IMG/VR virus record: IMGVR_UViG_3300047550_004348
Span: 1-42,872 of that record
DNA: 42,872 nucleotides
Direction: 5' to 3' (one strand)
DNA from: a virus
Part shown: piece after piece, positions 1 to 42,872 of the stretch
Position numbering within the stretch: the first letter of the stretch is position 1
How the letters are laid out: each line of letters starts with the position of its first letter
Made by a program: the position numbers and the translations under genes
Notes under the pieces: generated by a model
The model's input: only the letters and a program-made list of their open reading frames with translations
Database searches by the model: none
Told to the model about the DNA's origin: nothing

Positions 1-302
1 TGTATGGATGCTCGTTTGTCCTTTTGGACGACGAGATTTGTCTTAAAGATTTACTTGAAAATGCAGCAGTAGCAAGCGGGGCAACAGTAGTTCAAACTAT
101 TTCAAAAAAGTTTTATCCCCAAGGAGTAACTGTACTCTGTTTATTGTCAGAAAGTCATATTAGTATTCATACATGGCCTGAAGAAGGTAAGGCAGCAGTA
201 GATGTATATACTTGTGGTGATTGTAACCCCAAGATTGGATGTGATATTATCATCCAACAACTTTATGCAACTAATCATACTCTGAGTTACATAGAACGGT
301 AA
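1..302 (+). CDS. speD: S-adenosylmethionine decarboxylase, 3' part (5' end outside window)
   Basis: Makes decarboxylated SAM, the aminopropyl donor for spermidine synthesis. The reading frame is open from base 3 and the residues before the first possible start (TTG at 24) already match the family (YGCSFVLLDDE), so the true start lies upstream. The self-processing site SESHISIHTWPE is intact: cleavage between Glu and Ser gives the pyruvoyl cofactor. The catalytic-Cys region YTCGDCNP follows, and the end IIQQLYATNHTLSYIER resembles the bacterial-type short SpeD C-terminus. speD is a known auxiliary gene of T4-like cyanophages. The start and the first 20 or so residues cannot be seen. Confidence 0.93.
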   Translation, partial: YGCSFVLLDDEICLKDLLENAAVASGATVVQTISKKFYPQGVTVLCLLSESHISIHTWPEEGKAAVDVYTCGDCNPKIGCDIIIQQLYATNHTLSYIER

Positions 303-320
303 CAAAAGATACAAAAGTTC

Positions 321-348
321 TTGCATAAATTTAAAGAGATGCTATAAT
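321..348 (+). promoter_or_regulatory. Sigma-70-type promoter for the riboswitch-YRG peptide unit
   Basis: TTGCAT (321-326), a 16-bp spacer and a perfect TATAAT (343-348). The predicted start site, about base 355, falls almost exactly on the first conserved base of the riboswitch-like leader, which supports both calls. It looks like a host-polymerase (early) promoter. Confidence 0.75.
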
Positions 349-355
349 GCATTTA

Positions 356-452
356 CGTTCATCGGAGAAATCCGACGCAAGTAGGACGGCGGAACGGGAC
401 GTTCATTCGCTATTCGCAAATAGCGAACGCAAACCGCCCGAAGGAACGGGAC
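356..452 (+). promoter_or_regulatory. Glutamine-riboswitch-type leader (Downstream-peptide/glnA RNA family)
   Basis: This GC-rich leader in an AT-rich genome carries marks of the Downstream-peptide/glnA RNAs of marine cyanobacteria and their phages: CGTTCAT, a GAAA-capped hairpin (363-366 with 371-374), GACGCAAGTAGG (374-385), and CCGAAGGAACGGGAC near the end. P1 can form between 356-360 and 444-448, and a P3 helix between 388-392 (GGCGG) and 434-438 (CCGCC). Inside it is a second partial copy: CGTTCAT at 400-406, a 9-bp hairpin (406-414 with 419-427), ACGCAA at 427-432, and GGAACGGGAC at 443-452, identical to 391-400. It is either one aptamer with a large P3 insert or two tandem aptamers. 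Family members bind glutamine. Identification is by consensus recall, not by a covariance model. Confidence 0.78.
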
Positions 453-480
453 TAACCATCTCATTCTGGAGGAAATCCTA

Positions 481-639
481 ATGTCAAAAGTCGTTTATAG
501 AGGGTGTCCTTATGACACCGAGGATGCAAAAAAAGAGTATGTATCATGGTATAACCAGACACATGCTCCGGCACATCCAAAAAACACATATCGTGGTTTA
601 ACATACCGTCCTTGCAATAATGCGGAGGTGGCAAAATGA
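481..639 (+). CDS. Short YRG peptide, DUF4278-like, downstream of the riboswitch
   Basis: A 52-residue protein. A good Shine-Dalgarno (GGAGG, 468-472) sits 8 nt before the ATG. It has the doubled pattern of cyanobacterial DUF4278 proteins: VVYRGCPYD at the N-terminus and TYRGLTYRP near residue 37-44. Its place right after a Downstream-peptide-type leader is what that RNA family is named for: short ORFs under glutamine control. Function is unknown; a role in adjusting host nitrogen metabolism is inference from the leader. The stop codon overlaps the next start (ATGA). Confidence 0.8.
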   Translation: MSKVVYRGCPYDTEDAKKEYVSWYNQTHAPAHPKNTYRGLTYRPCNNAEVAK

Positions 640-737
640 ATACTTATTTCGTTCGCTATCTCAAGAAAAAGGCAAAGAAAGAAAAACTTCTTAAGGATGC
701 ACAACTGAATATGGCAAAGCAACCTCAAGTTGCTTGA
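636..737 (+). CDS. Hypothetical 33-residue basic peptide
   Basis: The ATG overlaps the stop of the YRG peptide (ATGA, 636-639), so it is probably translationally coupled. The sequence is lysine-rich (RYLKKKAKKEKLLKDA), likely one amphipathic helix, and ends just before a strong terminator, so the two peptides form a closed transcription unit. I do not recognise a family. The coupling and the terminator right after the stop are the main reasons to believe it is real. Confidence 0.55.
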   Translation: MNTYFVRYLKKKAKKEKLLKDAQLNMAKQPQVA

Positions 738-741
738 TTTT

Positions 742-771
742 AGAGAGGGACTTGACTCCCTCTCTTTTTTT
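742..771 (+). terminator. Rho-independent terminator of the riboswitch operon
   Basis: A perfect 9-bp stem (742-750 with 757-765), a 6-nt loop CTTGAC and a run of T. It lies 4 nt after the stop of the 33-residue peptide. Its loop supplies most of the -35 box of the next promoter. Confidence 0.93.
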
Positions 772-780
772 ATGTATAAT
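752..780 (+). promoter_or_regulatory. Sigma-70-type promoter overlapping the terminator
   Basis: TTGACT (752-757), a 17-bp spacer and TATAAT (775-780). The -35 hexamer is the terminator loop plus the first base of its 3' arm. It should drive the acidic protein and thyX, starting near base 787. Confidence 0.78.
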
Positions 781-803
781 GACCTTTGTGGAGGTTGATA
801 AAG

Positions 804-1040
804 ATGGATAGAGAAAAGCTTAAGCTTATTATAAGAAACCTTGAGTCTCTTTTGGAATGTTTAAAATCAGAAGTATATTCTAATGTAGATTCATATAAAC
901 AAGAACCACGATATGAGGAGATTGTACATTACATTGACGATTATGATGAGGTCTTTTATGATGAGGAAGATGACTTTGATTTACCAAACGTAAATAGAAA
1001 ATACAAGATTACAAACGATGATGATGGAGATGGACTATGA
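804..1040 (+). CDS. Hypothetical small acidic protein
   Basis: A 78-residue protein. The ATG at 804 is chosen over an in-frame TTG at 786 because GGAGG (790-794) lies 9 nt before it. The N-terminal half is a predicted amphipathic helix (KLKLIIRNLESLLECLKSEV); the C-terminal half is very acidic (16 Asp/Glu in the last 41 residues, including YDEEDDFD). It overlaps thyX by 4 nt (ATGA). I do not recognise the family. Strongly acidic small phage proteins can be nucleic-acid mimics or partner-binding proteins, but nothing here shows that. Confidence 0.7.
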   Translation: MDREKLKLIIRNLESLLECLKSEVYSNVDSYKQEPRYEEIVHYIDDYDEVFYDEEDDFDLPNVNRKYKITNDDDGDGL

Positions 1041-1789
1041 AACCAATTAAATCAAAAGATCTACTAAAACTCGACAAAAGGCTTCAGGTTGTAAAACTTC
1101 AATGCTATCCAATTCCAGAGCAAGTTATTTGGCAGGCAGGAAAGGGTGATTACTCTGAAGTTCCTATTCACGAAGTTAAAGTTCCAAGTCATCAGGAATG
1201 TGGTGAATGGATTGTGGAGCAACTTCTTGCAAATGAAAGAGGTCATTGGGGTCCATTAGAGCATCCGGGAATTACTTTTTCAGTGGCTGGATTTGTTCAT
1301 AGTGTAATGGTTCAGTCAAGAACTCATCGTATTGGAACTTCTTGGGATGTTCAATCTCAACGTTATACTGGAAAGCGTGTAGTAAAAGTTGCAAAAAAAG
1401 AACTGGACATAGAAGATGTCTTCTATGTGCGTCCTGAGGGGTTCTACACCAATCGTAAAGGTAAGAAGTATGAATGGACCGAAGGGCACCGTCAACGCAA
1501 GTTAGAGAGGATTCTGAGTGAGTGTGAGGAGTATGCTGATTACTATGAGCAAGGAATGTGTGAAGAGCATATTCGCGACTATCTTCCTCAAGCAATACGT
1601 CAGAATTTTGTAGTATCATTTAATCTTCGTTCTGTTCTTCACTTTATGGATCTTCGTTCAAAACTTGATGCACAGGTTGAAATACAAGCACTTTGCGATG
1701 CTTTTATGCCTGAACTTCAAAGGTGGGCGCCTAATGTTTGGAAGTATTATGAGGAGAAGAGGCTTCATAAAGCACGATTGAGTCCCTAA
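1037..1789 (+). CDS. thyX: FAD-dependent thymidylate synthase ThyX
   Basis: Methylates dUMP to dTMP using methylene-tetrahydrofolate and FAD/NADPH, supplying dTTP for phage DNA synthesis. It has 250 residues, the usual ThyX length. The signature is HRIGTSWDVQSQRY at residues 97-110. This is the RHRxxSxxxxSxRY motif with one extra residue between HR and the first Ser, a form I associate with cyanobacterial ThyX. HWGPLEHPGITFSVAGF near residues 70-86 and LRSVLHFMDLRSKLDAQVEIQ near the C-terminus also fit. It is coupled to the upstream acidic ORF. thyX is common in T4-like cyanophages and replaces T4 td. Confidence 0.95.
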   Translation: MKPIKSKDLLKLDKRLQVVKLQCYPIPEQVIWQAGKGDYSEVPIHEVKVPSHQECGEWIVEQLLANERGHWGPLEHPGITFSVAGFVHSVMVQSRTHRIGTSWDVQSQRYTGKRVVKVAKKELDIEDVFYVRPEGFYTNRKGKKYEWTEGHRQRKLERILSECEEYADYYEQGMCEEHIRDYLPQAIRQNFVVSFNLRSVLHFMDLRSKLDAQVEIQALCDAFMPELQRWAPNVWKYYEEKRLHKARLSP

Positions 1790-1837
1790 TATGCCGAAAT
1801 AAAAGAAAAAGTCACTCTGGATATGTTTGGAAATATG

Positions 1838-1846
1838 TGATATAAT
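1838..1846 (+). promoter_or_regulatory. Extended -10 promoter
   Basis: TGATATAAT fits the extended -10 consensus TGnTATAAT. No good -35 box is present. It lies 21 nt before the 52-residue ORF at 1868. Confidence 0.5.
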
Positions 1847-1867
1847 AATTTTTATTTAAAAAATAAA

Positions 1868-2026
1868 ATGAAAAGTTGGTGCATCAAAGATCATTTAACT
1901 GGACATATATTCAAAATTCTTTTAAGTGAAGAGGACTTTCAAAAATTTCTCAAAGAAAATCCAGATGTGGATGAATGTATTGATTGTGTAGAGTGCGATG
2001 ATGCACCTTCAATTACTATTGAATAA
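1868..2026 (+). CDS. Hypothetical 52-residue protein
   Basis: ATG start, no clear Shine-Dalgarno, extended -10 promoter just upstream. It contains a CxxC-type pair and a third Cys (CIDCVEC, residues 37-43). The segment LLSEEDFQKFLKENPDVDE resembles MSVHDWDQWKKDNPEWDRD in the next gene, so the two may be distant relatives. The Cys cluster suggests possible metal binding. The F-x-x-F-L-x-x-NPD pattern also recalls FmdB-like cyanophage proteins, but this is weak. Confidence 0.6.
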   Translation: MKSWCIKDHLTGHIFKILLSEEDFQKFLKENPDVDECIDCVECDDAPSITIE

Positions 2027-2029
2027 ATA
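2022..2029 (+). promoter_or_regulatory. T4-type late promoter-like element
   Basis: AATAAATA, 25 nt before the TTG start at 2055, overlapping the stop of the previous ORF. One mismatch to TATAAATA. Confidence 0.4.
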
Positions 2030-2054
2030 TTCCCATATAAAATGGAGGTTAGCA

Positions 2055-2303
2055 TTGGCAACGTATCCGGTTATCAATAAACAAACTGGTGAACAAAAAG
2101 AAATTACAATGAGTGTTCACGATTGGGACCAGTGGAAGAAAGACAATCCAGAATGGGATAGAGATTGGTCTGATCCATCAACCTGTCCTGCTTCGGGTGA
2201 AGTTGGTGAAATTTATGATCGACTTAAAAAATCTCACCCAGGATGGAACAATGTCTTACATAAAGCTTCAAAGGTTCCTGGATCAAAAGTAAAACCAATT
2301 TAA
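2055..2303 (+). CDS. Conserved cyanophage hypothetical, Trp-rich
   Basis: An 82-residue protein. I choose the TTG at 2055 because GGAGG (2044-2048) lies 6 nt before it and because relatives I remember begin ATYPVINK. The longer in-frame ATG versions have no ribosome site. It is rich in Trp and Asp (HDWDQWKKDNPEWDRDW) and ends HPGWNNVLHKASKVPGSKV. The C-terminal pattern (GW/F-x-x-V-L-x-K) resembles the tail of FmdB-like regulators, but the N-terminal zinc ribbon is absent. It sits 7 nt before phoH, as in other cyanophages. Function unknown. Confidence 0.75.
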   Translation: MATYPVINKQTGEQKEITMSVHDWDQWKKDNPEWDRDWSDPSTCPASGEVGEIYDRLKKSHPGWNNVLHKASKVPGSKVKPI

Positions 2304-2310
2304 TTTTTAT

Positions 2311-3066
2311 ATGGCAAGAAGAAATAGGAAAGAAGACCATCCAATTGGTGTTGGAATGACTGCAAGGCAAATGAAGCGCAAGAAACCAATTAGTTCTGAT
2401 TTGATGAGAGATATTGAACCTCTTACAGAAAATCAAACACGACTTTATCAAGCATACGAAAAAGGGCAGCATATTGTTGCTTATGGATGTGCTGGAACAG
2501 GTAAAACTTTTATTACCTTGTATAATGCTCTTCAAGATGTACTTGATGAGAGAAGCCCTTACGAAAAAATATACATTGTAAGGTCTCTTGTTGCCACTCG
2601 TGAAATTGGTTTTCTTCCTGGAGACCATGAAGATAAGTCTTCACTTTACCAAATCCCGTACAAGAATATGGTAAAGTATATGTTTACCCCACAAGATGAA
2701 GCGGCTGCTGAAATGCTTTATGGTAATCTCAAAACTCAAGGAACGATTAGTTTTTGGAGCACTTCTTTTATTCGCGGAACTACTTTAGATAAAAGTATTA
2801 TCATCGTTGATGAATTTCAAAACTTGAACTTTCACGAACTTGATAGTATAATTACTCGTGTAGGTGAAAATAGTAAGATTATGTTCTGTGGTGATGCCAC
2901 TCAATCTGATCTTATCAAAACGAATGAAAAGAACGGAATCGTTGATTTTATGAAAATTCTTCGTATGATGCCTTCAATTGATATTATTGAATTTGGAGTT
3001 GACGATATTGTTCGTTCTGGATTTGTAAAGGAATATATTCTTGCTAAAATGGAAGTTGGTGTATGA
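2311..3066 (+). CDS. phoH: PhoH-like P-loop ATPase
   Basis: A 251-residue PhoH family ATPase. Walker A is G59-CAGTGK-T66 and Walker B is IIIVDE at residues 163-168. Other family marks are IYIVRSLVATREIGFLPGD (residues 87-105, with one substitution pattern typical of phages) and IMFCGDATQSDL. PhoH is found in most marine myoviruses; it is often linked to phosphate stress but its role in infection is not settled, and an RNA or DNA helicase/nuclease role has been proposed. The end overlaps the next start by 4 nt, placing it at the head of the replication block. Confidence 0.95.
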   Translation: MARRNRKEDHPIGVGMTARQMKRKKPISSDLMRDIEPLTENQTRLYQAYEKGQHIVAYGCAGTGKTFITLYNALQDVLDERSPYEKIYIVRSLVATREIGFLPGDHEDKSSLYQIPYKNMVKYMFTPQDEAAAEMLYGNLKTQGTISFWSTSFIRGTTLDKSIIIVDEFQNLNFHELDSIITRVGENSKIMFCGDATQSDLIKTNEKNGIVDFMKILRMMPSIDIIEFGVDDIVRSGFVKEYILAKMEVGV

Positions 3067-3743
3067 GTTTTGTTCATCATAATTTTTTAGGTGATCTTGA
3101 ATTAGAAAAAGACGATACAAAACAATTTAGATTGTATCGTCTTCCAAATAACCAATGGGTGCCTTCAATTACTTCGGTTACTTCATTCTATAATCGTCAA
3201 ATTTTCATTGATTGGAAAAAGCGTGTAGGACTTGAAGAAGCAAATCGGATTACTAAAAAGGCAACAGCAAGAGGAACGGATTTTCACCAAGTTTGTCAAG
3301 ATTATCTTGAAAACAAAGAACTTATCTGGGAAAGTTATCAACCTCTGACAAAGATTATGTTTCATCACGCGAAACCATATCTTGATAAGATAAATAATAT
3401 TCACGCGATTGAAAGAACTTTATACTCTGAATATTATGGACTTGCGGGAAGAGTTGACTGTATTGCAGAATACGAAGGAGAATTAGCAGTCATTGACTTT
3501 AAAACTTCAGAAAAAATTAAACCTGAAGAATGGATTGAAAATTATTTTGTTCAGGAAATGTTTTATGCTGCTGCTTATTATGAGCGGACTGGACAAATCG
3601 TTAAAAAACTCATCACATTAATGGTTACTCCAACTGGCGAAGTCAAGGTGTTTGACAAAAGAAACAAAGGAGATTATATTAAGTTATTAGTTCGCTACGT
3701 TAAAGAATTTGTACATCACAATATTAGGTCAGATGGAGAATGA
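3063..3743 (+). CDS. PD-(D/E)XK exonuclease, RecB/MGME1-like
   Basis: A 226-residue nuclease. The active-site pattern is clear: RGTDFH at residues 70-75, the acidic motif GRVDCIAEYEGEL at 129-141, and VIDFKTS at 143-149 giving D145-x-K147. A conserved Gln/Tyr helix (QEMFYAAAYY) follows, as in Cas4/RecB-type nucleases. It should cut DNA ends using divalent metal, probably in recombination or host DNA breakdown. It lies between phoH and gp33, a common cyanophage order. The 3' end overlaps gp33 by 11 nt. Confidence 0.9.
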   Translation: MSFVHHNFLGDLELEKDDTKQFRLYRLPNNQWVPSITSVTSFYNRQIFIDWKKRVGLEEANRITKKATARGTDFHQVCQDYLENKELIWESYQPLTKIMFHHAKPYLDKINNIHAIERTLYSEYYGLAGRVDCIAEYEGELAVIDFKTSEKIKPEEWIENYFVQEMFYAAAYYERTGQIVKKLITLMVTPTGEVKVFDKRNKGDYIKLLVRYVKEFVHHNIRSDGE

Positions 3744-3990
3744 ATTAGAGAAAGCACTAGAAAGTAAATTTTATTGCCCCTCTAAGTTCGCACAAGAGAT
3801 TGAAAATCTTGTACATATTAATACAGATATGAATTATATTGATGCAATTATTCATTTTTGTGAAGAAAACAATATTGATTTAGAATCAGTTCCCAAATTG
3901 ATTTCAAAACCTTTGAAAGAAAAAATTAAGTATGAAGCAATGGAATTAAACTTTTTGAAAAAAACTTCCCGTGCCAAATTGGTTTTTTAA
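3733..3990 (+). CDS. 33: Late-transcription coactivator gp33
   Basis: An 85-residue protein starting at ATG 3733 (an in-frame TTG at 3709 is less likely). It aligns with T4 gp33 over NYIDAIIHFCEENNIDLESVPKLISK (positions about 37-62), compared with T4 SYLEATTAFLEENSIP, and ends in a hydrophobic tail. In T4, gp33 binds the RNA polymerase flap and bridges it to the sliding clamp at TATAAATA promoters, several of which occur in this window. The order gp33-gp59-gp32 matches T4. Confidence 0.85.
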   Translation: MENELEKALESKFYCPSKFAQEIENLVHINTDMNYIDAIIHFCEENNIDLESVPKLISKPLKEKIKYEAMELNFLKKTSRAKLVF

Positions 3991-4586
3991 TGGCACCATT
4001 TGATTGTTATAAAATTTATCTTGCATTAAAAAATCATTTCACTAAAGATAACTACGATTACTTTAAGTATTGCGGAAAATCCAGAGCATCTATTCAATCT
4101 TTCTATAAACGAAAAGATAGATTTTGGTTTGAAAAGATTTCCCGCCAAAAATCAGATAAAGAAATTTTAGATTTTTTTGTTTCTAATTTTGTTTCTTGTA
4201 ATGACCCCGAATCTTTGTGGATAGGTGAAATAATTAAAGAAGGAGAGAGTAGATACAAGGAGTGGCAGAAAAAAATTCAATCACTTTCTTATATTTTCAA
4301 ACAAGAAAGCAAATCTTTATTTGAAGAAAATAAATTTGAAACTATTTTTGAATGTTTAAAAGGACACCCAGTTCTTCTTAAACAATATTTGAGCGGTAAC
4401 ATATCTTTAGAGACTATAGTTCTTTATGATAAAATTTTTGAATACTCAAAAAAATTTGATAAAAAACTTCTAGATCCTGTGTGGGAAACCGTCAGTCGTA
4501 GAATTAAAAAATATAAACCCTTTCTAAATATTGATGTATTTCAATATCGTAAAATTTTGAAGCAAATTATTTTGGAGGATCAATGA
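3990..4586 (+). CDS. 59: gp59 loader of the gp41 replicative helicase
   Basis: A 198-residue, Lys-rich protein. It matches T4 gp59 (217 residues) in order and pattern: YKIYLALKNHFTKDNYDYFKY at the N-terminus, then RKDRFWFEKISRQ, DFFVSNFVSCND and LWIGEI, and in the C-terminal half LKQYLSGNISLETIVLYDKI. gp59 binds forks covered by gp32 and loads the helicase. The start overlaps the gp33 stop by 1 nt (TAATG) and the end overlaps the next gene by 4 nt, so the genes are translated together. gp32, its partner, is two genes on. Confidence 0.92.
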   Translation: MAPFDCYKIYLALKNHFTKDNYDYFKYCGKSRASIQSFYKRKDRFWFEKISRQKSDKEILDFFVSNFVSCNDPESLWIGEIIKEGESRYKEWQKKIQSLSYIFKQESKSLFEENKFETIFECLKGHPVLLKQYLSGNISLETIVLYDKIFEYSKKFDKKLLDPVWETVSRRIKKYKPFLNIDVFQYRKILKQIILEDQ

Positions 4587-4927
4587 GTTTCTTTAGTTCG
4601 GAAGTCGTCCGTGCAGAGATGACTGAAATTGCGGAACTTCAAGAACAAGTTTATGCAAATGTATTTAAATTTCCCTCAATGAGTAAAGAGGAAAAACTAG
4701 AACATGTTAAAGTTCTAGAGAAACTTTTAGATAAACAAAAAATTCTTTATACAAGAATGAGTTTATCTGATGATCCTGAGGCAGTTGAAATGAAAGAATG
4801 TATTGTTAATTCTGCAATTGGTATGGGTATGCCTCCTGGAACAGATATGAATATCATTTTGAATAATATGTCTAAAATGCTTGATAATATGAAAACTCAG
4901 ATTGACAAGACAGGTTCCGACCTGTAG
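4583..4927 (+). CDS. DUF1825-like conserved protein
   Basis: A 114-residue, mostly helical protein. MSFFSSEVVRAEMTEIAEL at the N-terminus resembles DUF1825, a family of cyanobacteria and their phages (typical start MAFFDSEIVQEE). The centre KLLDKQKILYTRMSLSDDPEA also fits. It sits between gp59 and gp32 in the replication operon, which suggests a replication or host-takeover role, but none is established. The Met/Gly stretch AIGMGMPPGTDM in the C-terminal third is typical of the phage form as I remember it. Confidence 0.7.
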   Translation: MSFFSSEVVRAEMTEIAELQEQVYANVFKFPSMSKEEKLEHVKVLEKLLDKQKILYTRMSLSDDPEAVEMKECIVNSAIGMGMPPGTDMNIILNNMSKMLDNMKTQIDKTGSDL

Positions 4928-4974
4928 AATATTGAAGTACACAAAGGCCAAATCTCAACAAATACGAGGTACAA

Positions 4975-5922
4975 ATGTCATTCCAAAATCTTAAAAAGCA
5001 ATCTTCTCTTGGTTCACTGACTGAAAAACTTGTAAAGCAAGTTGAAAAAATGAGTGCCACTTCTAGTGGTCCTGATGAGCGTTTCTGGAAACCAGAAATG
5101 GGTAAAGATGGTGTCGGATCTGCAGTAATTCGTTTCCTGCCCGCACCAGAAGGTGAAGAACTTCCTTGGACAAAAATGTATTCACACGCTTTCCAAGGAC
5201 CTGGTGGATGGTATATTGAGAATTCACTTACTACAGTTGGTCAAAAAGATCCTGTGAGTGAATACAATCGTGGACTGTGGAATAGCGGTAGCGAGAAAGA
5301 TAAGGATACTGTTCGTAAGCAAAAGCGTAAACTCTCTTATTACAGCAATATCTACGTCGTCAAGGATCCTGCAAATCCAGCAAACGAAGGTAAAGTTTTT
5401 CTTTTCAAGTACGGTAAGAAAATCTTTGATAAAATTCTGAATGCAATGCAACCAGAATTTGATGATGAAGATCCAATCAATCCTTTTGACTTCTGGCAAG
5501 GTGCAAACTTCAAGATCAAAATTGTGAAGAAGGATGGTTACTGGAACTATGATAAGTCTGAGTTTGATCGTGTAGCACCACTTCTTGATGATGACGATGC
5601 ACTTGAAGCAATTTGGAAGAAAGAATATTCTCTGACTGCAATCAGTGCTCCTGATCAATTCAAGACATACGAAGAACTTGAGCGTCGTATGAATTACGTT
5701 CTTGGACTTAGTGAAACAAATACTCCTACTAAGTCCCGTGCTGTGATTGAGCAAGAAGATGAGTTCGAATCTTATTCTTCTACTCCAAGTCGTGAAGAGC
5801 GAGTAATGGAAGAACTTGAAGAGTCTTACAATCGTAGTAAGTCTCCTTCACTTCCTAAAATTACTTCTGATGATGACGATGAAGATGATGCTCTTGCTTA
5901 TTTTTCCCGTCTTGCTGAATAA
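4975..5922 (+). CDS. 32: gp32 single-stranded DNA-binding protein
   Basis: Coats ssDNA and organises phage replication, recombination and repair. It has 315 residues. The N-terminal basic region (MSFQNLKKQSSLGSL) serves cooperativity. The OB-fold core includes GWYIENSLTTVG and SYYSNIYVVKDPANPANEGK, close to the T4 WYIENC and YWANILVVKDP segments. The C-terminal tail is acidic (SDDDDEDDALAYF) and in T4 recruits partners such as gp59. The zinc site of T4 gp32 (His64, Cys77, Cys87, Cys90) is lost: H71 remains but the Cys positions are S84, V94 and Y97, and the whole protein has no Cys. An SD-like CGAGG precedes the ATG. Confidence 0.95.
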   Translation: MSFQNLKKQSSLGSLTEKLVKQVEKMSATSSGPDERFWKPEMGKDGVGSAVIRFLPAPEGEELPWTKMYSHAFQGPGGWYIENSLTTVGQKDPVSEYNRGLWNSGSEKDKDTVRKQKRKLSYYSNIYVVKDPANPANEGKVFLFKYGKKIFDKILNAMQPEFDDEDPINPFDFWQGANFKIKIVKKDGYWNYDKSEFDRVAPLLDDDDALEAIWKKEYSLTAISAPDQFKTYEELERRMNYVLGLSETNTPTKSRAVIEQEDEFESYSSTPSREERVMEELEESYNRSKSPSLPKITSDDDDEDDALAYFSRLAE

Positions 5923-5925
5923 TTT

Positions 5926-6645
5926 TTATTCATAAAGACGAATATTATCTCCCTTCTTAAGGTTCTCAGAAACATATTGCTGAGAACCTTTTTTGTATGG
6001 CATTATATCATCCATATCATTGAATATAATATTTAAATATCTTGGTTTAAGAATGTAAATATTTCTTTTGTTTTCTTCAATGGTATTTTCATATTCATAA
6101 TTTGTAATGGGTTTTATGAATGAAGATGATGGAACTTGAACGACATATTCAAGTCCTTGGTCCCAATATTCATAGTAATAAGAAGTGTCATTTTTTATAA
6201 AGTTACCGTTAGTTTCCCAGGTAGGACTCATTTTTAATCCACCAGCAAGAACAGTAATTCCTAATGAGTTTTTAATTTCTTCAGTTTCATAGTGATGAAT
6301 TCCATTGTACAGGTTGTCATATGAATTATATTTTTCCAATAAAAATTCATCGAAAGTTTTTTGCGTCATTGGCCACTCTGATTGAATATTCAAAATATTA
6401 TTGGAAAGAAGAATAACCCAATCTAATGTTGAATCATCGTAAAATTTATAAGCGACATTATCAGGTCTTTCATCTCCGATGATTGAATACTTTTCAAAGA
6501 ATGCAAGGTTTCCAAAAATGTCTTCACGAAGTTTTCCCCTCTTAAATAAATTTTTTACAGGAATATAATCAGAGATATATTGTTCTCCTTTATTGCGAGA
6601 AACATATTCAAAGTTTGGAACTTGTCTGAAGTATGGCTTGGTCAT
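5926..6645 (-). CDS. 53: Baseplate wedge protein gp53
   Basis: A 239-residue minus-strand protein. The pattern RPDNVAYKFYDDSTLDWVILLSNNI (residues about 60-84) matches the gp53 wedge family, in which PEELANAIYGNPQLYWVLLMCN occupies the same place in T4. gp53 joins neighbouring baseplate wedges. The start lies 1 nt after the gp48 stop, and the stop lies 3 nt from the end of convergent gp32. The C-terminal codons form the gp32 terminator on the opposite strand, which constrains this end. It is longer than T4 gp53 (196 residues), as is usual in cyanophages. Confidence 0.85.
   Translation of the reverse strand: MTKPYFRQVPNFEYVSRNKGEQYISDYIPVKNLFKRGKLREDIFGNLAFFEKYSIIGDERPDNVAYKFYDDSTLDWVILLSNNILNIQSEWPMTQKTFDEFLLEKYNSYDNLYNGIHHYETEEIKNSLGITVLAGGLKMSPTWETNGNFIKNDTSYYYEYWDQGLEYVVQVPSSSFIKPITNYEYENTIEENKRNIYILKPRYLNIIFNDMDDIMPYKKGSQQYVSENLKKGDNIRLYE
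5959..5995 (+). terminator. Terminator of the gp32 operon, inside gp53 coding sequence
   Basis: A perfect 11-bp stem (5959-5969 with 5980-5990), a 10-nt loop and six T (5989-5994). It faces the plus strand and so ends gp32 transcription. It lies within the last 25 codons of convergent gp53, where it encodes SQQYVSENLK on the other strand. Confidence 0.9.
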
Positions 6646-6646
6646 T

Positions 6647-7876
6647 TTAGAATCCTATTGGATGATCTTTATAATCCCTACTATAAACTGGTTCAAGTTC
6701 TTGGAATTGTAAAGTTAACGTATAAGAAACCATTGTCCCTTCTGGATATGTCATATAAGTTCCATTAGGAGTATAATCAACAGAACAATTTGTAAGAGCA
6801 CATTCTTTAATTAAGTTTAGACCTGGATGTATTGTGTTTTTTTTATATTGATACTGAATTTTAAAAACATTTGGTGCTTTTAAAAATAATCCTTGATCTC
6901 CTACAATGGGAGCCATATTTTCTTTAAAATATCTTATTATTTTTTTTACTACTTTTGCTTCATTTTCACTTCTTGGTGAGAGTTTGAATGTAAAATTAAA
7001 TGGTCTTAATTGTGGGGATTGGAAAAGAAGTTCTAGGTTTGGATTGAGAACTTTTCCATTTAGTCTTGAAAGGAGATTATTGACTCCTACAGCTTGTCCG
7101 GCAAGATATGTTCTTACTTCAGACTGAGATACTCTCAAATCTTCTAGTGCTTGGGTGAACTTTTGAGAAACAGCTCCTGTAATATCTGTAGTACTACCAG
7201 ATTCCATTATTCTTCTAGACAATCCAACTGCTTGCTTTTCAATTGGATTTAAAGTATCTTGTTCCCATCCAACGACATTTTGATCTGTAATTGAAGATTG
7301 AATTGGTAAAAGAACTGCAGGTCCAGTTGCGACTTTGGTTACGGGCAATACTTCAAAACCTTGACTTGGAACTCTACTTGGACTTGATGTATAAGTTAAT
7401 GCTTGAAACATAATTCTATCCTGATCATCTTTCATGCGAATTGGGTATTTTAAATATGCATCCGATTCTCCTGTACTTTGATCTTGTGATGTCTGTGTTG
7501 GTGTTGAAGTTCCTTGTGTTCCTGGTTGATTTGGATTTGTAGTGGAACTATTCTGAGGTGCAGATCCTGTTATTTGTTGCTTTAGTCCAACATCTGCTCC
7601 TATGGACTGTACTTGAGATGCATTTCCGTTTGCAGTTTCTCGTCCAGGTGGATATGGACCATATCTCCAAGATCCTCCTTGCTGTTTTTCGTATCCAGAG
7701 ACTAAAACATAATATCTTCCATTTTCATTTCCAGTATATTGCTCTCCAAATTTGTTTGCAACTCTTGTTGCTTCTGTTAGATTTGCTTCATAATAAATGC
7801 CTATGGTCTTTCCAGAAGGTGTTGATTGATACGCCCAAGTTCTTCCACCTTTACGGAAAGTTTTTAACTGAGACAT
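6647..7876 (-). CDS. 48: Baseplate tail-tube cap gp48
   Basis: A 409-residue protein. The C-terminal half carries the tube-like fold segments typical of gp48 and gp54: LRPFNFTFKLSPRSENEAK, VVKKIIRYFKENMAP and the final VSYTLTLQFQELEPVYS. In T4, gp48 caps the baseplate and, with gp54, starts tube growth. The N-terminal 60 residues look like a separate small domain, followed by a Ser/Thr/Gln/Pro-rich linker (about residues 80-140). A strong ribosome site (GAGGAGGAG on the minus strand) precedes the ATG. gp53 follows 1 nt downstream. Confidence 0.85.
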   Translation of the reverse strand: MSQLKTFRKGGRTWAYQSTPSGKTIGIYYEANLTEATRVANKFGEQYTGNENGRYYVLVSGYEKQQGGSWRYGPYPPGRETANGNASQVQSIGADVGLKQQITGSAPQNSSTTNPNQPGTQGTSTPTQTSQDQSTGESDAYLKYPIRMKDDQDRIMFQALTYTSSPSRVPSQGFEVLPVTKVATGPAVLLPIQSSITDQNVVGWEQDTLNPIEKQAVGLSRRIMESGSTTDITGAVSQKFTQALEDLRVSQSEVRTYLAGQAVGVNNLLSRLNGKVLNPNLELLFQSPQLRPFNFTFKLSPRSENEAKVVKKIIRYFKENMAPIVGDQGLFLKAPNVFKIQYQYKKNTIHPGLNLIKECALTNCSVDYTPNGTYMTYPEGTMVSYTLTLQFQELEPVYSRDYKDHPIGF

Positions 7877-7950
7877 CAGAACTCCTCCTCAATTACAAGA
7901 GGATTAACTATCTCAATTGTTCGTAGAGTATGAGACATTGATAAGGAGTT

Positions 7951-8346
7951 TTATTTATTTAGACGGAATTTTCCATATTGTAATGAGATTAATTCATCTA
8001 ACTCATTATATTTAACGACATGAAGTTTTCCTGCAACTTCTTCCCAAGTATATTGTCTTGATTTTCTCCAATGAAAGTTAATTCCACGAAATCCCCATTT
8101 TTCTATTGATGTGCAAGCAATTAATGGATGTTGGTCATATTCAAGTCCAGGAGTTTTTGCATTGTAAATGAATGTATAAAATTTTCCCACTTCAGGATAT
8201 ACTACTTCTTCTTTTAAAACATCTATAATGACTAACATTATATCTTCTGGATCTGTCAGTTCTTGTTTATTAACTCTTTTTAAGAGTTCTTTAATTCTTG
8301 GTGTTGTTGATTTTTTTTCTATATATTGACCGAAACCTTCTGCCAT
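7951..8346 (-). CDS. Conserved cyanophage hypothetical, probable virion or tail-completion protein
   Basis: A 131-residue protein. The central segment GKFYTFIYNAKTPGLEYDQHPLI with FRGINFHW is a pattern I have seen in phage proteins of unknown function (aromatic, then K-T-P, then D-x-x-P-L). It lies between gp48 and gp4 in a cluster of head- and tail-completion genes, so a structural or assembly role is likely by context only. Its ATG overlaps the stop of the homing endonuclease by 1 nt (TGATG), so its translation may depend on that inserted gene. Confidence 0.7.
   Translation of the reverse strand: MAEGFGQYIEKKSTTPRIKELLKRVNKQELTDPEDIMLVIIDVLKEEVVYPEVGKFYTFIYNAKTPGLEYDQHPLIACTSIEKWGFRGINFHWRKSRQYTWEEVAGKLHVVKYNELDELISLQYGKFRLNK
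7956..7962 (-). promoter_or_regulatory. Late promoter-like element for gp48-gp53
   Basis: CTAAATA read on the minus strand, within the last codons of the upstream gene and about 80 nt before the gp48 start. The same heptamer precedes several other genes here. Confidence 0.35.
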
Positions 8347-8996
8347 CAGTTAATCCTTTTAACAAATTTTCCACCTTGCTTAAGAATATAATATCTAGAA
8401 AGTCCTGTGTTTTTTATTGCTTCAGACATAGATTTGTATATTTTATTGTTATATTCAACTGGTTTAGAAGCATATGATTGATTTTTCATAAATTCACTAT
8501 GATTTTTACGTTTTTCTATATCAGTTTTATTTCTTTCTACCATTTTCTTCAAGTTTTTTTCATAATAAGATATTGGTCTTGGATTATTTTTTAATTTTTC
8601 TTTCCATGTATTTGATATTTTTTGTCTTACTTCATTCGGAACTGTTCTTCCTTTTAATCTTTTTTTATTTGTAGCACCTATTTTTTCTTTAACCTCTGGT
8701 CTTTTTGTTGGGCTAGCATCGCCATACATTTTAGGAGGAGCATTACCCCCATCAGCAATATTCATTAAAATACCAGTTCTATTACATTTTTTACCAAACA
8801 CAGCAATCATATAGATTTCGTGCTTAAATGCTTCTTCTTCAGTTAGGTTTTGTTTGAGTTTGATTATTCTACTTTTATCTGTTGGAACTTTACAATTTTT
8901 ACCTCTTCCATCATTCCATCTATTTCCTTTGCCCTTTCCGATATAATATGGTTTTCCATCTTTTCTCAAGTAAGCATATGTATAATAATTATTCAT
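8346..8996 (-). CDS. GIY-YIG homing endonuclease (Seg-like) with NUMOD DNA-binding motifs
   Basis: A 216-residue protein. The N-terminal nuclease domain is YTYAYLRKDGKPYYIGKGKG at residues 5-24 (GIY represented by YAY, YIG intact), with Arg in GNRW, Glu in the EIYMIAVFG helix and NIADGGN as the Asn motif. Two NUMOD3-type helices follow (SPTKRPEVKEKIG and VPNEVRQKISNTWKEKL), then a NUMOD1/IENR1-type C-terminus (KPVEYNNKIYKSMSEAIKNT). Such freestanding enzymes cut phage relatives lacking the gene and spread by repair. It is inserted between gp4 and the next gene with almost no spare DNA. All catalytic positions look intact. Confidence 0.92.
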   Translation of the reverse strand: MNNYYTYAYLRKDGKPYYIGKGKGNRWNDGRGKNCKVPTDKSRIIKLKQNLTEEEAFKHEIYMIAVFGKKCNRTGILMNIADGGNAPPKMYGDASPTKRPEVKEKIGATNKKRLKGRTVPNEVRQKISNTWKEKLKNNPRPISYYEKNLKKMVERNKTDIEKRKNHSEFMKNQSYASKPVEYNNKIYKSMSEAIKNTGLSRYYILKQGGKFVKRIN

Positions 8997-9021
8997 TCTT
9001 AAATTATTTGTTCTCTCTTAT

Positions 9022-9028
9022 TATTTAG
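9022..9028 (-). promoter_or_regulatory. Late promoter-like element before the homing endonuclease
   Basis: CTAAATA on the minus strand in the 37-nt gap between gp4 and the endonuclease, 26 nt before the start codon, the usual distance for a T4 late promoter. Confidence 0.45.
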
Positions 9029-9033
9029 AATAA

Positions 9034-9471
9034 TTAAAAAAGATCCTCTTCTGTAATGACTTTAAATTCCAACATTCTATCTGCACACCACTCTTGTGCC
9101 GCTCTCCACTTTGCTTGATTCACTGCATAGGTTCTACATTCGTGTAAGTAAGATTTTGTTACTCTTGATTTTTGTTTTGGAGGAACTGTTTGTTTCTTTG
9201 GTTTCACTTCAATCACATAAGTTTTTATCTTACCCGATGACTCTTGAACTTTAATGAGATAGTCTGGAAAGTATCGATGCACTCTACCATCCACAGGAGA
9301 CACATAACTTATACAAAATTCTTCAGATGCCCAAGAAATAATACTTGGGTTGTGGTCGCAGTAATAGCAAAATTTACGTTCCCAGCTGCTTCTACAAATT
9401 ATATTATTTGCGTCGCCTTTATACTTTTCTGGATAAGATGGTTTGTAGATACTCTTAATACTTTCTGCCAT
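9034..9471 (-). CDS. 4: Head completion protein gp4
   Basis: A 145-residue protein, nearly the T4 gp4 (gp50/gp65-type) length. It matches T4 closely: YKPSYPEKYKGDANNIICRS, SSWERKFCYYCDHNPSII, YVSPVDGRVHRYFPDY and IEVKPKKQTVPP. These segments also make a TnsA-like nuclease fold: E31 in SSWE, D70 in FPDY, and E88-x-K90. In T4 it completes DNA-filled heads before tail joining. A TATAAATA promoter stands 31 nt upstream on the minus strand. Confidence 0.95.
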   Translation of the reverse strand: MAESIKSIYKPSYPEKYKGDANNIICRSSWERKFCYYCDHNPSIISWASEEFCISYVSPVDGRVHRYFPDYLIKVQESSGKIKTYVIEVKPKKQTVPPKQKSRVTKSYLHECRTYAVNQAKWRAAQEWCADRMLEFKVITEEDLF

Positions 9472-9501
9472 TTCCCAGCATACATAATATATTAGTAAAA
9501 G

Positions 9502-9509
9502 TATTTATA
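9502..9509 (-). promoter_or_regulatory. T4-type late promoter for the gp4 operon
   Basis: A perfect TATAAATA on the minus strand, 31 nt before the gp4 start, in the divergent gap between gp4 and gp54. Confidence 0.75.
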
Positions 9510-9536
9510 GGTGACTAACTATTACACAAAAATAAA

Positions 9537-10511
9537 ATGGCAGAAACTGGACAAACTCGCACTACAGATGCAAACGGTAATACGATAGTCACATCAAGTG
9601 AAGGTCTTTCTTATACTATTGTTAGACCAGCAACTGGAGTTCCTCTTCCATCAACTACAACAACATCAGGAAGTGGAACAAGTCCTGGCAATGGAACACC
9701 AACACAACCAACACCTGGAGATCAACCACCTCCACCTAGAATTATTAAAAACTTTGAAATTACACAAAAGTTATTAAGACCTTCACTAACATCTCACTTT
9801 CAATGTTGGTTTAATCCCCCAAAACCAATAAGAGATAGTTCTGCAGGCCAATACTACTTAGATGGAGGTGAATTAATTTCTTTGCTCTGTTCTGAAGCAT
9901 CTTTACCTGGATCTTCTGTGATTACCAATGAAGTAAATGATGATTATACTGGAGTGACTGAAAGACTTGGGTATCGCAGACAGTATGATGATAGATCAGA
10001 TTTTACTTTTTATGTTGATCATAAAAGACAGAATGGAAGTTATAATGTGATTATGTTTTTTGAGGAATGGATAAGATATGCAATGGGAGAAACTAATTAT
10101 GCTCCAGATTCTAATTATCATTACAGAGTAAATTTTCCTGATGGTGAAGGAGGACAATTTGGAACTGGATATAGAACTAATATGTTTATTACTAAATTTG
10201 AAAGAGATTTTGCCGGAAATTATCTAGAATATACTTTTGTTCAAGCATATCCAATAAGTATTACTTCAATGCCTGTTTCTTATGATTCTTCAGAGATATT
10301 AAAATGCACAGTTTCATTTACATATAATCGTTATATTGTAAATAGACTGGATAATCGTATCACCAAAGAAGAACTTGAACGTGCATTAGATGCTGGTATT
10401 GCATCTGGAGTAGGTGCTGCGGCTGGATCGATGATGGCACAAGAATTACTTAATAATAAATCAAGCGGTGGTCAACCCCCTCTCAACACAAGAGAGGTAC
10501 CATTATGGTAA
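9537..10511 (+). CDS. 54: Baseplate tail-tube initiator gp54 (probable)
   Basis: A 324-residue protein, close to T4 gp54 (320). The first 70 residues are a Thr/Pro/Gly-rich linker. The rest looks like the tail-tube fold: LTSHFQCWFNPP, EASLPGSSVITNEVNDDYTG, DFTFYVDHKR, IMFFEEWI, and KFERDFAGNYLEYTFVQAYPISI leading to VSFTYNRYIV. In T4 gp54 the matching part is GCIPISVSSPELSYD and FDVTFAYRV. It is divergent from gp4 and followed by gp26 and gp51. It could instead be another tube-like baseplate protein, but gene order supports gp54. Confidence 0.7.
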   Translation: MAETGQTRTTDANGNTIVTSSEGLSYTIVRPATGVPLPSTTTTSGSGTSPGNGTPTQPTPGDQPPPPRIIKNFEITQKLLRPSLTSHFQCWFNPPKPIRDSSAGQYYLDGGELISLLCSEASLPGSSVITNEVNDDYTGVTERLGYRRQYDDRSDFTFYVDHKRQNGSYNVIMFFEEWIRYAMGETNYAPDSNYHYRVNFPDGEGGQFGTGYRTNMFITKFERDFAGNYLEYTFVQAYPISITSMPVSYDSSEILKCTVSFTYNRYIVNRLDNRITKEELERALDAGIASGVGAAAGSMMAQELLNNKSSGGQPPLNTREVPLW

Positions 10512-10517
10512 ATGCTA

Positions 10518-10525
10518 CATAAATA
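10518..10525 (+). promoter_or_regulatory. T4-type late promoter-like element before gp26
   Basis: CATAAATA, 27 nt before the gp26 start; one mismatch to TATAAATA at the first, variable position. Confidence 0.6.
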
Positions 10526-10552
10526 AGTATACTGAAGTTACCATAGGATATT

Positions 10553-11272
10553 ATGCCTTTACCTAAAATTTCTACACCAACTTATGAACTTGAGTTGCCT
10601 TCAACTGGACAAAAAATTAAATATAGACCTTTTTTAGTAAGAGAAGAAAAACTTTTATTAATTGCATTAGAATCTGAGGATACAAAACAAATTACTAATG
10701 CAATTAAAACTGTAATTAAAAATTGTATCGAAACAAAGAGTGTAAAAGTAGAAACACTTCCTACCTTCGATATTGAATACCTCTTTTTAAATATTCGGGG
10801 TAAATCTGTAGGAGAAGAAATAGAAGTTAATATTATTTGTCCTGATGATGAAGAGACCACTGTTCAGGTGAAGATTAATGTAGATGATATTCAAGTTCAA
10901 AAGAATCCAGAGCATAGTAAACAAATTAAAGTTGATGACTTTATTATGATGGAAATGAAATATCCATCATTAGATCAATTTATTAAGAGTAACTTTGATT
11001 TTTCCGCAGATAATACGATGGATCAGTCATTTGAATTGATTTCATCTTGTATCGATAAGATCTATACTGATGAAGAAGTTTGGTCTACTGCGGATGTGAC
11101 AAAAAAAGAATTGATGGAATTTTTAGATCAAATGAATTCTACACAATTTAAAGAAATTGAAAAGTTTTTTGAAACTATGCCTAAACTTTCTCATACAATT
11201 AAAGTTAAAAATCCAGTTACTGAAGTTGAAAAAGAGGTTGTTCTAGAGGGGCTAACAAGTTTTTTCTCATAG
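10553..11272 (+). CDS. 26: Baseplate hub assembly protein gp26
   Basis: A 239-residue protein of the T4 baseplate family. LPKISTPTYELELPSTGQKI and YRPFLVREEKLLLIALES at the N-terminus are its hallmark, followed by DIEYLFLNIRGKSVGE and a four-residue-spaced beta region (IICPDDEETTVQVKI) where zinc-binding Cys occur in some relatives; only one Cys remains there. The C-terminal helical part (MEFLDQMNSTQFKEIEKFFETMP) also fits. In T4, gp26 acts in hub assembly. The gp51 gene begins 2 nt after its stop. Confidence 0.88.
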   Translation: MPLPKISTPTYELELPSTGQKIKYRPFLVREEKLLLIALESEDTKQITNAIKTVIKNCIETKSVKVETLPTFDIEYLFLNIRGKSVGEEIEVNIICPDDEETTVQVKINVDDIQVQKNPEHSKQIKVDDFIMMEMKYPSLDQFIKSNFDFSADNTMDQSFELISSCIDKIYTDEEVWSTADVTKKELMEFLDQMNSTQFKEIEKFFETMPKLSHTIKVKNPVTEVEKEVVLEGLTSFFS

Positions 11273-11274
11273 GG

Positions 11275-11445
11275 ATGAGTTATATGGACTTGGAGAATTA
11301 TTTTAAGTTAAATTTTTCTTTAATGCAGTATCATAAATATTCATTAACAGAGATTGAAAATATGATATCTTGGGAAAGAGATGTTTATGTTGGAATGTTA
11401 AAAAATCATCTGGAAGAAGAAGAATTAAAGGCACAACAACGTTAA
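11275..11445 (+). CDS. 51: Baseplate hub assembly protein gp51-like
   Basis: A 56-residue protein starting 2 nt after gp26. The pattern NFSLMQYHKYSLTEIENMISWERDVYVGML fits small cyanophage proteins named gp51, especially L-x-E-I-E-N-M-I-x-W-E-R. The gp26-gp51 pairing is as in T4. In T4, gp51 is a catalyst of hub assembly. The protein is much shorter than T4 gp51 (249), so the name rests on convention and gene order. Confidence 0.7.
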   Translation: MSYMDLENYFKLNFSLMQYHKYSLTEIENMISWERDVYVGMLKNHLEEEELKAQQR

Positions 11446-11449
11446 CAAA

Positions 11450-13729
11450 ATGAACTCAGTAACCGAAAAAATCGATGAGAGAATTTTAAGGCTACTGAGT
11501 CTTGATGATGTTTTTGACCTTGATTATGATACTTATTTAACTCTTCTTAAAGAGGCAATTGTTACTGGTGCAAATAAATTGCCTCAAGAAGAACTTGCAA
11601 TGCTTTCAAATGAAAGAAGAAGAATAAGGGGGAAAAAAGGTAGATTTAAACCCCAAAAAGAAAAAGTAGCAGTAAATAAAGTATCAACTACTAAATTTCT
11701 TAAAGCATCAAAAAAAACTTTAGCACTCCCTTTTGATAGTACAATTCAACAACAAGATTTAACTGGAATTGGAAAACCACTTGAATCTATATCTAAAACT
11801 TTAGCAGCATTTTTAAAATTTAGTAAAAAAAATAACGAAGAGGAAAGAAAAGATAGAGAGTTTCAAAAAAGATCTAAAAGAGAAGAAAGTCTTGAGGGAT
11901 TTAAGAAAGGGATCTCAGCAGTTTCAAGTGCAGCAAAAAAAATGCTTGCACCTTTTCAAAGTATCATAGATCGAATTTGGAGATTTATATCCTTTACTTT
12001 GTTAGGTAGGGCATTTACCCAATTTATGAGTTGGTTGGGTGATCCAAAAAATAAAGGAAAAATAGAAGTTCTTGGAAGATTTTTAAAGGATTGGTGGCCA
12101 ACTCTTCTTGGTGCTGCAGTTTTATTTTTTACTCCTTTTGGTAAATTTGTTAGAAGTACTTTAAAGTTAGTAGGATTTCTTGCAGGGAGATTGGTTAAAG
12201 CAATACCTCAGATTTCAAGAGCAGTTGCTGGACTTGGTAGGTTTGCTATTGGTAATCCTTTACTTACTATTGGAGCAACAACAGCAGCGGCAACTTTTGG
12301 TTCTGAAATGTGGAGGCAAGGAGAAGAAAAGAAACAACTTGAAAGTGAAGCAAAAAGACGTGGAGTAAATCAAGAAGTTGTAAAATTAGAATTAGAGGAA
12401 GCAAAGAGATCTCCTTTTGCGATATTTGGTGAAGCAATGCAAAACATTGGTAGCTTTGCTAAAGGTGGATCCATATTAAACTTAAATAATGGTTATGGTG
12501 GAATTGATGGTAATACTGGACAAAAAGTGTCTGGATTTGGTCCCGATACTCAAATGATTGTTGCACAACCAGGTGAAGTTGTAATGAATAAAAAAGCAGT
12601 AAATGCTATTGGTGCAGATACTTTACTTGGATGGAATAGACAATTTGGTGGTCCCGGAGCAAATAAACCTAAGATGGGAAGATTATATAATACTGGTGGA
12701 ATGGTTGGATATGAACCAAAAGAATTAATAGGAAATCCAGTTAAACTGACAAAAGCAGGGGTTTCTAAGTTACCTTATTTCGGTGGATTTCGTAGACAAA
12801 CTGGAACGCTTGATATGGGAGGTACAAGAGGTGCTGGACTTGGAGGAGGAACTGATGCTATTACTAAACAATCAAAAGAGATGTATTTTGGTGATCGACT
12901 CAAAAAATTATTTTTTGGAAAACCAAAGTATGGTTATGATCCTCAAGAGTATAATGGTGGTGGATTAATAGAGACAAAACAAAATCTAAATTTTGTGTTG
13001 CCTGGACTTGGAGGAGGTGGAGGAGGAACTGATGCTATTACTAAACAATCAAAAGAGATGTATTTTGGTGATCGACTCAAAAAATTATTTTTTGGAAAAC
13101 CAAAGTATGGTTATGATCCTCAAGAGTATAATGGTGGTGGATTGATTGGGAGAAAAGCAACTGAATTGGTTAATATAGAAATGCCAAATACAATTCGTGA
13201 TTATTATGAACAAATTCAAGATGGTTTTATTAGTCCTATGAGTTTTGAAGATACTAAAAAATTAATAGAAGAACAGAAAAAATTAAAAATTAGAAAATTA
13301 ATTAGGGATTATCAAAATATGCCTCGCAGAAATGGCGGTGGACCTATCAAAGAAAATACAGGTAAAAATATTCCAGGTGCAACCGCAGATAGACAATTAA
13401 TAGCAGCACAGCCTGGAGAATATATTCTTCCTGTTGATACAGTATCTCATCTTGGCACATCTTTAATTGATAAAATTGTATCATTAACTGATAGTAATTC
13501 AAATGCGGCAAAACTTGGACATAGGACAAAAAACATACCTAAAATTACTCCACTTTCTAGGAGTAATAGCAGTAATGTAATGACACTTCCACCAATTACT
13601 CAATCAGCATCTGGTGGTATTAGTAATAATAACTCTGCTGGTTCTAGAGTTCCTACATTTTCTGCAGTATCTCCTAGTGGTGGATCCGAAAGATCTATTA
13701 ATGCTGGTATCTATGGGATTGTAGGATAA
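11450..13729 (+). CDS. Tape-measure-like tail/baseplate hub protein
   Basis: A 759-residue protein. Residues about 20-160 are polar and helical, with a charged coiled-coil stretch (NNEEERKDREFQKRSKREES). A hydrophobic region (about 173-290) includes RIWRFISFTLLGRAF, TLLGAAVLFFTPFGKFV and TIGATTAAATFG. The Gly-rich C-terminal half has two motifs common in phage tape measures: VAQPGEVVMNKKAVNAIGAD (about 371) and AAQPGEYILPVDTV (about 652). A 42-residue segment occurs twice, perfectly at DNA level. By position it may replace T4 gp29 or gp28, but homology is not shown. Its stop overlaps the next start by 1 nt. Confidence 0.7.
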   Translation: MNSVTEKIDERILRLLSLDDVFDLDYDTYLTLLKEAIVTGANKLPQEELAMLSNERRRIRGKKGRFKPQKEKVAVNKVSTTKFLKASKKTLALPFDSTIQQQDLTGIGKPLESISKTLAAFLKFSKKNNEEERKDREFQKRSKREESLEGFKKGISAVSSAAKKMLAPFQSIIDRIWRFISFTLLGRAFTQFMSWLGDPKNKGKIEVLGRFLKDWWPTLLGAAVLFFTPFGKFVRSTLKLVGFLAGRLVKAIPQISRAVAGLGRFAIGNPLLTIGATTAAATFGSEMWRQGEEKKQLESEAKRRGVNQEVVKLELEEAKRSPFAIFGEAMQNIGSFAKGGSILNLNNGYGGIDGNTGQKVSGFGPDTQMIVAQPGEVVMNKKAVNAIGADTLLGWNRQFGGPGANKPKMGRLYNTGGMVGYEPKELIGNPVKLTKAGVSKLPYFGGFRRQTGTLDMGGTRGAGLGGGTDAITKQSKEMYFGDRLKKLFFGKPKYGYDPQEYNGGGLIETKQNLNFVLPGLGGGGGGTDAITKQSKEMYFGDRLKKLFFGKPKYGYDPQEYNGGGLIGRKATELVNIEMPNTIRDYYEQIQDGFISPMSFEDTKKLIEEQKKLKIRKLIRDYQNMPRRNGGGPIKENTGKNIPGATADRQLIAAQPGEYILPVDTVSHLGTSLIDKIVSLTDSNSNAAKLGHRTKNIPKITPLSRSNSSNVMTLPPITQSASGGISNNNSAGSRVPTFSAVSPSGGSERSINAGIYGIVG
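12842..13143 (+). repeat. Perfect 125-bp direct repeat inside the tape-measure-like gene
   Basis: Bases 12842-12966 are identical to 13019-13143 (offset 177 bp). Each copy encodes TDAITKQSKEMYFGDRLKKL and continues through PKYGYDPQEYNGGG. The spacer between them is 52 bp. The lack of any silent difference points to a recent duplication or ongoing gene conversion. Confidence 0.95.
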
Positions 13730-16638
13730 TGATAGTTAATACACAGAAACTTTTACCTCCATCAAAATCATCATCATTACTTGTAAAAGTAAGTGGTTCC
13801 AAAATTATTCCATCGATTAAGAAAAAAAGTATTAATACTCAGAAATTATTAGGGCCAAGAAAAGATGAACCTGGGCAAATAGTAAAAGTATTAACTGATA
13901 TTGATGTTCGTTTAAAATTAATTTTAAAAGAGGATCAAAGTCAACAAAATAAAAAAAGAAGAGAGAAAGAAAAAAAAGAGTTTGAAGATCAAGAAAAAAA
14001 ATTAGAAGCACCAAAAGAAACTAAAAAATTTAAATTTCCATCTCTTTCGATTCCTGGATCAAGTTTTCTCGATCGTATTAAAAGATTTTTATTTTTTACT
14101 GCTCTTGGTTGGGTATTTACAAAATTTCAAGATCAACTTCCGAAATTGCAAGGAGTTATTAAAATAATAACTCAAGTTTATGGAGTCGCTGAAAATATTT
14201 TTAAATTTTTATTAGAGTCTTTTGTAAATGTTATTGATCGTGGATACAAAGCTTATGATAAAGTTAGAGATCTTGCAAAGAGTATTGGTGGAGAAAAGGC
14301 ACAAAAAGACTTTGATAATTTATCAAGTAAGTTAAATGAGTATATTAATTATGCTCTAATTGGTGGAATGGCACTTACAGGTGCTATTAATGCGTTTTCT
14401 AATGAAGTTAAAGGAAGAAAAGGAAAAGATGGTGGAACTACTGCTGGAGTTGGTGGTAGACCAAGAACACCAGGAAGAACTTCTACTGGATATCGTTTAG
14501 TTCAAAGAGGTGGATCATCTAAAGGTCTTAGTGGAGGAAGGTATGGGTCGAGTCAAGTAGAAAGAATTGCAAAATTTGATCCATTAAAGAAGAATATTTT
14601 TCAGAGAGCAGGACAAGCATCGAGAATTGGTGCAAAAAAAGCAACACAAGCAGTCATTGGAAAACAAGCAACAAAACAATTATTAAGACTAGCAAAAGGT
14701 CCTTTATCACGATTACCACTTCTTGGTGGATTAATTGAATTTGGTCTTTCTTGGGCACTGGGAGATCCTGTAGGTAAAGCAGCATTTAGGGGAGTTGGAA
14801 CTTTACTTCTTGGGGCTGTTGGTTCTTTAATACTTCCTGGATTTGGAACTTTTGTTGGTGGTTGGGCTGGTGCTGAACTTGCTGGAAAACTTTATGAAGT
14901 TTTATTTGAAAATAAAAAACCACAAGGGAAAGTTCAGAAGAAACAAGGTGGAGGACCAGTTACAAGAGGTGGAAAAACTCAGGGTGGACCATCAAGGTCT
15001 ATTAAAATAACAAGAAGAAAACCTCTAAAAGTAAAACCAAAACAATCTCAACCCGGTAAAGACGTTGGTGGTAAGAAGAAAATTAAAGAATTATACCCAG
15101 ATCCATCAGCAAGATCTGATATTGAAGGAGAACAAAAAAGTGCTTGGTGGAAATTACTTCCACAACTTTCTAATAATCCAACTCCAGAAGAAATTCAACA
15201 AAGAAATGATAAAATTAAAGCACTTCCAAATTCATATAAAGCACTGACTGGAGTTGCAAAAATCTTAAAGGATATTCCTTTTGGTATTGGTGCATTAATG
15301 GGAGGTGCAGTTGATGTTGCTTTGGGGGAAAAGTTACCAAAAAATGCTATTGATAATTTAAGTAATGGTATTTCCTATTTAATTAATGCAATTTCAAATA
15401 GACAACTAATCTCAAGTTTATCAAGCATTGAAAAAGAAATTACAAGAATGGAGACTGGTGGAGCAGTTCCACGCCTTAAAGATTTTAATACTCAGGATCA
15501 ATTTGGATTGGGTAAAGATATTAGTAAAGTTCTTGATGGTATGATTCGACAAAAAGTTGATGAAGCAATTCGTGAAGTTCAAAAACAATTGATGCCTGGT
15601 AAATATTCTGCGGTGGAGAGAGGTTCTCCTTCTGTTGATCCCGATCGAGGTGGTGGAGGAGGTGGCGGCGGCGGTGGCACCGGTCAAGGACTTAATCAAC
15701 CAAATGTTAGTGGAAAAAGTGGATATAAAGGTTCAACAAACGTAATTGATACGGGATATAGAGATGCTAATGGTAGACCTATTAAATTAAATCCCGGAGC
15801 AGCACAAGCATTTAGAAATATGATCTCTGCAGGAATGCCATTTAGGTCAGGTGACGTTGCTAATGTTTATAGAGATGAGGCTGAATATTTGCGTTTAATT
15901 AATGCTGGATACAATCCAGCATCCAATTCTGCTCATAATTATGGAGAAGGTGCTGACATTCATGGTGCTATGGGGGAGTGGATTAAAAGAAATGGGAGAA
16001 GATATGGGTGGTATTATATTGACTATCCAGGAACTCATGGTGGGCATTTTGAGTGGAAAGGTACGCCTACAAGACAACCAACACAAGGACAACCACCAGG
16101 AAGACCTCCTGGACAAACACCATCAGGAAGTGTTAGGCAGTCTGGTGAAGCATCTTGGTATGGTCCAGGTTTTTATGGAAATAGAACTGCAAGTGGAGAT
16201 CTATTTCGTGAGGGAGATACTGAATATACTGCAGCACATCGAACTTTACCATTTGGGACAAAAGTAACAGTTACAAATAAATCAAATGGTAAAAGTATTC
16301 AAGTCAGAATTAATGATCGTGGACCATTCAAAGCTGGTAGAATTATTGATTTAAACAAAGCAGCAAGAGATGCTTTGGGTGGTCAAGATTTAATGAATGT
16401 TGATCTAAGTTATAAAGGTGGTGGATACATTCCAAAACAATCTCCAAAAGACAGAACAAAATCTCTTACAAGTTACCCCTCATATTCATCTGAAGGTGGA
16501 ATGATGATTGCTATTCAACCAATGATTATTGAAAAGACTATACCAGTTCCTTCAGGTCGAAGAAGTGGTGGTGGTGCTGTGATGTTTCCAATTGCTGGTG
16601 TAAATAATAGTAATATGCAAAGTTTAAGTAGAGGATAA
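13729..16638 (+). CDS. Large hub protein with M15-like and RlpA-like murein-hydrolase domains
   Basis: A 969-residue protein. Residues 1-110 are basic and helical; 115-137 (DRIKRFLFFTALGWVFTKFQ) match the neighbour's hydrophobic segment; 330-370 are membrane-like (LLGAVGSLILPGFGTFVGGWAGAEL). A glycine run near 645 leads to an M15 peptidase-like domain (about 664-780) with SAHNYGEGAD at 734-743 and GGHFEW at 771-776. Next is a Pro/Gln linker and an RlpA-type double-psi barrel (about 805-900): GEASWYG, AAHRTLPFG with H837, RINDRGPF with D863, both RlpA catalytic residues present. In the M15 domain the acidic residue usually three before the last His is H770, so activity is uncertain. It is probably the tail-tip cell-wall enzyme. 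Confidence 0.82.
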   Translation: MIVNTQKLLPPSKSSSLLVKVSGSKIIPSIKKKSINTQKLLGPRKDEPGQIVKVLTDIDVRLKLILKEDQSQQNKKRREKEKKEFEDQEKKLEAPKETKKFKFPSLSIPGSSFLDRIKRFLFFTALGWVFTKFQDQLPKLQGVIKIITQVYGVAENIFKFLLESFVNVIDRGYKAYDKVRDLAKSIGGEKAQKDFDNLSSKLNEYINYALIGGMALTGAINAFSNEVKGRKGKDGGTTAGVGGRPRTPGRTSTGYRLVQRGGSSKGLSGGRYGSSQVERIAKFDPLKKNIFQRAGQASRIGAKKATQAVIGKQATKQLLRLAKGPLSRLPLLGGLIEFGLSWALGDPVGKAAFRGVGTLLLGAVGSLILPGFGTFVGGWAGAELAGKLYEVLFENKKPQGKVQKKQGGGPVTRGGKTQGGPSRSIKITRRKPLKVKPKQSQPGKDVGGKKKIKELYPDPSARSDIEGEQKSAWWKLLPQLSNNPTPEEIQQRNDKIKALPNSYKALTGVAKILKDIPFGIGALMGGAVDVALGEKLPKNAIDNLSNGISYLINAISNRQLISSLSSIEKEITRMETGGAVPRLKDFNTQDQFGLGKDISKVLDGMIRQKVDEAIREVQKQLMPGKYSAVERGSPSVDPDRGGGGGGGGGGTGQGLNQPNVSGKSGYKGSTNVIDTGYRDANGRPIKLNPGAAQAFRNMISAGMPFRSGDVANVYRDEAEYLRLINAGYNPASNSAHNYGEGADIHGAMGEWIKRNGRRYGWYYIDYPGTHGGHFEWKGTPTRQPTQGQPPGRPPGQTPSGSVRQSGEASWYGPGFYGNRTASGDLFREGDTEYTAAHRTLPFGTKVTVTNKSNGKSIQVRINDRGPFKAGRIIDLNKAARDALGGQDLMNVDLSYKGGGYIPKQSPKDRTKSLTSYPSYSSEGGMMIAIQPMIIEKTIPVPSGRRSGGGAVMFPIAGVNNSNMQSLSRG

Positions 16639-16640
16639 AA

Positions 16641-17960
16641 ATGTCAGCAAACTTTGCCGCACAGGCAGGCGAAGCCCAGATAAAACTATTTGAATTTGAA
16701 TCAAACTACAATAAACCAGTAGATGTTTCTGGTGGTATTTTAGAGTTGAATTATTATGAAAGTATTCTTGATAACTCAATCAGAGCAACTGCTACTTTTG
16801 CCGATACTGGATACAGAAATGGAGAAGGTTCTGCCATTGTTGAGGAAGGTGATTTAAATTTAACAGTGGGTGAAAAGGTAAATCTAAAGGTTAATGATGG
16901 TAATCAGTTTGAGCTAAATTTTACTGGAGCAAAACAATTAAGAATTAAAGAAACAAGAAATATAGATGAGAGTACTAATAAAATTATATTCACTGTAGAT
17001 TTATTTTCTAAAGAGTCTATCAATAATGAGTTAGAACAATGTAGAGTTAAGCAAAGATTTGATGGAAAAATATCAGATTCAGTGGAGAAAATTTTAAAAG
17101 AAATTTTAAAAACAGAAAAAGAACTTGATATTGATACTACTCTTAATCAATTAAGTTTTATTGGAAACGTTGAGAAACCTTTTTATAAATGCACTTGGTT
17201 GGGTCCAAGATCAGTTCCTGATGTACAAAATGCTAAAGGAAATTTATCTGGATATTTTTTTTATGAAACTTATGAAGGATTTAAGTTTAAGTCAATTGAT
17301 AAACTGTTTGAACAAAATCCAAAAAGAAAATTAATTTTTAATAATATTATTGGAGAAATTCCTCCTGGATATGATGGAAAAATTTTAGATTATTCTTTTG
17401 ATAGTACTATTGATTTAAAAACTTCCCTTCTTACAGGATCACTTTTTAACTCAAAACTTAAGGGTGTTAATGCTTTTGAAAGTTCTTATCGTGAAAATCA
17501 GTTTGATCATAAAAACCAAGGACTTACTAATAATATAGGTGGGATTGATTTCCCATTAGTTGCATCAGATTTAAAAATACAAGAACAGGTTACTAGAATA
17601 TTATATAAGTGGGATGATCCAGGATTTCTTGTTGAAGGTAAAGATTTGATATCACAACTTCTTAAATCTACCTATACTAATTATAACAATGATGAAATAC
17701 TAAGGCAATCATATGTGAGATATAATAATTTGTTTAATATAAAATTATCAATTGCAATATCAGGCGATATGAGTTTGAGGGCTGGAGATCTTCTTCATTG
17801 TGATTTTCCCGAAGTCACTTCGAATACAACAAAATCTTATAGTAAGAAGAAAAGTGGTATATATATGATATCAGATGTGTGTCATCGTATAACAAAAAAT
17901 GGTTGTTATACTAGACTCAATTTAGTTAGAGATTCAATTGGTAGAAAACCATCTAAGTAA
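16641..17960 (+). CDS. 27: Baseplate hub protein, gp27-like
   Basis: A 439-residue protein. The N-terminal IKLFEFESNYNKPVDVSGGI and YYESILDNSIRATATFADTG match the first barrel of T4 gp27 (LSVKLFDSYDAWSNN and TMRDSLYGR). The C-terminal SLRAGDLLHCDFPEV with SGIYMISDVCHRITKNGCY matches the T4 segment LTPGVKIIFND with FYVDEVIHEL. gp27 is the trimeric torus linking the tube to gp5. The neighbouring gp5-like gene, two genes on, agrees. Residue identity to T4 appears low, so the call rests on architecture and order. Confidence 0.7.
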   Translation: MSANFAAQAGEAQIKLFEFESNYNKPVDVSGGILELNYYESILDNSIRATATFADTGYRNGEGSAIVEEGDLNLTVGEKVNLKVNDGNQFELNFTGAKQLRIKETRNIDESTNKIIFTVDLFSKESINNELEQCRVKQRFDGKISDSVEKILKEILKTEKELDIDTTLNQLSFIGNVEKPFYKCTWLGPRSVPDVQNAKGNLSGYFFYETYEGFKFKSIDKLFEQNPKRKLIFNNIIGEIPPGYDGKILDYSFDSTIDLKTSLLTGSLFNSKLKGVNAFESSYRENQFDHKNQGLTNNIGGIDFPLVASDLKIQEQVTRILYKWDDPGFLVEGKDLISQLLKSTYTNYNNDEILRQSYVRYNNLFNIKLSIAISGDMSLRAGDLLHCDFPEVTSNTTKSYSKKKSGIYMISDVCHRITKNGCYTRLNLVRDSIGRKPSK

Positions 17961-17961
17961 A

Positions 17962-18177
17962 ATGGAAAAATCACTTCAACAACATATCAACGATGATCGT
18001 GATGAACTAGATAACCCTAATACTAGTGGTCAACGTCGTCGTCATTTGGAAGGTGAACTTGATGCATTAGAGGCATATCAAGCAAATCATCCTGATGATG
18101 ATCATGATCCAACTTCATTAGAACTTTATTGTGATACTCATCCAGATGCTCTTGAATGTAGAGTTTATGAAGAATAA
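17962..18177 (+). CDS. cp12: CP12-like Calvin-cycle inhibitor
   Basis: A 71-residue acidic protein. The C-terminus LELYCDTHPDALECRVYEE is a CP12 tail: Cys57 and Cys66 spaced C-x8-C and ending CRVYEE. This tail binds GAPDH under oxidising conditions. The N-terminal Cys pair and the AWDxVEELQAE signature that contacts phosphoribulokinase are absent; in their place is HLEGELDALEAYQANHP, a form I associate with cyanophage CP12. Host CP12 blocks GAPDH and PRK, and the phage copy is thought to push carbon toward the pentose phosphate pathway. It is lodged between gp27-like and gp5-like genes and ends in a TAATG overlap. Start is ATG 17962. Confidence 0.82.
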   Translation: MEKSLQQHINDDRDELDNPNTSGQRRRHLEGELDALEAYQANHPDDDHDPTSLELYCDTHPDALECRVYEE

Positions 18178-18725
18178 TGAACGCTTACTCGGGAAACTTT
18201 GATTTGAATAGTGTTACATCTCTTCCTGTTTGGTTTGGGAGAGTTGTATCTAGTGTTTCATGGCAGGATAATATTGAAGCATCACACTTTGACCCATCAC
18301 AAAAGAAGGGATGGGGATTTCGTTATCGCGTAAGGTATTTTGGATTGCATTCTTCAAGCACTCAAGATTTGCCTGATGAACAATTGCCTATGGCAAATGT
18401 AATGTTGCCTGTAACTTCAGGATCTGGTCTTGGTGGATTTGTAGAAACTCCATCATTATCTTCTGGTTCAATTGTTGTTGGTTTTTTCCTTGATGGGATG
18501 GCGGGTCAGGAACCATATATTTTTGGGGTATTGGTCAATTCAAATAATGAAGTTCCTAAAGAACAACCACAAGATCAAACTGGAGGGGCAAATCTTTTTA
18601 ATGATACTTATGTTAGAGGAACTAGTCCTCAAACTGGGTCTTTTGTTCCTGACTTTCTCCAAACTCTTAGGGTACAGGATAGACCTTCATATGCTAGTAC
18701 ACAGTATAAAATAAATTCGCAATAA
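18177..18725 (+). CDS. 5: gp5-like baseplate hub OB-fold protein without lysozyme domain
   Basis: A 182-residue protein. It matches the OB domain of T4 gp5: WFGRVVSSVSWQDN, RYRVRYFGLHSSSTQDLP, PMANVMLPVTSGSGLGGFVE and VVGFFLDGMAGQEPYIFGVL (T4: WFVGVVEDRMD, RVRVRVVGLHP, PWMSVIQPITS, VYGHFLD). It then ends after about 60 residues. The lysozyme domain and beta-helical spike of T4 gp5 (575 residues) are missing from this gene. The lytic domains are probably those of the protein at 13729, and a needle-like protein is at 20445. Confidence 0.82.
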   Translation: MNAYSGNFDLNSVTSLPVWFGRVVSSVSWQDNIEASHFDPSQKKGWGFRYRVRYFGLHSSSTQDLPDEQLPMANVMLPVTSGSGLGGFVETPSLSSGSIVVGFFLDGMAGQEPYIFGVLVNSNNEVPKEQPQDQTGGANLFNDTYVRGTSPQTGSFVPDFLQTLRVQDRPSYASTQYKINSQ

Positions 18726-18726
18726 A

Positions 18727-20448
18727 ATGGTTTACAGAAAAACTTCAGACGGAATATATCAAGTATCAGATCGCAATGTAAATTTAGGTAGTTCTAAAGA
18801 CACTAAATCTGCAGATCAAGCTCAACAAGATGCAAACAGACCTGAAGCAGTACAAAGTCCCTGTAAAAATGATGGAACAAAAGCAATACAATCTATAATT
18901 CAAAACCTTCAAAATGATATTAGTAATATACAAAGGTACACTAATAGATTTTCAACTATAAATGGTGCTGTTAGTGTTTTTGTAAATGAAGATTCTGGAG
19001 TAGGAAAAGACATAAAAACTATTGTTGATTTTGCAACAACAGATATTGGATCTAATATAAAAACTATGTTAGATCCTATGCGTGCATGGACTATTAATGA
19101 AATACAAAGGAAAGCAAAAGAGACGATGCCATTTCTTTTTCCTGGAGAAGTTCCTTCTTTTGTAGATAATCTTAGGAAAGGGACAAATTTAATTTCTTGT
19201 GCTTTTGGGAAAGTAATAGAGACTTTGTTTGGAACAATTGGAGATTTGTTATTACAATTTATAGATCAATTTATTAATGGTCCTTTGTGTGCGATTCAGG
19301 ATTTTATTTCTAATTTATTTGATAGTATTTTAGGTCCAATTGTTGATAGTATTAATTCTGCACTTTCACTTATAACAGGAACTATTGGTGATATTGCATC
19401 AAAATTGTTTAATGCTCTTGATTTTGTTAATGATCTTATAAATTTCTTTAAATGTGAAACAAAACCAGAGTGTCCTTCCGTTGATTCTATAAATCTTGCT
19501 GGAACTGTATTTTCTACAGATGCTCTTAATTTACAATCATCTCCTCCTGAAAATTTTAAATATAATAGTTCCGGTATTGGAACTCTTCCAATACCCGGAT
19601 GTCCAACAAATCCAATACCTTGCGGACCTCCTCAGGTTCAGTTTTTTGGTGGTGGTGGATTTGGTGCTGCTGCAAATCCAATTATAAGTTCTAATTCATC
19701 TTCGGTCATTGGATTTGATATTGTAAATCCAGGCACGGGATTCTTAGAAGCACCTAAAGCAACTCTTGTAGATTCTTGTGGGAATGGTTCGGGTTCTTCT
19801 CTTCAAGTTATAATGGAACCTGCAGGTATTGGGACCACTTCAATAATAGGCATTGGAACTACTTCAACTTTAAAAGTCAAAAATATTGCAATTCTTGCTC
19901 CCGGAGATGGATACCTCTCAACCCTAGATGGGTCAATGGGAGGAAATGGTAGGGTTTGGAAAGAAAAGGATGAATGTTATGTTGAAACAAGTGATGGAAA
20001 ATATTATGTTGTTCCTGATAAAAATGCTGTACAATTGAATGATGGTGATACATTGATTTGTTCTCCCCCAGCATCAGAAGTTGATTCATATCAAGTTGTT
20101 ACTGAAATAGAAGATATTCTTGTACTTGATTCTGGATTTGGATATGAACCAGGAGATTCTCTTGAGGTTGTTCCGAGTAATGGATCTCAAATAGAACCTG
20201 TTATAAATGATAGGGGAGAAATTGAAAGAATTAATATAATAAATCCCGGAATTGGATTTACGGATATACCAGAAATTTTTGTAAAATCTAAAAATGGATA
20301 TAATGTAAAATTAGTTCCAGTATTAAAATCAACAAGAATAAGTAATCTAGATCCAACCATTGTTCCACCAGGAACGCAAATTATTTCTGTTGTTGATTGT
20401 GTTGGAAGAATATTACCTAAAACTACATTTAATAGAGTACCAAGATGA
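18727..20448 (+). CDS. Virion structural protein (baseplate or tail)
   Basis: A 573-residue protein. The first half is helical with a hydrophobic stretch (about 165-245: FGTIGDLLLQFIDQFINGPLC then repeated I/L/F-rich helices). The second half is beta-rich with repeated short units built on VNPGTGFLEAPKA, LAPGDGYLS, DSGFGYEPGDSLEV and NPGIGFTDIPEIFV. This G-x-G-Y/F pattern recurs in the fibre proteins downstream. I cannot assign a T4 equivalent. It lies between the OB and needle-like parts of gp5, suggesting a hub or tip position. Its stop overlaps the next start by 4 nt. Confidence 0.6.
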   Translation: MVYRKTSDGIYQVSDRNVNLGSSKDTKSADQAQQDANRPEAVQSPCKNDGTKAIQSIIQNLQNDISNIQRYTNRFSTINGAVSVFVNEDSGVGKDIKTIVDFATTDIGSNIKTMLDPMRAWTINEIQRKAKETMPFLFPGEVPSFVDNLRKGTNLISCAFGKVIETLFGTIGDLLLQFIDQFINGPLCAIQDFISNLFDSILGPIVDSINSALSLITGTIGDIASKLFNALDFVNDLINFFKCETKPECPSVDSINLAGTVFSTDALNLQSSPPENFKYNSSGIGTLPIPGCPTNPIPCGPPQVQFFGGGGFGAAANPIISSNSSSVIGFDIVNPGTGFLEAPKATLVDSCGNGSGSSLQVIMEPAGIGTTSIIGIGTTSTLKVKNIAILAPGDGYLSTLDGSMGGNGRVWKEKDECYVETSDGKYYVVPDKNAVQLNDGDTLICSPPASEVDSYQVVTEIEDILVLDSGFGYEPGDSLEVVPSNGSQIEPVINDRGEIERINIINPGIGFTDIPEIFVKSKNGYNVKLVPVLKSTRISNLDPTIVPPGTQIISVVDCVGRILPKTTFNRVPR

Positions 20449-21011
20449 AATCTAAAAATTACGAAGGAAAAACGATAGGAACAAAAGATGGGCAAATTCG
20501 GTTTGGTCACATTCATGCAGATCAAGTTAAATCATCATTTATGATTCAGGGACAGGAGTCTCTCGAATATATTGCAATTGATCAGACAGAACCAAGGAAA
20601 AGATGGATAACCTCAAGATGTAGGGGACGTTACCAAGTTAAGTGTGGTGATGATATTCCAAAAGATCAAATCGGGATGTGGTTTAATGCAGATCGTAGTG
20701 ATATTCTAATTCAAACTAAAGGTAGAATTAGAATGGAAGCGGAAAATATTGATTTGATTGCTCGTGGACCTGATGATTCTAAAGGAGTAATAAATTTAAT
20801 TTCCAATGAAAGTGTAAATATAAAAACAAAACGATTTACATCTGATGCAAGTGAGTCAATTAGTTTATTTACAAATGGAGAGATGCTTCAAAGTGCAATA
20901 AATATTATGAAAATTTATGGTGGAAGTATTCAAAAAATGACTTCGATGAGTTCAATTAAACCACCAGAGTTTCCGATAGTTTCAGATTTGCTAAAATTAG
21001 TAAAACAATAA
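20445..21011 (+). CDS. Needle-like beta-helical protein, possible gp5 C-terminal equivalent
   Basis: A 188-residue protein. The middle (about residues 84-150) is a run of short beta strands of the kind found in gp5 and VgrG spikes: SDILIQTKGRIRMEAENIDL, GVINLISNESVNIKTKRF, ESISLFTNGEM. The N-terminus has YEGKTIGTKDGQIRFGHIHA. It starts within the stop of the previous gene (ATGA). With the OB-only gene at 18177 it could rebuild a gp5-like spike from two chains. Fold inferred from strand pattern only. Confidence 0.5.
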   Translation: MKSKNYEGKTIGTKDGQIRFGHIHADQVKSSFMIQGQESLEYIAIDQTEPRKRWITSRCRGRYQVKCGDDIPKDQIGMWFNADRSDILIQTKGRIRMEAENIDLIARGPDDSKGVINLISNESVNIKTKRFTSDASESISLFTNGEMLQSAINIMKIYGGSIQKMTSMSSIKPPEFPIVSDLLKLVKQ

Positions 21012-21014
21012 CAT

Positions 21015-21680
21015 ATGACAAGTTCTAGTGATTTTGAGTTGATTCATGGTCAACTTCATGTAACAAATACGGCATCAAAGCCAGAACCATTAGGTAGAGG
21101 ACCTGCGGCAATTCGTGGTGCTACTTATATGCAAGGGCCTACTCAAGTAGGTAATGATTCTGATTTTTCCAATGTAGATGCGACAATGATAATTGGAAAA
21201 TTGAATAATGGCGATGTAAAAAGTTCTCCTCTATATTCTCTTTGGGTTAAATTATATTCAAGATTTCAAAATTTTGTTAGAATAGATACTTTATTAAAAG
21301 TAAAATTTATAGAAGCAAAAATAGTTAGAACAAAAATTCTTCAGGCATCTATTAAAAATTTTGTTATAGATCATCCAACAAAAGAGGGAAAAAAGTTAGT
21401 TCATACTTGTTTAGAAGGACCAGAAAATGGAGTGTACATTAGAGGAACTTTGCGTAATAAAGATATTATAGAATTGCCAGAATATTGGACTAATTTAATT
21501 GACGAATCGACTATAACAGTTTCTATTACTCCTGTAGGATCCCATCAAGATATTATTGTGAAAGGAATATCGGATAATAAAGTGTATCTTCAAGCAAGAC
21601 CGGGTATTCCTATAAATTGTTTTTATCACATTTTTGCAACAAGAAAAGATGTCCCAAAATTAATTACGGAGATTGATTGA
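21015..21680 (+). CDS. Structural beta protein, paralogue of next gene
   Basis: A 221-residue protein. The C-terminal module reads KNFVIDHPTKEGKKLVHTC, LEGPENGVYIRGTL, IIELPEYWTNLIDESTITV and TPVGSHQDIIVKG. This module is repeated in the next gene and occurs in many cyanophage tail-fibre or structural proteins; its role is unknown. The N-terminal 90 residues differ between the two genes, so they are probably two appendages or adaptors sharing a C-terminal tip domain. Confidence 0.65.
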   Translation: MTSSSDFELIHGQLHVTNTASKPEPLGRGPAAIRGATYMQGPTQVGNDSDFSNVDATMIIGKLNNGDVKSSPLYSLWVKLYSRFQNFVRIDTLLKVKFIEAKIVRTKILQASIKNFVIDHPTKEGKKLVHTCLEGPENGVYIRGTLRNKDIIELPEYWTNLIDESTITVSITPVGSHQDIIVKGISDNKVYLQARPGIPINCFYHIFATRKDVPKLITEID

Positions 21681-21682
21681 TA

Positions 21683-22393
21683 ATGTCATTTACATTTAAG
21701 AGTTATGGAACTTTTGCTGGACCTGGATCTCCTTTTTCATTTAGGGATGATGATGATTTTGATGTAAGTGGATACACTGATGAAACTTTTAATTTAGATG
21801 ACGTATCTCTTTGTCTTGTTAATACTGTAAATGATTATGTTTACATGCACTTAGATGGAACAAGTACATCTAAGGTTACTTTGGAAAAAAACACTGGTCC
21901 AATTTCAATTTTTAATGTAAGATCTAATGTTTCTATTTTTAGTGGGGAAGTTTATTCAAATGCAGGTGGACATAGACTTTCTGCTAAGAAAAATTTTGAT
22001 ATACCGCACCCAAATAAATCAGGATGGAGATTAAGACATACTTGTGTAGAGGGTCCTGAGAATGCTGTATATTTTAGAGGAAGATTGAAAGATAATAATG
22101 TAATTAATCTTCCTGAATATTGGAGAGGTTTTGTTGATCCAGAAAGCATTACTGTAAATTTAACTCAAATCGGAAGTCCTCAAGATTTAATTGTTGAAAA
22201 AATTGAATGGGGTTCTAGAATTATAATTCGTTCAGGATCTGGTTCCAATATAGATTGCTACTACATAGTGTATGGTAATCGTATGGATGGTGAAAGTTTA
22301 ATTCCAGAATATGAAGGAGAAACTCCAGCAGATTATCCGGGGAATAATGATGAATATTCTATTGTTGGTTGGAATTATGATGTAAGGTACTAA
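21683..22393 (+). CDS. Structural beta protein, paralogue of previous gene
   Basis: A 236-residue protein starting at ATG 21683 (an in-frame TTG lies 6 nt earlier). Module: KNFDIPHPNKSGWRLRHTC, VEGPENAVYFRGRL, VINLPEYWRGFVDPESITV and TQIGSPQDLIVEK, aligning along its length with the previous gene. The N-terminus is distinct (FTFKSYGTFAGPGSPFSFRD), and it has an acidic Pro/Asn tail. It follows its paralogue with 2 nt between them. Confidence 0.65.
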   Translation: MSFTFKSYGTFAGPGSPFSFRDDDDFDVSGYTDETFNLDDVSLCLVNTVNDYVYMHLDGTSTSKVTLEKNTGPISIFNVRSNVSIFSGEVYSNAGGHRLSAKKNFDIPHPNKSGWRLRHTCVEGPENAVYFRGRLKDNNVINLPEYWRGFVDPESITVNLTQIGSPQDLIVEKIEWGSRIIIRSGSGSNIDCYYIVYGNRMDGESLIPEYEGETPADYPGNNDEYSIVGWNYDVRY

Positions 22394-22408
22394 AATTAAA
22401 GGTAAAAA

Positions 22409-24949
22409 ATGACAACAACATTTTTATATGCTAAAAGATATTCTGTAGATAATACTCAAGAATATGTTGTTGGATTAGATACCAATGTAGATCCGCCAAT
22501 AGAATATTCTATTCCTGATGTAATTGAAGATTTAGAGGTTGATAATTTTAAAATTAACAAGGCTCTTTATGATGCATTTGCAACCACAGGTAAAGTCGGA
22601 CAAGTACTTATCACAGATGCTACCAAAGTTTTTTGGAGTGATATTTCTGGAGTAGGAACTCCTTTACAAACAATTGGATTGTATGATGAAAATACATTTC
22701 AAGGACTAATTTCAAACTTAAATTTTTTTGATGGAACTGATCCTGATAATTTAGTAAAAGCAAACATAAATGGAATCAATACTGCTTTTGGTGATATTTT
22801 CATCTCTGATAGATGGTCAAAAGTAATATCTTCAGGTGTAACAAATATCTATAGAAACAGTAAAGTTGGAATTTTTAATGTAAATCCATCATATGATCTT
22901 GATGTTACTGGTACTTTAAGGGTAACTTCTTCAGTTGAATTTGACTCGACGTTAAATGTTGATGGTAACGTAACTTTTACTAATACTACATCATCTACAA
23001 CAAAAGACACTGGAGCACTTGTAGTAGATGGTGGAGTTGGTATTGAAGAAAACTTGAATGTAGGTGGAGTTGCAAAAGTTCTTTCTACAACATCATCTAC
23101 AACAAAAGATACTGGAGCACTTGTAGTAGACGGTGGAGTTGGTATTGAAGAAAACTTAAATGTTGGAAATAACGCTAAAATAACAGGTACACTAGAATTA
23201 GATTCATCTTTAATTGATATAAACAATAGCACGGCAACTGGAAAGTTTGATTATCGTCTTTCTTCTGTTGGAACCGGAGTATCTTGGAGACCTCCTGGTG
23301 TTCAGACGCAAAATGCCATTTGGGTAACCATGGATGGAAATGATTCTAATAGTGGTTATTTGGAAGGAGATGCAAAAAGAACCATTGGAGCAGCGGCAGC
23401 AATTGCAGAACCAGGAGATACAATTTTTGTTCGTTCCGGAGTTTATTTTGAAAATAATCCAATTGGTTTAAGAACGGATGTTTCTGTTTCTGGACAAGAC
23501 CTAAGACTTGTGACTATTATTCCAACTAATCCAATCAAAGATGTTTTTCATGTAAGAAGAGGATGTCTGGTTGAAAATGTAAGTTTTGCTGGAAACAGTG
23601 TTTCTATCGCACATACTGGTGCCGGTGCAGTGGCATTTCCACCAACAACTGCGGATATAAATGCAGGAATATCTCATGCTGCAGTATCCGGATATTTAGA
23701 TCCAGGCCCTGCAACAGAAGGCCCAACAGGAAGATGGAAGTCTCCTTATATAAGAAACTGCACTAATTTCATGACCAAAAGTATTGGTATGAAAATTAAT
23801 GGTAATCATGCAACCGCATCATCTATTGGTGCAGATTTAAAATCAATGGTTTGTGATTCATTCACTCAATATAATGAAAATGGTATTGGTGTTTCAATTA
23901 CAAATAATGGATATGCTCAGTTAGTTTCTATTTTTACTATTAACTGTGATATTGGAATTTTCGTATCAAGTGGTGGATCTTGTGATCTTACAAACTCTAA
24001 TTCTTCATTTGGGAATTATGGTCTTTATGCCGTTGGATTAGGTGCAACAGAATTTACCGGAATTGTTGGAACTTATCCTCCAACAAGAACTCAACCAGGT
24101 GTTGATGCTGGATCAGATGTTGTGACTTTTGAGAATATGAAAGATGATTCTAATGGTGGTATTGGAACTGTTAGGAGACCTTATGATGGACAGGCACTAT
24201 TCTTTAAAATTGATTTAAGTAAATATTCCGATACTGTAATCACGGGACTGTCAACCACAATTCTTCAGGAACCTATGGTTCAGATTGAATCCATCAAGAT
24301 TACCAATGGAGGATCTGGATATAGTGCGGTTACTCCACCAACAGTATTTGTTTATGATTTTAATGATAATTCTCAACAACCTAAAGGACCTCAGGGAATT
24401 ATTGCAGAATTAAGTCCAACAATCGACGAAGTTAGTGGAGTAATAACTGCAATTGATGTTGTAAATAGTGGAAGAAATTATTTACCAACTCAAGATTTAA
24501 GAGTTTTTATTGATGGTGGAGCGGCAACTGCAGAAGTTATTACGCAACCAATTTATTATACCGTTGATGTTGCTACACAACCCACATCAGTTACCGGAAT
24601 TACTACCGTGACTTTTAATGAATTTATTCCTTATGAATTATTTGGTGGTGAAGAAGTTTCACTTAAGAGAATTAGTCGTATTCTTACAAGTTCACATTCG
24701 TTCGAGTATATTGGTACCGGTGTAGATATAAATACTTCGACACCATTTAAGGGTGCCGTTCCCATTAAAGAAAATGAAATTGTTGCATTGGATGGGGCAC
24801 AAATTCCATTTACAAGTACAGATCAAAAAGGAAATTTTGATATTGGTGAGGGATTTCAGATTAATCAACCAACGGCGACAATTAGAGGAAGAGATTTTAG
24901 TAAGGCAATACAGGCAGAAGTTACACCACTCATACTTGCACTGAGATAA
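22409..24949 (+). CDS. Tail-fibre-like protein with beta-helix domain
   Basis: An 846-residue protein. Residues about 150-265 contain a repeated unit (TTSSTTKDTGALVVDGGVGI then EENLNVGG) found twice, and NPSYDLDVTGTLRV. From about 300 comes a pectate-lyase-like right-handed beta-helix: AIWVTMDGNDSNSGYLEGDA, AEPGDTIFVRSGVYFENNPI, VSGQDLRLVTIIPTNPI. The C-terminal part has GGSGYSAVTPPTVFVYD and VNSGRNYLPTQDLRVFIDGG units. Such proteins form long fibres or short spikes. Receptor or role unknown. Confidence 0.7.
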   Translation: MTTTFLYAKRYSVDNTQEYVVGLDTNVDPPIEYSIPDVIEDLEVDNFKINKALYDAFATTGKVGQVLITDATKVFWSDISGVGTPLQTIGLYDENTFQGLISNLNFFDGTDPDNLVKANINGINTAFGDIFISDRWSKVISSGVTNIYRNSKVGIFNVNPSYDLDVTGTLRVTSSVEFDSTLNVDGNVTFTNTTSSTTKDTGALVVDGGVGIEENLNVGGVAKVLSTTSSTTKDTGALVVDGGVGIEENLNVGNNAKITGTLELDSSLIDINNSTATGKFDYRLSSVGTGVSWRPPGVQTQNAIWVTMDGNDSNSGYLEGDAKRTIGAAAAIAEPGDTIFVRSGVYFENNPIGLRTDVSVSGQDLRLVTIIPTNPIKDVFHVRRGCLVENVSFAGNSVSIAHTGAGAVAFPPTTADINAGISHAAVSGYLDPGPATEGPTGRWKSPYIRNCTNFMTKSIGMKINGNHATASSIGADLKSMVCDSFTQYNENGIGVSITNNGYAQLVSIFTINCDIGIFVSSGGSCDLTNSNSSFGNYGLYAVGLGATEFTGIVGTYPPTRTQPGVDAGSDVVTFENMKDDSNGGIGTVRRPYDGQALFFKIDLSKYSDTVITGLSTTILQEPMVQIESIKITNGGSGYSAVTPPTVFVYDFNDNSQQPKGPQGIIAELSPTIDEVSGVITAIDVVNSGRNYLPTQDLRVFIDGGAATAEVITQPIYYTVDVATQPTSVTGITTVTFNEFIPYELFGGEEVSLKRISRILTSSHSFEYIGTGVDINTSTPFKGAVPIKENEIVALDGAQIPFTSTDQKGNFDIGEGFQINQPTATIRGRDFSKAIQAEVTPLILALR

Positions 24950-24952
24950 GAT

Positions 24953-25621
24953 ATGGCAGTTGCACCACTTAATAAGTTTTTAACCATTGCAGTTCCGGTT
25001 GCTCCAGGAGAACAGACAGTTTATACGACACCTGTCGGAGTATCAGCAATTGTTCTTTATGCTCAGGTTGCAAATGTTGGAGTGAATACATACCCCACAA
25101 TAACGTTTACTCATCGTAGAAAAAGTACATCTGCAAGAACCGCCGGAAATACAAGAAATATAAGAGTTATAAAACAGGCAGAAATTCCACCAAATGATTC
25201 TTTAATCATTATTGATGGTAGATTGGTTTTAGAAAGAACCGCAATAATTACGGACTCTATCGTAATTGAAGGAACTCAAACTGGAATTGTTACTGTCACA
25301 AACTGTGTTTATGATAACACCACAGGAGTTACTACGGTTACAACATCCACTGCTCATAATTTTGTTACCGGTGATGAGGTTACCATGAGTGGATTGGCAT
25401 TTACTTGCAGTGGATCATTTGGATTAACGACATCAATTTTCCCATCACCTCAACAATCTTTTACCGTTAATTCTATAATTGGAGATGTTGGAACGTCAAA
25501 AACTTTTGTGACTAATTCTGGAGTTGTTGTTGGAATTGCTCATACCTATGTCAGTGGTGGATTGGTTGCTCCACTTCAAATGGAATTTATCTGTAGTATT
25601 CTAGAAAATAGTACCACATAA
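24953..25621 (+). CDS. Structural protein, probable fibre or baseplate accessory
   Basis: A 222-residue beta-rich protein. It begins VAPLNKFLTIAVPVAPGEQ and contains VTTSTAHNFVTGDEVTMSGL, an H-x-F-x-x-G-D-x-V element seen also in the 2080-residue protein as SSHGFKVDNKVSIRG. It sits 3 nt after one fibre gene and 2 nt before the next, so probably part of the same appendage. No T4 equivalent recognised. Confidence 0.6.
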   Translation: MAVAPLNKFLTIAVPVAPGEQTVYTTPVGVSAIVLYAQVANVGVNTYPTITFTHRRKSTSARTAGNTRNIRVIKQAEIPPNDSLIIIDGRLVLERTAIITDSIVIEGTQTGIVTVTNCVYDNTTGVTTVTTSTAHNFVTGDEVTMSGLAFTCSGSFGLTTSIFPSPQQSFTVNSIIGDVGTSKTFVTNSGVVVGIAHTYVSGGLVAPLQMEFICSILENSTT

Positions 25622-25623
25622 TT

Positions 25624-28600
25624 ATGGCAAAGTATTTATCAGGACGTTCTAAAAGAACACCACAATCGGCACTATCCGATGAGAGGTATAGATATCTGTC
25701 AGTTGGTGATGCAGAACCTAATTTTGGAGACCCTATTTTTCCCGGTGATTTTCCTCCATTTGGACAACAATATCAAATTGTTTCTGTTGAAGGATATCCT
25801 GGAGAACGATATTGGGTTCCAATTGGTGGGGGAGTTATTCCAGGTTCAATTTCTGTTTTTGATGAGGGTAATCTTGTTGGTGGTTCAAATAGTACAACTG
25901 AGATAAATTTTGTTGGAGCGGCGATTACTGTAATTGGAATAAGTGGTCCTCCACCAGGGACTGGAGTGACTGTTACGGTATTTGCGCCCGGAAATAATTC
26001 TGAAATTTTATTTAATACTTTTAATGATTTTTCAACTTCACCAAAGTTAAAATTTGATAATTCTACCGGGTCATTAATTGCCGGAGATAGAATTATTGTT
26101 GGTGTCGGTGGAACAGTAATTACAACAACCGGAGTTGGGTCTGTTGGAATTGGAACAATTAATCCAACCCAAGAACTACATCTTCATGGAGATTTTAGAA
26201 TTACCGGAACAATTTATGATTATTTAAATTCTCCTGGATCTCCAACACAACTAATTGCAAAAAATAATTTTGGAGGAATTACCTGGGTAGATCAAGGAAC
26301 AGTTAGATCTGCTGCTGGTGGAACTGTTGGAAATGTTCAATATCATAATAGTGTTGGACTGGTTGATGGTGCATCAAATTTTGTTTTTGATGAATTTAAT
26401 AATCGAATTGGTATCGGAAGTACGATTCCAACGGTTTTATTTGATGTACTTGGATATTCTAAGTTTACTGGACAAACACAAATTGATAATCTTAATGTAA
26501 CTGGAATAGCAACTCTAAAAAATCTTGGTGTTTCTGGACTTACCACAACAAGAGATCTTCAGGTTTATGAATCTACACTACTAAACCGTTTAAAAGTTAG
26601 TGGAATTTCAACATTTGATTCTCAGGTTATCATTAATAATTTAAATGTGACCGGAGTGGGTACATTTGACAATATAAAATTAGATACAAATACGGTTTCA
26701 ACAAATGTTGGAAATTTAATCATAGATTCGAGTGGTGGAACCACGCAAATTAATGACATTGTTTATATCAATGATTATACTCAATCAATAAATTCAAATA
26801 CCGGAGCACTTGTAGTTGAGGGTGGAGTTGGTATTGGTAGTCAGTTAAATGTTGATGGTGCCGTAAAATTAGCAACTCTTGGAGGAATTACTACAACCGG
26901 TGGTGATCTTTATGTTGCCGGCAATTTATATGTAAATAATGATATTTTTTATGATGAACTTTTTGTAAGAAATGGATACTTTACAGGAATTGTATCAACC
27001 AAGGATCTTTTGGTTACCGGAGTTGCCACAATTGCAACATTAGGAGTTTCTGGATTAACCACAACCAGAACTTTAAGAGTAACCGGAATTAGTACTTTTG
27101 ATGACTTTATTGATGCAAATGGTGGAGCATATATTGATAATATTCAAATTGGAATAACAGATAACAATGAGATTGATACTAGTTCGGGAAATTTAACAAT
27201 TGATTCTGCCGGTGGATTAACCACAATTGATGATAGATTATTCGTCACTGGAATATCAACCTTTAATGCAAACACCGTTTTTAATGCTAATGTAACATTA
27301 GGAAATAATGTTGGCGGTGATACTGTCAGTTTTGGTTCTTCAGTAAATACTAATATCATCCCTCAATCAACTGACACTTATGATTTAGGACAAAGTGATA
27401 GCCTTAGATGGAGAACAATATATGCCCAAACATTTAGTGGAAAATTTATAGGAAATGCAGATACGGCATCTCAAATTGCTACCGCAACAACCACGGGTAT
27501 TTCGTCTTATTTTCTAACTTTTGTTGACAGTAATAATTCTCCGGCATCTTATGAAACATTATATACGGATTCTGGAATTACATATACTCCTAGTAATGAT
27601 TTGCTGACAGTTGGTAAACTTGTTGTAACTGGAATATCAACATTTGAGAATACTTCTACTTTTAATGGAATAACAACATTTACCAATAATGTATTCATAG
27701 GAAATTCTAATACTGATAAAGTTTCTTTTGCCGCAACCGTTGATAGTAATATTATTCCAAGTGGAATTAGAGATTTAGGTTCAATAACCAATAGGTGGGA
27801 TAAATTTTATGTTAATGAGATTGTTGGAACTGTAACTGGTACTATTTCAAGTGTAAGTATTACTAATGATTCTTCAACAAATGCAATCAGATTCATTAGT
27901 TTTGCATCTACGGTTAGTGGATCCAGTAGCATTTATGGCGATACTAATTTAACATTTAATCCTAGTAATGATACTGTTTCTATTGGTGGATCTCTTGGTA
28001 TAGGTAATGCAAATCCAGGAACAAGATTAGATGTAACAGGCAATGTAAGACTTTCAGGATCCGTTCCAGAAATTGAACTTAATACTGGAGGGCCAAGATT
28101 CAGAGTTCCATCATCAAATACACTAACTGTTCATACTGGTGGAGGATTATCTTCAGGTACAAACGAAGTAATAAGAATTAATGCCACTGGGGTAGGCATA
28201 GAAACTTCAACGCCAAGATATAAACTTCATGTCATTGGCGATACTAACATAACTGGATTAACTTCACTTGGAGGTAATTTAGTACCAACAGGGAATGGAA
28301 CTCAGGATATTGGACTTCCAGATAGAAAATGGAATAAATTCTATGTAAATGAACTTGTAGGAACCATAACAGGTACCATTTCAAGTGTAAGTATTACAAA
28401 TGATACCAGTACTGCCGGAAATCCGATCAGATTCATTAGTTTTGCCTCTACTTTCAGTGGATCCAGTAGTGTTTATGGTGATAGTCTTTTAACATTTAAT
28501 CCTACTTCTAATAGTTTAGGTATTGGAGTAGCAAATCCAACAGCACCATTGGATGTTGCTGGTAGGGTTTTCTTAAGAAGAAATGATACACTATTTGAAG

Positions 28601-31158
28601 GTGGTGAAATAGCTTTTGCGAGAGCCGTAGATGATGCCTTTACATATGCGATAGATGTATATGGAAATACTGCAGAAAACGCAAGATTGAGATTTATTGA
28701 TGTTCAAAGTAATGCAGAAAGAGCAACTATTGATAGATCGGGAAATTTCATTGTAGGTTCTGGATCGTCAACAGGAACAGCATCACAACCACTTCAGGTA
28801 ACTGGTGGTGCTTATGTTTCTGGCAACATTGGAATTGGTGTTTTAAATCCATCAGAAAAACTTCAGGTTGCCGGTAACGTGGCACCTGATCAAAATGGAA
28901 CCAGAGACTTAGGAACTCCAAGTTTAAAATGGAACAAAATTTACACCAATGAACTTGTAGGAACCATAACAGGTACCATCTCAAGTGTAAGTATTACTAA
29001 TGATTCTTCAACAAATGCAATCAGATTTATTAATTTTGCATCTACGGTTAGTGGATCCAGTAGCATTTATGGTGACGATTTATTAGTATGGAATCCAAAC
29101 ACAAATAGTTTAGGAATAGGAACAACAAATCCATCAATACCATTTGGTAATGTTGGTGTTCATATTAACAATGCTGGATTGAATATTCAATCAGTAGCTC
29201 CAATTATATTCTTACAAGAAATTGATAATTCAAACAATTACTATAATTTAGTTGTTGATGGTGGTATTTTTGGTGTTAGATACAATAATAATTTCCCTGG
29301 ACCATTACAAGTAAATTCAAGTTCAGTTTTAATAGGTTCTGCAACATCAACAGGAACAGCATCACAACCACTTCAAGTCACTGGTGGCGCTTATGTTTCT
29401 GATAATGTTGGAATTGGAGTCACAAATCCATCAGAAAAACTTCAGGTTGCCGGTAATGTGGCACCAGATCAAAATGGAACCAGAGACTTAGGAACATCTA
29501 TTCTTAAATGGAACACAGTTTATGCCAATACATTTAATGGGCAATTTATAGGAAATGCCGATACTGCTTCTAAATTAGCAACACCAAGAATTATTGCTGC
29601 AACTGATGATATTTCTTGGTCGGTTTCTTTTGATGGATCCTCAAATGTATCTTCTGCGGCAACTTTATCAAACACCGGAGTAATCGCAGGAACTTATGGT
29701 TCTTCAACACAGGTTGGTGTGGTAACCGTAGATGCAAAGGGTAGAATTACTTCAGCATCTAATGTTTCAATTGCCTTCACTAATGCAACCGTAGCCAGAG
29801 CAGGATATGCGGACAGTGCAGGTATAGCAACTAATCTTAGAGGTGGTACTGCATATCAAATTCCATATCAATCTGCAGTAAACACAACTGCATTTATAGC
29901 AAATGGTACTGTTACTGGACAATTACTTCAATATAATAGTTCGGCAGCACCATCTTGGGTAAACCCTTCTGGTTTAACTGTATCTAGAGCTGGATATGCA
30001 GACACTGCAGGTATAGCAACTAATCTTAGAGGTGGTTCTCCTGGTTCAATTCCTTATCAATCTTCTTCCAATGTAACAACTTTTCTAAATGATCCTAATG
30101 TAAATGGAGCTATTTTAACCTGGAATGATTCAAGTTCACAACCGTCTTGGACTTCTGCGACTAATTTCACTGCTGGATTTGCATCATATGCTACTAAAGC
30201 AGGATTAGCAACTGATGTAGAACTTAATGGATCAGGACAACTTCTTTATCAACCCGGAAATAACAATACCGAATTGTTATCATTCGGTTCTGCTGGACAA
30301 ATACTTCAATCTAATGGTACAGGAGCAGCTCCTAGTTGGGTTAATTTAAGTGGATTAACTGCTGGATTTGCATCATATGCTACTAAAGCAGGATTAGCAA
30401 CTGATGTAGAACTTAATGGATCAGGACAACTTCTTTATCAACCCGGAAATAACAATACCGAATTGTTATCATTCGGTTCTGCTGGACAAATACTTCGTTC
30501 TAATGGTACGGGAGCAGCTCCTAGTTGGATAACTTTAGGATCTTCTGTAGGTGCCGCAATTAGTGGACTTACAATTAGGGATGAGGGAACTATAACTCCT
30601 TCGGGTGGTGTGGGTGTTATTACCACTATTAATTTTGTTGGTTCTGGGATTACGGTTGTTGGTAGTTCTTCTGGTATTGCTACTGTAACATTTCTTGGAG
30701 ATCAAATACTAGAAGGCACAATTAAATCTACTGACACTACAACACAAACCTCTTTATATCCAGTGATGGTGAGTACTGTTGGAGTTGCGACAACTGCTTG
30801 GACATCTTCAACAAAATTATCTTTTAATGCAGTTACAGGACAAATTAATGCAGTTGATTTTAACTCTACATCAGATCAAACATTGAAAACCAATATTAAA
30901 CCTATTTTATCTCCTCTTGAAAAGGTATCACAAATTAACGGAGTGACATTTAATTGGATTGAAGGTAATATACCTTCAATAGGAGTTATTGCTCAACAAG
31001 TCGAAAAGGTATTTCCAGAACTTGTAACTACAACAAGTGAATATAAATCTGTTAGATATAATGGATTGATTGGATTATTAATAGAAGCAATTAAGGAACA
31101 GCAAATGCAAATAGAGGACCTTAAATTGCAACTTGAAGACTTAAAATCTAACACTTGA
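25624..31158 (+). CDS. Long tail fibre with C-terminal Peptidase_S74 chaperone
   Basis: An 1844-residue protein. Most of it is repeated beta units ending in IG-x-x-NP-x-x-LxVxG (for example VGIGTINPTQELHLHGDFRI, IGVLNPSEKLQVAGNVAP) and SIYGD-type repeats. The C-terminal 95 residues form an intramolecular chaperone: STSDQTLKTNIKPI with S1750 and K1755 (Ser plus five to Lys, the autocleavage dyad), ISPIG-like GVIAQQVEKVFPELV, then a coiled coil IEAIKEQQMQIEDLKLQLED. This family trimerises fibres and cuts itself off. The stop codon overlaps the -35 box of the promoter that follows. Confidence 0.9.
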   Translation: MAKYLSGRSKRTPQSALSDERYRYLSVGDAEPNFGDPIFPGDFPPFGQQYQIVSVEGYPGERYWVPIGGGVIPGSISVFDEGNLVGGSNSTTEINFVGAAITVIGISGPPPGTGVTVTVFAPGNNSEILFNTFNDFSTSPKLKFDNSTGSLIAGDRIIVGVGGTVITTTGVGSVGIGTINPTQELHLHGDFRITGTIYDYLNSPGSPTQLIAKNNFGGITWVDQGTVRSAAGGTVGNVQYHNSVGLVDGASNFVFDEFNNRIGIGSTIPTVLFDVLGYSKFTGQTQIDNLNVTGIATLKNLGVSGLTTTRDLQVYESTLLNRLKVSGISTFDSQVIINNLNVTGVGTFDNIKLDTNTVSTNVGNLIIDSSGGTTQINDIVYINDYTQSINSNTGALVVEGGVGIGSQLNVDGAVKLATLGGITTTGGDLYVAGNLYVNNDIFYDELFVRNGYFTGIVSTKDLLVTGVATIATLGVSGLTTTRTLRVTGISTFDDFIDANGGAYIDNIQIGITDNNEIDTSSGNLTIDSAGGLTTIDDRLFVTGISTFNANTVFNANVTLGNNVGGDTVSFGSSVNTNIIPQSTDTYDLGQSDSLRWRTIYAQTFSGKFIGNADTASQIATATTTGISSYFLTFVDSNNSPASYETLYTDSGITYTPSNDLLTVGKLVVTGISTFENTSTFNGITTFTNNVFIGNSNTDKVSFAATVDSNIIPSGIRDLGSITNRWDKFYVNEIVGTVTGTISSVSITNDSSTNAIRFISFASTVSGSSSIYGDTNLTFNPSNDTVSIGGSLGIGNANPGTRLDVTGNVRLSGSVPEIELNTGGPRFRVPSSNTLTVHTGGGLSSGTNEVIRINATGVGIETSTPRYKLHVIGDTNITGLTSLGGNLVPTGNGTQDIGLPDRKWNKFYVNELVGTITGTISSVSITNDTSTAGNPIRFISFASTFSGSSSVYGDSLLTFNPTSNSLGIGVANPTAPLDVAGRVFLRRNDTLFEGGEIAFARAVDDAFTYAIDVYGNTAENARLRFIDVQSNAERATIDRSGNFIVGSGSSTGTASQPLQVTGGAYVSGNIGIGVLNPSEKLQVAGNVAPDQNGTRDLGTPSLKWNKIYTNELVGTITGTISSVSITNDSSTNAIRFINFASTVSGSSSIYGDDLLVWNPNTNSLGIGTTNPSIPFGNVGVHINNAGLNIQSVAPIIFLQEIDNSNNYYNLVVDGGIFGVRYNNNFPGPLQVNSSSVLIGSATSTGTASQPLQVTGGAYVSDNVGIGVTNPSEKLQVAGNVAPDQNGTRDLGTSILKWNTVYANTFNGQFIGNADTASKLATPRIIAATDDISWSVSFDGSSNVSSAATLSNTGVIAGTYGSSTQVGVVTVDAKGRITSASNVSIAFTNATVARAGYADSAGIATNLRGGTAYQIPYQSAVNTTAFIANGTVTGQLLQYNSSAAPSWVNPSGLTVSRAGYADTAGIATNLRGGSPGSIPYQSSSNVTTFLNDPNVNGAILTWNDSSSQPSWTSATNFTAGFASYATKAGLATDVELNGSGQLLYQPGNNNTELLSFGSAGQILQSNGTGAAPSWVNLSGLTAGFASYATKAGLATDVELNGSGQLLYQPGNNNTELLSFGSAGQILRSNGTGAAPSWITLGSSVGAAISGLTIRDEGTITPSGGVGVITTINFVGSGITVVGSSSGIATVTFLGDQILEGTIKSTDTTTQTSLYPVMVSTVGVATTAWTSSTKLSFNAVTGQINAVDFNSTSDQTLKTNIKPILSPLEKVSQINGVTFNWIEGNIPSIGVIAQQVEKVFPELVTTTSEYKSVRYNGLIGLLIEAIKEQQMQIEDLKLQLEDLKSNT
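30169..30496 (+). repeat. Perfect 139-bp direct repeat in the S74 fibre gene
   Basis: Bases 30169-30307 equal 30358-30496 (offset 189 bp, 63 codons). Similarity continues with a few changes beyond, so the full unit is one in-frame 63-residue module (ASYATKAGLATDVELNGSG to AAPSW). Recent in-frame duplication of a fibre module. Confidence 0.92.
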
Positions 31159-31183
31159 CAATCCCCTAAGAACCTGCTATGAT
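31155..31183 (+). promoter_or_regulatory. Consensus sigma-70 promoter of the small-gene/tRNA island
   Basis: TTGACA (31155-31160), a 17-bp spacer and TATGAT (31178-31183) with an extended -10 TG (31175-31176). It is the best host-type promoter in the window. The -35 overlaps the stop codon of the fibre gene. Predicted start near 31190, 20 nt before the next ATG. Confidence 0.9.
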
Positions 31184-31209
31184 ACTCAGGTAATCACGAA
31201 ACGAACTGA

Positions 31210-31392
31210 ATGAAAGATGAGTACCTCACACGATGCGTCGTTGACCCACTGAAAAGAACGGTATATCTTTATTCTAGTGAGGGGTCAGAAAAAGAAGTGT
31301 CCTGTGAGACCGTTGATGAGTTTATGAACGTGCTAAACTTTGTTCGTGCTACATTGGATGAGGATACACTCTCATACACAAATCCACTTTAA
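31210..31392 (+). CDS. Hypothetical 60-residue early protein
   Basis: First gene of the island, about 20 nt after the predicted transcription start, so a short leader and no strong ribosome site. The sequence is DEYLTRCVVDPLKRTVYLYS then EKEVSCETVDEFMNVLNFVR: two short strands and a helix. I do not recognise a family. The strong host-like promoter suggests early expression. Confidence 0.65.
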   Translation: MKDEYLTRCVVDPLKRTVYLYSSEGSEKEVSCETVDEFMNVLNFVRATLDEDTLSYTNPL

Positions 31393-31455
31393 AATCCATT
31401 TTTGGTCGAAAAAATTTCCGGTAAATTTTCTTACGCGATACTTTTTTAAAATTGT

Positions 31456-31662
31456 ATGAATTTATACAAAATTAACTATAAAAACCTTAAAGAGGAGATT
31501 GTAAAGACAACTCCTCAAAACGTTCAGGAAGCAAATGAGGGTTTGTTTTATGCTAAAATGAATCTTCCTGAAGCAGCAAAACACTGTGGAATGTCACAAA
31601 AAGAAATGCGCTTGACATTCTTTGAGTACCTCAAGTATAATCCTATCACGTACAAAGCGTGA
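31456..31662 (+). CDS. Small HTH-like conserved cyanophage protein
   Basis: A 68-residue protein. The C-terminal half NLPEAAKHCGMSQKEMRLTF looks like a helix-turn-helix (A-A-x-x-C-G-M-S with two flanking helices), followed by FEYLKYNP. Possibly a small DNA-binding regulator. There is no Shine-Dalgarno before the ATG, and an AT-rich hairpin (31411-31417 with 31423-31429) lies in its leader. It ends 7 nt before the tRNA-Leu, and so may share a transcript with it. Confidence 0.6.
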   Translation: MNLYKINYKNLKEEIVKTTPQNVQEANEGLFYAKMNLPEAAKHCGMSQKEMRLTFFEYLKYNPITYKA

Positions 31663-31669
31663 TTTTTAT

Positions 31670-32014
31670 GCGAGTATGGTGGAATCGGTAGACACACCAG
31701 ACTTATTGTAAAATTGAGCCTCATTTGGGAAACCTTATGAGTGTAATTCCTCAAATTCGGTGAAACCTTTAAAATGGCAATACCGAGCGAAGTTGCAAGA
31801 CAGTTGGAAAGACAACGGCTACCCAATGTGCTTCTAGAGAGGGTTGGAATTATCTAGAAAATGCAAAACGTGTAGAGACTAGACGGGGAACACCTAAACC
31901 GAAAGGTATGGTGAAGGTATAGTCCAGACCACAAACCGAAAGGGTAGTGAAAACTATAGTGGTACGAAAATCTGTTGGGCATTGCCCGTGGGAGTTCAAG
32001 TCTCCCTACTCGCA
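31670..32014 (+). tRNA. tRNA-Leu(UAA), split by a group I intron
   Basis: 5' exon 31670-31704 and 3' exon 31967-32014. Joined, they make a type II tRNA: 7-bp acceptor GCGAGTA/TACTCGC (31670-31676 with 32007-32013), D-arm with GTG/CAC, anticodon loop CUUAAAA giving UAA, long variable arm GGGC-ATT-GCCC, T-arm GGGAG-TTCAAGT-CTCCC, discriminator A at 32014. CCA is not encoded. One mismatch (C27-U43) sits at the top of the anticodon stem. It reads UUA and UUG, helpful for an AT-rich phage in a host with higher GC. It is followed by a hairpin (32017-32022 with 32030-32035). Confidence 0.94.
31705..31966 (+). ncRNA. Group I intron in tRNA-Leu (cyanobacterial/plastid trnL type)
   Basis: A 262-nt intron between U34 and A35 of the anticodon, ending in the expected G (31966). 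Conserved pieces in order: TTGAGCC with P1 wobble U31704-G31716; P2 hairpin (GAGCCTCAT to ATGAGTG); Q/P pairing P4 TCGGT 31757-31761 with ACCGA 31782-31786; a TTCTAGA/TCTAGAA hairpin (about 31832-31859); R element TGTAGAGACTAGACGG with P7 GACTA 31877-31881 pairing TAGTC 31920-31924; P8 CACC/GGTG with a GAAA loop (about 31891-31914). Same site and layout as cyanobacterial trnL-UAA introns. No ORF inside, so no homing endonuclease of its own. Confidence 0.93.
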
Positions 32015-32033
32015 CTAGAGAATTTAATCTTCT

Positions 32034-32040
32034 CTAAATA
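32034..32040 (+). promoter_or_regulatory. Late promoter-like CTAAATA
   Basis: CTAAATA, 21 nt before the ATG at 32062, directly after the hairpin that follows tRNA-Leu. Similar to other late-type elements here. Confidence 0.35.
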
Positions 32041-32061
32041 ATCAAAAGTAGGAAATGTCCT

Positions 32062-32331
32062 ATGAAGTATCGTATTGATGCCAGATATGTTTGGTACAAT
32101 CGCGGAACTCAATTAGTTCTAATGTACTTTATAAATCAAATTCCTTTCACTTTTGATGATGTTCCTGAGAGTTATATTTACGATCCGGAAATTTTAGAAA
32201 TCGCAGATAACGAACTTCGGTTTGAACCAGAGGATTTATTTCAATCATCATACTATTTGATACTTGAAGAATGTCATCCTCTTATGTTTGAACTGGAACT
32301 GGAAAATCCAGAAATGTTACCTGCTGATTAA
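32062..32331 (+). CDS. Hypothetical 89-residue protein
   Basis: Lies between the two tRNA genes; ribosome site AGGAAA upstream is weak. Sequence: RIDARYVWYNRGTQLVLMYF, then an acidic part (VPESYIYDPEILEIADNELR, YLILEECHPLMFELELENPE). Acidic, alpha/beta in appearance, no signal peptide. Not recognised. Its stop is one base before tRNA-Thr. Confidence 0.6.
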   Translation: MKYRIDARYVWYNRGTQLVLMYFINQIPFTFDDVPESYIYDPEILEIADNELRFEPEDLFQSSYYLILEECHPLMFELELENPEMLPAD

Positions 32332-32332
32332 T

Positions 32333-32403
32333 GCCTCTAAAGCATTGTGGTGATGCACCGCTCTTGTAAAGCGGAGACGACAGTTCAATTCTGTCTAGGG
32401 GCT
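32333..32403 (+). tRNA. tRNA-Thr(UGU)
   Basis: Acceptor GCCTCTA/TAGGGGC (one T-G pair), D-stem GCAT/ATGC, anticodon arm CCGCT-CTTGTAA-AGCGG with anticodon UGU, T-arm GACAG-TTCAATT-CTGTC, discriminator T. All stems pair. CCA not encoded. It reads ACA, a codon common in these fibre genes. Confidence 0.93.
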
Positions 32404-32421
32404 CTGAGTTTTAAACTCCAA

Positions 32422-32580
32422 ATGTCACTTATTTCCCAAAAAGACCGTGAAATGGTCATTGAAGCACTTGAATATTATGTTCAGAAACTTAAAGAAGATA
32501 ACTGCACTCCTGCCTCTATCACTGCCTTCCAAACCCTCCTTAACTGGATTGAACTGGAGCATTTCAAAAATGAAAATTAA
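32422..32580 (+). CDS. Hypothetical 52-residue helical protein
   Basis: Starts at ATG 32422, 18 nt after tRNA-Thr; the longer in-frame version would run through the tRNA. The sequence SLISQKDREMVIEALEYYVQ looks like a single long helix with a C-terminal second helix (ITAFQTLLNWIELEHF). It overlaps the next gene by 11 nt. Unknown function. Confidence 0.6.
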   Translation: MSLISQKDREMVIEALEYYVQKLKEDNCTPASITAFQTLLNWIELEHFKNEN

Positions 32581-32743
32581 TCTATGGTACTGTGATTCTA
32601 TGAAGCAATGGCGATGGATTCTTACCGATGATTCACGACCAGTTATTAAACAAGAATCAGGACAACAACCATTTCTCCGTGATGCTATGAATGATGTAGT
32701 AAATACGGTAGAATATATGTTGGAGTGTAAGCAACTTGAATGA
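32570..32743 (+). CDS. Hypothetical 57-residue protein
   Basis: ATG at 32570 inside the end of the previous gene; the longer frame upstream would overlap the 52-residue gene heavily. Begins KINLWYCDSMKQWRWILTDD, aromatic-rich, then EYMLECKQLE. Ends in ATGA with the next gene. Unknown function; conserved-looking overlap pattern supports it. Confidence 0.55.
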   Translation: MKINLWYCDSMKQWRWILTDDSRPVIKQESGQQPFLRDAMNDVVNTVEYMLECKQLE

Positions 32744-33009
32744 ACAACAAGGATTCTTTAAATTCTCAAGACTCTGCATTCATCCATAAACTCAACAGAG
32801 CGAGTATAATATCACTTCTTGGTTCGTTTCAAAAGCGATTAGACAATTGTGAAAAAATACTACAGTCAAAGCAATCCTCTTATGCGCTGATAATGACTTT
32901 CATTGCGGCACAATTTATCGCGCTTATAATTTTAAATATTATGATCTTACAGATTCAAAGAAAGATTTCTATTATTCAAATATCACCAAGCATTCATGAG
33001 GTAAGGTAA
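32740..33009 (+). CDS. Small single-pass membrane protein
   Basis: An 89-residue protein overlapping the previous gene by 4 nt. Residues about 48-69 (ALIMTFIAAQFIALIILNIM) form one clear transmembrane helix, after a polar N-terminal helix with two basic stretches (KRLDNCEKILQSKQ). It could be a holin-like, antiholin or superinfection-exclusion protein, but nothing decides this. Last protein gene of the island. Confidence 0.6.
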   Translation: MNNKDSLNSQDSAFIHKLNRASIISLLGSFQKRLDNCEKILQSKQSSYALIMTFIAAQFIALIILNIMILQIQRKISIIQISPSIHEVR

Positions 33010-33071
33010 GTGAAGGGAGAAGTAGAAAGCATAGATATTTGATGGTATTTGATAAACAACTTCAAAAAAGG

Positions 33072-33101
33072 TTGATTTGGAAAGAAGAAAAGGGATATAA
33101 T
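33072..33101 (+). promoter_or_regulatory. Sigma-70-type promoter, possible small-RNA promoter
   Basis: TTGATT (33072-33077), an 18-bp spacer and TATAAT (33096-33101). A terminator follows 43 nt later, so the transcript would be about 60 nt. Confidence 0.6.
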
Positions 33102-33143
33102 AACTCTGGATATACTTAACCAAATCCGTTCAGTGTGCTTCAC

Positions 33144-33170
33144 AACTTCCTTATGGAGGTTTTGTTGTTT
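33144..33170 (+). terminator. Rho-independent terminator of the island
   Basis: Stem AACTTCC/GGAGGTT (33144-33150 with 33155-33161, one T-G pair), loop TTAT, then a T-rich tail TTGTTGTTT. Closes the small-gene/tRNA island before the late promoter of the next fibre gene. Confidence 0.75.
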
Positions 33171-33178
33171 GATAAATA
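33171..33178 (+). promoter_or_regulatory. Late promoter for the 2080-residue fibre protein
   Basis: GATAAATA, 30 nt before the ATG at 33209 and right after the terminator tail. Confidence 0.6.
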
Positions 33179-33208
33179 ACTCATAACGGAACTATAAGTA
33201 TTAATAAA

Positions 33209-36200
33209 ATGGGATTAAGTCGCCTAGATAATTTCCTAAAATCAGTAAGAGGAACAATTATTTACGTTGATCCAAATAGTCTAGACTCTACTGATAGTAT
33301 TGAAAATACTGGAAATAGCTTAACAAGACCATTTAAAACAATTCAACGTGCTTTAATTGAAGCAGCAAGATTTTCTTATCAGCGTGGACAAAAAAATGAT
33401 AGATTTGGAAAAACTTCAATTTTATTATACCCTGGAGATCATTTTATAGATAATCGCCCTGGATATATTCCTACTGGAAATGGTTTGTTTTCGAAAAGAA
33501 GTGGACAAACAGGAGTTTCTGATTTAACTCAATGGGATTTAAGTAGTAATTTTGATTTAACAACCCCAAATAATGAACTTTATAAGTTAAATTCGGTTTA
33601 TGGTGGTGTTATTGTTCCTAGAGGAACGTCAATTGTAGGACTTGATCTCCGTAAAACAAAAATTCGTCCATTGTATGTACCAGATCCTAGAAATAATAAT
33701 ATTGAAAGGTCTTGTATTTTTAGAACAACTGGCGCTTGTTATTTTTGGCAATTTACAATTTTAGACGCAGATCCAAATGGAAATTGCTACAAAAATTACA
33801 ATCCAGACCTTTTTGTTCCTAATTTTTCTCACCATAAATTATCTGGATTTGAATATGCTGATGGAATAAATGGTGTTTATATTAATGATGCATTTTTAAA
33901 TCAAAATCTTGGTACAGGAATTGATACTTCAAGAACTGACTTGGATATGTATTATGAGAAGGTTGGTATTGTTTACGGAGCATCATCAGGTAGAGAAATT
34001 CCTAATGATTATGATGGAGGAACAACAACAGTTGATATTCAACCTATCATAGACGAATATCGTATTGTTGGACCAAAAGGTGCTTCTGTAGGAATTACTA
34101 GTATTCGTTCAGGTAATGGAACTGTTTCTTCAAGCACCATAACAGTGGATCTTGTTGAATCTATTGAAGGATTAAGTGTTGATAGTCCTATTGAGATTAG
34201 TGGAGTTAATGCTTCTGGATATGATGGGCAGTATGTGATCGCTTCGGTTCCAACTGATACGCAAATTACCTATAGGGTTCAAAATCCACCATCAGACCCA
34301 CTTCCAGGTGTCACTGGATCAACTTTAAGTCTTGTTGTTGATACCGTAACTTCAGCATCTCCTTATATTTTTAATATTTCTTTGCGTTCAGTTTATGGAA
34401 TGTGTGGATTGCTTGCGGATGGTGATAAAGCAACAGGATTTAAATCAATGGTTGTTGCACAATATACAGGAATTGGATTACAAAAAGATGATCAGGCTTT
34501 TGTGAAGTATGATAGTGTTTCTGGAACTTACCAACAGTTTCCATCGGTATTAAATCTTAGTACAGATTCAAGATCAAGGTTTAAGCCAGAATATGAAAAT
34601 TTTCATATAAAAGCAACTAATGATGCATTTTTGCAATTAGTGTCCGTATTTGCAATTGGATATGCTCAACATTTTGTCACTGAGAATGGTGGAGATATTG
34701 CATTAAATAACTCAAACTCAAATTTTGGGGCAAAAGCATTAGTATCTTCGGGATTTAAAAAAGATGCATTTTCTCAGGATGACTATGGATATATCACTCA
34801 TATTATTCCCCCTAAAGAAATTAATCCAGAAGAAATTAGTGTTGAGTTTAATTTAATTGATGTAGGAATTACCACACAAATATCAGCCGGATCTGCTACA
34901 ACATCTCGCCTTTATTTGTATAATGAGACGAATGAGGATTCTCCACCTAGAGTGGTTATTGATGGATATAATGTTGGTGCAAAGCAGAATGAACAGATTA
35001 ATATTCAAGTTGTTAAAAGTGGGATAGTTTCTACATATTCTTCAAGAGTTGTAATGCCAGATGGGCCTTATAGATCTACTCAGTCTTCTTCTGAAAAATC
35101 ATTTACTGTTGCAAGAAGTGTTGAAGGAATTAATAGTATCAATTCCAACGTTTTTACTTTAACTGAAGCACATTCATTAATTAATGGAGAGTCTATTCGT
35201 ATAATTTCAGATAATGGAAATCTTCCTGATGGATTGCAACCAAATCAAATTTATTATGCGTCAACTGTAGGAATTACTACGAATAATCAAATTTATGTAT
35301 CAAAAACTCTAAATGATGCAATTAATGGAAATTCTATTACAATAAACAATAAAGGTGGGGTATTAAAAGTTGTAAGTAAAGTTTCTGATAAGAATGCTGG
35401 AGATATTGGACACCCAGTTCAGTGGGATACTTTTGGATATTGGTATATTGGTGTATCTACTAGTAATAATGGAATTTATAATGCTATTAAATCATTTGGA
35501 ACTTCTGGACTTGGGAAAGCAACATCAAGATCATACGTAACTAGGAAGTCTGATTCTAGAAGTTTGATTGATACTCTTTATAGAGTTCGTTATGTTCTTT
35601 CAAAAGACGCTCCGAGCTCAGCAAGACCACCTGTTGATGGATTTATTCTTCAGGAATCTAATAATATTATTGGTTCTGGATCGGCAGAAATTTCTCAGAT
35701 TTATAATACTTCTGGGTCTATTTCATCAATTGAATTAAGAAATCCAAAATTTATTGCAAATGCATCTTGGTCTTCTAATTTAGTTACGATTAGATCTGAA
35801 CTACCCCATAATTTGAGAATTGGTGATCAAGTTGAAATTGTAAATGTTTCTCCAACTGAATATAATGGAATTTATACTGTCACTTCATTGCCAAGTGCAA
35901 AAGAATTTACTTACCAATTAACTGTTAATCCGGGAACATTTGGGAGTGATACTTCAAATAGAAATGAAGATCTTCCATATTTTAAAAGGAAAAAATATAC
36001 AAAGACATATCAAGTTTATAGAACTCAAGAAATACAATCATTTATTAAGGGTGTTCAGGATGGTGTCTATTATTTGACATTAATTAATCATTCAAATAGT
36101 CCAACAGTTACTCCATTCTCTGATCAATCATTTGCTCAACCAGTGGAGAACTTGTATCCACAATCAAATAATGATAATCCAAATTCAAATCCTGAAGCAT

Positions 36201-39200
36201 CAGTTTCTCATGCAATTCCAAATCCAATTGGAAAAGTTGTGATCAATGACCCACAAAAGAGTGTTACTAGGGAAACTTTAGAATCTTTTGTCGTTGGATA
36301 TGGAATTACTAATATTAGATCTTCAAGTGGAACTGCACACACTATCTACACTTCAATTGATCATGGATTTTCTGGAATAACTTCGGTAAGTATTGTAAGT
36401 GGTGGTAGTGCATATGGATCTGGCTCTCCTGGAATTTTATATAATGCTCAATTAGTTGGGTATGCTGGTTCTACTACTGGTTCAAATGCCACTGCTAAAA
36501 TTACTCTTGGATCTGGTGGAGTCATTTCTGGAGTAACTATTATTGATGGTGGTTCTGCTTATGGAATTGGAAATACTTTAAGAGTTGTTGGTGTTGCAAC
36601 TACTAGTGGATTTGTTCAAGGTGTTGTTCGAGTGCAAGCAGTTTCTAGCAATGTTGGGGATACAATAGAAGTTTCTGGGGTATCTTCCGATTCCTATTCT
36701 GGATATAATACTCTCTATAGAATTTCAGAAATTGAAATTGGAAAACCAAAAGAAATCAATGTAGTTTCCGCAGAAACTCTACAGACATATTCAACGTCCG
36801 GTTTAGGTTTAACCTTTACCTCAAATGCTGGATATATTTTAACTGGAAAAGTTCTTCAGATTAATAGTTTTAATTATAGTTCTACAACTGGCATTGCTAC
36901 TGTTCAATTCGCATCCTCTCACGGATTTAAAGTTGATAATAAGGTGAGTATTAGAGGGGCAAATCAATCGGTATTTAATGGAGATTTTATTGTTGAGCAG
37001 TTAATTAATAATACTCAATTAACTTTAAAAATAGGAATTCAAACTTCTTCAACTTCAGCAACAGGAACTTTATATGCATATCGTCCAGGTTTAACCTCAT
37101 ATGGTGGTGACCTGTCTAAGGATAGAGAGAATATTTCAGGACGTTTATCCTATCAATATGCAGGAATTACTACAACTTTGGGATCTATATATTCACTTAC
37201 TGCAACTGGTGCTTTGAATATTCCTAATGCAGTTTCTCTTGGATTTACTCTTGGTGATTATTTACTAATTGACTATGAGATTTTTAGAATTAAGCAAGCA
37301 GTAACTTCAAATTCAGTTTTTGTTCATAGAGCAGTTTTAGGATCTCCAGTGCAGGAGCATCAAAGTGGATCTGTTGTTCGTAGAATTAAAGTTGTTCCAG
37401 TAGAACTTCGTAGAAATTCAATTATTCGTGCATCAGGACATACATTCGAGTACTTAGGATTTGGTCCTGGTAATTATTCTACTTCACTTCCAGAAAAACA
37501 AGATCGAGCACTAAGTAATACTGAGAAATTCTTGGCTCAGGCAACAAAACTTGATGGTGGAATTGTTGTTTATACTGGTATGAATAGTGATGGGGACTTT
37601 TTTGCTGGTAATAAAAAAATTAATTCTGCTACAGGAAAGGAGGAAACTTTTGATACACCAGTTCCATCAAATACTGGAGAAAAAGAAACACCAGAAATTG
37701 TAAATATTACTGACACTCAAAAGTTATTTGTAGAGAGTTCTATAAAAGTTGAGGGTGGAAAAGATAAAAATGTAGTTTCTGAGTTTGATGGTCCAGTTGT
37801 ATTTAATAATAAAGTTACTTCTAATTCAGAAATTGAAGCTTCTACATTACTAGTTCAGGGTGAAGATCAAATTTCAAGAGGAATTAGTATTTCTAGAACA
37901 AAACCAACTATAGTTGGTAATTATGGAGATATAAAATTCAATGCAAATCCTGAGGGTGGTAGAAATTCTGGATGGATTTATACTACTGAAAATGAATGGA
38001 AAGAATTTGGATTAATTACTAGTGGAACTCAAGATTTATATGGAGTTGGTATTTCTACGGGTAGTGGTCCAGTAGGATTCTCTACATTATTAAATGTTGT
38101 TGCGATTGGAATTACTTTAGGGAGATCTTATGATTCTACTACAGGAATTACAACTCTTACTTTTACTGGGGCATCTCCTTTAGGAAATACGATTGGAATT
38201 TATACGGGTTCTCCAACATCTAGTGTATTTGCTGGCAATGCAAATGCAATTAAATTTATTGGATCTCAAGATGGATTTGGTGTTAATTTTATTGCCAATT
38301 ATGATCCAATTTCTGGATTTACTACAGTTACTATTCAAAGTCCTTTAGATCCAATTAATTTTAGTAGTTCTCTTCCTAGAACAAGTCCTACTTTTACAAC
38401 AAGAAGTCCAGGTACTCGTCTTGTTTATTTTGATCAATTAACTTCAACTACAACAGATTTTGCTGTTGGTGTTGAAGCAAATGCAAGTTGGTCTTCTGTT
38501 CCAAGAAATATTAATGATTTTAAGTGGTATGCAGGAACAACTGGAATTGCGACTTTAAGTGGAACTGGAAATCTTTCATTGTCCGGAGGATTAACTGCTT
38601 CTGGAAATATAACATTAACTGGTGGAATAACTGCAACTGGTGGTGTAACAGGAAGCACTCTCTCAGCAACAACTACAACAGGACAACCAATTAGTGTTGG
38701 ATCATCAACTCAAGTTAATAATTTAAATTCTCAATACTTGAATGGATTTGAAGGAACTTGGTATACAGATATTCCCGCAAGACTTGGATATACTCCATTC
38801 AATGTTACTGGTGATAGTGTATCTGGACTTTCCAATTTCTCTGGAGGTCTTAACGTTAGTGGTGGAATTACAACTGCATTAAATGTAACTGGAAATGCTA
38901 GAATATCTGAAACTCTTAGACCAAATGCAATTGCTGATAAAGATGATCAAGTTGGTTCTTCTGGACAAGTTTTAACATCAACTGGTTCTCAGTTAGATTG
39001 GAAAAATCTTTCTGACCTACCACTTTCTGGTAGAATATTGCAAGTTGTTCGTACAACTCAATCAACTGCAGTTCAACATACTCCTGCCTGGGAAGATACT
39101 GGGTTAACCGCAACCATAACTCCGTCTTCTGTAAATAGTAAGATTATTATAATTATTAATCAACCAGTAGTTGGTAATGCAGATCGTTCTGGTGGTATAC

Positions 39201-39451
39201 GAATTATGAGAGGAACAACTGTACTTTACAATCCAGGGCAATCTTGTTTTGGTACGGGAACTAGTGACGGAACATCTTCCACTTCTTTAATTGCTTCATT
39301 ACAATATATTGATGATCCAGCATCTACTTCTGCAGTTACTTATAAAACTCAAGGTTATGGCAATGACTCACAATTTTATTCAAACCAAGGACAGAATGCA
39401 CGTATTTTGCAATCAGCAACATCTCAAATTTATCTAATTGAAATCTCATAA
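33209..39451 (+). CDS. Giant tail-fibre/structural protein with N-terminal beta-helix
   Basis: A 2080-residue protein. The first 250 residues resemble a pectate-lyase-type repeat domain: GTIIYVDPNSLDSTDS, NSLTRPFKTIQRALIEAARF, SILLYPGDHFIDNRPGY. Further on come beta units such as VSIVSGGSAYGSGSPGILY and VTIIDGGSAYGIGNTLRV (about residues 1060-1130), and two H-x-F/L-x-x-G-D-x-V elements (NLRIGDQVEIVNV, HGFKVDNKVSIRG). The last 300 residues have fibre-type modules (LSLSGGLTASGNITLTGG) and end in a compact domain with no S74 chaperone. One of the largest genes; likely a long fibre or adhesin. Confidence 0.75.
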   Translation: MGLSRLDNFLKSVRGTIIYVDPNSLDSTDSIENTGNSLTRPFKTIQRALIEAARFSYQRGQKNDRFGKTSILLYPGDHFIDNRPGYIPTGNGLFSKRSGQTGVSDLTQWDLSSNFDLTTPNNELYKLNSVYGGVIVPRGTSIVGLDLRKTKIRPLYVPDPRNNNIERSCIFRTTGACYFWQFTILDADPNGNCYKNYNPDLFVPNFSHHKLSGFEYADGINGVYINDAFLNQNLGTGIDTSRTDLDMYYEKVGIVYGASSGREIPNDYDGGTTTVDIQPIIDEYRIVGPKGASVGITSIRSGNGTVSSSTITVDLVESIEGLSVDSPIEISGVNASGYDGQYVIASVPTDTQITYRVQNPPSDPLPGVTGSTLSLVVDTVTSASPYIFNISLRSVYGMCGLLADGDKATGFKSMVVAQYTGIGLQKDDQAFVKYDSVSGTYQQFPSVLNLSTDSRSRFKPEYENFHIKATNDAFLQLVSVFAIGYAQHFVTENGGDIALNNSNSNFGAKALVSSGFKKDAFSQDDYGYITHIIPPKEINPEEISVEFNLIDVGITTQISAGSATTSRLYLYNETNEDSPPRVVIDGYNVGAKQNEQINIQVVKSGIVSTYSSRVVMPDGPYRSTQSSSEKSFTVARSVEGINSINSNVFTLTEAHSLINGESIRIISDNGNLPDGLQPNQIYYASTVGITTNNQIYVSKTLNDAINGNSITINNKGGVLKVVSKVSDKNAGDIGHPVQWDTFGYWYIGVSTSNNGIYNAIKSFGTSGLGKATSRSYVTRKSDSRSLIDTLYRVRYVLSKDAPSSARPPVDGFILQESNNIIGSGSAEISQIYNTSGSISSIELRNPKFIANASWSSNLVTIRSELPHNLRIGDQVEIVNVSPTEYNGIYTVTSLPSAKEFTYQLTVNPGTFGSDTSNRNEDLPYFKRKKYTKTYQVYRTQEIQSFIKGVQDGVYYLTLINHSNSPTVTPFSDQSFAQPVENLYPQSNNDNPNSNPEASVSHAIPNPIGKVVINDPQKSVTRETLESFVVGYGITNIRSSSGTAHTIYTSIDHGFSGITSVSIVSGGSAYGSGSPGILYNAQLVGYAGSTTGSNATAKITLGSGGVISGVTIIDGGSAYGIGNTLRVVGVATTSGFVQGVVRVQAVSSNVGDTIEVSGVSSDSYSGYNTLYRISEIEIGKPKEINVVSAETLQTYSTSGLGLTFTSNAGYILTGKVLQINSFNYSSTTGIATVQFASSHGFKVDNKVSIRGANQSVFNGDFIVEQLINNTQLTLKIGIQTSSTSATGTLYAYRPGLTSYGGDLSKDRENISGRLSYQYAGITTTLGSIYSLTATGALNIPNAVSLGFTLGDYLLIDYEIFRIKQAVTSNSVFVHRAVLGSPVQEHQSGSVVRRIKVVPVELRRNSIIRASGHTFEYLGFGPGNYSTSLPEKQDRALSNTEKFLAQATKLDGGIVVYTGMNSDGDFFAGNKKINSATGKEETFDTPVPSNTGEKETPEIVNITDTQKLFVESSIKVEGGKDKNVVSEFDGPVVFNNKVTSNSEIEASTLLVQGEDQISRGISISRTKPTIVGNYGDIKFNANPEGGRNSGWIYTTENEWKEFGLITSGTQDLYGVGISTGSGPVGFSTLLNVVAIGITLGRSYDSTTGITTLTFTGASPLGNTIGIYTGSPTSSVFAGNANAIKFIGSQDGFGVNFIANYDPISGFTTVTIQSPLDPINFSSSLPRTSPTFTTRSPGTRLVYFDQLTSTTTDFAVGVEANASWSSVPRNINDFKWYAGTTGIATLSGTGNLSLSGGLTASGNITLTGGITATGGVTGSTLSATTTTGQPISVGSSTQVNNLNSQYLNGFEGTWYTDIPARLGYTPFNVTGDSVSGLSNFSGGLNVSGGITTALNVTGNARISETLRPNAIADKDDQVGSSGQVLTSTGSQLDWKNLSDLPLSGRILQVVRTTQSTAVQHTPAWEDTGLTATITPSSVNSKIIIIINQPVVGNADRSGGIRIMRGTTVLYNPGQSCFGTGTSDGTSSTSLIASLQYIDDPASTSAVTYKTQGYGNDSQFYSNQGQNARILQSATSQIYLIEIS

Positions 39452-39460
39452 TTTTTTAAT

Positions 39461-39468
39461 TATAAATA
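39461..39468 (+). promoter_or_regulatory. T4-type late promoter
   Basis: A perfect TATAAATA, 27 nt before the ATG at 39496. Confidence 0.75.
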
Positions 39469-39495
39469 TCTAAAATAGGTTGGCGCTCTCCACCG

Positions 39496-40356
39496 ATGGC
39501 AGTTCAGAAAAACTTTGTAGTCAAAAACGGATTAGAAGTAAATGATAATCTAATTTTTGCAAATTCTCATACGAATAGAGTTGGTATTGCTACTACGACA
39601 TTAAACTATACTCTTGATGTTGGTGGTACTGTAGGTGCAAAAAATTCTGTAGTTACAGGTGTTTCTACAGTTAATGATTTAGTTATAAACGGGAGAATTG
39701 CTGCAGGTAGTAGTCTAGGTGTTCAGGGGCAATATCTGATCTCAACTGGTGTTGGTGTAACTTGGGGTTCTGTTGGAAGTGTTCGTTCTGTTGATGTTCA
39801 AAGTGCTATATCTGGACAAAAGGTATTTAATACAAATTATACAGTAGGATTACTTGATGTTTATATAAATGGTGTTAAATTATCTTTAGATGAGTTCGCA
39901 GCAACAGACTCAATTACGGTAACTTTAGATGATGCTTGTTTTGGTGGAGAAAACGTTGAATTTATTACATATACATCTTTGGGCGTTAGTAATACTGGTA
40001 TTCAAGGAATAACCGTTCTTGATGAAGGGAGTATTAAAGGATCTTCATCTCAAATAAGAACTCTTAATTTTGTTGGATCTGGGGTAACTGTTACTGGTGT
40101 TGGAAATTCACTTACAATTGATGTAAGTTCTACTGGAGGTGGTGGAGAATCTTATTGGGAATCTACCACAGCAGGTATTCATACTTTAAGTAATGTTGGA
40201 ATAGGAACCACAAATCCAACATCAAAACTTACTGTTGATGGTGATGTTAAAGTTGGGGTAAATACATCAAATGGACTTGTTCTTACTTCACCAAACGGGA
40301 CTCAATATAGATTAATTGTTGATAATTCTGGAGTTTTAAGTACTGTTTCTATTTAA
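39496..40356 (+). CDS. Short tail-fibre-like protein
   Basis: A 286-residue protein. It starts VQKNFVVKNGLEVNDNLIFA and has VGIATTTLNYTLDVGGTVGA and VGIGTTNPTSKLTVDGDVKV, fibre units shared with the 1844-residue protein. The middle contains TVGLLDVYINGVKLSLDEFA with TVTLDDACFGGENVEFITYT, typical of a small beta-sandwich insert of cyanophage fibres. It lacks a chaperone domain. Followed at once by a late promoter and the sulfotransferase. Confidence 0.7.
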   Translation: MAVQKNFVVKNGLEVNDNLIFANSHTNRVGIATTTLNYTLDVGGTVGAKNSVVTGVSTVNDLVINGRIAAGSSLGVQGQYLISTGVGVTWGSVGSVRSVDVQSAISGQKVFNTNYTVGLLDVYINGVKLSLDEFAATDSITVTLDDACFGGENVEFITYTSLGVSNTGIQGITVLDEGSIKGSSSQIRTLNFVGSGVTVTGVGNSLTIDVSSTGGGGESYWESTTAGIHTLSNVGIGTTNPTSKLTVDGDVKVGVNTSNGLVLTSPNGTQYRLIVDNSGVLSTVSI

Positions 40357-40357
40357 A

Positions 40358-40365
40358 TATAAATA
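40358..40365 (+). promoter_or_regulatory. T4-type late promoter before the sulfotransferase
   Basis: A perfect TATAAATA, 15 nt before the ATG at 40381 and 1 nt after the stop of the fibre gene; a second near copy (TATAAATT) overlaps at 40364-40371. The short distance would give a very short leader. Confidence 0.6.
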
Positions 40366-40380
40366 TAAATTTAATTGCAT

Positions 40381-41214
40381 ATGAGAACTTATTATTTTAT
40401 GGCAGGACTTCCAAGATCTGGAAGCACGGTTCTTTCGTCAATTCTAAATCAGAATCCAAGATTTTATTCTGGTCCATCAAGTCCAGTGCTTTCTACAATG
40501 TATACTGTAGAAAATCATTTGCAGAATAATGAACTTTTTCATGGTTATCCAAAACCCAAAGAAGCAAATTTAATTATTTCTAATATTATTCATCAATTTT
40601 ATAGCGATATTCAAAATCCAGTAGTTATTGATAAAAATCGTGCTTGGTCCGCAAGAGTTCCTTACATTGAAGGATATCTTCAACAAAGAGCAAAAATTAT
40701 TTGCCCTGTTCGTGATATTGAAGAAATTTTAACTTCAATGATTATGTTAATTCGCCGTAATCCTTATCAAGAGGGTCAACCTAGAATTAACTTCATTGAT
40801 GAACAACTTGTGAAATTAAATATTTCTCTGAGTGATGATAATCGTTGTGAATATATCGCTGGATCTCAAGGAATTTTAGGTCAAAGTTTAAATGCCATTA
40901 TTGAAGGATTTAAACAAGGGTTTGGTGATCGTATTCATTTTGTGGAATATCGTGATCTAATAAATCAACCAGAAGATACTCTCGATAGTTTATATAAATT
41001 CTTAGGAGAAGAACCTTTTGAACATACTTTCAAGGATCTTAAAAATAAGAATATTGAAAATGATTTGAATACTTATGGGTTATCTGATATGCATCAAATT
41101 CATTCTACATTAGAGTCAACAGCACCAAACCCAAAAGATATTCTTTCACATAATATTTTAAAAAAATGTGAAGGAATGGATATTTGGAGACAAGAAAACT
41201 TTTTAAATCAGTAA
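40381..41214 (+). CDS. Sulfotransferase family protein
   Basis: A 277-residue protein starting at ATG 40381 (a TTG lies 6 nt upstream). The PAPS 5'-phosphosulfate loop is GLPRSGSTVLSSIL at residues 9-22; the 3'-phosphate region fits ICPVRDIEEILTSMIMLIRR; a third family mark is FVEYRDLINQPEDTLDSLYK leading to FLGEEPF. It should move a sulfuryl group from PAPS to a sugar or protein. It lies among tail-fibre genes and next to a glycosyltransferase, suggesting it modifies the fibres or host surface glycans. Substrate unknown. Confidence 0.85.
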   Translation: MRTYYFMAGLPRSGSTVLSSILNQNPRFYSGPSSPVLSTMYTVENHLQNNELFHGYPKPKEANLIISNIIHQFYSDIQNPVVIDKNRAWSARVPYIEGYLQQRAKIICPVRDIEEILTSMIMLIRRNPYQEGQPRINFIDEQLVKLNISLSDDNRCEYIAGSQGILGQSLNAIIEGFKQGFGDRIHFVEYRDLINQPEDTLDSLYKFLGEEPFEHTFKDLKNKNIENDLNTYGLSDMHQIHSTLESTAPNPKDILSHNILKKCEGMDIWRQENFLNQ

Positions 41215-41229
41215 TTAAAGGAGATTAAA

Positions 41230-41487
41230 ATGCCAAAAAGAACTTCACCCTTACAACAAGTAGAATTTAATTTGGAAAAAACTTTGGAATCAACGGGACA
41301 TAGTGAAGATTTGATTCGTAATCTTGTTTCTCAAGGTGTTCATAGTGAAGAAATTCACAATACAATTTCAAGAAATGTTGAGCATATTAAAATTATTCTT
41401 GGAAAAGAGCAAGTTTCTTCATCAGGATCACCACGTCTTGCTCAGTTTGAAGAGGCAATTTCACTGGGAGAGGCATTTATTGCTTAA
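41230..41487 (+). CDS. Hypothetical 85-residue protein
   Basis: Strong ribosome site AAAGGAGAT before the ATG. Sequence is helical and polar: PLQQVEFNLEKTLESTGHSE, then RNVEHIKIILGKEQ and QFEEAISLGEAFIA. Not recognised. It sits between two carbohydrate-type enzymes, so might be a partner, but the link is only position. Short repeats of HSED/HSEE appear (GHSEDLIRNL, VHSEEIHNTI). Confidence 0.6.
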   Translation: MPKRTSPLQQVEFNLEKTLESTGHSEDLIRNLVSQGVHSEEIHNTISRNVEHIKIILGKEQVSSSGSPRLAQFEEAISLGEAFIA

Positions 41488-41495
41488 TAATTTTT

Positions 41496-42401
41496 ATGAA
41501 AGAAAAATATAGTATATTTCACATAACTGGTGGTATAGGAAAACATATTGCAGCAACAGCAGTTGCAAAAGCAATTAAAAATAATCATCCATACAGAAAA
41601 CTTATAATTGTTTGTATATATACGGATATTTTTATTAATTTATCTTATGTTGATAGAGTTTATCAATTAGGAAATACTAGTTATTTCTATCAAAATTATA
41701 TTGAAAATCAAGACTCGATTATTTTTCATCAAGAACCTTATTTCACTACTGATCATATTCATAAACGTCTCCCACTTATTCAGAATTGGTGTAAGATGTA
41801 TGGTTTGAATTATAGTGGAGAATCTCCAGAACTTATATTCAATTCTTTACAGAAGAAAATTTCAAAAAATTTTTGGTGTAAAGATAACAAGCCAATAATG
41901 GTAATTCATACAAATGGAGGAATGATTTCTCAGGATGCAAAGCCTTATATGTGGGCAAGAGATATGCCTTTTAGTATTGCTGAGAAAATTGTGAATAAGT
42001 ACCATAAAGATTACACAATTTATCAATGTACTAAAAACAAATCTCCAAAATTAAATAATGTAAGTGTGATTGAATTCTCCGAAAATATGCATTTAAGCAT
42101 TTTAGAATTTTTAAGTATATTATTACATAGTGATAAAAGAATTTTAATTGATAGTTCTTTACAGCACGCAGCAGCAGCATTAAATTTATCATCTGTTGTC
42201 TTGTGGAATGCAACTAGTCCAAAGGTATTTGGATATGATATTCATACGAATATAGAGACAGTTAAACCTCAAAATTTTAAACTACCTGGAAGTTATTTGT
42301 TTGATTTTGACTTTAATGGTGTAGAGCATGAATATCCTTTCACAGAAAGTGAAGATTTGTTTGATATTGAGGAAATTTATGATGCTATAGAAAATACATA
42401 A
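41496..42401 (+). CDS. Glycosyltransferase family 9-like (heptosyltransferase-like)
   Basis: A 301-residue protein with a GT-B plan. N-terminal HITGGIGKHIAATAVAKAIK and KLIIVCIYTDIF match the GGIGD-type start of GT9 enzymes. In the C-terminal half, LIDSSLQHAAAALNLSSVVL with WNATSPKVFGYDIH matches the GT9 donor-site region (usually TGDSGPMHLAAALG and GPTSP). Family members add heptose or related sugars to lipopolysaccharide. Here the Lys of GGIGK replaces the usual Asp. Probable role is glycosylating fibres or changing host surface sugars. Confidence 0.75.
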   Translation: MKEKYSIFHITGGIGKHIAATAVAKAIKNNHPYRKLIIVCIYTDIFINLSYVDRVYQLGNTSYFYQNYIENQDSIIFHQEPYFTTDHIHKRLPLIQNWCKMYGLNYSGESPELIFNSLQKKISKNFWCKDNKPIMVIHTNGGMISQDAKPYMWARDMPFSIAEKIVNKYHKDYTIYQCTKNKSPKLNNVSVIEFSENMHLSILEFLSILLHSDKRILIDSSLQHAAAALNLSSVVLWNATSPKVFGYDIHTNIETVKPQNFKLPGSYLFDFDFNGVEHEYPFTESEDLFDIEEIYDAIENT

Positions 42402-42415
42402 AGATTAATATACAA

Positions 42416-42422
42416 CTAAATA
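42416..42422 (+). promoter_or_regulatory. Late promoter-like CTAAATA
   Basis: CTAAATA, 19 nt before the ATG at 42442, with AAGGAGAG as ribosome site in between. Confidence 0.4.
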
Positions 42423-42441
42423 AAAATATAAGGAGAGTAAA

Positions 42442-42872
42442 ATGAGCATAAGGAATAGGGAACTATCTCAATTTGGTTCTTTTATTTACGTTGATAATTC
42501 AAATCAAGAAATTGGAATTACAACTGGAGTATTACCTTATGTTGGAATTGGAACCACAAACCCTTCACAAAAACTTACAGTTGTTGGTAATACAAATATC
42601 ACTGGTTTTGTGTCGGCATCTTCATATTACTTAAATGGAAGTCCTCTTGTAAGTGCTGAACTTCAAACTTGGGAGTTTTCAGGGTCCAATATTTACAGAT
42701 CTATAGGAAATGTTGGGATTGGTAGCAGTTCTCCTGGATCAAAATTAACTGTTGCCGGAAGTATATCAGCGACTGGTATTGTATCATCTACTAGCAATAT
42801 AACAGCAGGTGGTAATGTATCAGCGACAAGATTTATATCTACGGAAACAACTCTTGCCCCATTTACTGTTTC
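42442..42872 (+). CDS. Tail-fibre protein, 5' part (3' end outside window)
   Basis: An open frame of at least 143 codons reaching the window end. Ribosome site AAGGAGAG before the ATG. It starts SIRNRELSQFGSFIYVDNSN, then VGIGTTNPSQKLTVVGNTNI and VGIGSSSPGSKLTVAGSISA: the IG-x-x-x-P-x-x-KL-x-V-x-G unit used in the other fibres here. Likely another tail fibre. Total length unknown. Confidence 0.8.
   Translation, partial: MSIRNRELSQFGSFIYVDNSNQEIGITTGVLPYVGIGTTNPSQKLTVVGNTNITGFVSASSYYLNGSPLVSAELQTWEFSGSNIYRSIGNVGIGSSSPGSKLTVAGSISATGIVSSTSNITAGGNVSATRFISTETTLAPFTV

Follow-up and report, generated by a model that had tools for sequence, protein, structure and literature searches.

The window, the whole 42,872-nucleotide stretch of DNA analysed here, belongs to a T4-like cyanophage, and in its tRNA-Leu(UAA) gene a group I intron of 262 nt separates U34 from A35. 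We think it likely that this gene makes a functional tRNA, that its intron is self-splicing, and that the family to which the intron belongs spreads among phage tRNA genes, with an HNH endonuclease as the likely vehicle. The exons, the intron and the helices assigned to it are as follows:

31670–31704, plus strand: 5′ exon of tRNA-Leu(UAA), last letters GACTT (U34); ARAGORN intron mode
31705–31966, plus strand: group I intron, 262 nt, last letter G; Rfam RF00028, ARAGORN and covariance model R1
31720–31741, plus strand: P2 hairpin with a GAAA loop; changes on both sides at 4 pairs among relatives
31747–31752, plus strand: 5′ strand of P3, partner 31885–31890; columns 43/186 read UA in 24, CG in 22 and UG in 1 of 47 introns
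31757–31786, plus strand: P4 (31757–31761 with 31782–31786) and P5; final P4 pair UA in 35 and GC in 12 of 47 introns
31793–31866, plus strand: P6a and an extra domain; 10 pattern-matched contigs, one of which (L018) overlaps the window
31877–31881, plus strand: 5′ strand of P7, GACUA, partner UAGUC at 31920–31924; invariant in 47 introns
31891–31913, plus strand: P8 hairpin; changes on both sides at 3 of 7 pairs
31928–31963, plus strand: P9 and P9a hairpins; changes on both sides at 4 of 4 P9a pairs, five P9 pairs invariant
31967–32015, plus strand: 3′ exon of tRNA-Leu(UAA), first letters AAAATC (A35); ARAGORN

ARAGORN in intron mode reports a tRNA-Leu(taa) at 31670–32015 with an intact cloverleaf and a 262-nt intron at gactt|aaaat, which is the gene and junction that an earlier note, made from the letters of this DNA, had obtained by removing 262 nt between U34 and A35. 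The default mode of the same program misses the split gene. The Rfam model Intron_gpI (RF00028) matches 31695–31948 along all 253 of its positions at 61.6 bits (E 2.3e-13), above its gathering score of 50 bits, and our own covariance model of the family, R1, gives the intron 222 bits, the window being part of its training set. Both searches that the note had proposed, the tRNA finder in intron mode and the Rfam model, therefore recover the intron. The splice-site letters are those that a group I intron is expected to have: a T ends the 5′ exon and a G ends the intron, the latter as already noted.

A search of the phage collection with the window gene returned 280 records, of which 255 are named Synechococcus, Cyanophage or Prochlorococcus phage and none reaches 80% query coverage. 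Among the best 60 of the 280, the match in cyanophage rows is confined to the exons and the intron is absent; within the same 60, the window exons resemble intronless tRNA-Leu genes of T4-like cyanophages at up to 96.5% identity (95.5% for S-TIM5). UUA is the commonest leucine codon in 23 selected ORFs of the window (334 of 817), so a tRNA-Leu(UAA) is plausibly useful to the phage.

The assignment of the virus draws on protein families encoded in the window (single-strand DNA-binding protein, baseplate wedge, tail tube cap and tail fibre, together with the gp59 helicase loader, PhoH and Thy1) and on two stretches whose relatives, at low identity, are mostly Synechococcus and Prochlorococcus phages and marine viruses. 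Positions 29803–33505 are also found on an 83-kb virus contig (L018/G694) that is 100% identical over the 3703 nt compared, so it is not an independent case. That contig bears a psbA-type gene and a plastocyanin-type gene, which support a photosynthetic host. Elsewhere in the window, positions 354–452 match the glutamine riboswitch (glnA leader, 37.6 bits).

The predicted fold comprises 46 pairs from P2 to P9, which we drew by hand, using the window and its relatives. Across 47 distinct phage introns 99.8% of 2162 cells pair, compared with 94.2% after shuffling and 29–40% when partners are slid, a control against which hand drawing favours the fold. The 47-row alignment excludes distant phage introns and all introns with a P6 insert other than that of the window, and the P6a extra domain is accordingly missing from 46 of the 47. 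Changes on both sides occur at 16 of the 46 pairs and fill 147 cells, where shuffling gives a mean of 38.8; none of 500 shuffles, which ignore kinship, is as high. The number of further pair types (27 against 26.6 when shuffled) is the sole one of five measures without an excess.

The P3, P4, P6, P7 and P8 helices, including the P3/P7 pseudoknot, are paired in 98.6–100% of cells, and the P4, P7 and P8 pairings that the earlier note had read by eye are among them. Its P4 pair, TCGGT/ACCGA, is real: 12 of the 47 introns replace the last U-A by G-C in a compensatory change, and the remaining P4 pairs and P5 do not vary. P7 and the outer P9 pairs are invariant and so contribute no covariation evidence. 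Near-total pairing and 16 pairs changed on both sides together argue that the group I fold of these phage tRNA introns is under selection, as had been suspected from the P4 pair of the window.

The window intron has many relatives. A pattern of the tRNA-Leu exon plus intron start found 91 viral contig stretches, of which 77 have the intron (10 of them clipped or missed by the junction pattern), the other 14 being chance matches to intronless tRNAs. A pattern of the intron core gave 75 viral matches, 24 of them new, and added as intron hosts a class I UAA tRNA with a short variable loop, a tRNA-Thr(UGU) (L222), a tRNA-Arg(UCU) (L234) and more tRNA-Leu genes. Class I UAA tRNAs with an intron are found in L215, L216, L218–L221, L224–L228, L230–L233, L235 and L237; phage S-CREM1 has a full-length intronless relative of this tRNA, annotated as tRNA-Leu. 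The exact exon 1 of the window occurs at no fewer than 43 intron-bearing and at least 88 intronless loci in a pool that was partly selected for introns, and one exon scan gave 31 to 43 intron-bearing cases among at least 119 stretches.

R1, built from introns of the family, matches 41 of 45 chosen sources (the exceptions being L236, L492, L511 and L529) and none of 70 control loci, made up of 57 contigs with an intronless tRNA-Leu and 13 with the HNH gene and no intron. Rfam misses the introns of L002, L003, L004, L238 and L239 at E 0.01 and those of L222, L234, L424 and L425 at its gathering score; these are supported by R1 plus ARAGORN or, for L004, L424 and L425, by R1.

Related introns also occur in known phages. 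The tRNA-Leu(UAA) genes of the isolated Agrobacterium phage Atu_ph07 (L238:1386–1747) and of two uncultured huge phages (735 kb and 595 kb) contain one, and the word "intron" is absent from the main texts of the Atu_ph07 paper and of a paper on huge phages that probably includes the two large records. The Atu_ph07 record has 714 features, equal to the 714 ORFs of its paper, and no tRNA is annotated in the stretch examined; its tRNAs thus seem wholly unannotated, with no sign that annotation overlooked the intron. In Pelagibacter phage HTVC120P and phage KT997847, related introns lie between two coding regions that are both annotated as capsid protein; the capsid region of the uncultured phage KT997847 holds two group I introns (L240:1446–1626 and 2155–2335).

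The distribution of the family over tRNA types suggests that the introns move among phage tRNA genes. The introns of 17 class I UAA tRNAs are 94–98.5% identical to their nearest class II Leu introns, and the joined exons of the same pairs are 59–66% identical. On the best intron tree (83 rows, 48 distinct, with most inner branches weak) the tRNA type switches six times, and well-supported branches force three of these switches; for the P6 insert, present in seven rows, there are four switches, one of them forced. The P6 domain of the window also recurs in the very different introns of L424 and L425, which by eye seem to lie in tRNA-Leu(CAA) genes. The P6 stems of these two look compensated by eye, and single-sequence folding of the L424 P6 slice did not reproduce the stem. 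A remnant of a homing endonuclease gene is an unlikely source of this insert of 60-odd nt, because the same insert recurs in these two distant introns.

Of 82 intron-bearing loci, 23 have an HNH endonuclease gene at most 500 nt downstream, and of 104 intronless loci none does (Fisher 9e-10), a contrast that is partly circular, since all 12 sequences of the HNH profile (11 downstream genes and the intronic HNH of the 595-kb phage) come from intron-bearing loci; 12 of the 23 matches are non-seeds. Counting flank clusters in place of loci gives 13 of 56 and 0 of 84 (2.6e-6), and counting loci with the same exon pattern gives 14 of 52 and 0 of 104 (5.6e-8). The gene starts 23–70 nt past the nominal tRNA end, so that these loci pair an ORF-less intron with an adjoining free-standing endonuclease gene, an arrangement not found in the window. 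Within 1500 nt upstream, this HNH gene is present at 2 of 81 intron-bearing and 1 of 107 intronless loci. Pfam places HNH or HNH_3 in seven of eight of these proteins or their relatives, three of them above the cut-off; L221 and the intronic relatives L493 and L496 have no Pfam HNH match.

Other neighbouring genes were considered as possible intron partners. Neither a second HNH type (5 of 82 intron-bearing and 6 of 104 intronless loci) nor the 89-aa gene (MKYRID..., no Pfam match) that lies downstream of tRNA-Leu in the window at 32062–32331 (50 of 82 and 61 of 104) is associated with the intron; two further genes are found at 4 of 82 and 1 of 104 loci and at 4 of 82 and 3 of 104 loci. The window also encodes, at 8346–8996 on the minus strand and 23 kb from the intron, a homing endonuclease of PHROG 314, which looks GIY-YIG by eye and has no Pfam match.

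A search with the intronic HNH of the 595-kb phage alone, which avoids the circularity of the profile, found 64 viral loci in 46 clusters, with several contigs shared with the earlier set. The nearest tRNA within 700 nt of the HNH gene is a tRNA-Leu in 34 of 43 clusters, compared with 70 of 226 tRNAs in the same stretches (binomial 1e-10), and three arrangements are seen at tRNA-Leu(UAA):

(i) The HNH gene stands beside a tRNA-Leu(UAA) that has no group I intron in 14 clusters, whose representatives give no match to the intron model. Two of them have short inserts of another kind. In L511 (1703–1773), 71 nt split a class I tRNA-Leu(UAA) at U34|A35; by eye the insert resembles another tRNA-like element ending in CCA, and ARAGORN calls no tRNA in it. 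In L522 (2289–2437, also L523–L525), the HNH-adjacent tRNA-Leu(UAA) contains an insert of 62 nt that has a terminal inverted repeat and is not matched by the group I model.

(ii) The HNH gene stands beside an intron-bearing tRNA-Leu(UAA) in five clusters and in L519, which ARAGORN miscalls.

(iii) The HNH gene lies inside the intron of a tRNA-Leu(UAA) in five clusters, in L510 (also miscalled by ARAGORN) and in the query itself (L003). In L003 it is placed in P6; in L493, L495, L496, L502, L504 and L510 it follows exon 1 and precedes the core. L510 is the one case in which the reading frame is not open across the match. The L003 protein is 59% identical to the free-standing enzyme of L221 and 49% identical to that of L216.

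In the mechanism we propose, the anticodon stem and a short P1, with the splice-site U opposite a guide G, would hold the 5′ site, and a guanosine bound at P7 would cut after U34. The freed U34 would then attack behind the intron-terminal G, joining the exons into a tRNA that reads UUA. We infer this splicing, and the function of the tRNA, from the anatomy of the gene. The intron family would spread by insertion into the anticodon loop of phage tRNA genes, and the likely motor would be a small HNH endonuclease that has intronless tRNA-Leu genes as its target and is encoded as a separate neighbour ("collaborative homing"), its gene sometimes being captured within the intron. The three arrangements of gene and intron fit such collaborative homing. 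One observation is awkward for it: in 7 of the 14 clusters of arrangement (i), for example L488, L498 and L503, the usual GACTTAAAATC site is kept, and the enzyme should then cut its own genome. As neither the window nor the 83-kb contig has an HNH gene of the intron-linked family, the intron here has probably been passively inherited or mobilised by another phage.

The evidence on origin and mobility also bears on three other explanations. The first is an intron taken from the tRNA-Leu(UAA) gene of the host and thus simply the cyanobacterial or plastid intron carried by a phage; the earlier note, which had proposed an intron phylogeny, had connected the intron with that lineage and supposed that phages could carry it between hosts. 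The gene, the U34|A35 site and a TTGAGCC guide are indeed all shared with the cyanobacterial introns. Proteobacterial tRNA-Leu(taa) genes have introns at U34|A35 as well (11 of 30 loci are called as such, and more are recognised by eye), so the site is not specific to the cyanobacterial and plastid lineage. The site named in the note stands; for the lineage the phylogeny gives a divided answer. Our origin tree (154 of 183 distinct introns after removal of near-copies, 187 columns, P1 omitted) covers phage and bacterial introns, those from genomes being shorter than 400 nt. On it, 73 of the 75 rows counted as cyanobacterial trnL, three of which (L125, L126 and L175) are from MAGs that bear the names of other phyla, form a clade of their own with 100/100 support and without any phage row. 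The 37 phage rows show five label changes, two of them forced, and several long branches. An AU test nevertheless allows cyanophage and cyanobacterial Leu introns as one clade (p 0.589, the constrained tree being 7.9 lnL better), and it does not reject cyanophage with proteobacterial Leu introns either (p 0.142); a closer kinship to the proteobacterial introns is therefore not established. Best identities of the cyanophage introns are 66–71% to the cyanobacterial Leu clade, below the 71–78% to proteobacterial tRNA-Leu introns at the same site, and 72–76% to other cyanobacterial rows; the proteobacterial rows have an advantage here, having been picked for their likeness to the phage intron, and the cyanobacterial rows were picked mainly by exon pattern, among the matches listed. 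R1 scores overlap (up to 133.9 bits for some cyanobacterial trnL introns, 115.7–165.5 bits for proteobacterial ones). BLAST with a phage intron matches 35 of 292 cyanobacterial genomes at E 0.01; ARAGORN assigns the tRNAs of the five best matches to Met(cat) or Leu(caa), not to Leu(taa). In the phylum to which a Nevskia record belongs, 36 of 398 genomes match at E 0.001. Since the AU test rejects neither grouping, our claim is limited to this: the phage intron is no recent copy of any sampled cyanobacterial intron, and we regard a host origin as unlikely. Part of the phage intron is also matched by 1271 plasmid records, 6 of the 10 listed being enterobacterial (~75% over ~97 nt); in one enterobacterial plasmid stretch (L303) ARAGORN calls a split tRNA whose anticodon is TTA, possibly a tRNA-Leu read with a shift.

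That the intron is instead a dead relic in a tRNA pseudogene seems to us highly improbable. The cyanophage records with an intronless version of the same tRNA would agree with it, but the cloverleaf is intact, the introns have compensatory changes across 47 sequences with P7 and the splice-site letters invariant, and the codon read by the tRNA is the commonest one for leucine. A better contender, though still a doubtful one, is that the intron is immobile in cyanophages, that the HNH gene travels with tRNA clusters and has nothing to do with the intron, and that the spread over tRNA types reflects ordinary phage recombination. Phage tRNA clusters are prone to recombination and rich in endonuclease genes. 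The HNH gene is absent within 500 nt downstream of 59 of the 82 intron-bearing loci, it is found nowhere on 11 of 12 intron-bearing contigs checked (58–175 kb and possibly incomplete; the twelfth is a known carrier), and the lack of association of the second HNH type points the same way. Against a mere passenger stand the absence of a downstream HNH gene from all 104 intronless loci and the presence of homologous HNH genes inside introns of the same tRNA at two places, in P6 and, six times, before the core. We prefer a splicing, mobile intron family, for which the separate HNH gene is the likely motor.

Group I introns, tRNA introns and collaborative homing are each known; what is new is their meeting in phage tRNAs and the three gene and intron states. 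The cyanobacterial trnL(UAA) introns share the tRNA and the U34|A35 site with the window intron and are similar in length and layout, but they form a separate clade, and their 3′ ends, mostly ATG in the copies examined, differ from the GGTA plus one base plus G of cyanophages. The phage family, unlike them, is also found in other tRNAs and is partly accompanied by HNH genes. Proteobacterial and Bradyrhizobium plasmid tRNA-Leu(UAA) introns (L273, L274 and L302) have the same site and a 3′ end of GGTAAG; among cellular sequences they match the phage intron best, at 83% over 125 nt and at 77% over positions 4–168 of the query, but they are cellular genes and were picked by similarity to the phage intron. 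A bacterial (cyanobacterial) group I intron that bears an endonuclease of another family is known from the anticodon region of another tRNA, and among phage protein genes td and nrdB have group I introns. Phage introns in protein genes resemble the tRNA family in that they self-splice (a prediction for the introns described here) and occur with or without endonuclease genes. In the Microcoleus phage My-WqHQDG (OR578706), the deposited tRNA-Arg is annotated as 286 nt, and we find in it an intron of 211–213 nt, in another tRNA and distant from the window intron (99 bits with R1).

The closest parallel for the arrangement is cyanophage S-PM2, in which a psbA group I intron is accompanied by the free-standing F-CphI and collaborative homing was proposed (PMC6083498); the process is treated in a review (PMC2988022). 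The S-PM2 system, like the phage tRNA family, has a separate endonuclease gene beside an intron in a cyanophage, but it involves a protein gene and an Endo VII-type enzyme, whereas here a tRNA gene is combined with an HNH enzyme and intron-borne forms exist at the same site too. The 83-kb contig itself contains an arrangement much like that of S-PM2: in L547 (G694:C1:31000–36000), a psbA-type gene (Photo_RC) is split by three Rfam group I introns (1060–1323, 1653–1927 and 2254–2488), a 222-aa ORF without a Pfam match lies at 582–1250, and an ORF of the Recombination endonuclease VII family at 2646–3068 immediately follows the psbA-type gene. In the open-licence literature (few subscription journals, no bioRxiv) our searches turned up no phage tRNA described as holding a group I intron.

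The family has consequences for how phage tRNA genes are viewed. According to a 2014 review, the phage introns observed to date were all in protein-coding genes despite the many phage tRNAs (PMC3984707); the present family indicates that, contrary to that view, tRNA genes too admit group I introns. A tRNA finder in its default mode overlooks phage tRNA genes that are split in this way, and phage tRNA supply could hinge on RNA splicing. The HNH and intron states show stages by which mobile introns may form, and three arrangements at one site make the collaborative-homing origin of mobile introns directly testable. We are close to evenly divided on a wider reading, in which tRNA-Leu(UAA) would be a hot spot that preserves the steps towards a mobile intron, both the family and its P6 domain would jump, and phages would serve as an exchange pool for the anticodon-loop introns of bacteria. 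Jumps between unlike tRNAs and exchange of the P6 domain, if true, would make phages such a pool and would offer a phage route for the scattered anticodon-loop introns found across bacteria.
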